Assembly: GCA_024696005.1 (NCBI GenBank) | Contig: JAILHF010000041.1 | Coordinates: 1-64,000 of the forward strand | Origin: Lachnospiraceae bacterium | Lineage (GTDB): Bacteria > Bacillota > Clostridia > Lachnospirales > Lachnospiraceae | DNA length: 64,000 nucleotides | Reading direction: 5' to 3' | Shown here: one piece after another, positions 1 to 64,000 of the stretch | Numbering within the stretch: position 1 is the stretch's first letter | How the letters are laid out: the number at the start of each line of letters is the position of its first letter | Notes under the pieces: model-generated | Seen by the model: the letters and a program-made list of their open reading frames with translations, nothing else | What the model was told of the DNA's origin: nothing | Databases searched by the model: none | Program-made: the position numbers and the translations under genes

Positions 1-2681
1 GGTCAAAGGAGAGCGACTACGCCAGCCGTCCCAAAGAGATCACAAAGGATCTGTACCAGGTTAAGGAATACTACAGCATGACCTTTGACTTTAAGGGGCA
101 TGGCTACAGTGACAGCCCGATGTACGGCCCCTGGAGATATGAGCCCGGAGAAAAGCCGTACAAACCACTGGAGCCCAAAGAAGAAGGCTGGATATTCAAG
201 GGCTGGTATACTTCGGCTACGGATCACAGTGATGCGGCAAAGTTTGATTTTTCGCAGCCGCTCACAGGCAGTGTAGCAGTTTATGCATGGTGGGTGAAGG
301 AACATACAGTGACTTTCCACCTGAATAACGGCAGCAGCGATGATGTGTTCAAAGTGATACTCGTGGAGAACGGCAGCTATGTTGCCGCACCGGAGGAAAT
401 ACCGCAGAGAAAAGACTATGAGTTCCAGGTATGGTCTTTCAACCCCGAAGCCAGAGAGGGACTCAGCAGAAAGACCATAACAAAGGATACGGACGTCTAC
501 GCTCTCTGGAAGGATGTGAGTACCAAATCCGTGTTCTTTGATCTGAACGGCAAAACGGTCAGTGAAGAGCCGGGAATGCTTCATGTAGTGGCCGGGAACA
601 AGGTAAAGGAACCGAAAAAGCCTCAGGCGACGGAGGGCTGGGAGTTCCTTGGCTGGTATAAGGACAGCGGCTGTACGGACGGAAATGAGTTTGATTTTGA
701 AAATGAGCTGATCACGGAAGATACCATCCTGCATGCAAAGTGGTCGGATAAGCTGAAACTCTGGGTCGACGGCACGCAGGTGGATGCTTCGAACTGTGAT
801 AACGAAGCTTTCAGCTATGATATCGCCCGGCATGAGCTGACGCTGAAGGATCTTACTTTTTCCAAAACGAATGAGGAGATTCCGTCCGAAACGATACCGG
901 TAACAGCATTAAAAAAGCCGTATGTTGCCTATATCTATGCAGACGGTATGGATATCACGATCAAGGGCAAAGCGCGTATGTCGGGGGAAGAGCTTATCAA
1001 TGTTGCCGGGATACTCGTTGGCGGAAGCGTGACGCTGGACGGGGATTTTGAGATTTGTGATACCGGCGCTGCGATCTATGCCCGGAATGTGATCATAAAC
1101 GGCGGGAGCATCAAGGCCGACAGTAAAGCTATAGGCGACGACGATAAATACGGCAATACAAAAATGCCCTACGGTATCTGGGCGGCAAGTTCCATAGAGT
1201 TTAACGGCGGTACGACGGATATCGATCTGATTGATGCGGTGGATGGGTATGCCCTGGCAGTACGCGCAGGGGATATCAGTATAAACGACGGGGAAGTTCA
1301 TCTCAAAGTTCAGGAATATACCGACGCGAAACTGATAAAGAATCACGGAAAAGTGAACAATTCCCTGAATATCCTGGGACCTGCCGGAGTAGCTTTTGAC
1401 GCAGGAAGACAGTGTTTTGTGGATGCTTACGGCGAGGAGGCTGTGGAGGTACGGCTTGGGAAAGGGGAGAATCCCTGGTGCATCGTTCGCTTTAGCGTAA
1501 ACGGCATAAGTGCTTCCGCACCTGTATCGCAGAGTGTAAAACGAGGAACGAAAGCAAAGGTACCCGTGGCGCCGTACGCGGCCGGATTTGAATTTTGCGG
1601 CTGGTATACTGCTGCCACCTGTAAGGATGAAGAACGCTTCAATTTTGATACCCCCGTCACGGAGGATATCACCCTGTACGCGAAGTGGGAAAAGAGCAGT
1701 GAAACAGATCCGGCGGAGCACCCGGAGATCCTTGTGGGCTCGCAATCTCCCCTGGATCCCGTGCCGGTCATCGGCCCCATGACAACGGATCTGTATCTGG
1801 TCAAAGGACAGAAGTTCATCATCCCGGACTGCTGGGTGATCAAGAGGGACGACAAGGACAGCAAAAAGATCATCAGCATCAGCAAGAAGGGACAGTTCAA
1901 GGCAAAGAAGACCGGCGAGGCAAAGATCTGGTACGGTGACCGCGTCGTCAACGTGCATGTGATGCAGCCTGCGGTCACGAAATCCCTGAAGCTGGAGGCC
2001 GGGCAGACGGAAAACAGACAGATCAGCGTAAGCGGCATCGATCCGGTAGCAATGCCCGTGTTCTTTTACAGTGCCAATCCCGAAGTGGCCCGGGTGGATC
2101 AGTACGGCAATGTCTATGCATATGCGAAGGGCAGCGTGGTCATCACGGCCTATATCAACGGCAGCGCCTATAAATGCAAGGTGACGGTCACGGAGAATAA
2201 CGGCACGACAAGGGAACGCAGCATGTACATGGTCAGCGGCTCCACCAGGCCGATCAGGGTAAAGGTCAAAGGGGTAAAGAAGCTGGAATGGACCAGTTCG
2301 GATCCGGAGGTTGCGGAGCTGAATGACGCAAAGACGAAAGTGACGACAAAGAAGCCGGGGATGGCGGTCCTTACGGCGAAGGCAGGCTCGGATCCCATGG
2401 ATACCTATTCCATATATGTTTTCTCCGAGGATAACGGCCTTTACGGGAATTATCTTGAGGGCAGGAACAACAAGTACAGCATGAAAATGAATACCGGCGA
2501 AAAGAAGCAGAGTGTGCTGGAAATGAATTATCTGCAGCATTCCGTGCTCTTTAAGAGCAGCAAGCCGGATATTGCCTTCCTGGACGAGTATGGCAATGTG
2601 GTCGCCAGGAGGAAAGGAAAGGCGAAGTTCAGTGCCAAGGTGAACGGCAAGACCATCACGATCAATGTGACGGTGGAGTGA
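1..2681 (+). CDS. Large cell-surface protein, 5'-truncated by the window: InlB/Listeria-Bacteroides type repeats, an LWV-type repeat module and BIG2-like Ig domains
   Basis: Frame 3 is open from base 3 into the listed ORF (78..2681). Repeats such as 'GWIFKGWYTSATDHSDAAKFDFSQPLTGSVAVYAWW', 'GWEFLGWYKDSGCTDGNEFDFENELITEDTILHAKW' and 'GFEFCGWYTAATCKDEERFNFDTPVTEDITLYAKW' match the InlB B-repeat pattern. C-terminal 'FYSANPEVARVDQYGNVYAYAKGSVVITAYINGSAYKCKVTV' is BIG2-like. Confidence 0.85.
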   Translation, partial: SKESDYASRPKEITKDLYQVKEYYSMTFDFKGHGYSDSPMYGPWRYEPGEKPYKPLEPKEEGWIFKGWYTSATDHSDAAKFDFSQPLTGSVAVYAWWVKEHTVTFHLNNGSSDDVFKVILVENGSYVAAPEEIPQRKDYEFQVWSFNPEAREGLSRKTITKDTDVYALWKDVSTKSVFFDLNGKTVSEEPGMLHVVAGNKVKEPKKPQATEGWEFLGWYKDSGCTDGNEFDFENELITEDTILHAKWSDKLKLWVDGTQVDASNCDNEAFSYDIARHELTLKDLTFSKTNEEIPSETIPVTALKKPYVAYIYADGMDITIKGKARMSGEELINVAGILVGGSVTLDGDFEICDTGAAIYARNVIINGGSIKADSKAIGDDDKYGNTKMPYGIWAASSIEFNGGTTDIDLIDAVDGYALAVRAGDISINDGEVHLKVQEYTDAKLIKNHGKVNNSLNILGPAGVAFDAGRQCFVDAYGEEAVEVRLGKGENPWCIVRFSVNGISASAPVSQSVKRGTKAKVPVAPYAAGFEFCGWYTAATCKDEERFNFDTPVTEDITLYAKWEKSSETDPAEHPEILVGSQSPLDPVPVIGPMTTDLYLVKGQKFIIPDCWVIKRDDKDSKKIISISKKGQFKAKKTGEAKIWYGDRVVNVHVMQPAVTKSLKLEAGQTENRQISVSGIDPVAMPVFFYSANPEVARVDQYGNVYAYAKGSVVITAYINGSAYKCKVTVTENNGTTRERSMYMVSGSTRPIRVKVKGVKKLEWTSSDPEVAELNDAKTKVTTKKPGMAVLTAKAGSDPMDTYSIYVFSEDNGLYGNYLEGRNNKYSMKMNTGEKKQSVLEMNYLQHSVLFKSSKPDIAFLDEYGNVVARRKGKAKFSAKVNGKTITINVTVE

Positions 2682-2774
2682 GTGCCTGAAAGTACAGTGC
2701 ATATGGTAATAGATAAACCATTTTCCAAATAAAGGGCGCGAGAGCGCAGAACACGTAAAAAAAGGAGGGAGAAA

Positions 2775-5700
2775 ATGAAAAAACAAACGTTGCGATGGTT
2801 GAGCAGGTTCATGAGCCTGATCCTGCTGCTTGTCACGCTGCCTTTGCCGGAACTGAAGGTGTTTGCGGCAGAGGAGCACTATGGGATATGGATCGGGAAC
2901 AAGGAGTTCACGTCCGAACATACGACGATCAACGGTGATAAAGGGACCGCGACCTATAATCCCAACAGCGGCTTGGTCACTTTTGACAACTTTGAGAATC
3001 ATGCCGGAGAGTCCCATGAAGGAGCAGATGGAAAGAAATATCTGTTCTATGTCGAGGATACTACGGATGACAGTGATGCCAATTTTGTCGAATTTACCGG
3101 AAAAGCGACTTTCAAAAGCTTATGGATGTCGGAATACGGCCTGGGGGCGGAAGCAGAAACGTGGCTTAATATTGCTAGCGGGGCGGATATCACTTTCAAA
3201 ATGTACAATACCGCGATCGATCTGCCCGAAGGCGCTGTTGATGTTTATGGAAAGCTGACGGTTGATGTTGAACTGGATGGGGACAGTGAGATCAGCGCTG
3301 TATACGCATCAACGCTGGAAAATAGTGGAACCGTCGATGTGATGCTGAAAAATAAATCTGCATCCGGCAATACAGGCAGCTGTACCGGAATAAGATGCAA
3401 AACTTACCTGTGGAATTACGGCAAGCTGAACTTGATCCAGGATCCCGGCGACGGGCCGGTCAGAAGCGGATTATATGTGGAGGATCGTGACCCGCATTAT
3501 GCGAAAAATGCTCAAACGATCATGTTGTATGGCGAAACGAATGTACGGGTAAATGGCGAGGACAGTGTCGCGATCGGTGCAAATGAGGATAATGCGCATG
3601 GATATGTCGTGATAGGCGGTGAAGTGTTTGCCCAGGGCGGGATGTATGCGTTCATGGTAAAAGCGCTGTCCTGGGATGATTATATGAAGGATTTGCTTTA
3701 TATCAAAAATCCCGAGGACGGCGTGTTCTCCGCAGACGGGAGGACGATCTTTGACAGCGAGGGAAATGTTGCGACAGCTGTCGAGATCGCAGCGCCTGAG
3801 CATTACGGTCTCTGGGTCGGCAGCACGGAAGTGACGGCGGCCAACTGCAAGAATATCCCGGGCATCGAGGGAACGGACGCAAAAGCTTCTTTCGATCCCA
3901 ATACCTCAACCCTCAAGTTTGAAGGAAACGTGACGGGGGTAGAGAGTCTGCATGACGGTGCCATCATCGAAGCCACCCGTTTCCTGAACATCGAAGGAAA
4001 TGCCGTGTTGCAGAATGCAAACGCGGAGGACGGCATCCGGCTTAAGGACGACATGACCGGCTCTGTGACCATTTACGGCGATATCGAGCTGAGAGCAAAA
4101 AAGAACATGGTTAATGCGCCGAAGAAAGATCTGGTCATTAACGGAAAACTGAAGGCTTTCAATTCGGCGGAAGAGGTGGGGGAAACCGGAGTTTACTGCA
4201 AGAGCCTGACGGTGAATAAAGATGCCACACTCGATATTTCGGCTCCGAAGGGGAATTCGACAGGGACGCTCCTGGTAGCCGGAGACATGACGATCGAAGG
4301 AGGCAGTGTATCGGTCACGGGCATGGCACTTCTCTATGATATCATCATCTCGGGGAATCTTTCCATGGATCAGGGTAAGCTGGAGGTTTCGAGTACTGCG
4401 GCAATGGCGGCAATGTCGGTAAACGGAAAGGCGGAACTGAAAGACAGCGTTGTGAAGGTCATTAATCCGTTTGAGACGGGCGGCGGCGCTCTTCAGGTGT
4501 CTAAGCCTGTCTTTGCGGAGAACAGCATCCTCAGGGCAGAGTCGGCGGGGATCGCGCTCACTGCCAAGGACGGCCTGTATCCGAAAAATTCGGAGGTTTA
4601 TGCCGCCAGCACGACTGATTTCGGCATCGCGTGTAATTTCCTTGAGATGGAGTCCGGAAAGCTCGAAGCTCAGGGCGCTACGCAGGCGATCGATTCCAAG
4701 GAAGGCTTTGACTTAAAGGACACCGTGACGATCACGGATCCGGTCGGCGGCAAGATCGTGAACAAGGTGATCGTGGAAGCGGACGGCGCCACGCCGGCCA
4801 AGCACGTGATGATCGATGGCGGAACCTATTATAAGCTTTGGGTCGATGCAAAGCAGATCAGCGACAAGAATGCCTCCAACATCACCTTCCCGGGAGGCGG
4901 CAGCGCCAGCTACGATCCGACAACAAAGACCCTGACCTTTAACGGTGACGATACGGTACTGATCAACACATATTTCTTTGATTCGGACTTGAATTCCGCC
5001 GGCATCTATGCGGAGCAGGATCTGACCATCAAGGGAAAGGTGACGATCAACAGTGCGGAATGGGCGCCGAGGTTTGCGATCTTTGTAAACGGCAATTATA
5101 TCCTGACCCTTGAGGACGCCGAAGTTGTATGTCCTTATGCCCATAAAGAAGGGGCCGTTGATGTGAGCTCGGGCATGCTCAAGCTTCAAAACAGCAGGCT
5201 CGACACGAAGGCTGCTATTTATGCCAAAGAACTTGTTTTGGACAAAGGCTATATTCATGCCGAAGATCAGGGGCAGGTAAAGGCCGGCGTCATAGACGTG
5301 TACGGTGACCTCGATCTGCGTTCGGGAAGCATCGAAGTGCTCGAGACCACGGAAGATGTGGCAGGCATTAATGTTTCCAAGAGTTTTGAGATGGATGAAA
5401 ACGGTACCGTGAAGGTCGAAAAGAACGGAAAAGGATCCTTCGCTTTTTCGGCGCAGGGCGGGCTGGGAATGGAAGGCGGAAGCCTTACGATCAGCGGAAA
5501 CGGCGCAGGGACTTACGGACTGGACCAGACGGCGGTATGGATGGCAAACGGCGCAGACATCAACATCGAGCTGACGGGAGAGAATGCCATGGCAGCCGAT
5601 TGCAACTCGGGGACCTTCGAGATCCTTGACGGGCGCTTTACCGCAACTGTTAGCGCAAACGGAAGCAAAGGCGTTACCGCAGATAAGCTGCTGCTGGAGA

Positions 5701-7379
5701 AAGGGACATTCTCGGTAGAGAGTTATGATCTGGCTTTGGAAACGGAAAAGCTGCAGATGAAGGGCGGAAAACTGAGTGCCCTGAGTACTAAGACGGATGG
5801 GCAGGCGATCAAGGTGGCATCCGGAGGTTTTGAGCTTTCGGAAGGCGTGGGGATCGTTGAGCCCGAGGGCGGCGATTTCAATGCGGCCGGAACAACGGTC
5901 GTGAACAAGGAAGGAAAGACCGCGTCGAAAGTGGTGCTGTCGGCAGAAAAGAAGTATGATACGGAAGATGCCGTGTGGAACCTCTTCACCACCGCCACCG
6001 CAAGCTTCGAGATCGCGGCCCTGAGCAGCACCGGCGAGCGCGAGAATATCAATGCAAAGTCGGCAAAATTCTATGACGCGAAGCTGAACGGAAATACCAT
6101 TACTGTTGCCTTAAAGAGCGGTGTGAACCGGAAAAAGGCTGCCGCTGCCGCAAATTCCGTTCTGGAATTTGACCTGGGCGAAGGCGGAACGGTGGTATAC
6201 GTGATGCCCGTGGAGTATAAGAAGCCGATCCTGAAGCTTGCGACTTCTTCCGTGCTGATCAAGGACGGAGCGGATACGCTCGTGAAAACGCAGGTTCTGG
6301 CCAAGACCTCGGAAGGTACCTTCCTGCCTTTCCCTCTCTACGGAGCCATCGTCAATTACGGCACCACGGCGGCTAGCGTGGACGGCTACGGTTATGTCCA
6401 GTTCCATGCTTCTTCCGCAGGAAAGGGTGCAAAGCTTTCCATCGCGATGGGCGGGTGGGAAAGCCCCATTGAGCTGAAGTTCAATGTCAAGACCACGACG
6501 AAGGATGTGCTGAGTTCGGAGATTTCCCAGAAAAAGAAGCTGGTCCTGAACAAGAACATGGCGGGACAGAATTACCAGTCCCAGCTGATGCTGAACGGAC
6601 AGGCTGTGACGGGAGACAAGGTGGAGGTCACCAAGGGCTCTGAAGTGGCAGGGATCACTTCGGAAGGAAGGCTTTTCATCCAGGCTCAGTCCGAGACAAA
6701 GCCGGGGAACTATAACGTGGAAATCAGCCAGAAGGGCGGAAGCGCCAAGCTTAAGTTCAAGGTAAAGGTGAGTGACACGGCACTGGATCAGGCCATCAGC
6801 CTGAAGATCGTGCAGAAATATGATGTGGTGACCGGACAGCCCATGGTGCTGACGCCGGTCTGCAAGGATGCGGAGTTCTTTGCCCTCGGCGCCGGCGTGG
6901 AATGCGGCAAGAACGTGGCGTATGCGGAAACGGATATCGCGGGAAACATTTACATCGCTTTCGATGATGGAAGCCTGAATGCGAAGAACCTGAACATCGG
7001 CGACATGAAGATCACACTGACGAGCGGCAGCAGCAAGGCCGTTGTCAACCTGAAGAACGTGAAGGCAAAGAAGACGACGCCGAAGGTACGGGCAGCCGTG
7101 GTGAACATCAGCCCCGATGCAAAGGGTGAAGTGAAGGGCAGTGTCAATCTGCAGTGCGTCTATAAGGATGCCGGCGGAAACCTGAGGGTGATGATCCCCA
7201 ATACGGTGACGATTGGGACTGCCAAAGGCGGAGAATTCGTTGTCAACGATTACGACCGGACCGAGATCGACGTGAAGTCCCTTTCGGGCAAGAGCGGAAG
7301 CGTGAAAGCGACGCTGACTTTCGCGGGTGGTGTGACAAAGGGTGTTACCATAAAGGCAAAAGCGGTAAAGAAAAAATAG
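2775..7379 (+). CDS. Secreted giant repeat protein with several LWV-type modules
   Basis: RBS aaaggagggag. Signal peptide MKKQTLRWLSRFMSLILLLVTLPLPELKVFAAEE. Three copies of [HY]Y[GK][IL]W[IV]...Y[DN]P.[ST]. Confidence 0.85.
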   Translation: MKKQTLRWLSRFMSLILLLVTLPLPELKVFAAEEHYGIWIGNKEFTSEHTTINGDKGTATYNPNSGLVTFDNFENHAGESHEGADGKKYLFYVEDTTDDSDANFVEFTGKATFKSLWMSEYGLGAEAETWLNIASGADITFKMYNTAIDLPEGAVDVYGKLTVDVELDGDSEISAVYASTLENSGTVDVMLKNKSASGNTGSCTGIRCKTYLWNYGKLNLIQDPGDGPVRSGLYVEDRDPHYAKNAQTIMLYGETNVRVNGEDSVAIGANEDNAHGYVVIGGEVFAQGGMYAFMVKALSWDDYMKDLLYIKNPEDGVFSADGRTIFDSEGNVATAVEIAAPEHYGLWVGSTEVTAANCKNIPGIEGTDAKASFDPNTSTLKFEGNVTGVESLHDGAIIEATRFLNIEGNAVLQNANAEDGIRLKDDMTGSVTIYGDIELRAKKNMVNAPKKDLVINGKLKAFNSAEEVGETGVYCKSLTVNKDATLDISAPKGNSTGTLLVAGDMTIEGGSVSVTGMALLYDIIISGNLSMDQGKLEVSSTAAMAAMSVNGKAELKDSVVKVINPFETGGGALQVSKPVFAENSILRAESAGIALTAKDGLYPKNSEVYAASTTDFGIACNFLEMESGKLEAQGATQAIDSKEGFDLKDTVTITDPVGGKIVNKVIVEADGATPAKHVMIDGGTYYKLWVDAKQISDKNASNITFPGGGSASYDPTTKTLTFNGDDTVLINTYFFDSDLNSAGIYAEQDLTIKGKVTINSAEWAPRFAIFVNGNYILTLEDAEVVCPYAHKEGAVDVSSGMLKLQNSRLDTKAAIYAKELVLDKGYIHAEDQGQVKAGVIDVYGDLDLRSGSIEVLETTEDVAGINVSKSFEMDENGTVKVEKNGKGSFAFSAQGGLGMEGGSLTISGNGAGTYGLDQTAVWMANGADINIELTGENAMAADCNSGTFEILDGRFTATVSANGSKGVTADKLLLEKGTFSVESYDLALETEKLQMKGGKLSALSTKTDGQAIKVASGGFELSEGVGIVEPEGGDFNAAGTTVVNKEGKTASKVVLSAEKKYDTEDAVWNLFTTATASFEIAALSSTGERENINAKSAKFYDAKLNGNTITVALKSGVNRKKAAAAANSVLEFDLGEGGTVVYVMPVEYKKPILKLATSSVLIKDGADTLVKTQVLAKTSEGTFLPFPLYGAIVNYGTTAASVDGYGYVQFHASSAGKGAKLSIAMGGWESPIELKFNVKTTTKDVLSSEISQKKKLVLNKNMAGQNYQSQLMLNGQAVTGDKVEVTKGSEVAGITSEGRLFIQAQSETKPGNYNVEISQKGGSAKLKFKVKVSDTALDQAISLKIVQKYDVVTGQPMVLTPVCKDAEFFALGAGVECGKNVAYAETDIAGNIYIAFDDGSLNAKNLNIGDMKITLTSGSSKAVVNLKNVKAKKTTPKVRAAVVNISPDAKGEVKGSVNLQCVYKDAGGNLRVMIPNTVTIGTAKGGEFVVNDYDRTEIDVKSLSGKSGSVKATLTFAGGVTKGVTIKAKAVKKK

Positions 7380-7385
7380 GATGTA

Positions 7386-7411
7386 AAAGGGGGTGGTTAT
7401 CCGCCCCCTTT
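7386..7411 (+). terminator. Rho-independent terminator-like hairpin after the 2775..7379 CDS
   Basis: AAAGGGGGTGG-TTAT-CCGCCCCCTTT: 11-bp stem with one G-U pair and a short T run. Confidence 0.6.
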
Positions 7412-7428
7412 ATCAGATGTGTCCCCTA

Positions 7429-7457
7429 TTCACAGCTTTTACGATCTGTGATAAAAT
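7429..7457 (+). promoter_or_regulatory. Sigma-A-type promoter for the 7501..12441 CDS
   Basis: TTCACA (7429-7434)-N17-TAAAAT (7452-7457). Confidence 0.5.
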
Positions 7458-7500
7458 GATAATCGGTGTATTTTTAATCTCATCAGGAAAGGAGACAAGA

Positions 7501-10500
7501 ATGAGACACGACAGAGCTTTGAGAAGACTGGTCTCGCTGATGCTGGCTTTTCTGCTGGTATTCGGTGAACTGGGCGGAAGCGGGCTGCGGGTATTCGCGC
7601 AGGGGGATGAGCCTGAGGAAGAGACGAACGTTTCGGAAGATTCCGGAGCGGGAGAAGCAGCTGTTTCGGAAAAAGAAGGCGGAGAGGAAGAAGCTCTGCC
7701 GGCCACGCCTACGGAAGGGGAGGAGGAGCCTGAACCGGATGAAGCAACAAATTATGATCTCTGGGTAGGTGGGATGCGTATCAATTCCGATAATAAGGGT
7801 GCGATCCCTCATCTTGAGGGGGACGGTGCAAGCGGAACCTATGATCCTGATACAAAAACCCTTACCCTGGATAAGGTGACGGGTATCAACGGAAGAGTGA
7901 AAATGGGGAGTGTCGTCGCTACGATCTATTCGAAGGATGAACTGAATATCCGCGGAAATGCCACGATTAATACCCCGGAAGGGTCGGTGATCTGGCTGGA
8001 TAACAGTGATGATCCCAAGAATCTGAGTATTCAGGGGAAGTTTACCTTTAACTCTTCTAAAAAAACTGCCGTGTATACCGAAGGCGCAATTACCATCAGC
8101 GGAGCGGATACCAGGCTGAGTGTTACGGGAACGGATGCCTGGGGAGTGAGCGGGAAAAGCGGGATCACCATCAACGGCGGTACCATTTATGCGACTGCGT
8201 TTTGCCCGATGAGTACGAATGGGGTCTTAGATTTTAAGGCGGGTGAGCTTACGCTGAAGACAAATAGTATCGGATGGTCTTCCGCTTTGTATGTTACCGG
8301 GGAAAACAGTGATATCAAGATCGGAAAAGGGTATGAGATCCTTACGCCCGACGGCGGGAGAATCCTGAAGAAAAACGAAGGAACAAAGGATCAGCAGGTT
8401 CAGATCGTGGATACGAAAGATGCAGAAGCAAGTGAGGTCTGCATCGGCGCGGAAGCTGAAAAGTATGATCTTTGGGTAGGTGATCTCCGGATCACGGCAA
8501 GGAATAAGGATAACATTCCGAATCTGGAAGGCAGCGGAGCAAAAGGGACCTATGATCCGGTAACGAAAACGCTTAATCTCACAAAGGTGAGCGGGATCAG
8601 TAATTCTTATCAGGGCAAGGATGCGGCTGGACACAGCTTCAAGAGTCTGATCTATACGGAAGGAGAGTTGAGCATTACCGGTGATGCCGAGCTTTCGAAT
8701 GAGAACGGTCACGTGATCTATGCAAGCCCCAAAACATCGCCGGCATACAGGAGCCTTTCTCTGACGGGGGATTTTGAGTTCAGCTCCAATTCATCTTCGA
8801 TATATGCATTAGGCAATGTGCAGATCAACGGAGAAGATACGAAGCTCGTGATGAAAACGGAAGGTACCTACGGCATTTCGGCCAAGGGTGCGGAAGGCAT
8901 CCGGATCAGTGCAGGAAGTGTAAAGGTCAGCGGCAGCGGCGGGCTCATTGCGGATAACAGCATTGTTTTCGCCGGCGGCACCACCGAGCTGGATGTGAGT
9001 AATGAGATGTATACCATAAAGGCGAAAACCATCACCCTGGGAGAGAACATGGGAGTGCTTTCGCCGGAAGGTGCGGCTCCCCGGAAATTTGAAGAGGGAA
9101 CGGCAAATGAATATATGTCCATAGCAGACGCCGGCGGCAAAAAGGTTAAAAAATGCACCATCGGCCGGGAACCGGAGAAATACGACCTCTGGATCGGCGA
9201 CAAGCAGGTCACTTCCGCGAATATGGAAGCACTTCCCAATCTGCAGGGCGGGACAGGTACTTACGATCCGGAGAAGAAGATCCTTGTGCTGAATAATGTG
9301 ACGGAGATCAAGGGAAGCCATAATAACGCTCTGATCGCAACGGAAATGAGCACGGATATCACCATCAGGGGGAAGGCCGTGCTGAACAACAATGGGGGCA
9401 GTGTGGTCTACACGCCGGGAAATGTTACGCTGGAGGGGAATATGGACTTTACCTCCGGAAAGAATGCTGCAGTGGACTGTTCCAAGCTGACCCTTAAAGG
9501 TGATCTGAAAGCAAAGGCAAATGAAAACGAGCGATATGCCCTTCATGTTTCTTCGGACCTGATCATGTCGGAAGGTACGGTCAAGCTGGAAGGACAGAAC
9601 GGTATCTGGTCTGCCGGGAATATCAAGATCAACGGCGGCGACTTAAGCATCGACGTGGCGGGAATGGCAGTATCTCTGACAGAGACCAAGGATATCACTC
9701 TTTCGGGCGGACTGGCTTATCTGGAGCCCGTGGGGGCGCATGTCGGCCAGAATCCGGAGAATGTCTACATGAAGACGATCCTGGATGGCGATGAAAAGCC
9801 CGCAAAGAAGGTACATGTCGGAAACAAAGAGGGAAGTCCGCTTGCGGTTACCCAGAAGAGCATCATGTACGGGGATACGCTCCCCGCACCGGAGTATGCG
9901 AAACCCGCTGAGGGCGGTACGGAAGTGCTCAGCTACAGCGGTGTGCTGAAAAAAGACAGCAGCGCCTACGGACCGACGGAAGAGCCGCCGAAGTATCCCG
10001 GTGACTATACGGTGATGGTATGCTATACGGTGGACGGAAAAGATTATGTCGGAACGGCTTCTTTCAGTATCTTCAAGAGAAATGTTGTCGCAAAGCTGAA
10101 GGCGGTGGACAGACCCTACCGGGAAGGGGACAGCCATGTGGATCTTGAGGTGGTCGAACTCCAGGGAGTGCTGGACGGCGATTCGGTATTCATCGACCTG
10201 AGCGAAGCCACCGGTGATATCGGGGGTGTTGATGCCGGAGAGAATATCCCCGTCTATGTGAGCGGAGTGAAATTAAGCGGTGCCGATCGTTTCCATTACG
10301 AAATGAATCCGATCATGGATGTAAAGGTCAATATCGAAAAGGCAGAGTGGACGGCCACGGAGACCAGCTATCTCATCAAGGAAACAGAGATCGGCCATCC
10401 CGTGACCTGGACGCCGGACAGTAACTTTCTGGCAGCGGGCGGAAAACTGGATGCGGTGGAAGCGGATGCTGCGAGAAACCAGCTCGACGGAAGCGCCGTG

Positions 10501-12441
10501 ATCGATTCCGGCAAACTGAAGTTTACGATCAAGGCCGGCACGGAGCTCGGGTCCGTTGATACGCTTTTGAAGATCAGCATCAAGGATGCAAAGAACTACA
10601 AGGATTATACCCTGGAACTGAAGATCGTCGGCGATCACAAGCATACGGAAGAGTATCTTAAGCATGTGGACGAGGTTCCGGCGGGCTGCGAGACGGATGG
10701 CTGCAAAGAGCATTATGTCTGTGTGCTCTGCGGAAGACTGTTTACGAAGAGCGGAAGCACGTTTACGGAAGTGCTGCTTTCCGATCTGCGGATCGCGCCT
10801 ATCGGCCATGACTGGGGGGAGTGGGTTATCGTGAAATATCCCACGGAAACCGAAGACGGACTGGAGAGAAGACAGTGCAAGCGCGATCCTTCCCACATCG
10901 AGGAGCGGGTGATCCCTGCGGGAACGGATGTTCCCAAACCGGAGATCGGCCTGGATATCCGCATTGTTGACGCAGCCGTGTACAAGGATGCGGACGGACG
11001 CGATACGACTGTCTACACCGGAAGTGCCATCAAGCCTGCCGTGGTGGTAAAGAACAACGGCAAGCTTTTGACGGAAGGCGTGGATTACAAGCTGAGCTAC
11101 AAGAAGAACACCAAGCCCGGAACCGCGCTGGTCGTGGTCAGCGGCAAGGGCAGCTATACCAAGAAGGCCGAGCTTCCCTTCGTCATCACCAAGAAGAACA
11201 TTGCGGATGTTGATGTGCTGGTCGGCGATCTGACGGTGGAAATCGGCAAGGCAGCGGCACCCAGCCTGGTCTATAACGGTGTGCTGCTGAAGGCCAAGAA
11301 GGATTATACCGTTTCCGCAAGCGGAACGACGCTGACCATCACCGGAAAGGGCAACTTCGAAGGAACCAGGACGGAAACCGTGATCGAGCAGGCAGCGGAT
11401 GCTTATAAGGCATCGGCCATCAAGGTAGAGCTGGGCAAGAACATCACCAAGGTCTACAACGGCATGCCGCAGACACTTAGCGCCGAAGAGCTCAAGGTTA
11501 CCGATGCCTCCGGTGCGGTGCTTGTAAACGGAACGGATTATGTGGTCGGTTATTCCGCGAATGTCAATGCCGGAGCCGTAAAGGTAACGGTGAGCGGCAA
11601 GGGCGGACACAGCGGAAAGGTTTCGAAGGTCTTCAAGATCCTGCCCGACAAGGATGCCGTCATCACGGTCGAAGGGCTCCTGGCAAGCTATCCTTATCAC
11701 AAGACCGGCGTAAAACCGGCCCTTGTTGTCAAGGCAGGCGGCAAGCTCCTTACGGAAGGACGCGATTACAAGGTAACTTATTCCGCAAACAAGAAGATGG
11801 GCACGGGCAAGTTCCAGCTGAGCTTCCTCGGCAATTACAAGGGCGCGAAGTACAGCGGGACCACGAGCTTCACGATCGAAAAAGCTAAGCCCATGGCAGC
11901 AAACATCAATGTGATCACGGGCGACATGGCATTCGGCAAGCCCGGCAAGTACCAGCCGAAGGTATGGGTGATCGCGGACGGCAGGCTTGTAAAGAACAGC
12001 GACCTGAACGTGACGTATTCGGAGAGCGGAAAGCTCACGGAAGCCAAAAACGGACTGAGCATCAAGGTGAGCGGCAAGGGCAGCTATGAATTCGTCGAGA
12101 AGATCGTAAGCTACGATGTGCGCAGCACGAAGGATGTCGATGTGAACAAGGCCAAGGTTTCGCTGACGAAGGGCGGCAAGGGTGTGAAGAAGGTGGAATA
12201 CACCGGACGTGAGATCACCTTCTCGGCTCTTTTCAGCGACGAGCCTCAGATCACGGTCAAGATCGGCAAAACGGTCCTGACCGGAGCGGAAGTGGAGCAG
12301 AAGTTCGACATCTACTATGCGGATAACCTGGAAAAGGGCAAGGCAACGATCGTGCTGAAGGCGAAAGCCGGTTCCGGATATGTGGGAGCCTGCGCGGGAA
12401 GCTTCAACATCGTGAGCGAGCCCATCAACAGAAAGAATTAA
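7501..12441 (+). CDS. Secreted giant repeat protein: three LWV-type modules, a Cys/His-rich doublet region and a C-terminal array of Ig-like repeats
   Basis: RBS aggaaaggag before ATG 7501 and signal peptide MRHDRALRRLVSLMLAFLLVFGELGGSGLRVFAQ. The ORF-track start at 7393 lies in the terminator/promoter region. Modules: NYDLWVGGMRINSDNK, KYDLWVGDLRITARNK, KYDLWIGDKQVTSANM. Confidence 0.87.
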   Translation: MRHDRALRRLVSLMLAFLLVFGELGGSGLRVFAQGDEPEEETNVSEDSGAGEAAVSEKEGGEEEALPATPTEGEEEPEPDEATNYDLWVGGMRINSDNKGAIPHLEGDGASGTYDPDTKTLTLDKVTGINGRVKMGSVVATIYSKDELNIRGNATINTPEGSVIWLDNSDDPKNLSIQGKFTFNSSKKTAVYTEGAITISGADTRLSVTGTDAWGVSGKSGITINGGTIYATAFCPMSTNGVLDFKAGELTLKTNSIGWSSALYVTGENSDIKIGKGYEILTPDGGRILKKNEGTKDQQVQIVDTKDAEASEVCIGAEAEKYDLWVGDLRITARNKDNIPNLEGSGAKGTYDPVTKTLNLTKVSGISNSYQGKDAAGHSFKSLIYTEGELSITGDAELSNENGHVIYASPKTSPAYRSLSLTGDFEFSSNSSSIYALGNVQINGEDTKLVMKTEGTYGISAKGAEGIRISAGSVKVSGSGGLIADNSIVFAGGTTELDVSNEMYTIKAKTITLGENMGVLSPEGAAPRKFEEGTANEYMSIADAGGKKVKKCTIGREPEKYDLWIGDKQVTSANMEALPNLQGGTGTYDPEKKILVLNNVTEIKGSHNNALIATEMSTDITIRGKAVLNNNGGSVVYTPGNVTLEGNMDFTSGKNAAVDCSKLTLKGDLKAKANENERYALHVSSDLIMSEGTVKLEGQNGIWSAGNIKINGGDLSIDVAGMAVSLTETKDITLSGGLAYLEPVGAHVGQNPENVYMKTILDGDEKPAKKVHVGNKEGSPLAVTQKSIMYGDTLPAPEYAKPAEGGTEVLSYSGVLKKDSSAYGPTEEPPKYPGDYTVMVCYTVDGKDYVGTASFSIFKRNVVAKLKAVDRPYREGDSHVDLEVVELQGVLDGDSVFIDLSEATGDIGGVDAGENIPVYVSGVKLSGADRFHYEMNPIMDVKVNIEKAEWTATETSYLIKETEIGHPVTWTPDSNFLAAGGKLDAVEADAARNQLDGSAVIDSGKLKFTIKAGTELGSVDTLLKISIKDAKNYKDYTLELKIVGDHKHTEEYLKHVDEVPAGCETDGCKEHYVCVLCGRLFTKSGSTFTEVLLSDLRIAPIGHDWGEWVIVKYPTETEDGLERRQCKRDPSHIEERVIPAGTDVPKPEIGLDIRIVDAAVYKDADGRDTTVYTGSAIKPAVVVKNNGKLLTEGVDYKLSYKKNTKPGTALVVVSGKGSYTKKAELPFVITKKNIADVDVLVGDLTVEIGKAAAPSLVYNGVLLKAKKDYTVSASGTTLTITGKGNFEGTRTETVIEQAADAYKASAIKVELGKNITKVYNGMPQTLSAEELKVTDASGAVLVNGTDYVVGYSANVNAGAVKVTVSGKGGHSGKVSKVFKILPDKDAVITVEGLLASYPYHKTGVKPALVVKAGGKLLTEGRDYKVTYSANKKMGTGKFQLSFLGNYKGAKYSGTTSFTIEKAKPMAANINVITGDMAFGKPGKYQPKVWVIADGRLVKNSDLNVTYSESGKLTEAKNGLSIKVSGKGSYEFVEKIVSYDVRSTKDVDVNKAKVSLTKGGKGVKKVEYTGREITFSALFSDEPQITVKIGKTVLTGAEVEQKFDIYYADNLEKGKATIVLKAKAGSGYVGACAGSFNIVSEPINRKN

Positions 12442-12450
12442 GGAGAAAGC

Positions 12451-12705
12451 ATGAAGGATTATTCTTATACACCACAGGGAGTCTGCTCCGTCAATATCAG
12501 CTTTTCGCTGGATGACGAGAAGCGGATCCACAACCTGGCGTTTACCAGGGGGTGTAACGGCAACCTCAAGGCGATCGGAAAGCTCTGCGAAGGCAAGGAT
12601 GCGGGCGAGATCGCAGCGCTGCTGGAGGGAAATGATTGTGCCGGGAAGGGAACTTCCTGTGCCGATCAGCTCTCGAAGGCACTGAAGCAGGCACTGGCCG
12701 GATGA
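12451..12705 (+). CDS. TSCPD domain-containing small protein (TIGR03905-like)
   Basis: 84 aa, RBS aaggagaaa. 'YTPQGVCSVNISFSLDDEKRIHNLAFTRGCNGNLKAIGKLCEG...CAGKGTSCADQLSKAL' is typical of TSCPD proteins. Confidence 0.85.
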   Translation: MKDYSYTPQGVCSVNISFSLDDEKRIHNLAFTRGCNGNLKAIGKLCEGKDAGEIAALLEGNDCAGKGTSCADQLSKALKQALAG

Positions 12706-12789
12706 GGAGACACGTCCGGCGGTCATCCGGCCGCCGGGCGGCAGGTCCCTCTTCAGAAAAGCTCTGTGAAAAAAGAAAAATTATGGAAG

Positions 12790-12822
12790 AAACAGGGATA
12801 TTGTGTTATAATATCCCTGTTT
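12790..12822 (+). promoter_or_regulatory. 13-bp perfect inverted repeat enclosing an extended -10 promoter element upstream of pfp
   Basis: AAACAGGGATATT-GTGTTAT-AATATCCCTGTTT; TGTTATAAT (extended -10) at 12804-12812. Confidence 0.6.
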
Positions 12823-12887
12823 TGGTGTCGGGAGAAACGCGGCACCGGTAAGATCGTCAAAAAAACAACACAAAAAGGAGAAGCAAA

Positions 12888-14546
12888 ATGAATCTTTCAC
12901 CTCTTCAGAAAGTAAGATACGAGTACAGTCCCAAGCTCCCCGGGATGCTCAGGGGCGGCATTGCCGAGATCTGCGTCAAGGACGGCGCAGCTACCGAGAG
13001 CGTAGCCGATCAGGACAAGATCAAGGCACTGTTCCCCAACACTTACGGGAAGAACGAGATCACCTTCCAGAAGGGCGCAAACACTTCCGCAGCAAAGAAG
13101 CAGGTCGTGGGCGTGATCCTTTCCGGCGGACAGGCACCCGGCGGACACAATGTGGTCTGCGGTCTGTACGATGCCATCAAGGCTACCGACAAGAACAATG
13201 TGCTGCTTGGTTTCAAGGGCGGCCCCAGCGGACTGATCGATGACGACTTCATCGAGTTTACCGACGAGTATATCAACCAGTATCGCAACACCGGCGGTTT
13301 CGACATCATCGGTTCCGGCCGTACCAAGCTGGAGACCGAGGAGCAGTTCAAGATCGTGACCGAGGTGGCGAAGAAGCACGGTCTTACCGCCATCGTGATC
13401 ATCGGCGGCGACGATTCCAATACCAACGCGGCAGTGCTGGCCGAGTACATGGCTGCACACAATACCGGCGTGCAGGTCATCGGCTGCCCGAAGACCATCG
13501 ACGGCGACCTGAAGAACGAAGACATCGAAGCATCCTTCGGTTTCGATACCGCTACCAAGACCTATTCCGAGCTGATCGGCAATATCGAGAGAGATGCCAA
13601 CTCCGCAAAGAAGTACTGGCACTTCATCAAGGTGATGGGCCGCAGTGCTTCCCATGTTGCACTGGAGTGCGCACTGGAGACGCAGCCCAACATCTGCCTG
13701 ATCGGTGAGGAAGTGGCTGCCAAGAAGATGTCCCTTTCCGCAATTGCCGATTACATCGCGGATTCCGTTGAAAAGAGAGGCAATAACGGCGAGAACTTCG
13801 GTGTGGCCATCATCCCCGAGGGCATCGTGGAATTCGTTCCCGAGTTCTCCAAGCTGATCGCCGAGATCAACGAGCTTCTGGCCGGCAAGAAGACCGAGGA
13901 GTTCAATGCGCTTCCTTCCTGGGATGCGAAGTATGAGTTCATCAAGAAGGGACTTTCCGCGGAATCCTTCAAGGTATTCGAGATCCTGCCCCAGTTCGTG
14001 CAGCAGCAGCTCTTCCTGGAGCGCGATCCTCACGGCAACGTGCAGGTATCCCTGATCGAGTCCGAGAAGCTCTTCTCCGAAATGGTCAAGGAGAAGCTGG
14101 CTGGCCGCAAGGCAGCCGGAACCTACAAGGGCAAGTTCGCTGCACAGCATCATTTCTTCGGTTACGAAGGCCGCTGCGCATTCCCGTCCAACTTTGACGC
14201 GGATTACTGCTACTCCCTGGGTTACAATGCATTCATGCTGATCCAGTACGGCTATACCGGATATCTTTCCAAGGTGTCCAACCTGTCCAAGCCCGCGGAA
14301 GAGTGGGTGGCAGGCGGCATGCCGATCACCAAGATGATGAACATGGAGAGACGTAACGGTGAGGACAAGCCCGTTATCCGCAAGGCTCTGGTAGAGCTGG
14401 ACGGTGCTCCGTTCAAGTATTTTGAAGCACACCGTGCCGAGTGGGCCGAGAAGACTTCCTTCACCTATCCGGGTGCGATCCAGTACTTCGGGCCTTCCGA
14501 GGTCTGCGACCTGACCACCAGGACTCTGGCTCTGGAGAAGGGCTGA
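12888..14546 (+). CDS. pfp: Diphosphate--fructose-6-phosphate 1-phosphotransferase (PPi-dependent phosphofructokinase)
   Basis: 552 aa. '[25 protein letters not shown]', '[17 protein letters not shown]', '[26 protein letters not shown]', '[21 protein letters not shown]' are characteristic of the long PPi-PFK family. Confidence 0.95.
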
Positions 14547-14603
14547 GCGATAAACTGAAATAGCTGCTCAGCGACTATAAGCAATAGCTGTAAAGTAAAA
14601 AGT

Positions 14604-14675
14604 GGCTCAGACGGATATAAGAAACCGGGCGCATTTTCGCACCCAGAGCTTATATCCCCTGAGCTGCCTTTTTAT
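14604..14675 (+). terminator. Probable terminator hairpin downstream of pfp
   Basis: Long interrupted inverted repeat gctcag..ggatataag ... cttatatcc..ctgagc followed by ctttttat. Confidence 0.55.
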
Positions 14676-14702
14676 GTTCCCATTTTATGCCCTGTTTTCT
14701 GT

Positions 14703-14738
14703 CACTATTTCTGCCACTATTTCTGCCACTATTTCTGC
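14703..14738. repeat. Tandem repeat, 3 x 12 bp (cactatttctgc)
   Basis: Exact copies at 14703-14714, 14715-14726 and 14727-14738. Confidence 0.95.
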
Positions 14739-14740
14739 CC

Positions 14741-14930
14741 CGGCTAACACAAGAGCGAAAAGGAAGTGATGTGTTAGCCGAAGAGAGCTGTTTTGTGAAG
14801 GAAAAAGGATACCCCGGCTAACACAAGAGCCGAAAAAGAAGGGGTGTGTTAGCCGAAGAGAGCGGTAATGTGAGGAGAAGAGGGGAAGCTGGCTAACACA
14901 AGAGTCGAAATGGCGGGGAAGTGTTAGCCG
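14741..14930. repeat. Three tandem ~75-bp degenerate units, each with an inverted repeat cggctaacac...gtgttagccg
   Basis: Units: 14741-14780, 14815-14855, 14890-14930. Arms nearly invariant; interiors related (aagag.cgaaa). Confidence 0.9.
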
Positions 14931-15073
14931 TGGGCGTGCACGACTTAGTTAACATAATTCTTGTAATCTGCTTTGCAATGCGTTATATTATACTAGGTGT
15001 GTAATATCGGTTTCCCTTTTGAATAAGGGAGCACCCGGAGTACTTTTTCAGATTTGCTGGCAGAGGAATTGTA

Positions 15074-16504
15074 ATGGATTTTCAGGGATTAGTCAGTGCA
15101 TTTTCCGGACCGACCTGCATCGTGGCTGTCGAGAAAACCGACGACGGCAGTTACGGTGATATCCGGCTGGCTGCAGTAAACGCGGAATTTCTTGAGAAAA
15201 TTGAGCACCCCGCTTTTCCTGTGGGGAATGAAACGGAACGCAGGGAGTCCAATCCCTTTTCTCCCGGCGCCGTATATGAGGAATATCTGCCGAAGGATCT
15301 TGTGTTCGAAGATCTGTGCTTTCGCGCGGCTGTCCTGAAAACGCCCATCCATACCGGTGTTCATCTGAACAAGCTGGGAGGATGGTTTAATCTGCATCTG
15401 ACCCCTCTGAACATCGAAGAAGGAAAGATCTGCCATTGTGCCTATTCCATGAAGGCCTGCGATGTTTCCGAGATCGACCTGGCAAGCGGGGAAATAAAAG
15501 GCAAGTCGGAAGGGACCGCGGAAGATGTGCTGCGTACCTGCATCCGTCTTCGCGGCACGGATGATTTCCAGAAGACCATGGATGAAGTGATCGGCGACAT
15601 CCGCGAGATCTGCGGGGCGGAGGTCTGCACGGTCATGCTCATTGATGATGATACGAAAAAGAGTCAGGTTCTCGCCATCAGCATAAAGGGCGGCAGCAAG
15701 CTGAGGCGTGTGACCCAGTTCCCGAATTTCTACGATCTGACCCATTCCTGGATCGCCATGATCGGGGAAGGGGACTGCCTGATCATAAAGAACAAAAAAG
15801 ACATGGAGTATGTCAGCGAGGTGAATCAGCCCTGGCATAAATCCCTTACGGATGCCGGCGTGCAGAGCGTGGTGATGTTCCCGCTTCGCTATAACAACGA
15901 GGTCCTCGGCTTTATCTGGTGTACCAATTTTGATACCGCCAATGTCCTTCGCATCAAGGAGACGCTGGAACTGACCACCTTCTTCATATCCGCCGAGATC
16001 GCCGGTCAGCAGATGCTGGAAAAGCTGCGCCTGATCAGCTACACGGACAAGCTTACGGGAGTAAAGAACCGTAACGCGATGAATCTGAGGGTGACAGGGA
16101 TCATAGACGGCACGGGTGCGCTTGAAGAACGCTACGGCGTTCTGTTCGCGGATCTGAACGGCCTGAAGACCGTAAATGATACCATGGGACATACGGCAGG
16201 GGATCTGCTTTTGAAAAGGGCGGCGCTTTTGCTGCAGGAACTGTTTGCCGGAGCGGATATCTACCGGGCGGGTGGAGACGAGTTCGTGATCATCCTCTCG
16301 GGCTGCGACGTGGAGGAGTTCCAAAAGAAACTGCAGGAACTGAAGGACAGGGCGGATGTCCACAGCGATGTCTGCTTTGCGATGGGAGGCTATTTCTCGG
16401 ATGACGGCTGCGACATCCGTGATGCCATGCACTATGCGGACGAGGCCATGTACAGGGACAAGGCACTCTTCTATGAAAAACATCCGGAGAGAAAGCAGCG
16501 CTAG
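15074..16504 (+). CDS. GAF-like sensor plus GGDEF diguanylate cyclase
   Basis: C-terminus 'SYTDKLTGVKNRNAMN...VLFADLNGLKTVNDTMGHTAGDLLL...IYRAGGDEFVIIL'; GAF-like middle region 'FPLRYNNEVLGFIWCTNFD'. Confidence 0.9.
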   Translation: MDFQGLVSAFSGPTCIVAVEKTDDGSYGDIRLAAVNAEFLEKIEHPAFPVGNETERRESNPFSPGAVYEEYLPKDLVFEDLCFRAAVLKTPIHTGVHLNKLGGWFNLHLTPLNIEEGKICHCAYSMKACDVSEIDLASGEIKGKSEGTAEDVLRTCIRLRGTDDFQKTMDEVIGDIREICGAEVCTVMLIDDDTKKSQVLAISIKGGSKLRRVTQFPNFYDLTHSWIAMIGEGDCLIIKNKKDMEYVSEVNQPWHKSLTDAGVQSVVMFPLRYNNEVLGFIWCTNFDTANVLRIKETLELTTFFISAEIAGQQMLEKLRLISYTDKLTGVKNRNAMNLRVTGIIDGTGALEERYGVLFADLNGLKTVNDTMGHTAGDLLLKRAALLLQELFAGADIYRAGGDEFVIILSGCDVEEFQKKLQELKDRADVHSDVCFAMGGYFSDDGCDIRDAMHYADEAMYRDKALFYEKHPERKQR

Positions 16505-16531
16505 ATCTTGCGCATTTGTCGCCGGGAGGCA

Positions 16532-16560
16532 TTGAATAAAAGCGCGTTGAGAGTTATAAT
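16532..16560 (+). promoter_or_regulatory. Sigma-A-type promoter upstream of the 16663 CDS
   Basis: TTGAAT (16532-16537)-N17-TATAAT (16555-16560). Confidence 0.6.
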
Positions 16561-16662
16561 TTGATCAGGCCGGATCGTGTTCCGGTTTGGTCATATTGCT
16601 TTTGGAACACACAACAAAGCAACAGGCTTTTTTAGGCATCGGCCAGGGAAGGAGGGTGTGAT

Positions 16663-17460
16663 ATGGCAGAAGTAAATGGGATCAGTCCCGTGGCGGGAGG
16701 AGCGTCCGCCATCTCGGTAAACAGTTCGTATCAGCCGCGGAGGATACAGGGGGCACCGGATGCCGCCGGCAAAGCGGCGGAAACCACCCAGAAGCAGCGT
16801 GAAGAATCGAAGGAAGCTTCCGAGAAACGCAAAGAGCTGCAGGATGTCATTGCCACATCCCGTGACGGTGATACCGTGCAGGCCCGCAAGGAGGCGCTCG
16901 AACAGCTGAAAGAAGATGACGAGGTCGGACGTGTCGTATCGAAGGACAGTCTGCTCGCGGCTAAGGAGATGACACCTGCCGAGCAGGAAAAGGCGGCAGA
17001 AGAAGCGGCAGAGAAGAGAGCAGCCGAACGTGAAGCGCAGGAAGCGAAAGCGGAAGCGGAACGCGAGGCCAGACAGGAACGCTTCTCGCCCGCAGCGGAG
17101 CGGATGGAGCAGCGTGAAGAGGACGCCGAGGAAGAGGAGAAAGCACAGATCTCTTCCTTTAACGGCTATACGGATGCACAGCTGAAGCAGCTCTACATCA
17201 AGGGCGACATCTCGAAGCAGGATTACGACAAAGAGATCGAGTCGAGAGAGAGCAGCAAGGAAGAGCAGAGAGCCGACGAAGCGGCTTTCCAGAAGGAAAG
17301 TGCCAAAGGGGTCGGAAAGATGAAAGAGAATGAGCGGGATGCGGAGACGATGCGCAACATCGAATCTCCCGATTCCGCGGATGCGCCGGATGCGATGATG
17401 CGCGCGCAGATCATGATGACACTGGATGCGAATTCCCCGTTCCAGGAAGGTTCGAACTGA
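16663..17460 (+). CDS. Hypothetical highly charged, Glu/Ala-rich, probably coiled-coil protein
   Basis: RBS ggaaggaggg. 265 aa, low-complexity 'EQEKAAEEAAEKRAAEREAQEAKAEAEREARQER'. No family recognised. Confidence 0.8.
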   Translation: MAEVNGISPVAGGASAISVNSSYQPRRIQGAPDAAGKAAETTQKQREESKEASEKRKELQDVIATSRDGDTVQARKEALEQLKEDDEVGRVVSKDSLLAAKEMTPAEQEKAAEEAAEKRAAEREAQEAKAEAEREARQERFSPAAERMEQREEDAEEEEKAQISSFNGYTDAQLKQLYIKGDISKQDYDKEIESRESSKEEQRADEAAFQKESAKGVGKMKENERDAETMRNIESPDSADAPDAMMRAQIMMTLDANSPFQEGSN

Positions 17461-17484
17461 AAACAGCATGAGCAACGAACAGAA

Positions 17485-17511
17485 GGGCTGCCCGACGGGC
17501 AGTCCTTTTTT
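17485..17511 (+). terminator. Rho-independent terminator
   Basis: GGGCTGCCC-gac-GGGCAGTCC followed by TTTTTT. Confidence 0.85.
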
Positions 17512-17529
17512 GACGGAACGGGAACCAAC

Positions 17530-17559
17530 TTGTCACGACGGGCCGTTCTGATGTATAAT
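17530..17559 (+). promoter_or_regulatory. Sigma-A-type promoter for the RyR-channel operon
   Basis: TTGTCA (17530-17535)-N18-TATAAT (17554-17559). Confidence 0.75.
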
Positions 17560-17596
17560 GGTTGGGATTGTTTGGTATATGGGGGGAGACGGTGCA

Positions 17597-19180
17597 TTGA
17601 ACAGAAAACGGATCAAGCGTGTCATCTTCGGGATCATTCTGGCGTATCTTGTGCTGATGATCGTTCTTTATGTCACGGAAAGCTTCGGGAGCGCGGAGGA
17701 AGGCAGGATCAAGACCATCGGGGATGCGGCCTGGTATCTTTTGGCGACCCTTACCACCGTCGGTTACGGTGACCTGACACCGATCACACCTTTCGGCAAG
17801 GTCATAGGCGCGTTGATGATGATCTCCAGCGCCGGTGTGCTCACCTTTCTCCTGGGATTGCTCTTTTCCCTGTTTTTCGGGCGTCTTCTGCCGAGATTTA
17901 CCCTGTGGTGGCTGAAAAGAAGGACCTGGCATGTATTCTCGAGCCTGAACGAGCAGTCGCTCTTTCTGGCGAAAAAGCTCGCGGCGGACGAGCCCGGCTC
18001 TGTCTGTGTTTTCTGCAATGCCTATGAAGGGCTTGCCCGCGAGATCTTCAGCGAAAAGGGAAACTTCGTCATGATCGACGCGGCGGTCGAGCAGGTGGTG
18101 CGCAGACAGAGGAAAAGCGCTGCCTGCAATGTTTTCCTTATCGGGGAGAACACCTGGGACAACTATTCGCAGGGAAGCGAATTCCTGAAAGGGACGAAGC
18201 GGGAGCGGATCCGGGTCTGCTGCGAGACCGAGCACGCTCCGGAGCATGTTCCCGAGAACATGGTTTTGTTCAACCGGCCGGACAACACGGCCAGAAGCTA
18301 TTGGATCGACAACCCGCCTGCGGAGGAGGAGCGTGTCTTTGTGCTGATCGGAAGCGGCCGCCTGGCCAGAAGGCTCATGGAGAGAGGGCTGCTGATCAAT
18401 GTCCTGCCGGACGGGAGACCGCTGGAATACCATCTTTTCGGTGACTGGGAGGATTTCCGCAGGGATCATTACGCCCTGCATAATGCCTTGAGCGTGGATG
18501 AGGTCTCGGAGACTTCGGACAGCGTGCTCTTTGAAAAGGAGGCGTGGAACGCCTCGGCCGAGCTGCTGTCTCGTGCCGACCGCATCATCTTCTGCAGCGA
18601 CGAGGAGGAGGAAAACCTCCGGCTGCTGGATGAGCTTTTCAAGTATTTCCCGACCCGGGCGGCCGTGGATGTGTGTGCGCCGCTGGAGGATGCCAGATGC
18701 AGATCCTTCGGAGACGACGGCAGGATCCTGTCGCCGGAGATGGTCCTGAAGGACCGCCTGAACCAGACGGCCATCCTGCTGAACGACCTGTACGGGCAGA
18801 AGACCGGCGGCGGCTGCCGTTTCGGCGAGCTTTCGGAGTTTCACCGCCAGTCCAACATCGCGGCTGCGGATCATCTGCCGACGAAGCTCCGCCTTCTGCT
18901 GAAGGGGGAAAAAGTGGACGCGATCACGGCAGAAAACTGCAGCAGGGCTTATGAAGCATACCGGGCCCTTTCGCCGGAGCAGAAGGTGGATTGCCGGCGG
19001 CTGGAGCATAAGCGCTGGATGCGTTTCCATGTCATGAACAACTGGGAGTACGCGCAGAAGAGAGATAATTCCCGGCGCAGGCACCATCTGCTGGTCCCGT
19101 TTGAGGATCTGACGCTGAAAGAGCAGGAGCTGGATGATTCCGCCTGGGAAGTATTGGGCGAGGTGAAGAACGTATGGTAG
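17597..19180 (+). CDS. Two-TM potassium channel with Rossmann/TrkA-like region and apparent C-terminal RyR domain
   Basis: Selectivity filter 'ATLTTVGYGDLTPITPFGK'. C-terminal 'FHRQSNIAAADHLPTKLR...CRRLEHKRWMRFHVMNNWEYAQKRDNSRRRHHLLVPFEDL' matches the bacterial RyR pattern (EH.RW....W.Y...RD....H..LVP...L). TTG start 17597 preferred (RBS ggggggag); the ATG at 17558 overlaps the -10 box. Confidence 0.85.
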   Translation: MNRKRIKRVIFGIILAYLVLMIVLYVTESFGSAEEGRIKTIGDAAWYLLATLTTVGYGDLTPITPFGKVIGALMMISSAGVLTFLLGLLFSLFFGRLLPRFTLWWLKRRTWHVFSSLNEQSLFLAKKLAADEPGSVCVFCNAYEGLAREIFSEKGNFVMIDAAVEQVVRRQRKSAACNVFLIGENTWDNYSQGSEFLKGTKRERIRVCCETEHAPEHVPENMVLFNRPDNTARSYWIDNPPAEEERVFVLIGSGRLARRLMERGLLINVLPDGRPLEYHLFGDWEDFRRDHYALHNALSVDEVSETSDSVLFEKEAWNASAELLSRADRIIFCSDEEEENLRLLDELFKYFPTRAAVDVCAPLEDARCRSFGDDGRILSPEMVLKDRLNQTAILLNDLYGQKTGGGCRFGELSEFHRQSNIAAADHLPTKLRLLLKGEKVDAITAENCSRAYEAYRALSPEQKVDCRRLEHKRWMRFHVMNNWEYAQKRDNSRRRHHLLVPFEDLTLKEQELDDSAWEVLGEVKNVW

Positions 19181-21042
19181 TGATCGTATTTTCGGCAGCG
19201 GTATTCATGGCGCTGATCCTGTATATCGCGCTGGAACAGGACAAGAGGGAGCGCCTTACCGGCATCGCATTTTTTATCGCGACGGCGGGCGGCATCCTGA
19301 TCTACGGGTTCAGCTATGCCACGGAAGGGCACAGCTTTTTCGAGGATTCTTCGGGCGTGTTCAAGACGCTGGTGGATGTGGGCCGCATGTTTGTGGGCAT
19401 GAACAATGAACCGGTCTATCGGGCAATGCTGGAGGATGAGGGGCTTTCGGGAGGCGTCTGGAGCCTGCTCTTCTGGGTGACACATTTCCTGGCTTATTAT
19501 TCGATGGCCAGCGCGGCGATCCTCACACTCGGAAAGGGAGCGGCCAGAAAGCTCCAGTTATGGCTGCTGAACATAAGGGATGTGGATCTGATCTACGGGA
19601 TCACGGACAATGCCATCGCGCTGGGGCGGCATATCGCTACCGATCCGCATCTCTCTGTGGTCTTTGTCGGACAGGCAACGGCTGCGCAGGAGCTGGCGAT
19701 ACGTCAGATGAAGGCGCTCCTGCTTTCGGATGACATGGCAACGGTGCCGCAGGAGGGCTTTCTGGACTGCATCTCCGTAAAGGAGAAGAAGGGACGTCTG
19801 AAGCTTTACGCCATCTCCAAGGAAGGCGAGGCCAATTACAATTATGCCCTGCGCCTGCTCAGGCTTTTGGAGAAGAGAAAGATCCCGGTGAAGAACACTT
19901 CGCTGGTCCTTCTGGGCCGGGAAGAGCGGCACGGCAATGTCCTGCAGGCCTACAGCGACCATTACGGCTACGGGGAAGTGCAGGTCTTTGACGGGGCGGA
20001 GCTGACCTCGCGCCTGCTGATCCAGAGATATCCTCTCTGCAGCGCGATCGATTTCGATCCGAAGGGAAGAGCGGAACAGAACATGGAAGTGCTGCTGGTG
20101 GGCTTCGGCCACAGCGGACAGGAGATCCTTCGCAAGATCGTCGCGAACGGGCAGTTTGAAGGCAGCCGCTTTCATGTGGATGTGTTCGATCCCGAGTACG
20201 GAAGGCACGACGGCTTTTACCAGAAGCGCTATGCCGCGATGCTTGAGAATTATGACATCTGTTTTCATGCAAACGGTGGCAGGAGCAGGGAATTCTGCGC
20301 CTTTCTGGAGGAACACGCAAAACGTCTGAAGTATATCGTGATTTCCATCGGCGATCTGGGAAAGTGCAGGGAGCTGGCGGAGGAGATCATGGAGCTCATG
20401 ATCAAGACCGGGCGGAAGCTGCCCGTTTATGCCTGCTGCGATTCAAGCGTGGTACGTTATCATCCGCAGGACGAGAGCGTCACGCACAACCTGCATGACA
20501 TGGAAACGCTCTTCGGAGCCGACATGGACCGCCAGGCCATGGAGATCAACCATTTTTACCACGATCCGGCCGGTTCGCTGACGGAGCAGTGGCAGGAGGC
20601 CGATTACTTCAGCCGCATGAGCTGCAGGGCCAGCGCGGATTTCCTGGGTTCCTATCTGCCGCGTGTCCTGCAGGATGAAACGGAAGAGCCTGACAAGGAG
20701 ATGCTCGAGAATCTTGCGAAAACGGAACATCTCCGCTGGAATGCCTTCCATTATTCCATGGGCTATTCCTGCATGGAGAAAGAGGAGTGGGATGAGCGGG
20801 CAGCCAAATTCCGAGAACAGGAAGAAAAAGGCATCAGCCCCCGCATCCGCATCAGCAAGGACCCCGAAAACCACCGGCATGCCTGCCTGGTGGACTGGGA
20901 CGAACTGGATGCGCTTTCCAGGAAAGAGAATGCCGTGACCGGTGGCCACGTGGATTACAAGCAGATGGACCGGGATAATGTGGTGACCATGGCCAAGCTG
21001 CTTCGGGGGAACGGATCAGACAAGGAGGAAGGGAACGCATGA
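19174..21042 (+). CDS. Membrane protein with Rossmann-like region(s) and RyR-like C-terminus; no K+ selectivity filter
   Basis: N-terminal TM segments; 'DLIYGITDNAIALGRHIATDPHLSVVFVGQ' and 'NMEVLLVGFGHSGQEILRKIV' Rossmann-like; C-terminal 'LAKTEHLRWNAFHYSMGY...HACLVDWDELDALS' RyR-like. Overlaps both neighbours. Confidence 0.8.
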   Translation: MVVIVFSAAVFMALILYIALEQDKRERLTGIAFFIATAGGILIYGFSYATEGHSFFEDSSGVFKTLVDVGRMFVGMNNEPVYRAMLEDEGLSGGVWSLLFWVTHFLAYYSMASAAILTLGKGAARKLQLWLLNIRDVDLIYGITDNAIALGRHIATDPHLSVVFVGQATAAQELAIRQMKALLLSDDMATVPQEGFLDCISVKEKKGRLKLYAISKEGEANYNYALRLLRLLEKRKIPVKNTSLVLLGREERHGNVLQAYSDHYGYGEVQVFDGAELTSRLLIQRYPLCSAIDFDPKGRAEQNMEVLLVGFGHSGQEILRKIVANGQFEGSRFHVDVFDPEYGRHDGFYQKRYAAMLENYDICFHANGGRSREFCAFLEEHAKRLKYIVISIGDLGKCRELAEEIMELMIKTGRKLPVYACCDSSVVRYHPQDESVTHNLHDMETLFGADMDRQAMEINHFYHDPAGSLTEQWQEADYFSRMSCRASADFLGSYLPRVLQDETEEPDKEMLENLAKTEHLRWNAFHYSMGYSCMEKEEWDERAAKFREQEEKGISPRIRISKDPENHRHACLVDWDELDALSRKENAVTGGHVDYKQMDRDNVVTMAKLLRGNGSDKEEGNA

Positions 21043-21611
21043 AGAAAAAATTCAAGGTAACGATCAACGCACCGGTAGTGCTGGGCTTTGCGCTGGCCTG
21101 CCTGATAGCCTTTATCCTGGGGCTGGTCTCGGGAGGCTTCCTGACGGATCTGCTTTTCATGACAAAGCGTTCGTCGCTGCTTTCGCCGCTGACCTGGCTG
21201 CGTCTGTTCACGCATGTGCTCGGCCACAGCGGATGGGAGCATTTTATCGGGAACATGTCCTATATCCTGCTGCTCGGCCCCATGCTGGAAGAAAAGCACG
21301 GCTCGCAGAAGATCATCGAGGTGATCCTGATCACTGCACTTGTGGCTTCGGTGGTCAACAGGATCCTGTTCCCGAACGTGGGGCTCCTCGGGGCGAGCGG
21401 CATCGTCTTTGCCTTTATCCTGATGACCTCGTTCACGAGCTTCAAGGAAGGTGAGATCCCGCTTTCCTTCATCCTGGTGGCCGTGATCTTTCTCGGAAAA
21501 GAGATCATCGACGGGATCTTCGTCCGCGACAACATCTCGAACCTCTCCCATATCCTCGGAGGCGTTGTGGGTGCGATCGCGGGTTATATCCACAATGTGA
21601 AACGAAAGTAG
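21039..21611 (+). CDS. Rhomboid-family intramembrane serine protease
   Basis: 190 aa. 'HSGWEHFIGNM' (H...N), 'LGASGIVFAF' (GxSG), 'NLSHILGGVVGAIAGY' (catalytic His). ATGA overlap with the preceding gene. Confidence 0.88.
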   Translation: MKKKFKVTINAPVVLGFALACLIAFILGLVSGGFLTDLLFMTKRSSLLSPLTWLRLFTHVLGHSGWEHFIGNMSYILLLGPMLEEKHGSQKIIEVILITALVASVVNRILFPNVGLLGASGIVFAFILMTSFTSFKEGEIPLSFILVAVIFLGKEIIDGIFVRDNISNLSHILGGVVGAIAGYIHNVKRK

Positions 21612-21624
21612 CTGCGAAATCCTC

Positions 21625-21653
21625 TTGTTTTTCTGAGGGGATATGTATATAAT
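21625..21653 (+). promoter_or_regulatory. Sigma-A-type promoter for the MFS gene
   Basis: TTGTTT (21625-21630)-N17-TATAAT (21648-21653). Confidence 0.6.
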
Positions 21654-21706
21654 GATGTGAGTTTTGTAAACCGAAAAGGAAATACAGAAAGGAACGGTAA
21701 TCGGAA

Positions 21707-23119
21707 ATGAGCGAAAGTACAAACAAGAGCGGTGGCTGGCGCGAGAATAAGTGGGTCCGTGCGGCTATCCCGGCATTGCTGCTGCACTGCAGTATCGGTA
21801 CGGTATACTGCTGGTCCCTGTTCAGCCAGGAGATCGCGGATTATATCGGTTTTTCCAAGGGGGCAACGGAGTGGGCATTCTCCTTCGCGATCTTCTTCCT
21901 TGGAATGAGCGCAGCTTTCCTTGGTAATATTGTAGAAAAAGACATTCACAAGTCATCCCTGATCGCAACGATCTGCTTTGCGGCAGGCATGGCTCTGACG
22001 GGTTTCTTCATCTGGTTCGGCGGTCAGAACAAAGGAAATGTGCTGGCGCTGATCGGTATCTATGTAAGCTACGGTTTCATCATGGGTGTTGGTCTGGGTA
22101 CCGGTTATCTGTCGCCGGTCAAGACGCTGATGCTCTGGTTCCAGGACCGCAAGGGTCTGGCAACCGGTCTGGCTGTTGCAGGTTTCGGTGCGGCCAAGGC
22201 TATCGCATCCCCGATCATGACCTCCATGCTGAGCGGCCTGGGAGAGGGCGGCATCTACAAGATGTTCCTGATCCTGGCAGTTGTTTACTTCGTGATGATG
22301 TTTGTCGGTCACCTGCTTCTGGCGAAGCCGGCAGGCTGGCATGAGCCGCAGGGCAAGGGCGAGAAGCCTTCCATCATAGCTACCCTCAAGACCAAGCCCA
22401 TCACGAACTACATCGGCATCTGGCTGATGTTCTACATCAACATCACCTGCGGTCTGGCTCTGATCAGCCAGGAGAAGATGATCTTCAAGTGCCTGGGCTT
22501 TGCGGGCATCGCAGGCATCCTTTCCACGATCTCGGCAGTATTTAATGCAGGCGGACGTCTGGGCTTCTCGTCCTGGGCAGACACCATGAAGGACCGCAAC
22601 ACGATCTACAAGCTGATCTTTATCCTGTCCATCGCCTTTACCGGTCTGGTAATGCTGACAAGCGGCATCAAGACGGGCTCCGGCAACATGGCTCTGGCCA
22701 TCCTGGTGCTGGCTCTGGTCTATGTCGTAAACGCAGGCTACGGCGGCGGCTTCTCCAATGTGCCTACCCTGCTTTCCGACCACTACGGCATGGGCAGCAT
22801 CTCCGCGATCCACGGCATCACGCTTTCCGCATGGGCCTTCGCAGGTCTTACCGGTAACCAGGTTGCCAGCATGATCGTGAAGAATACGGGCAAGGTGGAA
22901 TACATCTACGAAAAGATCCTTTACACGAAGGAGTCTGCTGCGGCAGCAGGTCTGGATGTGGATGCGCTCCTGGCAAGCCATGACATGATCGAAGTGAACC
23001 CCACCGGTTATCAGAACGTGCTGATCTTTACGATCATCCTTTATGTGATCGCACTTCTGGCCTGCCTGATTCTGGTGAAGCCCACCGACAAGGCACTGGA
23101 AGCAAAGAAGAAAAAGTAA
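21707..23119 (+). CDS. OFA (oxalate/formate antiporter) family MFS transporter
   Basis: 'ALLLHCSIGTVYCWSLFSQEI', 'GVGLGTGYLSPVKTLMLWFQDRKGLATGLAVAGFGAAKAIASPIM', 'GGGFSNVPTLLSDHYG'. Confidence 0.92.
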   Translation: MSESTNKSGGWRENKWVRAAIPALLLHCSIGTVYCWSLFSQEIADYIGFSKGATEWAFSFAIFFLGMSAAFLGNIVEKDIHKSSLIATICFAAGMALTGFFIWFGGQNKGNVLALIGIYVSYGFIMGVGLGTGYLSPVKTLMLWFQDRKGLATGLAVAGFGAAKAIASPIMTSMLSGLGEGGIYKMFLILAVVYFVMMFVGHLLLAKPAGWHEPQGKGEKPSIIATLKTKPITNYIGIWLMFYINITCGLALISQEKMIFKCLGFAGIAGILSTISAVFNAGGRLGFSSWADTMKDRNTIYKLIFILSIAFTGLVMLTSGIKTGSGNMALAILVLALVYVVNAGYGGGFSNVPTLLSDHYGMGSISAIHGITLSAWAFAGLTGNQVASMIVKNTGKVEYIYEKILYTKESAAAAGLDVDALLASHDMIEVNPTGYQNVLIFTIILYVIALLACLILVKPTDKALEAKKKK

Positions 23120-23135
23120 GCGAAAATGCTTTGGA

Positions 23136-23166
23136 AAGGCGGCTCCGGAAGGGGCCGCCTTTTTTT
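23136..23166 (+). terminator. Rho-independent terminator after the MFS gene
   Basis: aaggcggc...ggccgcctt followed by a T run. Confidence 0.85.
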
Positions 23167-23240
23167 GCGCTCCGGGTCCGGATGTGGTAAAATGATGGTG
23201 AAGAGGCGGAGTGTTTTTCACAGCCGGAAAAGGAGAATGC

Positions 23241-23672
23241 ATGGAAAAGGACAACAGGCTCTTTGACGGAGAAAGGCTCTACAATTGCCCGAACTGCGGC
23301 GGATTGCTGAAAATGATCGCATCCGGCGAGTATGAGTGCACGCGCTGCGGAAGAAAGGAATACGATGACTTCGGCGTGATCAAGAAATATCTGGAGGAGA
23401 ACGGGCCGCGTTCCAAGGAAAGCATCGTTCTGGATACCGGGGTCAGGCCGGAAGTGGTGGACCAGTTCCTCAGGGAAGAACGTCTCATGGTGTTCAAGAC
23501 GGCTTTGGAGGAAGGTCAGTTTTTCTGCTCCTCCTGCGGGACACGCATCCTGTTCGGAACCCTCTGTGAGGAATGCCGCAAAAGAAAAGCAAAGGAAAAG
23601 GGCGGCGGCGGGGCGGCGGCCGGAGATTCCCGCCACGGACGCATGCACAGCAGACGGAAAAACAGAGAGTAA
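23241..23672 (+). CDS. Zinc-ribbon protein (YvyF-like arrangement)
   Basis: 'YNCPNCGGLL...YECTRCGRKEY' and 'FFCSSCGTRILFGTLCEECRKR'. ATG 23241 preceded by aaaaggaga. Confidence 0.75.
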   Translation: MEKDNRLFDGERLYNCPNCGGLLKMIASGEYECTRCGRKEYDDFGVIKKYLEENGPRSKESIVLDTGVRPEVVDQFLREERLMVFKTALEEGQFFCSSCGTRILFGTLCEECRKRKAKEKGGGGAAAGDSRHGRMHSRRKNRE

Positions 23673-23688
23673 CGGAAACAGACGGCAG

Positions 23689-24141
23689 ATGAAGGTTATT
23701 CTTGAAAAAGTTGCAAAGCCCGAAGAGGAAGGGGCTCATATAAGAGCGGTGGAGCTTACGGAGGAAGTGCGGAATGCGGTGGACCTTCTGGAAAACAATT
23801 GCCGCAGCATCTCCGTGAGCCGTGTGGGAGAGGAGAAGAGTCCGGGAGAAAGCTACATGCTGGGCACTAACCGGATCTATTATACGGAATCCATTGACAA
23901 GCGGACCTACGTATATACGAAAGAAGAGTGTTTCGAAACCCGCTACAGGCTCTACGAGCTGGAGGACATCCTGGGAGTGAATTTCCTGAGGGTTTCCAAA
24001 TCACTGGTGGTCAACATGCGCAAGATCCGCTCGGTAAAGACGGAGCTGAACGGGAGGATGACCGCCGAACTCCTCAATGGGGAAAAGATCGTGATATCCA
24101 GAAGCTATGTCAAGGATCTGAAGAGAAAGCTGGGGGTGTAG
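23689..24141 (+). CDS. LytTR-family DNA-binding transcriptional regulator
   Basis: 'NRIYYTESIDKRTYVYTKEECFETRYRLYELEDILGVNFLRVSKSLVVNMRKIRSVKTELNGRMTAELLNGEKIVISRSYVKDLKRKLG' is a full LytTR domain. Confidence 0.93.
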   Translation: MKVILEKVAKPEEEGAHIRAVELTEEVRNAVDLLENNCRSISVSRVGEEKSPGESYMLGTNRIYYTESIDKRTYVYTKEECFETRYRLYELEDILGVNFLRVSKSLVVNMRKIRSVKTELNGRMTAELLNGEKIVISRSYVKDLKRKLGV

Positions 24142-24576
24142 ATGAAACAGATCAAACTCATATTCAGTCAGACGCTGATGATCTCCACAGCGATCCTCTT
24201 CGGCCTGGGGATACAGGCTTTTTGGAATGCGATGTTTCATGGGGATGCGCGGATCGTCTGGGAATGGTATGTCCCCTTTACGATCATCTTTACCGGGTTT
24301 TTGTGTTCGGTCCCTTCCCTGATCTTCCTGGAAGAAGGGGAGACGAAAAAGAGTGCTTTTCCCGTAAAGATCGTGCTGCATTTCCTTGTGCTGCTCGGCG
24401 TGGTGAGCCTTTGCGGAAGGCTGTTTGGCTGGTATTCCACATGGGAGGCCTATCTTTGGATCCTGCTCATGTATGTCGTGATCTATTTCTTCGTATGGGC
24501 GGCAACGTTCTGGCTGATGAAAAAGGATGAGAACAAGATCAACAAAGCGTTGGAAGAGCTGCGGGACGAAGAGTAA
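24142..24576 (+). CDS. DUF3021-type membrane protein
   Basis: 144 aa, about four TM segments, immediately downstream of a LytTR gene, as is typical for LytTR-DUF3021 pairs. Confidence 0.8.
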   Translation: MKQIKLIFSQTLMISTAILFGLGIQAFWNAMFHGDARIVWEWYVPFTIIFTGFLCSVPSLIFLEEGETKKSAFPVKIVLHFLVLLGVVSLCGRLFGWYSTWEAYLWILLMYVVIYFFVWAATFWLMKKDENKINKALEELRDEE

Positions 24577-24610
24577 AAGCGCGGCATAAGGCCGGATCGG
24601 ATCGGAAAAG

Positions 24611-24642
24611 TGCATCTTGGTAGCATGTTTCTGCATGTTGGT
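24611..24642. promoter_or_regulatory. Putative LytTR direct-repeat operator upstream of the ABC transporter
   Basis: TGCATCTTGGT (24611-24621) and TGCATGTTGGT (24632-24642): 10/11 identical, period 21 bp; a possible promoter lies about 10 bp downstream (TTTTCT 24653-24658 -N17- TATGAT 24676-24681). Confidence 0.6.
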
Positions 24643-24720
24643 CGAGAGGTACTTTTCTTTTTTTGCGCGAAAAATTATGATGAGCATGCAGTGAAAAATA
24701 CAAAGGAAAGGAAGAAGAGA

Positions 24721-25623
24721 ATGAAGGCGATAAGAGTCAACGGGCTGATCAAAGATTATAAAGAGCACAGAGCGGTGGACGGGATCTCGTTTGAAGTGGA
24801 AGAAGGGGAACTCTTTGCATTCCTCGGAGAAAACGGTGCGGGGAAATCCACCACGATCAACATCCTGAGCACCATCCTTCAGAAAACGGGCGGAGAGGCG
24901 GAGCTGCTCGGGCACAGGATCGGAGAAGAAGATGATGCGATCCGCAGCCTCATCGGGATCGTGTTTCAGGGCTCCGTTCTGGATGACAAGCTTACGGTAA
25001 AGGAAAACATTTATACCCGGGGAGCTTATTACGGGCTTTCCAAAAAGCAGGTCGATGAAAGACTGGCGGGAATCCGGGAAAGCTTCGAACTGGATGAGAT
25101 CTGGAACAGAAGGTATGAAAATCTTTCGGGCGGGCAGAGAAGAAGGGTGGACATCACGAGAGCGTTGATCCATGATCCGAAGATCCTGTTTCTGGATGAA
25201 CCCACCACGGGGCTGGATCCCAAATCCCGCAGGATCGTCTGGGACCATATCGATTACCTGCGGCGGGAAAAGCACATGACGATCTTTCTGACCACCCACT
25301 ACATGGAAGAGACAAGGGATGCGGATCATGTGGTGATCCTGGACAAAGGAAAGGTGATCGCGAGCGGGACGCCCGCGGAACTGAAGACGGCCTATGCGGC
25401 ATCCCGGCTTGTCTGGTATGTGAAGCGGGATCCGGAAAACGAGGCGCTGCTGTCCGGGACCGAACACAGCTACGATTCCGACCACTATACCGTACGCTTC
25501 CGGGACAGCATTACGGAGCTGCTCTATCAATACAGGGACAGGATAAGGGATTACGAAGTGATCAAGGGAAGCATGGATGATGTATTTCTCAATCTGACGG
25601 GAAGGGAGATGGCAAACGCATGA
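24721..25623 (+). CDS. ABC transporter ATP-binding protein (DrrA/CcmA-like)
   Basis: Walker A 'GENGAGKSTTIN', signature 'LSGGQRRRVDI', Walker B 'ILFLDEPTTGLD', 'TTHYMEE'. ATG 24721 with RBS aaaggaag. Confidence 0.93.
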   Translation: MKAIRVNGLIKDYKEHRAVDGISFEVEEGELFAFLGENGAGKSTTINILSTILQKTGGEAELLGHRIGEEDDAIRSLIGIVFQGSVLDDKLTVKENIYTRGAYYGLSKKQVDERLAGIRESFELDEIWNRRYENLSGGQRRRVDITRALIHDPKILFLDEPTTGLDPKSRRIVWDHIDYLRREKHMTIFLTTHYMEETRDADHVVILDKGKVIASGTPAELKTAYAASRLVWYVKRDPENEALLSGTEHSYDSDHYTVRFRDSITELLYQYRDRIRDYEVIKGSMDDVFLNLTGREMANA

Positions 25624-26540
25624 AACGATTTATGGGATTAACAAAAAGAAATCTGCTGATCTATTTTAAGGACAAGCCGGCGATCCTGTTTTCGCTTCTT
25701 ACTTCATTGATCGTGCTGGTTTTGTATCTGCTGTTTTTGAAAGGGACTTTTGAAGACGCGTTCCAGTCGGCCCTGGATAGCGCCGGGGGGATCTCGCAGC
25801 TCATAAAGAGCGAGGACGTGAGCCTCTTTGTCAGCATCACGCTTCTGGTCGGAATGATGGGGACGGCGATGATCACCGTACCGTATTCCTGCCTTACGAC
25901 CATCGTCAAGGACCGTGAGAACCGGATCGATTATGATATCTGCGCGACACCTGTCAGGAGATGGCAGATCATCCTTTCCTACTTTGCCGCGGCAGCAATA
26001 TCCGCCTGCATCATGACGGGGCTTTTGCTTACCGTGGGGCTGGCGATCCTGGCGGCCGGCGGCGGAATGCTGCCGGAAGCGGCCGATATCCTGAAGGCAT
26101 ACGGGATCGTGATGCTCGGATCCGTTTCGGCTACCGCATTTTTCATGCCTTTCATGCTCTGCTTCAAGACCTCCCAGAGTTCCGGCGCCTTTTTCGGAAT
26201 GCTCTCGGCGGCCGCGGGCTTTGTGATCGGGGCATTTATCCCCCTCTCGCAGTTTTCGGAAGGGGTACAGACCTTCTGCAACCTCTTCCCCGCAACGCAT
26301 GTGACCGTGGCTGTCCGGAACGCGCTGATGAGCGGAGTGCTGAACAGCATGGAAAACTCCATCGGCGGTCTGGATCAGGGGCTCTTTCTCAAGTCGATCA
26401 AAGAGAGCTTTTCCTTCAGCGCAAGGATGCTCGGCAACGAGCTGAAGATGAGCGAGAGCATCTTCTATGTGCTGGGTCTGACTGTGATCAGCTGCATTGT
26501 CATGGTTGTTGCTTACTCAAAAACCTATCGCAGAAAGTAA
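25620..26540 (+). CDS. ABC-2 type transporter permease
   Basis: 306 aa, multiple TM segments, overlaps the ATPase gene by 4 nt; 'PVRRWQIILSYFAAAAISACIMTGLLL'. Confidence 0.88.
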   Translation: MKRFMGLTKRNLLIYFKDKPAILFSLLTSLIVLVLYLLFLKGTFEDAFQSALDSAGGISQLIKSEDVSLFVSITLLVGMMGTAMITVPYSCLTTIVKDRENRIDYDICATPVRRWQIILSYFAAAAISACIMTGLLLTVGLAILAAGGGMLPEAADILKAYGIVMLGSVSATAFFMPFMLCFKTSQSSGAFFGMLSAAAGFVIGAFIPLSQFSEGVQTFCNLFPATHVTVAVRNALMSGVLNSMENSIGGLDQGLFLKSIKESFSFSARMLGNELKMSESIFYVLGLTVISCIVMVVAYSKTYRRK

Positions 26541-26556
26541 GGATGCATGTTTCGTT

Positions 26557-26582
26557 TCCCGGGCTTTGCCCGGGATTTTTTT
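26557..26582 (+). terminator. Rho-independent terminator
   Basis: TCCCGGGC-TTT-GCCCGGGA followed by a T run. Confidence 0.9.
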
Positions 26583-26590
26583 GTTTGGTA

Positions 26591-26619
26591 TTGACAACTA
26601 AGCGATACAGTATTATAAT
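26591..26619 (+). promoter_or_regulatory. Near-consensus sigma-A promoter of the metal-efflux operon
   Basis: TTGACA (26591-26596)-N17-TATAAT (26614-26619). Confidence 0.9.
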
Positions 26620-26630
26620 CGGATCAACAA

Positions 26631-26646
26631 ATGAACAGATGTTCAT
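26631..26646 (+). promoter_or_regulatory. ArsR/SmtB-type operator palindrome
   Basis: ATGAACA-GA-TGTTCAT, matching the TGAACA-N2-TGTTCA pattern of SmtB/ArsR-family operators; centred just downstream of the promoter. Confidence 0.8.
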
Positions 26647-26676
26647 ATGTAAAGACAAAACAGGAGGACAAAAAGA

Positions 26677-26895
26677 ATGAAGAAATCGTACAAGATCGAG
26701 GTTGACTGCGCAAACTGCGCGAACAAGATGGAAGAGGCTGCAAAGAAGACCGCGGGCGTGAAGGACTGCGTTGTGAATTTCATGGCGCTGAAGATGAACG
26801 TGGAATTTGAGGACGGAACGGATCCCAAGGCCGTCATGCAGGAAGTACTGAAGAACTGCAAAAAAGTGGAGGACGACTGCGAGATCTTCCTTTAA
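26677..26895 (+). CDS. Stand-alone heavy-metal-associated (HMA) domain protein
   Basis: 72 aa 'MKKSYKIEVDCANCANKMEEAAKKTAGVKDCVVNFMALKMNVEF'. Confidence 0.9.
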   Translation: MKKSYKIEVDCANCANKMEEAAKKTAGVKDCVVNFMALKMNVEFEDGTDPKAVMQEVLKNCKKVEDDCEIFL

Positions 26896-26932
26896 GAAGG
26901 GATAAGGGAAAGCGGAAAGACGGAGGGGACCG

Positions 26933-28954
26933 ATGAACAGGAAACAGAAAAAGATGCTGGTACGCATCATCATCGCGGCGGTCTTGATGATCGCCCTGCA
27001 TTTTGCCTACGAGATCTTCGGCGAGCAGAAGGCGGAGGACGGCACGCTGCTCAACGAGGGCGGAATACGGGAGCCGGTATGGTTTCTGCTCTACATGATC
27101 CCCTATCTGGTCGTGGGCTATGATATCCTGAAAAAAGCGTTCAAAGGGATCCTGAACCGTCAGGTCTTTGATGAGAATTTCCTGATGGTCGTGGCCACGG
27201 TGGGTGCCATCGCGGTGGCCCTCGTGGAACAGAACGGGGATTACACCGAGGCCATCGCCGTCATGCTCTTTTACCAGATCGGGGAACTCTTCCAGAGCTA
27301 CGCCGTCGGCAAGAGCCGCAGGAACATCTCGGCACTGATGGATATCCGCCCGGATTACGCCAACATCGAGGAGGACGGGAAACTGACCAAGGTCGATCCC
27401 GACGAGGTGGAGTGCGGAAGCATCATCGTGGTACAGCCCGGGGAAAAGGTTCCCATCGACGGCATCGTGGAGGAAGGGCGCACCACGCTCAACACCAGTG
27501 CGCTGACCGGCGAGAGCCTTCCGAGGGAAGCGCTGCCCGGCGACGAAGTCATCAGCGGCTGCATCAACATGACCGGCGTGATACGCGTGCGGACCACGAA
27601 GGAATTCGGGGAATCCACGGTGTCAAAGATCCTGGACCTGGTGGAGAATTCCTCTTCCCGCAAGTCCCGCTCGGAGGATTTCATCTCCCGCTTTGCGCGT
27701 TATTATACACCGGCCGTATGCGCAAGTGCCCTGGCGCTGGCGATCCTTCCCCCGCTCTTTCTTCTTGTGACCGGCGGAGCACCGGCCTGGGGAAGCTGGA
27801 TCTACCGGGCGCTGACCTTTCTCGTGATCAGCTGCCCCTGCGCATTGGTGATCAGCATTCCGCTCACCTTTTTTGCCGGGATCGGCGGTGCGGGGAATGT
27901 GGGCATACTCGTAAAGGGCTCCAATTATCTGGAAGCGCTTTCCCGGACGGGAGTCGTGGCCTTTGACAAGACCGGTACCATGACCAAGGGCGTCTTTGAG
28001 GTGAACGGCATCCATCATTCGGGCATGGAGAACGATAAACTGCTGGAATACGCGGCGCATGCCGAATGTTTTTCCTCCCATCCGATCGCGAAGAGCATCA
28101 TCCGCTGTTATCAGGAAGGCATGTCCTGGAAGCTGGACAAGAGCACGGGCGAAGCGGTTCCGGTCCGAAACGACGGCCACAAGATGGTGCACGGCGATCA
28201 CCGCATCCGCAGGGAACGGGTCAGCAGCGTGGAAGAGATCGGCGGGAACGGCGTGCGTGCCGTGGTCGACGGGCACGAGCTGCTGGTCGGAAATTCGAAG
28301 CTTCTGGCAGCGAACGGCATCGAAGCGATGAAATGCCGTTCCGTCGGGACCGTGGTCCATGTGGCGATGGACGGGGAATATGCCGGTCATATCCTGATAT
28401 CGGATGTGATCAAGCCCACGGCAATGGAGGCGATAAAGGCCCTGAAGCAGGCCGGGGTGCGCCGCAGCGTGATGCTGACCGGAGACGCCAAAACAGTGGC
28501 CGACAGCGTGGCGAAGGAACTGGGGATCGGCGAGGTGCGTTCCGAGCTGCTCCCGGCAGACAAGGTCTCGGTGCTCGAGACACTTCTGGCCGAAAAGAAG
28601 GGCAAAGAAGTCCTGGCCTTTGTCGGTGACGGGATCAACGATGCGCCGGTGCTTTCCCGGGCGGACATTGGGATCGCAATGGGCGCGCTGGGCTCCGATG
28701 CGGCCATAGAAGCGGCGGATGTGGTGCTGATGGATGACGATCCGGCCAAGATCGCAAAGGCGATCCGTGTCGCAAGAAAGTGCATGCGCATCGTATATGA
28801 AAACATTTATTTCGCGATCGGGATCAAGCTCCTCTGCCTCGTTTTGGGAGCGTTCGGTATCGCCAACATGTGGATGGCGATCTTTGCGGACGTGGGCGTC
28901 ATGGTCCTGGCGGTCATAAACGCGATCCGCGCGTTGTTTGTCAAAAAGCTCTGA
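26933..28954 (+). CDS. Heavy-metal P1B-type ATPase (Zn/Cd/Pb/Co-type CPC motif)
   Basis: 'SCPCALVISIPL', 'FDKTGTMTKG', 'GDGINDAPVLSRADIGIAMG', 'SHPIAKSI'. Confidence 0.95.
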   Translation: MNRKQKKMLVRIIIAAVLMIALHFAYEIFGEQKAEDGTLLNEGGIREPVWFLLYMIPYLVVGYDILKKAFKGILNRQVFDENFLMVVATVGAIAVALVEQNGDYTEAIAVMLFYQIGELFQSYAVGKSRRNISALMDIRPDYANIEEDGKLTKVDPDEVECGSIIVVQPGEKVPIDGIVEEGRTTLNTSALTGESLPREALPGDEVISGCINMTGVIRVRTTKEFGESTVSKILDLVENSSSRKSRSEDFISRFARYYTPAVCASALALAILPPLFLLVTGGAPAWGSWIYRALTFLVISCPCALVISIPLTFFAGIGGAGNVGILVKGSNYLEALSRTGVVAFDKTGTMTKGVFEVNGIHHSGMENDKLLEYAAHAECFSSHPIAKSIIRCYQEGMSWKLDKSTGEAVPVRNDGHKMVHGDHRIRRERVSSVEEIGGNGVRAVVDGHELLVGNSKLLAANGIEAMKCRSVGTVVHVAMDGEYAGHILISDVIKPTAMEAIKALKQAGVRRSVMLTGDAKTVADSVAKELGIGEVRSELLPADKVSVLETLLAEKKGKEVLAFVGDGINDAPVLSRADIGIAMGALGSDAAIEAADVVLMDDDPAKIAKAIRVARKCMRIVYENIYFAIGIKLLCLVLGAFGIANMWMAIFADVGVMVLAVINAIRALFVKKL

Positions 28955-28968
28955 GAAAGGAGAACATC

Positions 28969-29283
28969 ATGAAAGAAGAGGATATCAGCATCCGTGAGGA
29001 GGAACAGCTTTACGAACTGGCGGAGCTTTTCAAGCTTTTTGCGGATAACAGCCGGATCCGCATCCTCTGCTCGCTCTTTTCGAAGGAACTGTGCGTGGAG
29101 GAGCTTGCGGAAAAGCTTGAAATGAGCCAGTCCGCCGTTTCGCATCAATTGCGTGTCTTAAAGTCGGGGCGCCTGGTCAAGGGGCGCCGCGAAGGGAAAT
29201 ACATCTATTATTCCCTTGCGGATGATCATGTCGTTTCCATTATCGCCCAGGGAAGAGACCACGTGGAAGAAGAACACGGTTGA
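28969..29283 (+). CDS. ArsR/SmtB-family metalloregulator
   Basis: 'LFKLFADNSRIRILCSLFSKELCVEELAEKLEMSQSAVSHQLRVLKSGRLVKGRREGKYIYYSLADDHV'; ELCVEEL metal-site-type motif. RBS aaaggag. Confidence 0.93.
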   Translation: MKEEDISIREEEQLYELAELFKLFADNSRIRILCSLFSKELCVEELAEKLEMSQSAVSHQLRVLKSGRLVKGRREGKYIYYSLADDHVVSIIAQGRDHVEEEHG

Positions 29284-29349
29284 GGAACCCATTTGTTTTC
29301 TTTGCCGGAATGTGTTATACTTATCCTCGGGAGAAATGGGGGTACGGAC

Positions 29350-29733
29350 ATGGAAATAAACAAGAAACGCATTCTGGTCATAGATGATGATCCGCAATAT
29401 GGCAGGATGGTCCGGGAATGGCTGAAGGATGACTACCTGCTGTCTTTGGCGTCGGGCGGTGAGCAGGCGTTTGAGTGGCTTGCGCAAAACACGCCGGACA
29501 TGATCCTTCTGGACTACGAAATGCCGGTGATGCCGGGGCCCCAGGTCCTGGAGCGCCTGCGTGACGATGTGCATACCAGGGACATCCCCGTTCTCATCCT
29601 TACCGGAAAAAGCGACCGCGAGAGCATCATGCGCATAATCTCTCTCAATCCGACGGATTATCTGCGAAAGACGATCGGAAGGGAAGAGCTGTTGGAGAAG
29701 GTGGCCGCTGCGTTTCGGAAAAACCGGAAATGA
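29350..29733 (+). CDS. Single-domain response regulator (REC)
   Basis: 'RILVIDDDPQYGRMV...DMILLDYEMPVMPGPQVL...IPVLILTGKSDR'; no output domain. Confidence 0.88.
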   Translation: MEINKKRILVIDDDPQYGRMVREWLKDDYLLSLASGGEQAFEWLAQNTPDMILLDYEMPVMPGPQVLERLRDDVHTRDIPVLILTGKSDRESIMRIISLNPTDYLRKTIGREELLEKVAAAFRKNRK

Positions 29734-29754
29734 TCCGGGCAGGAGGAGAATGAG

Positions 29755-30711
29755 ATGGACAACCCGTTCAACAAGAAGATCATCGATGATATCCCGAAGG
29801 GGATATCCGGTGGGACCAAGAAGCTGATCACGGGCATCGTGATCGTGGTGATCCTGGCTTTTGTGGGTCTCAACAGCGTGTACAAGGTAACGGAGCAGCA
29901 AAATGCGGTAGTGACGATGTTCGGCAAGGTGCAGCGCACGGATACCGCAGGTCTTTATTTCAAGATTCCCTTCATTCAGAAGGTCCACATGGTGGATATC
30001 ACGACGCACGGTACCGGGGTGGGTTATACCCTGGACAATTCCGGGCAGAATATCCCCGATCCCGGCAACGGAATCATGATCACTTCGGACTTCAACCTTC
30101 TGGATATCGATTTTTATCTGGAATATCGTGTTTCGGATCCGGTGCAGTATCTGTACGGTTCCGACAATCCCGAGGAGATACTCAAGAATATCGCTCTTTC
30201 CTCCATCCGTTCCATCGTGGCGGACTACAAGGTGGATGAGGCCATGACCACGGCCAAGGGCCAGATCCAGGCGGATGTAAAAGAGGACATGATACGCGAG
30301 CTTACCGAGCATAACATCGGCCTGGCGGTCGTGAACATCACCGTGCAGGACAGTGAGCCGCCCACCAACGAGATCAAGCAGGCCTTCAAGGCGGTGGAAA
30401 CGGCAAAGCAGGGCGCGGACACGGCAAAGAACAACGCGCTGGCTTACCAGAACGAACAGCTTCCGGCGGCGGAAGCAAATGCCGACAAGATCATTCAGAG
30501 CGCACAGGCCAACAAGGAAGCCAGGATCGCCGAGGCGGAAGGCCAGGTCGTGCGTTTTAACGACATGTATGAGCAATACAAGCTTTATCCCTATATCACA
30601 AAGAAGCGCATGTTCTACGAAGCACTTGAAGAGGTGCTCCCGAAGGTGAAGGTCATCATCACCGACGGCAGCACGCAGACGATGCTTCCGCTGGACAGCT
30701 TTAATCAGTGA
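29755..30711 (+). CDS. hflK: HflK-like SPFH-domain membrane protein
   Basis: N-terminal TM, 'VTEQQNAVVTMFGKVQRTDTAGLYFKIPFIQKVHMVDI', paired with an HflC-like gene. Confidence 0.85.
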   Translation: MDNPFNKKIIDDIPKGISGGTKKLITGIVIVVILAFVGLNSVYKVTEQQNAVVTMFGKVQRTDTAGLYFKIPFIQKVHMVDITTHGTGVGYTLDNSGQNIPDPGNGIMITSDFNLLDIDFYLEYRVSDPVQYLYGSDNPEEILKNIALSSIRSIVADYKVDEAMTTAKGQIQADVKEDMIRELTEHNIGLAVVNITVQDSEPPTNEIKQAFKAVETAKQGADTAKNNALAYQNEQLPAAEANADKIIQSAQANKEARIAEAEGQVVRFNDMYEQYKLYPYITKKRMFYEALEEVLPKVKVIITDGSTQTMLPLDSFNQ

Positions 30712-30728
30712 TCGGAGGGAATAGTAAA

Positions 30729-31676
30729 ATGAAAAAGAAAACGAGCTTCGGAAAAGTCATTATCATAGTCATTGTCTTTTTGCTGCTGATTTTGGCGAAC
30801 AACGCACTGTATCACGTGAATTACAACGATGCAGTCATCGTCAAGCAGTTCGGCAAGGTAGTGGGAGTCACCTACGAGCCCGGGCTGCACGTCCTGATCC
30901 CTTTTGTCCAGGACACGCAGTCGATCTACGTTGGGAACCGCATTTATGATATCCCGCAGAGTGACGTCATCACCCGTGATAAGAAATCCATGATCGCCGA
31001 CGATTACGTGATCTGGAGCGTTACCGATGTCGTGAAGTATTACCAGACCCTCGGGGCCGTTCAGGCCAGGGCGGAAGAGCGCATCGACGCGGCGGTCTAC
31101 AACGCGACCAAGAACACCATCTCCTCCATGACGCAGGACGAGGTGATCGCGGCCAGAGGCATCACGCTTACCGACATGATCACGAAGGAGTCCAACACGG
31201 ACATCGCCGGATACGGGATCACGATCCGGACGGCCGAGATCAAGGCACTCGACCTTCCCGAGGATAACAAGGCTCCTGTATATGAACGCATGATCTCCGA
31301 GCGCGGCAACATCGCAGCCGGTTATACGGCGAAGGGTGAGGCGGACGCGCAGAAGATCCGCAACGAAACGGACAGGGAAGTGACCATCACGCTGGCAAAC
31401 GCCGAGAAGGAAGCAGAGACCCTGCAGGCCGAAGGCGAAGCAGAGTACATGCGCATCCTCTCGGAAGCCTATAACGATGCGGACAAAGCGGATTTCTACA
31501 ATTTCATCCGCAGCCTGGACGCACTGAAGCTGTCGCTGACCGGCTCCGACAAGACCCTGATCCTGGACAAGGATTCCGAACTGGCAAAGATCCTTTCCGG
31601 CCAGGCGGTCGAAGAAGCTGCCGGGGATATCGTTTTTCCCGCGGTTAATTCGCAGGATGCGGAAGAAGAGGAATGA
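30729..31676 (+). CDS. hflC: HflC-like SPFH-domain membrane protein
   Basis: 'NYNDAVIVKQFGKVVGVTYEPGLHVLIPFVQDTQSI', 'MISERGNIAAGYTAKGEADAQKIRNETDREVTITLANAEKEAE'. ATG 30729 after cggaggga. Confidence 0.88.
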   Translation: MKKKTSFGKVIIIVIVFLLLILANNALYHVNYNDAVIVKQFGKVVGVTYEPGLHVLIPFVQDTQSIYVGNRIYDIPQSDVITRDKKSMIADDYVIWSVTDVVKYYQTLGAVQARAEERIDAAVYNATKNTISSMTQDEVIAARGITLTDMITKESNTDIAGYGITIRTAEIKALDLPEDNKAPVYERMISERGNIAAGYTAKGEADAQKIRNETDREVTITLANAEKEAETLQAEGEAEYMRILSEAYNDADKADFYNFIRSLDALKLSLTGSDKTLILDKDSELAKILSGQAVEEAAGDIVFPAVNSQDAEEEE

Positions 31677-33151
31677 CGGAAAAGGGAAAAGAGATAAGAA
31701 GGACACTGCCTGCACTGCTGCTTACGATCGCGTACGCGGCAGTGCATCTTTTCCTGATAACGAAGCACGAGATCTGGAGAGACGAGGCTTATGTCTGGGG
31801 CTTCGTGGAAAATGCCCCGCTGTCGGCGCTTGGGACCGAGCTGTCGCGTGTGGGACATCCCGTCCTCTGGTTCGCCTGGCTTTTTCCTTTTGTGAAAGGA
31901 GGGCTGCCCTTTTCCCTGATGGGGATCGCATCCCTCATTCCGATGACGGCGGCAGTCGCCATCGTGCTTTGGGCAAAGGATCTGCCGTTTTTGGCAAAGC
32001 TGGCTGTCCTTGCGAGCCCGGTCTTTCTGTATTTCAATGCCGTGATCGCAAGGCCGTATGCGCTGTCGGTACTGTTTTTTGCACTGCTGGCGGTGTTCTG
32101 GAAGGACAGGCTTTCGCATCCGTTTCGCTATTGCCTGGTGATCGCGCTTCTTTTGCAGACACACGTGGTATTTGCCGGCTTCTGCGGGGGGCTCTGGCTG
32201 GAGCTCATCCTGTCCGGACGGAAAAAGGAAAAGAAGCCTTTTGCGGCAGCGCTGCTTCCGGTCGTGAGCGCCCTTTCGCTGCTGCCCCAGCTCGTGCAGA
32301 GCGGAGATGCCGATCTGACGGTATCCCTAAGCGGAGAAGCCCGTCTGGCGTATATTACAAAAGAACATATCCTGGAGGGACTGGGTTCGGTCTTTCAATA
32401 TAACCCGCGTCTTCTCAGGCTGCCGCTTACCGCCCTTTGCTTTGCGTCGCTTCTGCTTTTTGCGGTTTTGGCGCTTCGCAGCAAAAAGGCACGCTTCCGG
32501 GCCGCACTTCCGGCCTGCTGCGGGGTGGTGTGGTATTACCTGTGTGTCTGCCTGATCCGGCCGGTGGAGCATGTTCACATGGCTACCTGCCTTTTGATGA
32601 TCCTGTCCTTTCTGTTTGTTTCGGTGATCGCCGAGTCGGACAAAAAGAGCGGAAAGGAAGGCGAAGCACCGGGTTCGGATAAGGGAGAAGGCATCGTTCG
32701 GATCGCGGCACTGCTTTTGCTCCTGGCCTTCGGGGCTTCGGGCTGGATCTATACGTTGCGCGGGACCCTGAGGGATCTGCAGGGGCCTTATTCGGGCAGC
32801 CGTGAGATCGCGCGCATCGTGATCGATACGCTTCCGCAGGGCAGCGTGCTGGGCCTGGAGGAGATGCAGGATTCGGAAGCGCCCCGCGGCTACATCGCCG
32901 AAAAGCGTTCCGATCTTCGGTTCTACAATGCCTGGCTGGGAGAGGACTGGAGCTATTACCGCTGGGTAAAGCAGAAGAGGCCCGAGGCGGAGAGCATCGC
33001 GGAGACGCTCAGAAAGAGCGGCGGGACGGAGCTGTATTATCTGACGCGCAAGGAACTGCCGGAGGACGATGAGATGGAACTCTGCGGCAGGAACAGCTGG
33101 GAAAGCGTCTGGGGAGAGGAATATTGCCTGTATCGCGTCAAAGCGCGGTAG
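31673..33151 (+). CDS. Polytopic membrane protein, GT39/PMT-like
   Basis: 'KHEIWRDEAYVWGFVENAPLSALGTELSRVGHPVLWF' resembles the first lumenal loop of GT39-like enzymes; about ten hydrophobic segments; ATGA overlap with hflC. Confidence 0.7.
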   Translation: MTEKGKEIRRTLPALLLTIAYAAVHLFLITKHEIWRDEAYVWGFVENAPLSALGTELSRVGHPVLWFAWLFPFVKGGLPFSLMGIASLIPMTAAVAIVLWAKDLPFLAKLAVLASPVFLYFNAVIARPYALSVLFFALLAVFWKDRLSHPFRYCLVIALLLQTHVVFAGFCGGLWLELILSGRKKEKKPFAAALLPVVSALSLLPQLVQSGDADLTVSLSGEARLAYITKEHILEGLGSVFQYNPRLLRLPLTALCFASLLLFAVLALRSKKARFRAALPACCGVVWYYLCVCLIRPVEHVHMATCLLMILSFLFVSVIAESDKKSGKEGEAPGSDKGEGIVRIAALLLLLAFGASGWIYTLRGTLRDLQGPYSGSREIARIVIDTLPQGSVLGLEEMQDSEAPRGYIAEKRSDLRFYNAWLGEDWSYYRWVKQKRPEAESIAETLRKSGGTELYYLTRKELPEDDEMELCGRNSWESVWGEEYCLYRVKAR

Positions 33152-33184
33152 AGGAAAGAGATAAGTGAATCACAGGAGGTTGTT

Positions 33185-34600
33185 ATGGGCGGATTTTTTG
33201 CAACGGCACAAAAAGAGGACTGCGTCTTCGATCTGTACTTCGGAACGGATTACCATTCCCATCTGGGAACGAGACGCGCCGGCATGGTCGTCTACGGAAA
33301 GAACGGGTTTAACCGCGCGATCCATAATATCGAGAGCGCGCCTTTCCGTACCAAGTTCGACAAGGACACCCACGAAATGGAAGGCTACATGGGGATAGGC
33401 TGCATCTCCGATTACGAGCCGCAACCGCTGATCGTGCGTTCGCATCACGGGACCTATGCCATCACCACGGTGGGAAAGATCAATAATGCGGAGGCGCTTG
33501 CAGAACGCATCATAAAGAACGGTCCCAGCCATTTCATGGAGCTTTCGGGCGGCAACATCAACGCGACGGAGCTGGTCGCGACGCTGATCAACCAGAAGGA
33601 TAATATCATCGAGGGCATCCAGTACGCGCAGCAGGAGATCGACGGATCCATGTCCATCCTTCTTCTCACGCCGCAGGGTGTATACTGCGCAAGAGACCGC
33701 CTGGGAAGAACGCCGATCGTGCTGGGCAAAAAGGACGGCGCCTATTGCGCTTCCTTTGAATCTTTTGCTTACCAGAACCTGGGATACAGCACCCTGCGGG
33801 AGCTTGGGCCCGGTGAAGTGGTGGTGATGACGCCCGAAGAAGTGCGTACCCTGGCTGCGCCCGGAAAGGACATGCGCATCTGCACCTTCCTGTGGGTGTA
33901 TTACGGCTATCCTTCCTCGGTGTACGAGTCAGTCTCGGTGGAACAAATGCGCTACAACTGCGGAGCCAAGATGGCGGAGCGGGATAAAAAAGACATGCCG
34001 GACGCGGACATCGTTGCCGGCGTGCCCGATTCCGGAACGGCTCATGCCGTGGGTTATGCCAATGCCTCGGGGATCCCGTTCTCCAGGCCTTTCGTGAAAT
34101 ATACGCCGACCTGGCCCAGATCCTTCATGCCGACGATCCAGTCGAAGCGCAATCTGATCGCGCGGATGAAGCTCCTGCCCGTGCATGAGCTGATCGACGG
34201 ACACAGCATCCTTCTGATCGACGACTCGATCGTGCGCGGAACGCAGCTGCGCGAGACAACGGAATTTCTGTACAACAGCGGAGCGAAGGCCGTGCATGTG
34301 CGTCCGGCCTGCCCGCCGATCATGTACGGCTGCAAATACATCAACTTCTCCCGTTCCAATTCCGAGATGGAGCTGATCGCCAGACAGGTGATCGCGCAGG
34401 AAGAGGGTGAGAATGTGGATCGGACGATCCTCGAGGATTACAGCAATCCCGATTCGGACCGTTACCACAGGATGCTCGAAGAGATCCGGAAGAAGATGGG
34501 CTTCACGAGCCTTGCCTTCAACCGCCTGGACGACATGATGGATGCCGTCGGGATCGACAGGAGCAAGCTCTGCACCTATTGCTGGGACGGAAGGGAATAA
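33185..34600 (+). CDS. Amidophosphoribosyltransferase-like protein without the N-terminal catalytic Cys
   Basis: PRPP motif 'SILLIDDSIVRGTQLRETTEFLYNSGAKAVHVRPACPPI' and Ntn-type N-domain, but the N-terminus is MGGFF rather than MCG. Confidence 0.85.
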   Translation: MGGFFATAQKEDCVFDLYFGTDYHSHLGTRRAGMVVYGKNGFNRAIHNIESAPFRTKFDKDTHEMEGYMGIGCISDYEPQPLIVRSHHGTYAITTVGKINNAEALAERIIKNGPSHFMELSGGNINATELVATLINQKDNIIEGIQYAQQEIDGSMSILLLTPQGVYCARDRLGRTPIVLGKKDGAYCASFESFAYQNLGYSTLRELGPGEVVVMTPEEVRTLAAPGKDMRICTFLWVYYGYPSSVYESVSVEQMRYNCGAKMAERDKKDMPDADIVAGVPDSGTAHAVGYANASGIPFSRPFVKYTPTWPRSFMPTIQSKRNLIARMKLLPVHELIDGHSILLIDDSIVRGTQLRETTEFLYNSGAKAVHVRPACPPIMYGCKYINFSRSNSEMELIARQVIAQEEGENVDRTILEDYSNPDSDRYHRMLEEIRKKMGFTSLAFNRLDDMMDAVGIDRSKLCTYCWDGRE

Positions 34601-34632
34601 GTTTTCCGCGAAATTGCTTTCGCAAAATGAGG

Positions 34633-34659
34633 CGGCGGCTTGCAAAAAGCCGCCGTTTT
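34633..34659 (+). terminator. Rho-independent terminator
   Basis: CGGCGGCTT-gcaaa-AAGCCGCCG-TTTT. Confidence 0.85.
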
Positions 34660-34692
34660 CAACCGCTGTTTTGAACAGACATGGGGGTGTTC

Positions 34693-35001
34693 ATGGAAGA
34701 GAAAAATAAGGACAGGATCGGGGATGAGGAGCTGGACCGTCTTTGTTCCCTGGCGATGCTTGAAGCCCCCGAAGGAGAGGAACGGGAGGCGCTTCGCGGG
34801 GAGCTTGCGCGCATGCTTGACATGCTGGGCGAGCTTCGGAACGCGGAGGAGGATGCCGCTGAATTGCCGGAGCGGAATGTGCTTTCCCGGGAGGATCTGC
34901 GGGAGGATGCCGCTACGAATACGGACCGACGGGAAGAGATGCTTGGGAACGCTCCCTCGGTAAAAGATGATGCTTTTTCCGTGCCCAGAACCTTTGCATA
35001 A
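34693..35001 (+). CDS. gatC: Asp/Glu-tRNA(Asn/Gln) amidotransferase subunit C (GatC-like)
   Basis: 'DEELDRLCSLAMLEAPEGEEREALRGELARMLDMLGELRNA...VLSREDLREDAATNTDRREEMLGNAPSVKDDAFSVPRTF' fits GatC. Start 34693 preferred. Confidence 0.85.
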   Translation: MEEKNKDRIGDEELDRLCSLAMLEAPEGEEREALRGELARMLDMLGELRNAEEDAAELPERNVLSREDLREDAATNTDRREEMLGNAPSVKDDAFSVPRTFA

Positions 35002-35027
35002 AGACCTGCATATGTTATACTGAGACC

Positions 35028-36452
35028 ATGAAAGAGAACCTGGCGATCTTACTGTTATTGCTCATTACGACGGTATTGTATTCGATCATCCTGGTGCGGG
35101 CGTATGATTCGACCAGGGCGGAAGAATCTGCCGATTTTTCGGCTGCTTTTGAAAAAGAGGAGCTTGTGAGGGCGAGCGCCATCGACATGCTGCCTTCGCC
35201 GACGCCGAGCCCCACGCCGAGCCCTGCTCCGAGTCCCACAGCTGTTCCGACACAGGCGCCCACTCCGGTGCCTTTCTCCGGAAGGGAGACAGAGGCTGTT
35301 TCCGTGATCACGCCGGCAGACGGAAAAGAAGAAGCGACCGGGAAACCGAGTGCCACGACCACGCCGACCACCACACCCACCGCTACACCGACTCCCACGC
35401 CCATGGATCTGATCGTGGACCTGGATTACAATTCGGACGTGGATGATACGGCGGCTCTGCGCATAGCGGCAACACTTTCCAACATGGGAAAGGTGAAGAT
35501 CCATGCGGTCATGGCATCCACGGGCGGCGAGGATGTCTGCAAGGCTCTGCATGCCCAGCTTTCTTATGACGGTTACGGTTCCGTGCCGATCGGCGCGGCC
35601 GTTCAGGATATTCCCGGCGGTTCTCCCTATTGGGACGAGCTGATCGGACGTTATTTCAATCCGGCGGATTACAAGGTCTGTAACAGCGTGGAGCTCTACA
35701 AGAAAGTGCTGCGGGAGCTTGATGCGGTCGAAAAGGAAAAAGAGAAAGAGAGAAAGCGCCTCAAAGAGGAATACAAGGAACAGAAGGAAGCCTATGAAGA
35801 GGCCGTGAAAAGGGGAGAGGAGCCGGAGGAACTGCCCGAGTTCGAGCTGCCGCCCGAATTGGAAGAGACGGAAAAGCTCCGCATCGTGACCACGGGCTAT
35901 CTGGTGAATGTGGCGGGGCTGATTTCCGATCCGGAAGGAAACAAACTGATGTCCAAGTACGTGGATTCGGTCTGGATCACGGGCGGGATCTACCTGCAGG
36001 GAGAGGATCACAACTTCGTGGTGACGCAGGAATGCGCCGATGCCGCGCAGCTGGTCCTGAAGTTCAGCCCGGTGCCGCTGGTGTACAGCTCGAGCGCGTC
36101 CGTGGATGCCGAAGGCGTCGGGACGATCTTTTGCGGCAGCGGGATACAGCATCTGGACACGGCGGGGAGGGACCCCGTTGCGATCGCCTTCCGCGCTTAC
36201 GGAAAGGCCAATGACACGCCGATGAACGGCGGGCGCTATGCCTGGGATCCGTTCTGCCTGTGGGCTGCTTCGGTTCTGCCGGAGGAATCCCAGACCCACC
36301 TGGAGCCCGTTCATCTGAATCTGGGGGACAAGGGTTACAATACATTTCGTTATGATCTGCCTGCCAATTGCAGGATCATACGCCGCAATTCCGACGATCT
36401 GGGCTGGTACGCCCAGCAGCTGGAATTGCTGATCAATGCCGGTTGTCGATGA
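35028..36452 (+). CDS. Membrane-anchored nucleoside-hydrolase-like protein with Pro/Thr-rich linker
   Basis: N-terminal TM anchor, 'PSPTPSPTPSPAPSPTAVPTQAPTPVP' and 'TTTPTTTPTATPTPTP' linkers, 'DLIVDLDYNSDVDDTAALRIAATL' (variant of the nucleoside hydrolase Asp cluster), C-terminal 'RYAWDPFCLWAA'. Confidence 0.8.
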   Translation: MKENLAILLLLLITTVLYSIILVRAYDSTRAEESADFSAAFEKEELVRASAIDMLPSPTPSPTPSPAPSPTAVPTQAPTPVPFSGRETEAVSVITPADGKEEATGKPSATTTPTTTPTATPTPTPMDLIVDLDYNSDVDDTAALRIAATLSNMGKVKIHAVMASTGGEDVCKALHAQLSYDGYGSVPIGAAVQDIPGGSPYWDELIGRYFNPADYKVCNSVELYKKVLRELDAVEKEKEKERKRLKEEYKEQKEAYEEAVKRGEEPEELPEFELPPELEETEKLRIVTTGYLVNVAGLISDPEGNKLMSKYVDSVWITGGIYLQGEDHNFVVTQECADAAQLVLKFSPVPLVYSSSASVDAEGVGTIFCGSGIQHLDTAGRDPVAIAFRAYGKANDTPMNGGRYAWDPFCLWAASVLPEESQTHLEPVHLNLGDKGYNTFRYDLPANCRIIRRNSDDLGWYAQQLELLINAGCR

Positions 36453-37933
36453 AGATCCCGGAAAAATGGAAAGGAATAGAGGAAGACGGAGCACTTGCTC
36501 TGGCCGGGCGCATCGCTCGCCGCGAGCTGAGTGTCAGGGAAGCCGTGGAGGATGCCCTGGCGCGGATCAGTGAGCGGGATGGCAGGGTGCGCGCGTTTCT
36601 TTGCGTGGACCGGGACGGCGCTCTGCGAAGGGCGGAAGAGCTGCAGGAGCGGATCGACCGCGGAGAGGATGCCGGCTTGCTGGCCGGAGTCCCGCTGGCC
36701 GTAAAGGACAATATCTGTACCGCCGGGATGCGCACCGGCTGCGCTTCCCGCATTCTGGAGGGTTTTGTGCCGCCCTATGATGCGACGGCTGTTGAAAAGC
36801 TCAGGTCGGCCGGAGCGGTGATCCTGGGAAAGACGAACATGGATGAGTTCGGGATGGGATCCACCACCGAGTATTCCGCCTATGGAAAGACGAAGAATCC
36901 CCTGAATGAAGAGCATGTGCCCGGAGGGAGCAGCGGCGGTTCCGCAGCTGCCGTGGCCGCGAACATGTGCGCCTTTGCCCTGGGATCGGATACGGGCGGT
37001 TCGGTCCGTCAGCCGGCTTCCCATTGCGGGGTGGTCGGGGTCAAGCCAAGCTACGGGCGCGTTTCCCGCTTCGGCCTCGTGGCCTATGCCTCTTCCCTGG
37101 AACAGATCGGTGTGCTGGCCCGCAATGTCAGCGATGCTGCCGCGGTGCTGGAGCTGATCAGCGGACGGGACGCGCGGGATGCCGGAAGCCTGAATGAGAA
37201 GGCGGGCTATACCGGGGCACTTTCCGGGAATGCACGCGGCCTGCGCATCGGCCTTTTGGAGGACTGCTTTACCGAGGGGCTTTCGGATGCGGTGGGGTGC
37301 AGGATACGGGAAGCGGCGGAGGCTTTCCGGGCGGCCGGGGCACAGGTGGAGAGCTGCGTCCTGCCCGGATCGGAACACATGCTTGCCGTGTATTATACGA
37401 TAGCGATGGCGGAGGCGTCCTCCAATCTGGGGCGCTACGACGGCGTAAAATACGGCTACCGCAGTCCGGAATACGCAGACCTGAAAGAGCTGGTCGAAAG
37501 AAGCCGCAGCGAGGGCTTCGGCCCGGAGGTGAAACGCCGCATCCTGCTGGGGACTTATGTGCTTTCAGCAGGCTGTTATGAAGAGTATTACCATAAGGCG
37601 CTTGTGCTCAGACAGCGGATCCGGGAGGCCTATGACGAAGCCTTTTCGTCTTATGACCTGCTGCTCGGACCGGTATCGCCCACCACGGCACCGAAGCTGG
37701 GTGAGGCGATACGCGATCCCCAGACGGCGCGCCTGGCGGATCTGTACACGGTGGGAGCCAATCTGGCGGGCATCCCGGCGATTTCGGTCCCCTGCGGTTT
37801 CGACGGGAAAGGGCTGCCGGTGGGGCTTCAGCTGCAGGCCCCGTATCTGCGCGAGGATCTTCTGTTCCGCGCGGCGCATGCGCATGAAATGATCCGCGGG
37901 AACGAAGCATGGGAGAAGAAGGATGAAGCTTGA
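36449..37933 (+). CDS. gatA: Asp-tRNA(Asn)/Glu-tRNA(Gln) amidotransferase subunit A
   Basis: Amidase signature 'PGGSSGGSAAAVAANMCAFALGSDTGGSVRQPASHCGVVGVKPSYGRVSR'. ATG 36449 overlaps the preceding stop (ATGA). Confidence 0.96.
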   Translation: MKIPEKWKGIEEDGALALAGRIARRELSVREAVEDALARISERDGRVRAFLCVDRDGALRRAEELQERIDRGEDAGLLAGVPLAVKDNICTAGMRTGCASRILEGFVPPYDATAVEKLRSAGAVILGKTNMDEFGMGSTTEYSAYGKTKNPLNEEHVPGGSSGGSAAAVAANMCAFALGSDTGGSVRQPASHCGVVGVKPSYGRVSRFGLVAYASSLEQIGVLARNVSDAAAVLELISGRDARDAGSLNEKAGYTGALSGNARGLRIGLLEDCFTEGLSDAVGCRIREAAEAFRAAGAQVESCVLPGSEHMLAVYYTIAMAEASSNLGRYDGVKYGYRSPEYADLKELVERSRSEGFGPEVKRRILLGTYVLSAGCYEEYYHKALVLRQRIREAYDEAFSSYDLLLGPVSPTTAPKLGEAIRDPQTARLADLYTVGANLAGIPAISVPCGFDGKGLPVGLQLQAPYLREDLLFRAAHAHEMIRGNEAWEKKDEA

Positions 37934-39338
37934 AACCGTGATCGGTCTGGAAGTGCATGTGGAGCTCTCCACGCAGAGCAAGCTTTTTTGCGGCTGCTCC
38001 ACGGCCTTCGGAGCGCCGGTGAACGCGCATGTCTGTCCGGTCTGCCTGGGGATGCCGGGAACCCTTCCGGTCCTGAACCGGAAAGTGCCGGAATATGCAA
38101 TGGCGGTTGCGCTGGCTCTGCATTGCACCATCCCTCCCCTTACACGTTTTGACAGGAAGAATTACTTTTATCCGGACAATCCGCAGAATTACCAGATCTC
38201 GCAGCTTTTTCTTCCGATCGGAACGAACGGCTGGCTGGATACCGGGGCGGGAAAGCGGGTCCGCATCCACGAGCTTCACATGGAGGAGGACGCGGGCAAG
38301 CTGGTTCATGCGGAGGACGGCAGCGGAAGCCTGGTGGACCACAACCGCGCGGGCGTTCCCCTGATCGAGATCGTCACGGAGCCGGACATGCGCAGTGCGG
38401 AGGAAGTGCTGGATTTTCTGACGGAGCTGAGAAGCCGCATCCTTTATCTGGGTGTCTCCGACTGCCGCCTGCAGGAAGGCTCGATGCGGGCGGACGTTAA
38501 CCTCTCGCTCCGGGAAAAGGGAAGCGATGCACTCGGGACCCGGACCGAGATGAAGAACCTGGCTTCCTTTACGGCGATACGAAGGGCCATATCCGCGGAA
38601 GCACAGCGCCAGGAGGCACTTCTGTCGGCGGGGGAGGCCGTGGAGCAGGAGACCAGGCGCTTTGACGAAGACAGCGGGAAGACGCTTCTCATGAGGGGGA
38701 AGGAGACGATCCGGGATTACCGCTATTTTCCCGAACCGGACCTGCCGCCGCTTCGGATCGACGAAGAATGGATCGGGTCGATACGGAGCCGTCAGCCCGA
38801 GTTCCGCGGGGAAAAGAAGGAACGCTTCCGCACGCAGTACGCAATCGGGGATAAGGAGATCGGGATACTTACCGAAGATCCGCATCTGGCGGAGCTTTTT
38901 GAAGAAACGGCTGCCTTGTCCGCTGATGCCGGAAAGGCTTCGAACTGGCTGCTTGGGGAAACGCTTCGCCTGATGAAGGAAGAGGGGATCGAAGCAAAGG
39001 ATCTGCGCTTTTCGGCGGGGAACCTTGCGGAACTGATCCGGATGACAAAGCAGGGGGAAGTGAGCAGCACGGCCGCGAAGGAGATCTTTGCGCGCATGTT
39101 TGAAAACAACGCGGATCCGCACGCCTGCATGGAAGAGCTGGGTCTGCGGCAGCAGTCGGACGCGGATGTGATCCGCGGGATCTGCGAAAAAGTGCTGGCG
39201 GAAAACCCGGATGCCGTGGCGGATTACCGCGCGGGAAAGGACCGGGCGCTGGGTTTTCTGGTCGGACAGGGCATGAAGGCATCGGGAGGCAGGGCGGACC
39301 CCGGCCTTCTCAGGGAATGCATGAAGGAGTTGTTGTAG
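37923..39338 (+). CDS. gatB: Asp-tRNA(Asn)/Glu-tRNA(Gln) amidotransferase subunit B
   Basis: 'ETVIGLEVHVELSTQSKLFCGCSTAFG', 'HELHMEEDAGKLVH', 'DHNRAGVPLIEIVTEPDMRS'. Confidence 0.97.
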   Translation: MKLETVIGLEVHVELSTQSKLFCGCSTAFGAPVNAHVCPVCLGMPGTLPVLNRKVPEYAMAVALALHCTIPPLTRFDRKNYFYPDNPQNYQISQLFLPIGTNGWLDTGAGKRVRIHELHMEEDAGKLVHAEDGSGSLVDHNRAGVPLIEIVTEPDMRSAEEVLDFLTELRSRILYLGVSDCRLQEGSMRADVNLSLREKGSDALGTRTEMKNLASFTAIRRAISAEAQRQEALLSAGEAVEQETRRFDEDSGKTLLMRGKETIRDYRYFPEPDLPPLRIDEEWIGSIRSRQPEFRGEKKERFRTQYAIGDKEIGILTEDPHLAELFEETAALSADAGKASNWLLGETLRLMKEEGIEAKDLRFSAGNLAELIRMTKQGEVSSTAAKEIFARMFENNADPHACMEELGLRQQSDADVIRGICEKVLAENPDAVADYRAGKDRALGFLVGQGMKASGGRADPGLLRECMKELL

Positions 39339-39339
39339 A

Positions 39340-42300
39340 ATGTCGTTACGTTTCATCATCGGCGGCTCGGGATCGGGAAAGAGCAGCCGCCTGCAGGAAG
39401 AGATCATAAGGCGTTCGGAAGAGGACAGCGGCCGGCAGTTCATGATCGTCGTGCCGGACCAGTTCACGATGCAGACGCAGAAAGAGATCGTCGAGCACCA
39501 TCCGCGCAAGGGGATACTCAACATCGACGTGCAGAGCTTCGGGCGTCTGTGCCATCGCATTGCGGACGAGGTGGGCGAACAGGAACGGCCGGTACTGGAT
39601 GATACCGGAAAGAACCTGATCCTGAGGCGTCTGGCAGGAAGGATGAGCGGGGAACTCCCGGTGATCGGCAGCTCCCTGAGCCGCCGCGGCTATATCCAGG
39701 AGGTCAAATCGGTGATCTCGGAGTTCATCCAGTACGGCCTGGGACCGGAGGAGGTCGGGAAGCTGGCGGATTATGCCTCGGAAAAGAAACTGCTTTCGGC
39801 CAAGCTTAGGGATCTGCAAAAGATCTATGCAGCCTTCCGCGATTATCTCGGAGAGCATTTCATCACCAAGGAAGAAAAGCTGGATCTTCTGGCAGCACAG
39901 ATCCCCCGTTCCCGTCTCCTGAAAGGGAGCGTGGTCGCTTTTGACGGCTTCACCGGCTTCACACCTGTGCAGATTAATGTGATAAGACAGCTCCTGTGTT
40001 GCTGTGACGAGCTCATCGTGACGATCATCATGCCGTCAAATGAGCTGGAACTCTACCGCAACGACTTTGAGGAGCACCATCTTTTCTCACTCAGCATGCG
40101 GACGATCCGCTCCCTGGAGCAGCTGGCAAAGGAGCTGGGCGTGGAAAGGGGAGAGGACACCCTGCTGGACGGGGCGCCGCGTTTTTCTTCGGCACCTCTT
40201 CTGGCCTTCCTGGAGCGGAACATCTTCCGGGGCGGCAGCGAGGTCTGCACGGAGGAAACGGGAAACGAGCTTGCGCTCTTTGCCGCGCGGAACCCGGAGG
40301 AGGAACTTCGCGAGATCTTCCGACGGATCCGCAGGCTCTGCTGTGAGGAGGGGATGGCTTATCGCGAGATCGCCGTGGTCACGGGTGACCCGGAGCGTTA
40401 TGCCCCTTACGTGGATGAGCTGGCGTCGGAATACGGGATACCGGTTTTTTCGGACAATAACCGAAAGCTGGAACACAATCCCTTCAGCGAATACCTGCGG
40501 AGCGTGCTCGAATGTCTGGACCGGGACATGGCCTACGAGAACGTGATGCATTTTCTGCGGAGCGGCTTGAGCGGCATCGAAACGGAGCGGATCGATGAGC
40601 TGGATAACTATCTGCTGGCCACCGGTTACCGTGGGGCCGCAGCCTGGGGAAAAGCCTTTGTGCGCATCCCGGCTTACATGGCAAACGACGCGGAACATCT
40701 CGGACGGATCAATGACACGCGGGAAGAGATCTGGGAGCATCTGAAGCCTTTGTGGGAGCTCGGAAAAGAAGCGCCGGCCGAAGTCTTTGTCCGCGGGCTT
40801 TACGACTTTTTCACGGCAGACGGGGTATATGAAAAGCTCGAGGCTTACCGGATCGCCTTCCATGACGCGGGCGATGCGGTAAGGGAGAAGGAATACAGCC
40901 AGGTCCATGAGCAGCTCTGCAAGCTGCTGGAGCAGATCGCGCTGCTGTTGGAAGGGGAGGTATTGGAACGGAAAGAGTTTACCGAGATCCTTCTCGCCGG
41001 GATCGCCGAGATCAAGCTGGGGGTGCTTCCGATGGATGCCGACCGCGTGGTGATCGGCGACATGGAACGCACGCGCTTAAAGCCCATACGCGTGCTCTTT
41101 TTCGCGGGGCTCAACGACGGCGTGATCCCCGCGGCAGCCGGAAGCGGCGGCATGATCTCCGACATCGACAGGGAATTCCTCGGAGCGAGCGCCTTTGAAC
41201 TGGCGCCCACGCCGAGACAGAAGATGTTCATCCAGAGGCTTTATCTCTATCATGCGCTCGGCAGGCCTTCGGAAAGGCTGATCCTTTCCTGCTCGCGCAC
41301 GAACGCGTCCGGAGAGAGCATACGGCCGTCCTATCTGATCGACCGCATCCGCGCGCTCTTTCCCGGGCTGGATCTTGAGAGCGCCGGCCGCAGGGAAGAT
41401 GAGATGCCGCTGAACGGCGAAATGGCCAAAATGCTCTCGGAGTACGCGGAGGGCACGCTGCCCGAAGAGAAAAAAGCACTTTTTGCGGCAAGCTACGCGC
41501 TGTTTCGGGAAAGCGACGAGGAAAACTGCCTTCGCATGACAGATGCCGCATTCTACCGTTATATTCCCGAGCCGCTCTCTTCCGGGACCGTGAGGGCATT
41601 GTACGGGACGGAGCTCGTGGGCAGTGTCAGCCGGATGGAAAGCTACGGCGTCTGCCCTTATGCGCATTTCCTGCGTTACGCGCTGCGGCTCAGGGAGCGT
41701 GAGACAAAGGATGCGACCAGAGGCGAAATGGGATCTCTTGCCCACAAGGTGATGGAGCTTTTTGCCGGGGACCTGGAAAAGAAGGGGCTCTCCTGGGCCG
41801 CCCTCAGTGAGGAGCAGCTGGACGAAATGCTTCCGGGGCTTGTGGAGCAGGCGGCACTCGCCTGCGGAGACGGGAAATTCCGCCGGGATGCGCGCAGCGA
41901 ATACAATCTGGTACGGATGAAACGCATCCTCCGCCGCAGCCTGCTGACACAGGCGCTGCAGCTTTCCCGCGGGAGCTTTGAGCCGCGCGGCTTCGAGCAT
42001 TCCTTTGAGAGAAGGGAGACGCTTTCGCTTCCGGACGGGGAGGCGAAGATGCGTCTTGCGGGAACGATCGACCGTCTGGATAGCCTCGAGACGGAAGATG
42101 CGGTCTATCTGAAGGTGACGGATTACAAGACCGGAAAGCGTGAACCGGATATCCGGGAGCTGTGCCTGGGGACCCAGCTGCAGCTGCCCGTCTATCTGCG
42201 GGAAGCCGTGAACGAATTCGCGGCAAAAGAAAAGGGAAAGACTTTTCTGCCGGCGGCCTATTTTTACTACATCATGAAGGATCCGATCCTGAAGCAGGAA

Positions 42301-42708
42301 GCGATGAAGGACGGAACGGAAGCAGGCCTGTTGAAGGAGCTTCGTCTTACCGGGCTCATCGCGGACAGCGACCGCGTCCTGCGGGGGCTGGATTCCTCGG
42401 GAAACGAGGAGTCGCAGGTGGTACGCGTCAAGCGGAAAAAGGACGGGACCTTCGATGCCCATTCCCAGCTGGCCGATCCTGCAGACCTGGAAGCGCTGTT
42501 GGACTTTGCGGAGCGGAAACTTAAGAGCATGGGGGAGGAGATCTGCTCGGGGCGCATCGCCCGCGAGCCGGTGGACGCCGACCGCTGCTCGTACTGTTCG
42601 TTCAGGGAAGAATGTCCTTTCGACCTGCGGCTGCCCGGCTGCCGTTACCGCGGAGGGAAACTGACGAAGGAAGATGCATGGGAGGAGATCCGTAAGAAAG
42701 ATGGCTGA
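39340..42708 (+). CDS. addB: Helicase-exonuclease subunit AddB
   Basis: Walker-like 'GGSGSGKSSRLQEEI', FeS cysteines 'VCPYAHFL' and 'CSYCSFREECPFD', adjacent to addA. Confidence 0.93.
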   Translation: MSLRFIIGGSGSGKSSRLQEEIIRRSEEDSGRQFMIVVPDQFTMQTQKEIVEHHPRKGILNIDVQSFGRLCHRIADEVGEQERPVLDDTGKNLILRRLAGRMSGELPVIGSSLSRRGYIQEVKSVISEFIQYGLGPEEVGKLADYASEKKLLSAKLRDLQKIYAAFRDYLGEHFITKEEKLDLLAAQIPRSRLLKGSVVAFDGFTGFTPVQINVIRQLLCCCDELIVTIIMPSNELELYRNDFEEHHLFSLSMRTIRSLEQLAKELGVERGEDTLLDGAPRFSSAPLLAFLERNIFRGGSEVCTEETGNELALFAARNPEEELREIFRRIRRLCCEEGMAYREIAVVTGDPERYAPYVDELASEYGIPVFSDNNRKLEHNPFSEYLRSVLECLDRDMAYENVMHFLRSGLSGIETERIDELDNYLLATGYRGAAAWGKAFVRIPAYMANDAEHLGRINDTREEIWEHLKPLWELGKEAPAEVFVRGLYDFFTADGVYEKLEAYRIAFHDAGDAVREKEYSQVHEQLCKLLEQIALLLEGEVLERKEFTEILLAGIAEIKLGVLPMDADRVVIGDMERTRLKPIRVLFFAGLNDGVIPAAAGSGGMISDIDREFLGASAFELAPTPRQKMFIQRLYLYHALGRPSERLILSCSRTNASGESIRPSYLIDRIRALFPGLDLESAGRREDEMPLNGEMAKMLSEYAEGTLPEEKKALFAASYALFRESDEENCLRMTDAAFYRYIPEPLSSGTVRALYGTELVGSVSRMESYGVCPYAHFLRYALRLRERETKDATRGEMGSLAHKVMELFAGDLEKKGLSWAALSEEQLDEMLPGLVEQAALACGDGKFRRDARSEYNLVRMKRILRRSLLTQALQLSRGSFEPRGFEHSFERRETLSLPDGEAKMRLAGTIDRLDSLETEDAVYLKVTDYKTGKREPDIRELCLGTQLQLPVYLREAVNEFAAKEKGKTFLPAAYFYYIMKDPILKQEAMKDGTEAGLLKELRLTGLIADSDRVLRGLDSSGNEESQVVRVKRKKDGTFDAHSQLADPADLEALLDFAERKLKSMGEEICSGRIAREPVDADRCSYCSFREECPFDLRLPGCRYRGGKLTKEDAWEEIRKKDG

Positions 42709-45700
42709 GATAAAGTATTCACCGGAACAGTTAAGCGTGATCGAAAGCCGGGACGAGGACCTGCTGGTCTCGGCGGCTGCGGGAAGCGGGAAGACGGCGG
42801 TCCTGACCGCGCGCATCCTCTCGCTGCTGGCGGATGAGAAGGATCCCACGGATATCGACCGCTGCCTGATCGTGACCTTCACGAAGGCCGCTGCGGCCGA
42901 GATGCGTGAGAGGATCGGGCGGGCCATTGCCGACTACAGCGCCGCGCATCCCGAGGACAAGCGCATGGAGCGGCAGGCGGCACTCCTGCACAATGCGCAG
43001 ATCACGACCATAGACAGCTTCTGCCTCTTCGTGGTGCGGAACAATTTCGCGGAGATCGGGCTCGATCCCGGCTTCCGCATCCTGGATGAGGGCGAAAAAA
43101 AGCTGATCCTGGCAGACTGCCTCGACGAGATCCTGGAGGAAAAGTACCGGGAAGGCAGCGAGGATTTTCTGCATTTTGTGGAAAGCTACAGTGCCGATGG
43201 TTCGGAAAAGACCATCGTGGACATGGTGCTCTCCTTTTTCCGCTATGCCTGCAGCAATCCCGATCCCGAGGGATGGATCCGGAAGGCGGCGGCGGAAGCG
43301 GCTCTGGAGGATCCCGCGGATCTTGAGCAGACGGAATGGTACCGGTACGCGAAAAAGAAAGCGGACGCTCTGCTGACGGAGATCGAACGGCTTACGAACG
43401 AAGCCCGCAAGCTCTGCAACGAGCCGGGAGGGCCGTCCGGCTATGTGAATACCGTGAACGACCTTCTGAGTGTGGTCAGACAGCTGTCGGAAAAGCAGGG
43501 ATACACGGACCGCCACCACATCACGACGGCAACGATAATTGCGGGCCTCGGAAGGGGCAAGAACACGGAGGACCCGGCCCTGCGGGAAGAGGCAAAGGCA
43601 AAGATCGATGCTGCAAGGGAGCTTTACAAAAAGGAAATCCTCAAGCTGTACGCATCCGGCGAAGAGGACCTTCGGAATGAGGCGAGGCTGCTCGGCAAAA
43701 ACGTCCCCGCGCTCTGCGATCTCACGCTTGCCCTTTCGGAACGCTTCGCGGCGGAAAAGAGGGAGCGCGGCGTGCTGGATTTTACGGACATGGAGCATTT
43801 TGCCCTGAAGATCCTGCTGCGCGAGGAAAACGGAAAAAGCGTCCCCACGGCGGCCGCGGAGGAATACCGTGCCCATTTCGACCGGATCTTTGTGGATGAG
43901 TACCAGGACAGCAACCTGGTGCAGGAATGCATCGTAAACAGCATCGCCAGGGAAAACAACTGCTTCTGTGTCGGTGACGTGAAGCAGAGCATCTACCGCT
44001 TCCGTCTGGCACGCCCCGAGATCTTCCTTGAGAAGTATGAGAACTACAGTGATGCGGGACCGAAGCGCCGCATCGACCTGAACCGCAATTACCGCAGCCG
44101 CAGGGAAGTGCTGGATTTCGTGAATCTGGTCTTCGGCCACATCATGAAGAAAGAGGTGGCGGAGCTTGATTACGATGAAAAGGCAAGGTTGAATTACGGC
44201 GCCGATTATCCCGATGCGAAAGGCGAGGAATACCGCGCCGAGATCGACGTGCTGCTCACGGATGTCCCGCCCGACGAGGACGGGGAGGCGGAGGAAGTGC
44301 CGCTGCTTGAGGAAAAGCGCAAGCTGAGCGCGATCGAAATGGAGTGCCGAATGGTCGCAAAGCGCATCCTCGAGCTCAGGCGCGAGGGTTTTCAGGTATA
44401 TGACAGGGATGAAAAGAAGCTGCGGCCGCTCTGCTACCGCGACATCGTGGTGCTTACGCGTTCGACAAAGGCTTATGAGAGGGCGATGCGGGAAAGCTTC
44501 GCGGAATACGACATCCCCTTCTATTGCAACGGGCGGGGAGGCTATTTCGGAGCGCTGGAGGTCCGGGTCTTTCTGGCGGCGTTGAAGGTGCTGGACAACC
44601 CCGTGCAGGATATGCCGCTGCATTCGGTGCTGGTGCATTTCCTGGAGCTATTCACCGAGGATGAACTGGCAAGGCTCCGGGCACGCGTAAAGAGCGGCAG
44701 CCTTTATGAGGCGCTTGTCGCGGAGAAGGAAGGAGAACATGCGGAAAGGATCGCAAGCTTCTTTTCCTGGCTGAAGAAGAACCGGGAACGTGCGGTCTGG
44801 CTGAAGGTCAGGGAACTGATGGAGTGCCTGATGCGGGAGAGCGGTTTTCTGGACCGCATGAGTGCGATGCCCGGCGGAGAGCAGAGAAGGGCCAATCTGA
44901 AGCTTTTGCTGGAGCGTGCTTCGTCCTACGAGCAGAGCAGCTACCGCGGACTCTTCCATTTTCTGCGCTACCTTTCCCAGTTGAAGGTGCAGGAGATCGA
45001 CAGCGGAGAAGCCGGCATCCTGGACGAGGCGGCGGATGTGGTGCGCCTCATGACCATCCATGCGAGCAAGGGCCTGGAATTCCCCCTGGTCTTCTGCGTG
45101 GGCCTGCACAGAAAGATCAATCACGACAACGCTACCGCCGGGCTGCTTCTGGATCCGCGGTTCGGGATCGCGCAGCATGTCATCGATCCCAAGAGCCGGG
45201 TCCGGTATGACGGCTTCAAATACGGCATCCTTTCGGACAAGATCAGGGCCGATGAACAGGCCGAGGAGATGCGCGTGCTTTACGTGGCGCTGACCCGGGC
45301 AAAGGAAAAGCTGATCCTGACGGACGTGCAAAAAGAGAGGGGGGAGGAGAGCGGACCCGGGGAGCTCGATCTCCACGAGCTGGGGCAGGCGCCAAACCTG
45401 ATGAAGATGATCCGCATGGCTTTGAATGCTTCGGGCGTGACGGAGAGCTATTGCCGGTACTATGCGGCGGAAAGCGATGCGCAGCAGGCGTTTCACGAAG
45501 GAAAACGGGCCTTTGGGGACAAGAGCCGTCTGCTGGCCGGAGAGCTTCCGATCGACGCGGAGCTCATGCAGCGCATCCGGGCCTTTTCGGAACACCGCTA
45601 TGCGCATCCGGAGCTTAAGGGGCTTTTTGCGAAGACGAGCGTTTCCGAACTCAAGCATGCGGCTTATGAGGATGAGGAGGCAAGACCGGTCTTCGAGACC

Positions 45701-46273
45701 GATATCCGCGAGGCTTATGTCCCCGCTTTTGCGGGAGCGGAAGAAACGAGCAGCGGGACCGGAAGGGGAAGCGCTTACCACCGTCTGATGGAGCTGCTCC
45801 CTCTGGAACAATGCCCCGCGGAAGGGCGGGAAGAGTGGCTGGCGGCCTGCCTGGAGAAGGAGAAGGCAGCCGGACGCATCACGCGGGAATATGCCGGCCT
45901 GATCCGCCTTCCGGCTTTTGTGCGTTTTCTGGAGCATGAGCAGAGCAGCAGGATGATGGCTGCCGCATCGGCCGGAAAGCTTTACCGGGAGCAGCCCTTC
46001 TTCATGGGTGTGCCGGCAAAGCGCCTGAACGAACAGTTCCCGGAGGAGGAACTCATCCTGATCCAGGGTGTGATCGACGCCTACTGGGAGGAGGATGACG
46101 GACTGGTGCTCCTGGATTACAAGACCGACCGTGTGGCAAGCCCGGAGGAGCTCATCGGACGATACAGCCTGCAGCTGGAACTTTACGCGCAGGCGCTTGA
46201 ACAGATCCGCGGCATCGGGGTGAAGGAGCGGCTGATCTATTCGTTCGCGCTCGATCGCTTTATCGAATTGTGA
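42701..46273 (+). CDS. addA: Helicase-exonuclease subunit AddA (UvrD-like)
   Basis: 'LSVIESRDEDLLVSAAAGSGKTAVLTARI', 'FVDEYQDSNLVQ', 'VGDVKQSIYRFRLARPEIF', 'MTIHASKGLEFPLVF', nuclease 'VIDAYWEEDDGLVLLDYKTDR'. Confidence 0.96.
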   Translation: MAEIKYSPEQLSVIESRDEDLLVSAAAGSGKTAVLTARILSLLADEKDPTDIDRCLIVTFTKAAAAEMRERIGRAIADYSAAHPEDKRMERQAALLHNAQITTIDSFCLFVVRNNFAEIGLDPGFRILDEGEKKLILADCLDEILEEKYREGSEDFLHFVESYSADGSEKTIVDMVLSFFRYACSNPDPEGWIRKAAAEAALEDPADLEQTEWYRYAKKKADALLTEIERLTNEARKLCNEPGGPSGYVNTVNDLLSVVRQLSEKQGYTDRHHITTATIIAGLGRGKNTEDPALREEAKAKIDAARELYKKEILKLYASGEEDLRNEARLLGKNVPALCDLTLALSERFAAEKRERGVLDFTDMEHFALKILLREENGKSVPTAAAEEYRAHFDRIFVDEYQDSNLVQECIVNSIARENNCFCVGDVKQSIYRFRLARPEIFLEKYENYSDAGPKRRIDLNRNYRSRREVLDFVNLVFGHIMKKEVAELDYDEKARLNYGADYPDAKGEEYRAEIDVLLTDVPPDEDGEAEEVPLLEEKRKLSAIEMECRMVAKRILELRREGFQVYDRDEKKLRPLCYRDIVVLTRSTKAYERAMRESFAEYDIPFYCNGRGGYFGALEVRVFLAALKVLDNPVQDMPLHSVLVHFLELFTEDELARLRARVKSGSLYEALVAEKEGEHAERIASFFSWLKKNRERAVWLKVRELMECLMRESGFLDRMSAMPGGEQRRANLKLLLERASSYEQSSYRGLFHFLRYLSQLKVQEIDSGEAGILDEAADVVRLMTIHASKGLEFPLVFCVGLHRKINHDNATAGLLLDPRFGIAQHVIDPKSRVRYDGFKYGILSDKIRADEQAEEMRVLYVALTRAKEKLILTDVQKERGEESGPGELDLHELGQAPNLMKMIRMALNASGVTESYCRYYAAESDAQQAFHEGKRAFGDKSRLLAGELPIDAELMQRIRAFSEHRYAHPELKGLFAKTSVSELKHAAYEDEEARPVFETDIREAYVPAFAGAEETSSGTGRGSAYHRLMELLPLEQCPAEGREEWLAACLEKEKAAGRITREYAGLIRLPAFVRFLEHEQSSRMMAAASAGKLYREQPFFMGVPAKRLNEQFPEEELILIQGVIDAYWEEDDGLVLLDYKTDRVASPEELIGRYSLQLELYAQALEQIRGIGVKERLIYSFALDRFIEL

Positions 46274-46299
46274 AACAAATGAGTTACCATTCACAGCCG

Positions 46300-46322
46300 A
46301 ACTGCGCACCTGCTGCGCAGTT
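46300..46322. repeat. Perfect 9-bp hairpin downstream of addA (REP-like)
   Basis: AACTGCGCA-cctgc-TGCGCAGTT. Confidence 0.8.
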
Positions 46323-46426
46323 ACGGCCCAAAATGTAGAGGTTAAAACATTTCTTTACGTATTCGTGACAAACATTGGATTTTTTTTGCAATATCTGTTA
46401 GAATATGTCTTTAAGGATTAGTTTAT

Positions 46427-46540
46427 CCCCGAGCAAAGCTCGGGGGCTGAGAAGGAAGATTTGCCTGACGGCAAATCTTTGAAGCGCCTCAAAGCCGGCG
46501 CGGGCTCCCCCGAGCTCTGCTCGGGGGTTGAGAAGGAAGC
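46427..46540 (+). repeat. 81-bp-spaced direct repeat carrying hairpins upstream of the HD-GYP gene
   Basis: ccccgagcAAAgctcgggggctgagaaggaag (46427-46458) and ccccgagcTCTgctcgggggttgagaaggaag (46508-46539), with GATTTGCC-TGAC-GGCAAATC (46458-46477) between. Confidence 0.9.
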
Positions 46541-46546
46541 AGAGGA

Positions 46547-48070
46547 ATGACGGAAGCGGAGAAGGGCTTGCTGGAGATTGGCTACAGCATGGCCACCGAA
46601 ACGAATTTCTATACCCTTTTTGATACCATTCTGGATGCGTGCATTCGTTATACCAATGCGGATGGCGGCACGCTCTACATGGTGGATTATGAGGACGAGG
46701 ACGACGAAGACGCGGCCGAAGAGACCAGCGTTCGTCTCGTTCACCTTCTCGACCGTAACCGGACGCTGGATGCCCAGGGAGAGCACATCACGGCTTCTCA
46801 GGCAGACATGGCTTCGATCATCACTCAGAAGACCAGGGATCTTTCGGATTCCAACCTCTTCAGCTATACCTACCGGAACTGCAAGATGCTCAACATCGCC
46901 GACATCTACGAAGTAAAGGGCTTCGATGTCAGGGAGATCCGGGAGTTCGATGCAAGGCATTCCTACAGGACCAAGTCCATACTCATGGCGCCGATCAACG
47001 TGAAGAACCAGAAGATCCTCGGCGTGATGATGCTTTATAACAGTATGAACGAAGCCGGTGAGGTGGGCCCGTTCAGCCGCGACTGCGAGCGCGTGGTCGC
47101 ATCCCTGAGCGCGCAGATGGCGAATACCCTGACCAGCATCATGCTTCTGGAAGATACGGAAGCCCAGCTGGGCTCCTTCGTGAACAGCCTGGTCACGGCT
47201 ATCGATAATAAGACACCCTACAACGCGAACCATACACGAAATGTCAAGAGATACTGCATGAAGGTGGTGGATCTGATCAACGCGAAGCATACCCGCGGTG
47301 ATATCCAGGATATCTTCATCGGTCAGAACGATCGCGACCAGCTGTCCATGGCAGCCCTGCTGCACGACATCGGTAAGCTGATCACGCCGCGTGAAGTGCT
47401 GAACAAGGCGACGCGCCTCGGCACGGCTTATGAAGGGCTGCGGGCCCGCCTCGAAAAGATCCAGCTGCTCAAGAAGATCGACATGCTGGAGAAGCGGCTC
47501 GATCCGGCAGACTGGAGCTCGGAAAACTTAAAGATCGAAAATTTCTTAAACAGCCTGGACGACATGAACTGCTGCGATTTCCTCACGGATGAGGTGATCG
47601 CGAGAGTGGACGAGATCGGGGCCCTGGTCTATAAAACGCCGGACGGTCACGAGATCCCTTATCTCACAAAAGAGGAAAAGGATTTCCTGCATATCCGGAA
47701 GGGAACGCTTACGGATGAGGAAAGGGAACTGGTCCACGAGCATGTGGTCTACACGGACCTGATCCTCAGGGACATCAAGTTTACGGACAAGTATAACAAG
47801 GTCAGGCGCATCGCGGCCTGCCATCACGAATATCTGGACGGCAGCGGCTATCCGAACGGCATCAAGGGAGATGAACTGGATATCCTGACGCGCATCCTTA
47901 CGGCCTGCGATATCTTCGACTCCCTCACGGCGGACGACCGGCCGTACAAGAAGCCCCACGACGGTCCCAGCGCCGTCAACATCCTGAAAAAGATGGCGAA
48001 GGACGGACAGCTGGATGAGAGGATCGTGGGTTATATCGAGGAATGTCTGGTAAAAGAAACTCCGGAATAA
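46547..48070 (+). CDS. GAF plus HD-GYP domain phosphodiesterase-type protein
   Basis: 'AALLHDIGKLITPREVL' and 'HHEYLDGSGYPNGIKGDELDILTRILTACDIFDSLTADDRPYK'; N-terminal GAF-like region. Confidence 0.92.
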   Translation: MTEAEKGLLEIGYSMATETNFYTLFDTILDACIRYTNADGGTLYMVDYEDEDDEDAAEETSVRLVHLLDRNRTLDAQGEHITASQADMASIITQKTRDLSDSNLFSYTYRNCKMLNIADIYEVKGFDVREIREFDARHSYRTKSILMAPINVKNQKILGVMMLYNSMNEAGEVGPFSRDCERVVASLSAQMANTLTSIMLLEDTEAQLGSFVNSLVTAIDNKTPYNANHTRNVKRYCMKVVDLINAKHTRGDIQDIFIGQNDRDQLSMAALLHDIGKLITPREVLNKATRLGTAYEGLRARLEKIQLLKKIDMLEKRLDPADWSSENLKIENFLNSLDDMNCCDFLTDEVIARVDEIGALVYKTPDGHEIPYLTKEEKDFLHIRKGTLTDEERELVHEHVVYTDLILRDIKFTDKYNKVRRIAACHHEYLDGSGYPNGIKGDELDILTRILTACDIFDSLTADDRPYKKPHDGPSAVNILKKMAKDGQLDERIVGYIEECLVKETPE

Positions 48071-48097
48071 AAAAAGAGTCTTGCGACTCTTTTTTTA
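48069..48097. terminator. Bidirectional terminator between convergent genes
   Basis: AAAAAAGAGTC-TTGC-GACTCTTTTTTT. Confidence 0.85.
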
Positions 48098-48109
48098 TTT
48101 TGCGTTCTG

Positions 48110-48682
48110 TCATACGGGCTGTTCGTTGCCGGACATCTGTTTGACTTTTTTCAGGGCTTTGGCCACAGGCGGGATCAGGATCAGTACGATGCTCATGACG
48201 GCCTCGGGAATGATGTAGCTCATGTTGTACACGATCCCGGCCCAGATGGCGGCGGCATCCGCAGCGGACTCACCGACAAATTCCGTGTAGAAGATCACAC
48301 CCGAAACACAGTGGAAGAAGAGCCGCCCCAGCACGCCGACGATGTAACCGATCAGCAGGCCGTTCTTGTTCTTGTGAAAGAAACCGGCCAGTCCCAGAGC
48401 ACCGAAAGCCAGCGGATAGTCCAGGAGCACCTGCAGGGGATGTACCACATAGGGCTCCGTGACGAACTGCAGGATACCGTATGCCAATGCAGCGACCAGT
48501 CCGGTGACCGGTCCGTAAAAATACCCGGGCAATACGATGATCAGCATGGAGAAGAGTGTGATGCTTCCGCCGTTGACCCAGAAAGGACCTTTGATCTTCA
48601 GATAGGTCGCGATCACGGTAGCGAGTGCGATGGCGATGGCGGAAAACGCCAACTGTTTTGCGGTGAACTTTGTTTTTTCCAT
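48110..48682 (-). CDS. thiT: Energy-coupled thiamine transporter S component (ThiT)
   Basis: 'WVNGGSITLFSMLIIVLPGYFYGPVTGLVAALAYGILQFVTEPYVVHPLQVLLDYPLAFGALGLAGFF', downstream of a TPP riboswitch. Start ATG 48682 after GGAGG. Confidence 0.93.
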   Translation of the reverse strand: MEKTKFTAKQLAFSAIAIALATVIATYLKIKGPFWVNGGSITLFSMLIIVLPGYFYGPVTGLVAALAYGILQFVTEPYVVHPLQVLLDYPLAFGALGLAGFFHKNKNGLLIGYIVGVLGRLFFHCVSGVIFYTEFVGESAADAAAIWAGIVYNMSYIIPEAVMSIVLILIPPVAKALKKVKQMSGNEQPV

Positions 48683-48720
48683 AAAAAAAACCTCCTTTTG
48701 ACATAGAGGTAGCACGAAAA

Positions 48721-48793
48721 GCTGCCTCCCTACGCCGGTATTATCCGGATCAGGTGATAAGGGTTCTTCTCAGCGTAACGCGCCCCCGGCAAA
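48721..48793 (-). promoter_or_regulatory. TPP (THI-box) riboswitch controlling thiT
   Basis: Minus strand ...CCGGGGGCGCGTTACGCTGAGAAGAACCCTTATCACCTGATCCGGATAATACCGGCGTAGGGAGGCAGC contains CTGAGA, ACCCTT, ACCTGATCCGGATAATACCGGCGTAGGGA. Confidence 0.96.
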
Positions 48794-48838
48794 AATATAC
48801 GCTTGCTATTGTATGCATTTCGTGGGAAAATGTCAAGC

Positions 48839-50311
48839 ATGTATAAGTATGTTTTATTTGATCTGGACGGAACCCTGACGGACCCGAAGCTCGGGATCTG
48901 CAGATCCGTGCAGCACGCATTGGAAAAATCCGGGCTGGAAGTGCCCGGCATTGACGAGCTGACTCCTTTTATCGGACCGCCTCTGAAGGACAGCTTCCGG
49001 CAGTTCTGCGGCATGAATGACGAAGAGGCCGAGCAGGCGGTTTCCTATTACCGGGAACGCTTTTCGGAGATTGGCTGGAAGGAGAACGAGGTATACGAAG
49101 GCATCCCGGAAATGCTGGAGGCAGCGCATGCGGCCGGCGTCCGTCTCGCCATCGCCTCCTCCAAACCCACGGTTTTTGTGGAACGCATCCTGAAGCACTT
49201 TAAGCTGAGACGCTATTTTGACGTGGTCGTGGGGAGCGAGCTGGACGGGACACGGAGCAAAAAGGAAGAAGTGGTGGCCGAGGCGCTTAAGCAGCTTTAT
49301 ACGCGTTTCGGGAAAAAGGAGGACGAGAGACGCTGCCGTGAAGCCACAGCCATGGTCGGGGACCGGCGCTTCGACATCGAAGGCGCCCGCAGTGAAGGCG
49401 TGGATGCCATCGGCGTGAGCTACGGCTATCAGGAAGAGGGCGAGCTGGCTGCGGCCGGGGCGGATGCCATCGCAACGGATGTGGCAGAGCTTCGGGAGCT
49501 GCTTTTGGGCGGGGAGGATGCGGAGCTCAGGGAGCTGCGCAGGAAGCGGGAAGAGAAGGAGCGTAAACTGAAGGTCCTGCCGGTGCCGGACCGTTCCTTT
49601 TTCCGGGCTCTCTACATGATCATTCCCTTTGCCGTGTATTTCCTGCTTCACCAGGGCATCCTTTATCTGGAAGCGGGCCTTCTGGATCTGGGAAAACAGA
49701 AGGCGCCGGAGTGGATGTCGGCGCATTCCGCGGGGCTGAGCCTTCTGGCCGGAGCCCTGGCGCGCGGCGTGACGATCATTCTCCTATATCTGATCTACCG
49801 GCGGCGGGAGGCGCTGCATGTTCTTCCGCTCTGGCGGAAAAAAGAGGTTCCCCGGAAGCTGGCGCTGATCATCGTGGCGGGAATATCGCTTTCCGCCATC
49901 CTGAACGTGGTGCTGACGGGACTGGCCGAGAGGATCGTCCCCATGATCTACGGGGATGAGGCGGCGAAGAAGATCCTGGAGCGCGCGGCCTATGACAAGT
50001 CCGTTCCCCTGCTGGCCGGGATCCTGCTCTACGTCATCCTGGCACCGCTTCTGGAGGAACTGGTCTTCCGCGGTCTGCTTCTTGCGCGCATGCGGCGCGT
50101 TTTTTCCGCGAAGCTCTGCATCGTGCTGACTGCGCTCTTTTTCGGCTTTTATCACGGCAATATCCTGCAGGGCGTCTATGCCTTTTTGATGGGACTGTTT
50201 CTGGGGCATCTGGCGGTAAAGGAAGACGGGCTGCTTGCGCCGCTTTTGTTTCACATGACGGCCAACGCTTTTATCTTCCTTGCTTCGTATTTTCTGCCGG
50301 AACTTGCCTAA
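48839..50311 (+). CDS. HAD-superfamily phosphatase fused to CPBP-family intramembrane metalloprotease
   Basis: 'YVLFDLDGTLTDPKLG', 'IASSKPTVFVERIL', 'MVGDRRFDIEGARSEGVDAIGVSYGYQEEGEL' then CPBP motifs 'EELVFRGLL', 'FFGFYHGN', 'LFHMTANAF'. Confidence 0.88.
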   Translation: MYKYVLFDLDGTLTDPKLGICRSVQHALEKSGLEVPGIDELTPFIGPPLKDSFRQFCGMNDEEAEQAVSYYRERFSEIGWKENEVYEGIPEMLEAAHAAGVRLAIASSKPTVFVERILKHFKLRRYFDVVVGSELDGTRSKKEEVVAEALKQLYTRFGKKEDERRCREATAMVGDRRFDIEGARSEGVDAIGVSYGYQEEGELAAAGADAIATDVAELRELLLGGEDAELRELRRKREEKERKLKVLPVPDRSFFRALYMIIPFAVYFLLHQGILYLEAGLLDLGKQKAPEWMSAHSAGLSLLAGALARGVTIILLYLIYRRREALHVLPLWRKKEVPRKLALIIVAGISLSAILNVVLTGLAERIVPMIYGDEAAKKILERAAYDKSVPLLAGILLYVILAPLLEELVFRGLLLARMRRVFSAKLCIVLTALFFGFYHGNILQGVYAFLMGLFLGHLAVKEDGLLAPLLFHMTANAFIFLASYFLPELA

Positions 50312-50370
50312 ATATTGACGAAATGGTAAAATATCCGGGTGTTTTTTGTTGAGAGAACGGGAGGAGAAGA

Positions 50371-51426
50371 ATGAGCTGGGAAGAGAATGTGCGAAAGGTT
50401 GTTCCTTATGTACCGGGAGAGCAGCCGAAAAGCAGTGAAGTGATAAAGCTGAATACCAATGAGAACCCTTATCCGCCCTCACCGCTGGTGGCGAAGGCCT
50501 TGAAGGATTATGATGCGGGGCTTTTGCGGAAGTACCCCGACACGCAGGCGACGGAGCTGACGGATGAACTGGCGAAGACCTATGGTCTTGAGAAAGAGAA
50601 CATCTTCGTCGGCATCGGTTCCGATGACGTGCTGTCGCTGGCTTTCCTTACGTATTTTAATTCCGGAAAGCCCGTGATCTTCCCGGACATCACCTACAGC
50701 TTTTATGACGTGTGGGCGGAGCTGTACCGCATCCCTTATGAAACGAAGGAGCTCGATGCGGACTTTACCATACGGAAAGAGGATTACCTTTGCGAGAACG
50801 GCGGCGTGGTCATTGCCAATCCCAATGCGCCCACCGGTGTGGAGCTTCCGCTTGAAGTGATCGAAGAGATCGTGGCCTTCAACAAGGACAGAGTCGTGAT
50901 CGTGGATGAGGCCTATGTGGACTTCGGCGCACGCAGTGCCGTTTCGCTGATCCCTGAGCATGATAACCTCCTGGTGGTCCAGACCTTCTCCAAATCAAGG
51001 GCCCTGGCCGGGATACGCATCGGCATGGCCTTCGGGCAGAAGAAGATCATCGATTTTCTGAAGGATGTAAAATTCTCCTTCAATTCCTATACGCTCAATC
51101 CGCTGACGATCGCCGTTGGCGCGGCGGCCCTGCGGGACGATGCCTATTTTAAGGAGATCACTGCCAAAACGGTAAAGACCCGGGAGCGCATGAAGAAGGA
51201 ATTGAAAGAGCTCGGTTTCTCCTTTGCCGATTCCAAGACCAATTTCGTGTTTGCAAGGCACGAAAGCCATTCGGCAGAAGAGATTTACGCCTTCCTTCGG
51301 GAAAGGAACATCTTTGTCCGCCACTTCAAAAAGCCGGAGAGGATAAACGATCATCTCCGCATTTCCGTGGGGACGGAGGAGGAGACTGATAAACTGATCA
51401 TTGCATTAAAGGAGCTGATCAAATGA
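50371..51426 (+). CDS. hisC: Histidinol-phosphate aminotransferase
   Basis: 'KLNTNENPYPPSP', 'NPNAPTGVELPLEVIEEI', 'VVQTFSKSRALAGIRIGMAFGQ'. Confidence 0.9.
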   Translation: MSWEENVRKVVPYVPGEQPKSSEVIKLNTNENPYPPSPLVAKALKDYDAGLLRKYPDTQATELTDELAKTYGLEKENIFVGIGSDDVLSLAFLTYFNSGKPVIFPDITYSFYDVWAELYRIPYETKELDADFTIRKEDYLCENGGVVIANPNAPTGVELPLEVIEEIVAFNKDRVVIVDEAYVDFGARSAVSLIPEHDNLLVVQTFSKSRALAGIRIGMAFGQKKIIDFLKDVKFSFNSYTLNPLTIAVGAAALRDDAYFKEITAKTVKTRERMKKELKELGFSFADSKTNFVFARHESHSAEEIYAFLRERNIFVRHFKKPERINDHLRISVGTEEETDKLIIALKELIK

Positions 51427-51959
51427 GCGCATTGAAGGAATTTCTGCAGACGATCTGCACGGACAGCATTACACAGTATATCGCGTGTTTCATCATATCC
51501 ATGATTCCGCTGATCGAGCTGCGCGGCGCGATCCCCGTGGCTTACCTCTTCAAGGGGATGAACCCCGAGTTCAACCTGGTGGCCGGCTATTGCATCATAG
51601 CCCTGGGGAACATGCTCCCGGTCCCGGTCATCTTTTTCTTCGCACGCAAGGTTCTGGAATGGGGAAAGGATAAAAAGGTCATCGGAAAGTTCTTTACCTT
51701 CTGTCTCGAAAAGGGACACAAGGGAGGCGCGAAGCTGCAGGAAAAAGCGGGACGCGGCCTCTTTCCCGCGCTGGCGCTTTTTGTCGGGATCCCGGTGCCC
51801 GGTACCGGTGCCTGGACGGGCACGCTGGCGGCAAGCCTTTTGGACATGAAGTTCAAGGAAAGCATTCTTGCGGCGATGTGCGGCGTGGTGCTGGCGGGAG
51901 TGATCATAGGCCTGGCCTGCACCCTGGGTGCCGGAGCCCTGTTTGGGATCGCAGGCTGA
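51423..51959 (+). CDS. Small multidrug export family protein (COG2426-like)
   Basis: 'FIISMIPLIELRGAIPVAYLFKGMNPEFNL', 'ALALFVGIPVPGTGAWTGTLAASLLDMKF'. Confidence 0.88.
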   Translation: MSALKEFLQTICTDSITQYIACFIISMIPLIELRGAIPVAYLFKGMNPEFNLVAGYCIIALGNMLPVPVIFFFARKVLEWGKDKKVIGKFFTFCLEKGHKGGAKLQEKAGRGLFPALALFVGIPVPGTGAWTGTLAASLLDMKFKESILAAMCGVVLAGVIIGLACTLGAGALFGIAG

Positions 51960-51981
51960 GATCCGGATTCAAATGAGAAAG

Positions 51982-52009
51982 AAAAAGTCCCGGAAACGGG
52001 ACTTTTTTT
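51982..52009. terminator. Bidirectional terminator between convergent genes
   Basis: AAAAAGTCCCG-GAAA-CGGGACTTTTTTT. Confidence 0.9.
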
Positions 52010-52022
52010 GAAGGTCTTGCGT

Positions 52023-52670
52023 TTACTCCTCCGGGAGAACCACCGGCGTAAGCTTCGGGAACTGTTCTTCCCATTCGCTTTCATAATCAAAGAAATAGGA
52101 CTGGTACGCATTGATGATCAGTGTGCTCCCGTAGGCCTTCAGCCTTTTGTATTCCCTCGAATACGTGGGATGGACATGGCCGTGCAGGAAATAGCGGGGA
52201 TGGTAGCGGTCCATGAGCTCGCGGAAAGCGACAAAGCCCTGATGGGGGCGGTCGTCTCCGTCGCCGATGTGTCTTGCAGGCGCGTGTGCCATGAGGATGT
52301 CGAAGCCGCCGTGCTTGCGCAGCTTGCCGTGAAGCTTTCGCACGCGCCGGTCCATCTCGTGCTGCTCGAACTGCCATTCGCCGGGGCGGTAGCGCAGGCT
52401 GCCTCCCAGACCCAGGATCCGCACCCCTTCGTAAACGAGGATGTCATCCTCCAGAGGAAAGCAGCCGTCGGGCGGGATGCGGTTGTACTTTTCGTCATGG
52501 TTCCCGTGAATGTAATAGACGGGTGCATGGGTAAAGGTGGCCAGAAAAGAGAGGTAGCGGGGATCCAGATCTCCGCAGGAGAGGATGATGTCCACGCCCT
52601 CCAGCTTTTCCGGCTTGAAATAATCCCAGAGACTTTTTGATTCCGTGTCGGCGATCGTCAGTATCCGCAT
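52023..52670 (-). CDS. Metallophosphoesterase family protein
   Basis: 'ILTIADTES', 'DIILSCGDLDPRYLSFL', 'YYIHGNHDE', 'DILMAHAPARHIGDG', 'YFLHGHVHPTY'. Confidence 0.92.
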   Translation of the reverse strand: MRILTIADTESKSLWDYFKPEKLEGVDIILSCGDLDPRYLSFLATFTHAPVYYIHGNHDEKYNRIPPDGCFPLEDDILVYEGVRILGLGGSLRYRPGEWQFEQHEMDRRVRKLHGKLRKHGGFDILMAHAPARHIGDGDDRPHQGFVAFRELMDRYHPRYFLHGHVHPTYSREYKRLKAYGSTLIINAYQSYFFDYESEWEEQFPKLTPVVLPEE

Positions 52671-52672
52671 GG

Positions 52673-54586
52673 TCACGCCTCGTCCTTGAGCCCCTGGATC
52701 TCTACCAGTTCCACGGCTTCTTCACGCAATTCCCCGATGTCGGGGATATAACCTTCGATATTCTCGGCAAGCCAGTCCAGTTTGACGGCTTCGTCGGGCG
52801 AGATGGTCTGTCCGTCCTCGCAGCGCAGAGTCCCGTCCTGAGAGTAGATCGGTCCGGTCAGCGGATTGATCGCCATGCAGCGCAGGCCCTCCCGCAGGGT
52901 GCGGAGCAGACGGACCGGTCCGGCGGGAAGGTTGCGCGAATAGATCACATCCACCGCCTCGGAGCTCATGCCCCAGAAATAGTTCAATGCCTGGTCGGCA
53001 AATACGTTTTCGTCGTTTTTGTAACCGCCCCGAAGGATGGAGCGGATGATCTCTTCATAAAGCTTGCCCCAGTGCTGTACGGGCATGGCCAGGCTCACAC
53101 GTTCCCCGTCATTTCCGTTTTCCAGCGCATAAAGGCCGAACTGCTGCGAGGAAGAGGCCTTGATGTTCATGTCTTTTCCCGAGATCAGCGTCACGTTCTT
53201 TTTACGGAAGGCTTCGAAGGGATCGCGGTCTTTGATCATGGACCATTCCAGATAGACCTTCGCATTCGGATTGGTCATCTGCACGCCCAGCGCAAAGGCA
53301 TTGATCTCGGCGGTGGCCCCGTGGATCGGGTAGTCGGCCAGCAGGCCGATGTTTCCGTCTTTCTTCATGGCGCCGGCTATGGCACCCAAAATGAACTTGG
53401 CTTCGTAAGTGCGCAGATAATAGGAACGGATCGCCTTGTGGCCGAGGCTCATCGAACAGTTTAAGATGATCGTCTCGGGGTGCTTGGCGGCGGCCCGGAG
53501 AGCTGCCGGCATCAGCTTGGGCGAGGTGACAAAGAGCACCTTGTGACCGGCCTCCACAGCGGCATCCAGCACATCGTCGGCGTCCACGTCGTCCACCCTC
53601 TCCAGCGAGGAGGTGATGATCTTGTCGCCGAAAACATCTTCCACATATTTGCGGCCCAGCTCATGCGCATAGGTCCAGGCCGAGAGCTGCGCGCTGCGGT
53701 CGTGCACGAAAGCGATCTTCAAAGCCGAAGCACCCGGCAGAAGCTTGCTGAGCGCGGTCTTCTGCGATTCGGGAGTCGGGTTGAGGACCAGCTTCATCTC
53801 GGAACCGCTGTTATAGTTGACAAATTCGGTCCAGAGGCGCATCAGATCCTTGCGGATGTCCACATCGCTCTTGCCGACGGCCTCACGGTAACCGTAGATC
53901 TCGAGATAAAGGCAGAGAGCGTCGCCCGCGGTGATGGTAAACTTGCCGGCGGAGCGGGCCGAAAACTCCTTTTCGAAGAAGGTATAGAGGGCACGGAAAT
54001 CGAGTTCCTGCTCCTTGGTCCATTTCTCGTCGCTTGTGCAGGTCAGCTTCAGCAGACGGCGGAAATTGCCCTCTTTGGACATGTAGAGATAATTGATCCC
54101 CGTGATGTCGTAAAACTCCATGAATTCGTAGTAGATCTTGACGGCAGGTTCGTCGCTCCGCTTCGGGATCATGCGCGTTACCGTGCCCTCGATGCTGACG
54201 GCATCCATGAACTTGGAGACGGAAACCCTCTTGTTTCCCTCCATCACGTAGAACAGGTTGTTGAATTCGTAAGCCTTTATGGGATCGCGCAGGCCTTCCT
54301 CTTCGAGCTCGTCATAGAGCTGGGCCCATTTCATCGCAAATTCCGAATCCGGCTCCAGTATGGGCATGAAATTCCGTGCGAAGGCCGTGGTCCGGCCTGC
54401 GCTGTAGGTGCCTGCGATGGATTTGATCGGGATCTCCACCAGTCCGAGGGAAACCTGCGATTCGATCTCCACATGACTGACGATCTCGTCAAGCACCGGA
54501 AGATAGGGGTACAAACCCTTTCCGGCGCAGGCTCTGTATTCCTTGTCGCCCAGTTTTAATGCTTTTAAGTAATCCGATGTTGCCAT
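52673..54586 (-). CDS. Fusion of ParB-like N-terminal domain and BMP/PnrA-type substrate-binding domain, no signal peptide
   Basis: N-terminus MATSDYLKALKLGDKEYRACAGKG has no signal/lipobox; 'EFNNLFYVMEGNKRVSVSKFMDAVSIEGTVTRMIP' ParB-like; 'KIAFVHDRSAQLSAWTYAHELGRKYVED...GNIGLLADYPIHGATAEINAFALGVQMTNP' BMP-like. Confidence 0.8.
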   Translation of the reverse strand: MATSDYLKALKLGDKEYRACAGKGLYPYLPVLDEIVSHVEIESQVSLGLVEIPIKSIAGTYSAGRTTAFARNFMPILEPDSEFAMKWAQLYDELEEEGLRDPIKAYEFNNLFYVMEGNKRVSVSKFMDAVSIEGTVTRMIPKRSDEPAVKIYYEFMEFYDITGINYLYMSKEGNFRRLLKLTCTSDEKWTKEQELDFRALYTFFEKEFSARSAGKFTITAGDALCLYLEIYGYREAVGKSDVDIRKDLMRLWTEFVNYNSGSEMKLVLNPTPESQKTALSKLLPGASALKIAFVHDRSAQLSAWTYAHELGRKYVEDVFGDKIITSSLERVDDVDADDVLDAAVEAGHKVLFVTSPKLMPAALRAAAKHPETIILNCSMSLGHKAIRSYYLRTYEAKFILGAIAGAMKKDGNIGLLADYPIHGATAEINAFALGVQMTNPNAKVYLEWSMIKDRDPFEAFRKKNVTLISGKDMNIKASSSQQFGLYALENGNDGERVSLAMPVQHWGKLYEEIIRSILRGGYKNDENVFADQALNYFWGMSSEAVDVIYSRNLPAGPVRLLRTLREGLRCMAINPLTGPIYSQDGTLRCEDGQTISPDEAVKLDWLAENIEGYIPDIGELREEAVELVEIQGLKDEA

Positions 54587-54760
54587 TTTTTCATCATCCT
54601 CCCTTGCACTCCGGGATCCGCATGATCCCGCCACGTCTCTTCTCTTATTTTTTTGTTATTCTATAGGAAAGAAACCTGCTTTACAATGGGGATTTTGCTT
54701 TATTTCACGGGGGAAATCGTGTAAAATAGGGACATATTTAACGAAAAAAGGACGAAAAAC

Positions 54761-55516
54761 ATGGATATTTATTCGGGTTTTGCGGATGTATACGACAGTC
54801 TGATGGATAATGTGCCCTACCGGGAATGGACCGAACGCATTATTTCAAGGCTTAAGGAGAATGGGATCGAAGACGGCCTGGTCCTGGATCTGGGCTGCGG
54901 AACGGGGACGGTCTGCGAACTGCTTTCGGAAGCCGGTTACGACATGATCGGTGTGGATGCTTCCGCGGACATGCTGCGTCTTGCGAACGAAAAGAAGATC
55001 GCAGGCGGGCACGACATCCTCTATCTTCTGCAAGACATGCGTTCCTTCGAGCTGTACGGGACCGTGCGTGCCGTGATCTGCATCTGCGACAGCCTGAATT
55101 ATCTTCTGGAAGAGGAGGAACTGCTGGAGTGTTTCCGCCTGGTAAACAATTATCTGGATCCGGGCGGGCTCTTTCTCTTTGATTTCAATACGGTCCACAA
55201 GTACCGCGACGTGATCGGGGAGACCGTCATTGCCGAAAAGCGCGAGGAATGCAGCTTTATCTGGGAGAACAGCTACGAGGACGGGATCAACGACTGCGAG
55301 CTGACGGTCTTCATGAAAGCCGAAGACGGCCGTTACGATTGCATGGAGGAGGAGCATCTGCAGCGCGGCTATGAGCCTGCGCAGATCAGAGCAGCCCTGG
55401 ATCAGGCGGGCATGATCTTTGTCGGTGCGGAAGATTCGGAAAGCGGCGGGGAGCCGGATGAGACTAGCGAGCGCATCTTTGTGACCGCCCGCGAAAAGGG
55501 AAAGAAGGCATCCTGA
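54761..55516 (+). CDS. Class I SAM-dependent methyltransferase
   Basis: 'GLVLDLGCGTGTVCELLSEAGYDMIGVDASADMLRLA', 'LLQDMRSFEL'. Confidence 0.92.
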   Translation: MDIYSGFADVYDSLMDNVPYREWTERIISRLKENGIEDGLVLDLGCGTGTVCELLSEAGYDMIGVDASADMLRLANEKKIAGGHDILYLLQDMRSFELYGTVRAVICICDSLNYLLEEEELLECFRLVNNYLDPGGLFLFDFNTVHKYRDVIGETVIAEKREECSFIWENSYEDGINDCELTVFMKAEDGRYDCMEEEHLQRGYEPAQIRAALDQAGMIFVGAEDSESGGEPDETSERIFVTAREKGKKAS

Positions 55517-55549
55517 AGCCGCCTCCCGCGGGCCTGACCGGCCGGGGAT

Positions 55550-56314
55550 TCAGACCGGCGCTTCGGAGAGCGGAAGGAAATTGGCGCGCAGATAATCAAG
55601 CAGGCCGGATTCCTTGTGCTCGACCACGAATTCGATGTATTCCAGATCCTCTTTGGCATCCACATCCACGGCCTTGGGGATCACATAGGAGATGACCCTG
55701 TCACCGTGCATCAGGTGATTTTCCCGGATGAAGGAGGTGCGGAGGATGTCCACATAGCCGTCCGGCGTATACACCTGGTCAAAATCCTGCCTGGGGTTGT
55801 TGGCTTCATCGATGGTCATGCCCGGCATGAAACTGCGGTAATAGCCGTCCTCGCGCACGCAGAACATCTTGTAGGGCGGGAAGACCTGTTTGTGGGCACT
55901 GCGGAGGCTCGTGGCCCGCGGATCGGCGAGCATCTTTTCCGCGGCGGCATCCACGATCGCCTGCTCGCGAAGCGGTGAAGTGGGACGCAGATGCATGAAG
56001 AATTCGGGCAGCTTCCCTTCGTTATCTGCCAGCCATCCGATGGCATGCTCCATGAATTCGATGTCCGGAGAAGTGTCCGCGGCATATTCGGCGGGACGCA
56101 GAAAAGGGGTCTCTGCCCCGTAATAGCGCGCGATGGCGGCATACTCCTCGGAATCCGTCGACACGAGGGTGCGTGACACGAGGCGGCAGTTGGCTGCAGC
56201 CGCGATCGCGTAAGCCAGCAGGGGATAGCCCTTGACACAGCGTATATTTTTGTTTTTCACGCCCTTGCTCCCGGAACGCGCCGGGATGATGGCATACATG
56301 AGACCTTTTTCAAT
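55550..56314 (-). CDS. Acylneuraminate cytidylyltransferase family protein (NeuA-like)
   Basis: 'AIIPARSGSKGVKNKNIRCVKGYPLLAYAI', 'LVSTDSEEYAAIARYYGAETPFLRP', 'HLRPTSPLR'. Confidence 0.9.
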   Translation of the reverse strand: MEKGLMYAIIPARSGSKGVKNKNIRCVKGYPLLAYAIAAAANCRLVSRTLVSTDSEEYAAIARYYGAETPFLRPAEYAADTSPDIEFMEHAIGWLADNEGKLPEFFMHLRPTSPLREQAIVDAAAEKMLADPRATSLRSAHKQVFPPYKMFCVREDGYYRSFMPGMTIDEANNPRQDFDQVYTPDGYVDILRTSFIRENHLMHGDRVISYVIPKAVDVDAKEDLEYIEFVVEHKESGLLDYLRANFLPLSEAPV

Positions 56315-56417
56315 CATGACAGTCATGCTCCTTTACGCGCCACAGTATAACACCCGCAGGGATCACTGTCAAAGGCGGCGGGGAGGCGGGGGCTTTCCGA
56401 AAAGCGCAAGGGAAGCG

Positions 56418-56446
56418 TTGCGTACTTGTGCATCATACGGTATAAT
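56418..56446 (+). promoter_or_regulatory. Sigma-A-type promoter for the signalling pair downstream
   Basis: TTGCGT (56418-56423)-N17-TATAAT (56441-56446). Confidence 0.55.
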
Positions 56447-56476
56447 AAGGCTTAACGTACTTAGGGGGGAGAGCCG

Positions 56477-57829
56477 GTGGAAAAATATTGGCTTGTGATA
56501 GCAGATGATGATGTGCTATGCCTGCGAAATGCCAAGCTTCTTCTGAGCGGGAGCAACATGCGCGTCAGTTCCGTGCGGTCGGGACGGGAACTTCTGAAGT
56601 TCCTGGAAAAGAACCGCCCGGACCTGGTTCTTTTGGATGTGCTCATGCCCGAAATGGATGGGTTTGAGACCTATCAGCGCATCCGGGCTTTCGAGGAACA
56701 GGAGGAACGCCAGCCGATCCCCGTGATCTTTCTGACGGGCGAGAATGACAGCGAGATCGAGACGAGAGGTCTGAAACTCGGTGCTTCGGATTTTATCCGG
56801 AAGCCCTTCAATGCGGATATCCTGCTCAGGCGTATCCAGAATATCATTGCGAACAGAAAAAAGATCCGGGATCTGACGGCCGAGGCCGAGACCGATCACC
56901 TGACGGGCTTTTACAACAAGGCCGGAACGGAGGAGAGGCTGACGGAGCTTTGCAGCGCGGGCGGCGGCATGCTCATGATCCTGGACCTGGACGATTTCAA
57001 GCTGGTCAACGATCTGTACGGACACGAGATGGGTGACAAGGTCCTGCGCGGATTTGCCGACATCACGCGTTCGAGCAGCCGTGCGGATGATGTGCTCGGG
57101 CGCATCGGCGGCGACGAATTCCTGGTGTTTTTCCGAAACGCCAAGGATGAGAGGGCCGTGGAAGCGTTTTCGGACCGGCTGAACAGGAGGCTGCGCGAGG
57201 AATGCGTCAGTCTGATGGGAGAGGATTTCAAGGTCCCGATCGGCGTATCGGTTGGCTGTGTAGTCGTGCCGGAAAGCGGCGGGAATTACCGCACGCTCTT
57301 CAGGCTTGCGGACAGGGCTCTCTATCAGGTGAAACAGAACGGCAAGCACGCCTGCCGCATATGCAATACCGAAGTGGAAGGAGACGACGGAACGGAGGCG
57401 GCTCTGGATCTGGAAGTGGAGCTGACGAACATGCTCAAGGTCTGCGGTGAGCGGAACGAGGCAGCCAAGGCCATGTGGGTCGGGCAGGATGCGTTCAGCT
57501 GGATCTACCGCTTCATGGACCGCTACAGCCAGCGTTATCATAATAAGCTCACCTTCCTGCAGTTCGGTCTTTTTGAGGATGGCTGCGGTGGTGAAGAGGA
57601 GCTCAAGGAGGCGGTCTATCAGTTCGGCTGCGTATTGCAGAGCAGGCTGCGCCGCAATGACGTGATCACGCAGAACCGCTCGAACTGCTTTTTCCTGCTC
57701 CTTCCGGAGCTGGCGGAACGGGATCTGAATTCGGTGCTCACCCGTGTGCGCAGCGAATGGGTCAAAACGGGGGCCGGAAAAGGAGTGCGGCTGGAATATG
57801 CGGTGGCGTTCGGCGGCGGCGAAGGATGA
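56477..57829 (+). CDS. Response regulator REC plus GGDEF diguanylate cyclase with extra C-terminal domain
   Basis: 'LVIADDDVLCLRNAKLLL...LVLLDVLMPEMDGFETYQRI', 'SSRADDVLGRIGGDEFLVFF' (I-site RADD and GGDEF). Confidence 0.93.
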   Translation: MEKYWLVIADDDVLCLRNAKLLLSGSNMRVSSVRSGRELLKFLEKNRPDLVLLDVLMPEMDGFETYQRIRAFEEQEERQPIPVIFLTGENDSEIETRGLKLGASDFIRKPFNADILLRRIQNIIANRKKIRDLTAEAETDHLTGFYNKAGTEERLTELCSAGGGMLMILDLDDFKLVNDLYGHEMGDKVLRGFADITRSSSRADDVLGRIGGDEFLVFFRNAKDERAVEAFSDRLNRRLREECVSLMGEDFKVPIGVSVGCVVVPESGGNYRTLFRLADRALYQVKQNGKHACRICNTEVEGDDGTEAALDLEVELTNMLKVCGERNEAAKAMWVGQDAFSWIYRFMDRYSQRYHNKLTFLQFGLFEDGCGGEEELKEAVYQFGCVLQSRLRRNDVITQNRSNCFFLLLPELAERDLNSVLTRVRSEWVKTGAGKGVRLEYAVAFGGGEG

Positions 57830-57841
57830 TGAGGACGGTGA

Positions 57842-60800
57842 ATGAGAAGAAGGCGTACGGTTGACAGGGAGGAGCACAGGCTCCGGGTCAGGAATACGGT
57901 CATCTCTCTTATCGTGATCCTGTTTTTTGTCGGGATCATTCTGCTTTTTTATTCCATGCTTTATGCGGAGAAACGGCGCAGCATCATCCAAAGCGGAAGG
58001 ATGACGGCAACGCAGACGGCGGACCGCTTTGATGATTACCTCACCGCGGTCGTGGATGAGGTGCGCATCACATCCTTTACCCTGGAAGACATGGTGGACC
58101 GGGGAAAGGGCAAAGAGGAACTGCTGGATTATCTGGTCGGGCAGACATCTGCCATAACCCAGACCGTTTTTGAAAATACCACGGGACTGTATGCCTACAT
58201 CAACGGCGTCTATCTGGACGGAGCATACTGGGAGCCCGGGGATGATTATGTCGTGGAGGAGCGCCCCTGGTATATCAAGGCTTTGAGCGGAGGCGGCGAG
58301 ATCGTTCTCGTGGAGCCTTACCTCGACATGCAGACCGGGGATGTCATCATGACCATCGCCAAGCTTCTGAAGGACAAAAAGAGCGTGGTCGCCGTGGACA
58401 TCACCCTGGATTACATCCAGACGGTCACGGAGCAGACGGTGAAAAGCGGCGAGTCGGACATCGAGTTCATCCTGGATGAAACGGGACATGTGGTCGCGCA
58501 TTCGGACCGGAGCGAGATCGGGAAGGACTATTTTGCGGAGCAGGGAACGCTCGCAGCGGAGCTGATGGCGGATCTGAATGCTTCGGAGAGGGATTTCCTC
58601 GAGCTGGATCATGACGGCAACCGTTATATCGCCTATTCGGCAAAGATAAGGAACAACTGGCGCTGCGTATCGGTCAAGAACGCCACCAGGATCTTCCGGC
58701 CGCTGACCACGATCATGCTGTTTGCGGTCGTGCTTTCGGCTGCCGTTGTTGCCGTTCTTTTGCAGATCTTCCGAAGCTCCAACGAACGCAGCCTGATCGC
58801 GGAACGCCTGAACAAGCAGCTTTCTTCCTCGGTCGAGATCTACCGCTCCGCCCAGGATCTGGATATTCTGAACGATACCTATGCGGAGCTGCTCGCCGAC
58901 GACCGCGGCCGCGGTGATCCCCTCGGCAGTTATCAGGAGAACGCCCAGCTTGCGGTGCTGGCAAATCTGGACAAGATCGTGGACCTGTCCTGCAAGACCG
59001 AAGTCATGGACTTTGTCGATTTTTCGACGATGGACGAGAGGATGAGGGGGCGCAGGACGATCACCCTCGAGTTTCTGACCTCGGACAAGACCTGGCTGCG
59101 CGGCCGTCTCATCGTTTCACGCTATTCGCCGGAAGGCGACATTTCCCACGTGCTTTGGATGATGGAAGACATCGACGAGGAGAAGCGGAACCGTGACCGG
59201 ATGACCGAGGCCATAAAGACGCTGAACAACCAGCTGAGCTCGGTGGCGAACATCTATTATTCGCTGCATGACATCGATCTGGTCAACAACAGACTGGACG
59301 AGATCAAGACCGAAGAACCGGGGCCGGACGAGCTTCCCGTGGAGTCCTCCGAAAACGCGCAGGAAGTGCTCTTTGACGTGATGCGCCAGCTGACGGACAA
59401 AGGATGGATGGAGGACAGCCTGAAGTTCATCGATCTGTCAACGATACAGTCGAGGATGAAGGACCGGGATTCCATTTCCTGGGAATTCATGAGCATTTTG
59501 AAGATCTGGTTCCGCGAACGTTTTGTCGTGAGCCGCCGGGATGAGAACGGAGAAGCAAGCCATGTGCTCTGGATGGTGGAGAACATTGACGAAGAGAAGC
59601 GCGGCAGGGAGCGGCTTAAGGAAACGGCGCAGATCCTGAATACCCAGATCTCGTCCATCGCGGGCATCTACATGACCATGTACGAGATGAACATCGTGGA
59701 CGATACCTTTAACGAGATCAAGGCATCCAACGAGCTGATCGTGCAGTTGATCGGGAGAGGGCATGAGCATGCGCAGGCCATCCTGCAGAAGGTCATGGAG
59801 CACATGACCGATTCCTCGGCGCTCGACGAGATGCGCAAGTTCATCGTCTTTGACACGCTTGATGAACGCCTCGGCGGACGCAATACCATAGCGCTGGAAT
59901 ACCCGAGCTCGCAGAACGAATGGCGGCGTGCCCGTTTCATCGTGTCGAAGCGCGATGAGGACGGACGGCTCACGCATGTGCTCTGGCTGGTCGAGAACAT
60001 CGACAAGGAAAAGAAGGACAGAGAACGGCTGCTCGACATGTCGCAGCGCGCCATCGCGGCAAGCGAGGCCAAATCGGCCTTCCTTTCCAACATGTCCCAC
60101 GAGATCCGCACGCCCATCAATGCGGTGCTGGGCATGAACGAGATGATCCTGCGGGAATGCGAGGACGAGGAGATCCTGTTCTATTCGGAGAACATCCGGA
60201 CCGCCGGGAACACGCTTCTCGGCATCATCAACGATATCCTGGATTTCTCCAGGATCGAAGCCGGCAAGGTGGAGATCATCCCGGTGGATTACGATCTGTG
60301 CTCGACCCTGAACGATCTGGTGAACATGACGCAGACGAGGGCCGAGGACAAGGGGCTACGCTTCATCACCCGCTTCGACCGGAATACGCCCAGGCTTTTG
60401 AACGGCGACGAGGTGCGCATCAAGCAGATCATCATGAACATCCTCACGAACGCCGTCAAATATACCGATCAGGGCGAGATCGTATTCTCGCTTTCCTCCG
60501 AATGGCCAGAAGGCGAAGAGGACAGCGTGAACCTGCACGTCTCCGTGAAGGATACCGGTGTGGGCATACGTGCCGAGGACATGGAGAGGCTGTTTACGGA
60601 ATTTGACCGCATCGATGAAGGAAAGAACCGTCAGGTGGAAGGAACGGGCCTTGGCATGAACATTACCAGGAGCCTTCTGGACATGATGGGGAGCACGCTT
60701 GAGGTGCAGAGCACCTACGGCGTGGGCTCGGAATTCTCCTTCACGCTCAGGCAGAAGGTCGTGAACCGCAAGCCGCTCGGCGATTACGAGGAGTCGTACC

Positions 60801-61858
60801 GCGAGCTGATCGGGGATCACCAGAAGTATCATGAGAAGTTCATCGCTCCCGAAGCCTATATCCTGGCGGTGGATGACAATGCGATGAACCTCACGGTCTT
60901 CGGCAAGCTGCTGAAGCATACCCTGATCAAGATCGATACCGCAACGGGCGGGGACGAAGCGCTGGTCCTGTCACGCAGCCGGAAGTACGACATCATCTTT
61001 TTGGACCACATGATGCCCGAAAAGGACGGCATCGAGACGCTGCATGAGCTGCGCGCGCAGGAAGATGACATGAACAGGGAAACGCCGGTCATCTGCCTGA
61101 CGGCGAATGCCATTTCCGGAGCAAGACAGCTCTACCTTGAAGAGGGCTTTGACAATTATCTGACCAAACCGGTGGATTACGCGAGACTGGAGGACATGCT
61201 GCTGGAGTACCTGCCGGAGGAAAAGGTCTGGGAGGTCAAAAAAGAAGAGGGCGAGAAAGAGGAAGCTCTCCGCATCCCGGATGAGCTCGCGAACCTGGGC
61301 GAACTGGATATCTCGGCCGGGATCAAGTTCAACGGGGATGCCAGGATCTATCTTGAGACACTCCGGGTATTTACGGATTCGGTGGATCAGGTCGCGGACG
61401 AGATCAAAGCTTATCACGCAAGCGGGGATCTCAAGAACGAAACGATCAAGATCCATGCCCTGAAAAGTACCGCCCGCATCATAGGAGCGCTCGAGATCGG
61501 CGAGAGAGCCCTGGAGCTTGAGGAAGCCGGCAAGGCGGAAAAGAAGGACGTCATCGACGAAAAACTGGACGGTCTTCTGGATGACTGCAAGATGCTGGCG
61601 GAAAAGATACGGCCGATCCTTCTTGCGGAGGAGGAAAAGGCCGATGAACAGCTGCCCCTGATCGGGGAGGAAAAACTGAGGGAACTGTACGGGCAGATCC
61701 TGCATTATGCGAGAGAGTGCGACGACGCGAGCATCGAAGACGTGATGAGCGAGCTGAGGCGCTACCGCCTGTCGGAAGGGGAAAAGAAGCGCAGGGAGGC
61801 GATACAGAGGGCCGTGAACTCCTTCGATTTCGACATGATCGTAAAGCTTTTGACTTAA
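57842..61858 (+). CDS. Large hybrid histidine kinase: extracellular Cache-like sensor, three tandem PAS-like repeats, HisKA, HATPase, REC, Hpt
   Basis: 'FLSNMSHEIRTPINAVLGM', 'DTGVGIRAEDMERLFTEFDRID...GTGLGMNI', REC 'DIIFLDHMMPEKDGIETL', Hpt 'IKIHALKSTARIIGA'. Confidence 0.93.
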   Translation: MRRRRTVDREEHRLRVRNTVISLIVILFFVGIILLFYSMLYAEKRRSIIQSGRMTATQTADRFDDYLTAVVDEVRITSFTLEDMVDRGKGKEELLDYLVGQTSAITQTVFENTTGLYAYINGVYLDGAYWEPGDDYVVEERPWYIKALSGGGEIVLVEPYLDMQTGDVIMTIAKLLKDKKSVVAVDITLDYIQTVTEQTVKSGESDIEFILDETGHVVAHSDRSEIGKDYFAEQGTLAAELMADLNASERDFLELDHDGNRYIAYSAKIRNNWRCVSVKNATRIFRPLTTIMLFAVVLSAAVVAVLLQIFRSSNERSLIAERLNKQLSSSVEIYRSAQDLDILNDTYAELLADDRGRGDPLGSYQENAQLAVLANLDKIVDLSCKTEVMDFVDFSTMDERMRGRRTITLEFLTSDKTWLRGRLIVSRYSPEGDISHVLWMMEDIDEEKRNRDRMTEAIKTLNNQLSSVANIYYSLHDIDLVNNRLDEIKTEEPGPDELPVESSENAQEVLFDVMRQLTDKGWMEDSLKFIDLSTIQSRMKDRDSISWEFMSILKIWFRERFVVSRRDENGEASHVLWMVENIDEEKRGRERLKETAQILNTQISSIAGIYMTMYEMNIVDDTFNEIKASNELIVQLIGRGHEHAQAILQKVMEHMTDSSALDEMRKFIVFDTLDERLGGRNTIALEYPSSQNEWRRARFIVSKRDEDGRLTHVLWLVENIDKEKKDRERLLDMSQRAIAASEAKSAFLSNMSHEIRTPINAVLGMNEMILRECEDEEILFYSENIRTAGNTLLGIINDILDFSRIEAGKVEIIPVDYDLCSTLNDLVNMTQTRAEDKGLRFITRFDRNTPRLLNGDEVRIKQIIMNILTNAVKYTDQGEIVFSLSSEWPEGEEDSVNLHVSVKDTGVGIRAEDMERLFTEFDRIDEGKNRQVEGTGLGMNITRSLLDMMGSTLEVQSTYGVGSEFSFTLRQKVVNRKPLGDYEESYRELIGDHQKYHEKFIAPEAYILAVDDNAMNLTVFGKLLKHTLIKIDTATGGDEALVLSRSRKYDIIFLDHMMPEKDGIETLHELRAQEDDMNRETPVICLTANAISGARQLYLEEGFDNYLTKPVDYARLEDMLLEYLPEEKVWEVKKEEGEKEEALRIPDELANLGELDISAGIKFNGDARIYLETLRVFTDSVDQVADEIKAYHASGDLKNETIKIHALKSTARIIGALEIGERALELEEAGKAEKKDVIDEKLDGLLDDCKMLAEKIRPILLAEEEKADEQLPLIGEEKLRELYGQILHYARECDDASIEDVMSELRRYRLSEGEKKRREAIQRAVNSFDFDMIVKLLT

Positions 61859-61873
61859 AGGAGGTGTGAAAGG

Positions 61874-62893
61874 ATGAAGATCCTCATGATCGGGCTGGGA
61901 AGCATCGGCCAGCGTCATGTGAGAAACATCAGAAAGGTACTTGGAGAGAGGGCGGAACTGATCGCTTACCGGGCCCGCGGCCTGAAGACGACCTTCAGCG
62001 ACAGTCTGCAGGTGCGCGAAGGCGTCGATCCGGAGACGGAATACGGGATCCGCTCTTATACGGATATCGATGAGGCGCTCGCGCAGAAGCCCGAGCTGGC
62101 CTTCATCACGAACATCACGTCAAAGCACATGGAATTTGCCCTGAAGTGCGCGGAAGCCGGCTGCCACATGCTGATCGAAAAGCCGCTCTCCGATTCCATG
62201 GAGGGCGTGGAGGAGCTGGAGCGCATCGCGAAGGAGAAGGGACTGAAGATCTTCATGGGCTTTCAGAACCGCTATCATCCCTGCGTGCAGCGCATGAAGG
62301 AAAGCCTCGAAAGCGGCGAGCTGGGACGCATCCGCTATGTCTCCTGCGAGTTTTCGGAGCGTGTCACCACGATGCACCGTTATGAGGATTACCGGGATAC
62401 CTACATGGCAAGGAAGAAAATGGGCGGCGGCCCGGTCCTGAATCTGCAGATGCACGATCTGGACATCCTCCAGTGGCTCTTCGGGGAGCCGGTGGACGTG
62501 TGCTCGCGTCTGCAATTCGACAGTGCCCTGGAGATCGATGTGGAAGAGAGCGCGCAGGCGGTATTTACTGCGCGGGATGGTTTCCCGATCTACACGCACA
62601 CCGACCTTCTGCAGTATCCGCCGGTGCATGTGTTCAAAGTGGTCGGCGAATACGGGCGCGTCGAGGCGGACCTGAACGCGGTGCGCTTTGTGAAATACCG
62701 CGGGGACGAGCCCGCGGAGGAATGGACGGATCCCGGATTTGCCCGGAATGACATGTTCATTGAAGAGTTAAAGGATTTTCTGCGCTGCCTGAACGGAGAC
62801 GAGATCGCAATCCCGCTGAAGGCGGGGATCACATCCCTTCGCATGGCACTGGCGGAAAAGGAAGGGCGGGGATATCCCGTCCGGCCCGCCTGA
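61874..62893 (+). CDS. Gfo/Idh/MocA-family oxidoreductase
   Basis: 'KILMIGLGSIGQRHVRNIRKV', 'CHMLIEKPLSDSMEGVEEL', 'MGFQNRYHPCVQRMK'. Confidence 0.93.
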   Translation: MKILMIGLGSIGQRHVRNIRKVLGERAELIAYRARGLKTTFSDSLQVREGVDPETEYGIRSYTDIDEALAQKPELAFITNITSKHMEFALKCAEAGCHMLIEKPLSDSMEGVEELERIAKEKGLKIFMGFQNRYHPCVQRMKESLESGELGRIRYVSCEFSERVTTMHRYEDYRDTYMARKKMGGGPVLNLQMHDLDILQWLFGEPVDVCSRLQFDSALEIDVEESAQAVFTARDGFPIYTHTDLLQYPPVHVFKVVGEYGRVEADLNAVRFVKYRGDEPAEEWTDPGFARNDMFIEELKDFLRCLNGDEIAIPLKAGITSLRMALAEKEGRGYPVRPA

Positions 62894-62929
62894 GGCGTCC
62901 CCAAGAATAAAAAAAAAGGAGAGAGAAAA

Positions 62930-63586
62930 ATGAGTGCAAAAGCGGATGCGGTATTCGCGAGATTTGAGGAAGTGGGGATCATCCCCGTTGTCGTCCTGGA
63001 GGATGCGAAGGACGCAAAGGAATTGGGCAAGGCCCTGATGGAAGGCGGGCTTCCCGCGGCGGAGGTGACCTTCCGCACGGAGGCGGCGGAGGAATCGATC
63101 CGCATCCTTGCCGAAGAATATCCGGACATGCTCGTCGGTGCCGGAACGGTGCTCACGACGCAGCAGGCGGACCGCGCTGTGGCAGCAGGGGCGAAGTTTG
63201 TCGTAGCGCCCGGGCTGGACAAGGAAGTGGTCAGGCACTGCCTGAAAAAAGACATCCCCGTATGCCCGGGAACGCAGACGGCCACGGAGATGATGCGGGC
63301 GATGAAGCTGGGACTGACCCACGTGAAGTTTTTCCCGGCCGAGAACGCGGGCGGCCTGAAGATGATCAAGGCCATCGGTTCGGCACTGACCTCCCTGCGT
63401 TTTATGCCCACGGGCGGGATCAGCGCGGACAACGTTTCGGATTACCTGAAGAACGAAAAGATCTTCTGCTGCGGAGGCTCCTGGATGGTGAAGGCGGACA
63501 TGATCCGCGCCGGTGAGTTTGACAAGATCCGCGAGAAGGTGGCGGAAGCCGCGGAGATCGTAAAGAAGCTCCGGGCAGATGCCTGA
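62930..63586 (+). CDS. eda: KDPG/KHG aldolase family protein
   Basis: 'EVTFRTEAAEESIRILAEEYPDMLVGAGTVLT', 'FVVAPGLD', 'HVKFFPAENAGG', 'FMPTGGIS'. Confidence 0.93.
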   Translation: MSAKADAVFARFEEVGIIPVVVLEDAKDAKELGKALMEGGLPAAEVTFRTEAAEESIRILAEEYPDMLVGAGTVLTTQQADRAVAAGAKFVVAPGLDKEVVRHCLKKDIPVCPGTQTATEMMRAMKLGLTHVKFFPAENAGGLKMIKAIGSALTSLRFMPTGGISADNVSDYLKNEKIFCCGGSWMVKADMIRAGEFDKIREKVAEAAEIVKKLRADA

Positions 63587-63603
63587 AAGGAGAGAAGGGA
63601 AAA

Positions 63604-64000
63604 TGGCGAAAAAGATCTACACCTCCCGCTTTGAGATCCCCGGAAAGGTATGCATCGTTACCGGGGGCGGGGGACTGATCGGGATGAAGCACACCGAAGC
63701 GATCGTGGAGGGCGGCGGCGTGGCCGTTCTTCTGGACATCGTTCCGGAGGGCATGGAGCGCGTGAAGGCCGGCGTCAAAGAGGAATACGGCGAGGATGCG
63801 CAGGTCGAATGCTTTGTCACGGACATTACCAGCCGCGAAGCGCTCGAGAAGGTAAGGGATGCCCTGCTGGAGAAATACGGGCACATCGATGTGCTGATCA
63901 ACAATGCGGCGAACAACCCGAAGGTAGAGGGCGGCTCCAAAAACCTGGGAGCCATCCGTTTCCATAATTTCCCGCTGGATATCTGGAACCAGGATCTGGC
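63604..64000 (+). CDS. SDR-family oxidoreductase, 3'-truncated by the window edge
   Basis: 'GKVCIVTGGGGLIGMKHTEAIVEGGGVAVLLDI', 'HIDVLINNAANNP'; open to the window end. Confidence 0.9.

What the first reader, a model, noticed from the sequence alone, without database searches (positions are those of the whole stretch)
17530..21611. Candidate new system: RyR-domain K+ channel, RyR-domain filter-less relative and rhomboid protease in one overlapping operon
Seen: one promoter (TTGTCA-N18-TATAAT) precedes three genes that overlap by 7 nt (19174-19180) and 4 nt (21039-21042, ATGA). Gene 1 has a K+ filter (TTVGYGD), a Rossmann-like region and a C-terminus of RyR type. Gene 2 has N-terminal TM helices, Rossmann-like stretches and a second RyR-like C-terminus. 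Gene 3 has rhomboid H..N, GxSG and H motifs. Knowledge: RyR domains (Pfam PF02026) occur in bacteria, in some cases next to TrkA/channel-type domains, with poorly defined function. Inference: a ligand- or nucleotide-gated ion channel pair whose assembly or release is controlled by intramembrane proteolysis.
Basis: partly seen in the sequence, partly recalled or inferred. Interest (0 to 1): 0.85.

Follow-up and report, generated by a model that had tools for sequence, protein, structure and literature searches.

The report
TIR-linked RyR-domain ion channel pair
Two neighbouring bacterial membrane-protein genes, one a potassium channel carrying the ligand-binding domain of animal ryanodine receptors and the other a relative without a selectivity filter, recur together across gut and rumen bacteria and are strikingly often encoded beside membrane-anchored TIR enzymes, which suggests a bacterial immune-type pathway in which an NAD-derived signal gates an ion channel.

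Summary
The three genes are real. Gene 1 is a 2TM K+ channel with a double-Rossmann (RCK-type) gating ring and a C-terminal RyR domain (PF02026 just over its cut-off; every one of 33 relatives matches). Gene 2 is a paralogue of gene 1's cytoplasmic part; its RyR domain is too divergent for Pfam but aligns profile-to-profile with gene 1's (E 3e-12). Gene 3 is a rhomboid, but a bystander: no other copy of the pair has it, and homologues occur elsewhere in many genomes of the family. Of 80 gene-2 loci from GTDB genomes, 45 have gene 1 next door and 29 have a TIR gene within 200 bp (27 same strand); TIR fills 30 of 151 adjacent gene slots against 2 of 476 distant ones. Nearly all linked TIRs have one TM helix after the TIR domain, and most keep the NADase glutamate. 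The window's operon has no TIR, but its genome holds unlinked orthologues of operonic TIRs. The RyR pocket residues match, with identical spacing in gene 1, those of phage RyDEP, which binds TIR-made cADPR isomers. Best reading: a Thoeris-like pathway with a new RyR/RCK membrane effector. The function is untested.

The parts
17530..17559 (+). sigma-70-like promoter TTGTCA-N18-TATAAT, downstream of a terminator-like hairpin
   Evidence: pattern scan, 11 of 12 matches, not above chance expectation; sequence
   Evidence: PF07885 and PF02026; AlphaFold2 pLDDT 88.8; Foldseek best hits GsuK, Slo, MthK, TrkA; homologue starts
19007..19135 (+). RyR ligand-pocket residues of G1: H (codon 19007), W (19016), H (19082), D (19133)
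   Evidence: invariant or 32 of 33 in the family; spacing 3/22/17 as in RyDEP H75, W78, H100, D117
19174..21042 (+). gene 2 (G2): membrane helices without a K+ filter, double-Rossmann RCK-type ring, divergent C-terminal RyR-like domain
   Evidence: AlphaFold2 pLDDT 89.3; Foldseek TrkA, CASTOR and DMI1 gating rings, GsuK; hhalign to G1 E 1.4e-25 overall, 2.7e-12 for the C-terminus
20728..20970 (+). conserved residues of the G2 RyR-like domain: H519 (codon 20728), W522 (20737), H569 (20878), D594 (20953), D599 (20968)
   Evidence: H, W, H and D599 invariant in 39 of 39; D594 36 of 39
21039..21611 (+). rhomboid-family intramembrane protease gene; last gene of the run, judged a bystander
   Evidence: PF01694 E 6e-23; homologues elsewhere without G1/G2; absent from the other G2 loci

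Best explanation
G1 and G2 form a membrane effector whose cytoplasmic RCK-type gating ring ends in RyR domains that bind an adenine-nucleotide signal. The signal is most likely an ADP-ribose-type molecule made from NAD+ by membrane-anchored TIR enzymes: cytoplasmic TIR, one TM helix, then an extracytoplasmic WD40/Sel1/TPR/MORN part that would sense the trigger. Binding would open the G1 K+ channel or a G1-G2 assembly, causing K+ loss and depolarisation and stopping growth; the purpose is probably defence against phage or another envelope threat. Shown here: the families, the folds (predicted), the conserved pairing, the physical linkage to TIR genes, the kept pocket and catalytic residues. Inferred: signal identity, gating, G1-G2 co-assembly, defence role, and that in this genome the TIR acts in trans (candidates on contigs C27 and C24). 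The rhomboid is not part of it.
For: G2 profile: 45 of 392 order genomes and 272 confirmed stretches in GTDB contigs, across Lachnospiraceae, Oscillospiraceae, Synergistaceae, Mogibacterium and Solobacterium. In 80 loci G1 is adjacent in 45 (22 in order G1-G2, 23 in order G2-G1) and TIR lies within 200 bp in 29, 27 on the same strand; TIR fills 30 of 151 adjacent slots against 2 of 476 slots four or more genes away (Fisher p 8e-18, not corrected for relatedness); 21 of 40 sequence clusters contain an adjacent TIR. An isolate plasmid, Butyrivibrio fibrisolvens pNP243, has an annotated TIR gene directly upstream of G2. Linked TIRs score as TIR_2 and partly as ThsB_TIR above cut-off, with sensor-like repeats; the catalytic Glu is conserved in 86% of TIR domains; almost all have one TM just after TIR with a basic N-side. 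The own genome has three TIR genes. One (L211) is a full-length orthologue of TIRs operonic with G2 in Butyrivibrio; that clade occurs in 7 of 385 genomes, 6 of which carry G2. A second (L213) is orthologous to the operonic TIRs of L168 and L171. RyR pocket residues H/W/H/D match RyDEP, shown by others to bind 2'/3'cADPR (PMC13232231). The closest solved folds of G1 include the nucleotide-bound K+ channel GsuK.
Against: No TIR lies within the window, and none next to the closest relatives L131-L134; the trans partnership rests on orthology and co-occurrence. Co-occurrence is confounded by relatedness (five of the seven clade genomes are one genus), and one genome (G116) has the TIR without G2. 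G1 also occurs alone without TIR or G2 in several genomes (L050-L055). The same pocket residues bind ATP/ADP-type ligands in animal RyRs, so they do not prove cADPR. Many loci sit among housekeeping genes, not defence islands. G2's membrane part is not shown to be a pore.
Confidence: 0.5

Rival explanations
1. Housekeeping energy or NAD sensor. The RCK/RyR channels bind ATP, ADP, NAD or ADP-ribose and adjust K+ flux to the metabolic state; TIR genes are neighbours because NAD depletion is one of the states sensed, without a dedicated signal molecule.
For: GsuK, the best structural match of G1, has ADP- and NAD-bound structures; animal RyR R12 domains bind adenine ligands with the same residues; G1 occurs alone; many housekeeping neighbourhoods.
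Against: TIR linkage is as common with G2 alone (16 of 35) as with the pair (13 of 45) and spans very different TIR architectures, hard to explain without a direct functional link.
Confidence: 0.25
2. TIR acts as a scaffold: membrane TIR receptors and G1/G2 assemble into one complex and gating is by protein contact, with no diffusible nucleotide.
For: Both sides are membrane proteins and share operons; the Mogibacterium-type loci pair a TIR that keeps the Glu with one that lacks it.
Against: Catalytic Glu conserved in most linked TIRs; G2 keeps the nucleotide-pocket residues in 39 of 39.
Confidence: 0.12
3. One reading: assembly or release of the channel pair is controlled by the rhomboid protease.
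For: 4-nt overlap of gene 3 with gene 2 in this genome; other proteases recur near the family elsewhere (papain-like fused to G2 in L162, L169, L195; clostripain-like C11 in L044, L046, L162, L195).
Against: No rhomboid at any other G2 locus; rhomboid homologues are widespread without G2.
Confidence: 0.04
4. c-di-AMP-gated K+ channel as in RCK_C proteins of Firmicutes.
For: Double-Rossmann ring of RCK type.
Against: No TrkA_C/RCK_C match in any member scanned; the position after the ring is taken by the RyR domain.
Confidence: 0.04

Closest known systems
Thoeris anti-phage systems (TIR protein ThsB plus effector ThsA)
   Same: TIR protein predicted to make an ADP-ribose-type signal, encoded beside an effector with a nucleotide-binding sensor domain; some linked TIRs score above cut-off for ThsB_TIR.
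   Different: The sensor is RyR, not SLOG, Macro or caspase-like; the effector is a K+ channel plus a filterless relative on an RCK ring; TIRs are membrane-anchored with large extracytoplasmic parts; no anti-phage test.
Phage RyDEP (RyR-domain defence evasion protein, PMC13232231)
   Same: RyR (PF02026) domain with the same four pocket residues at the same spacing in G1.
   Different: RyDEP is a stand-alone phage enzyme or sponge that destroys or captures the signal; here the domain sits on a bacterial membrane channel.
RCK K+ channels GsuK, MthK, Slo and the TrkA/KtrA gating rings
   Same: 2TM pore and tandem Rossmann gating ring.
   Different: RyR domain at the C-terminus in place of RCK_C; a filterless paralogue encoded in the same operon.
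Animal ryanodine receptors
   Same: RyR repeat on the cytoplasmic part of a cation channel (E about 1e-9 to the RyR1 repeat).
   Different: No other shared domain; K+ selectivity filter, bacterial RCK ring.
Swarozyc (DUF4062 TIR-like NADases, PMC13174449)
   Same: A DUF4062-like gene (by eye) lies beside one filterless RCK-RyR relative (L059).
   Different: Single-protein NAD depletion; no RyR or channel mentioned in the paper.

Membership tests
RyR domain (PF02026), gene 1 | Pfam match above gathering score | tested here: met
   27.6 bits against 27.4; 33 of 33 relatives match, best E 5e-9
RyR domain (PF02026), gene 2 | Pfam match above gathering score | tested here: not met
   no hit for the window protein; 1 of 39 relatives at E 0.041
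RyR domain (PF02026), gene 2 | homology to an accepted RyR domain by profile comparison, pocket residues kept | tested here: met
   hhalign to gene 1 C-terminus prob 97.6, E 2.7e-12; H, W, H, D invariant in 39 of 39
2TM K+ channel (PF07885), gene 1 | two TM helices with TVGYG filter | tested here: met
   E 7e-11; GYGD invariant in 33 of 33
2TM K+ channel (PF07885), gene 2 | two TM helices with TVGYG filter | tested here: not met
   no hit; N-terminal profile comparison prob 1.1
RCK/TrkA-type gating ring | tandem Rossmann fold similar to solved rings | tested here: met
   Foldseek G1: GsuK E 8e-7; G2: TrkA E 3e-5; TM-scores only 0.3-0.4, so fold-level similarity only
Thoeris | TIR gene adjacent to an effector gene with a nucleotide sensor domain | tested here: inconclusive
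   met in 29 of 80 loci, not in the window's own operon
Thoeris | TIR makes a cADPR-type signal that activates the effector | not testable with these tools
   catalytic Glu conserved in 86%; no assay
Thoeris | known ThsA effector family (SIR2-SLOG, Macro-TM and others) | tested here: not met
   no PADLOC match for G1 or G2 beyond one weak hit at E 0.02
Rhomboid protease (PF01694), gene 3 | Pfam match; HxxxN, GxSG and H motifs | tested here: met
   E 6e-23; motifs visible in the sequence

The most novel reading that the evidence does not exclude
Bacteria gate an ion channel through a RyR domain with a cyclic ADP-ribose-type signal made by a membrane-spanning Toll-like (TIR) receptor. This would be a bacterial counterpart, and possibly the evolutionary source, of the long-disputed cADPR-to-ryanodine-receptor signalling of animals, and a new effector class of TIR immunity.
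Probability: 0.4. Interest if true: 0.92.

Novelty: new variant of a known kind. Interest (0 to 1): 0.75.

Why it matters
RyR domains have lacked a defined role in bacteria; in 2026 phage members were reported to bind or cleave cADPR isomers. Finding the domain on channel-type membrane proteins that repeatedly share operons with TIR enzymes gives it a concrete, testable role as the receptor of a TIR-made signal, adds a candidate class of membrane effector to TIR immunity, and bears on whether cADPR directly regulates animal ryanodine receptors. I found no held paper that describes the combination.

Tried and rejected
Rhomboid as a system component: rejected. c-di-AMP/RCK_C gating: no RCK_C match. 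Defence library match of G1/G2 themselves: none of use. Gene 2 against solved structures by single sequence: nothing; with the profile, only 6uhi at E 0.035 among RyR entries. Phage records: no G2; plasmids: one. G2-G1 fusion suspected from 1140-1188 aa ORFs: wrong, the extra part is a TM plus papain-like C1 peptidase. Homology of the G2 membrane part to the channel pore: not found. Literature on Thoeris with channels, on RCK with TIR, or on RyR in virus-host NAD reviews: nothing.
Full report
What is in the window. Three same-strand ORFs overlap by 7 and 4 nt as described. A terminator-like hairpin precedes a TTGTCA-N18-TATAAT promoter; the promoter match is good (11 of 12) but not beyond chance for the region. 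The first ATG of gene 1 lies inside the -10 box. Homologues start where the window has TTG at 17597 behind a purine-rich site, so that is the likelier start.

Gene 1. Pfam gives an ion channel (E 7e-11) and RyR (3.4e-6, just over its cut-off). Its last 79 residues find solved RyR domains at E 9e-15 (6uhi), about 1e-9 (RyR1 repeat) and 1.6e-6 (putative bacterial RyR protein 3nrt). All 33 members of an alignment of related loci match both families. The AlphaFold2 model (pLDDT 88.8) has TM1, pore helix, TM2, two Rossmann lobes and a helical C-terminus. Foldseek's best matches are the K+ channel GsuK, Slo channels, MthK and TrkA, so the middle is an RCK-type gating ring.

Gene 2. Alone it matches nothing of use. 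As a profile it aligns with gene 1 over 424 columns (E 1.4e-25). The C-terminal part aligns on its own with E 2.7e-12, including the EHxRW and H-x-C-L motifs, so it is a divergent RyR domain, although Pfam does not see it. The model (pLDDT 89.3) again shows the double Rossmann ring, nearest to TrkA, CASTOR and DMI1 rings. The membrane part is not detectably a channel pore, so filter-less relative is a fair description of the cytoplasmic half only.

Conservation. In 392 genomes of the order, 45 carry gene-2-like sequence. A scan of GTDB genomes confirmed 272 stretches; the best 80 loci come from Lachnospiraceae, Butyrivibrio, Oscillospiraceae, Synergistaceae, Mogibacterium and Solobacterium, many from rumen and gut. 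Gene 1 is adjacent in 45 of the 80, half in each order, which argues for a functional pair, not one inherited operon.

TIR partners. Reading the neighbourhoods revealed TIR proteins next to gene 2. Within the 80 loci a TIR gene lies within 200 bp in 29, on the same strand in 27. Adjacent gene slots hold TIR in 30 of 151 cases, slots four or more genes away in 2 of 476. At 65% identity the 80 fall into 40 clusters, and 21 contain an adjacent TIR. An isolate plasmid record shows the same arrangement with independent annotation. The linked TIRs match TIR_2, some also ThsB_TIR above cut-off, with WD40, Sel1, TPR or MORN repeats behind. The glutamate expected for NADase activity is kept in 86% of the TIR domains; a paired shorter TIR in Mogibacterium-type loci lacks it. 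By hydropathy nearly all linked TIRs have one TM helix directly after the TIR domain with basic residues on the TIR side, so they are probably receptors with the TIR inside and the repeats outside.

The window's genome. The operon has no TIR nearby, but the genome has three TIR genes. One (contig C27, L211) is full-length related to TIRs that sit in operons with gene 2 in Butyrivibrio (69% identity in TIR, 28% in the C-terminal part). That clade occurs in 7 of 385 order genomes, and six of the seven carry gene 2; in three of those six (including this genome) the genes are unlinked. A second (C24, L213) is related in the same way to the operonic TIRs of L168 and L171. All gene-2 genomes tested (20 of 20) have a TIR gene, against 174 of 385 in the order. 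These co-occurrence figures are not corrected for relatedness.

Ligand pocket. A 2026 preprint (PMC13232231) reports that phage RyR proteins bind 2'/3'cADPR, the Thoeris signals, through H75, W78, H100 and D117, and that animal RyR domains use the same residues for adenine ligands. In gene 1 the H-W-H-D set is present with identical spacing (3, 22, 17) and is invariant, or 32 of 33 for the Asp. Gene 2 keeps H, W, H and an Asp in 39 of 39, with insertions. The mapping is by sequence, not by superposition. The pocket is thus intact but does not by itself tell cADPR from ATP.

Rhomboid. Gene 3 is a true rhomboid family member, but homologues with 45-66% identity occur in about 30 of 120 genomes of the family without this context, including the same genus elsewhere, and none lies beside any other copy of the pair. 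It is most simply a bystander, perhaps co-transcribed here.

Mechanism. The best-supported model is a TIR-made ADP-ribose-type signal binding the RyR domains and gating the G1 channel or a G1-G2 assembly. Linkage, folds and residue conservation are shown; ligand, gating, co-assembly and biological purpose are inferred. The main rival is a general adenine-nucleotide or NAD sensor, supported by gene-1 copies that stand alone and by housekeeping neighbourhoods.

Relation to known systems. It works like Thoeris in outline, but fails one membership feature (a known ThsA family) and the key one (signal-activated effector) cannot be tested here; it should be called Thoeris-like, not Thoeris. No held paper found describes RyR-RCK proteins with TIR partners.

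Noticed in passing
L162:8986-12408, L169:5130-8696, L195:8992-12411: Gene 2 is fused at its C-terminus to a further TM helix and a predicted extracellular papain-like C1 peptidase with a lectin-like domain; a clostripain-like C11 peptidase follows in L162 and L195.
   Followed up: partly
L044:1478-3595 and L046:11177-13264: Clostripain-like C11 proteins also lie near the G2-TIR loci in two other genera.
   Followed up: partly
L135:10839-11906, L138-L140 about 10870-11867, L092:7936-8970: An inosine/uridine-type nucleoside hydrolase (PF01156) follows gene 2 in a clade of close relatives, overlapping it by 4 nt in some.
   Followed up: partly
L192, L194, L196, L197, L201, L204, L205, L207, L103: Two TIR proteins in tandem, one keeping the catalytic Glu and one shorter and lacking it, near the G1-G2 pair.
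   Followed up: partly
L057, L058, L060, L113, L122, L123, L124: Shorter or more divergent RCK-RyR membrane proteins also sit beside TIR genes, so the association extends beyond the gene-2 family.
   Followed up: partly
L059:3214-7044: A protein starting with IFISSTFKDMQSERD (DUF4062-like by eye, a TIR-like NADase family) lies next to a filterless RCK-RyR relative.
   Followed up: no
L056:4244-5482: A CARF/Card1-like protein (by eye only) lies next to an RCK-RyR relative among apparent mobile-element genes.
   Followed up: no
L051:125-1198: A Macro-domain protein (by eye) lies a few genes upstream of a stand-alone gene-1-type channel.
   Followed up: no
window 2775-12441: Two very large secreted, probably surface, proteins (1534 and 1682 aa) in tandem.
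   Followed up: no
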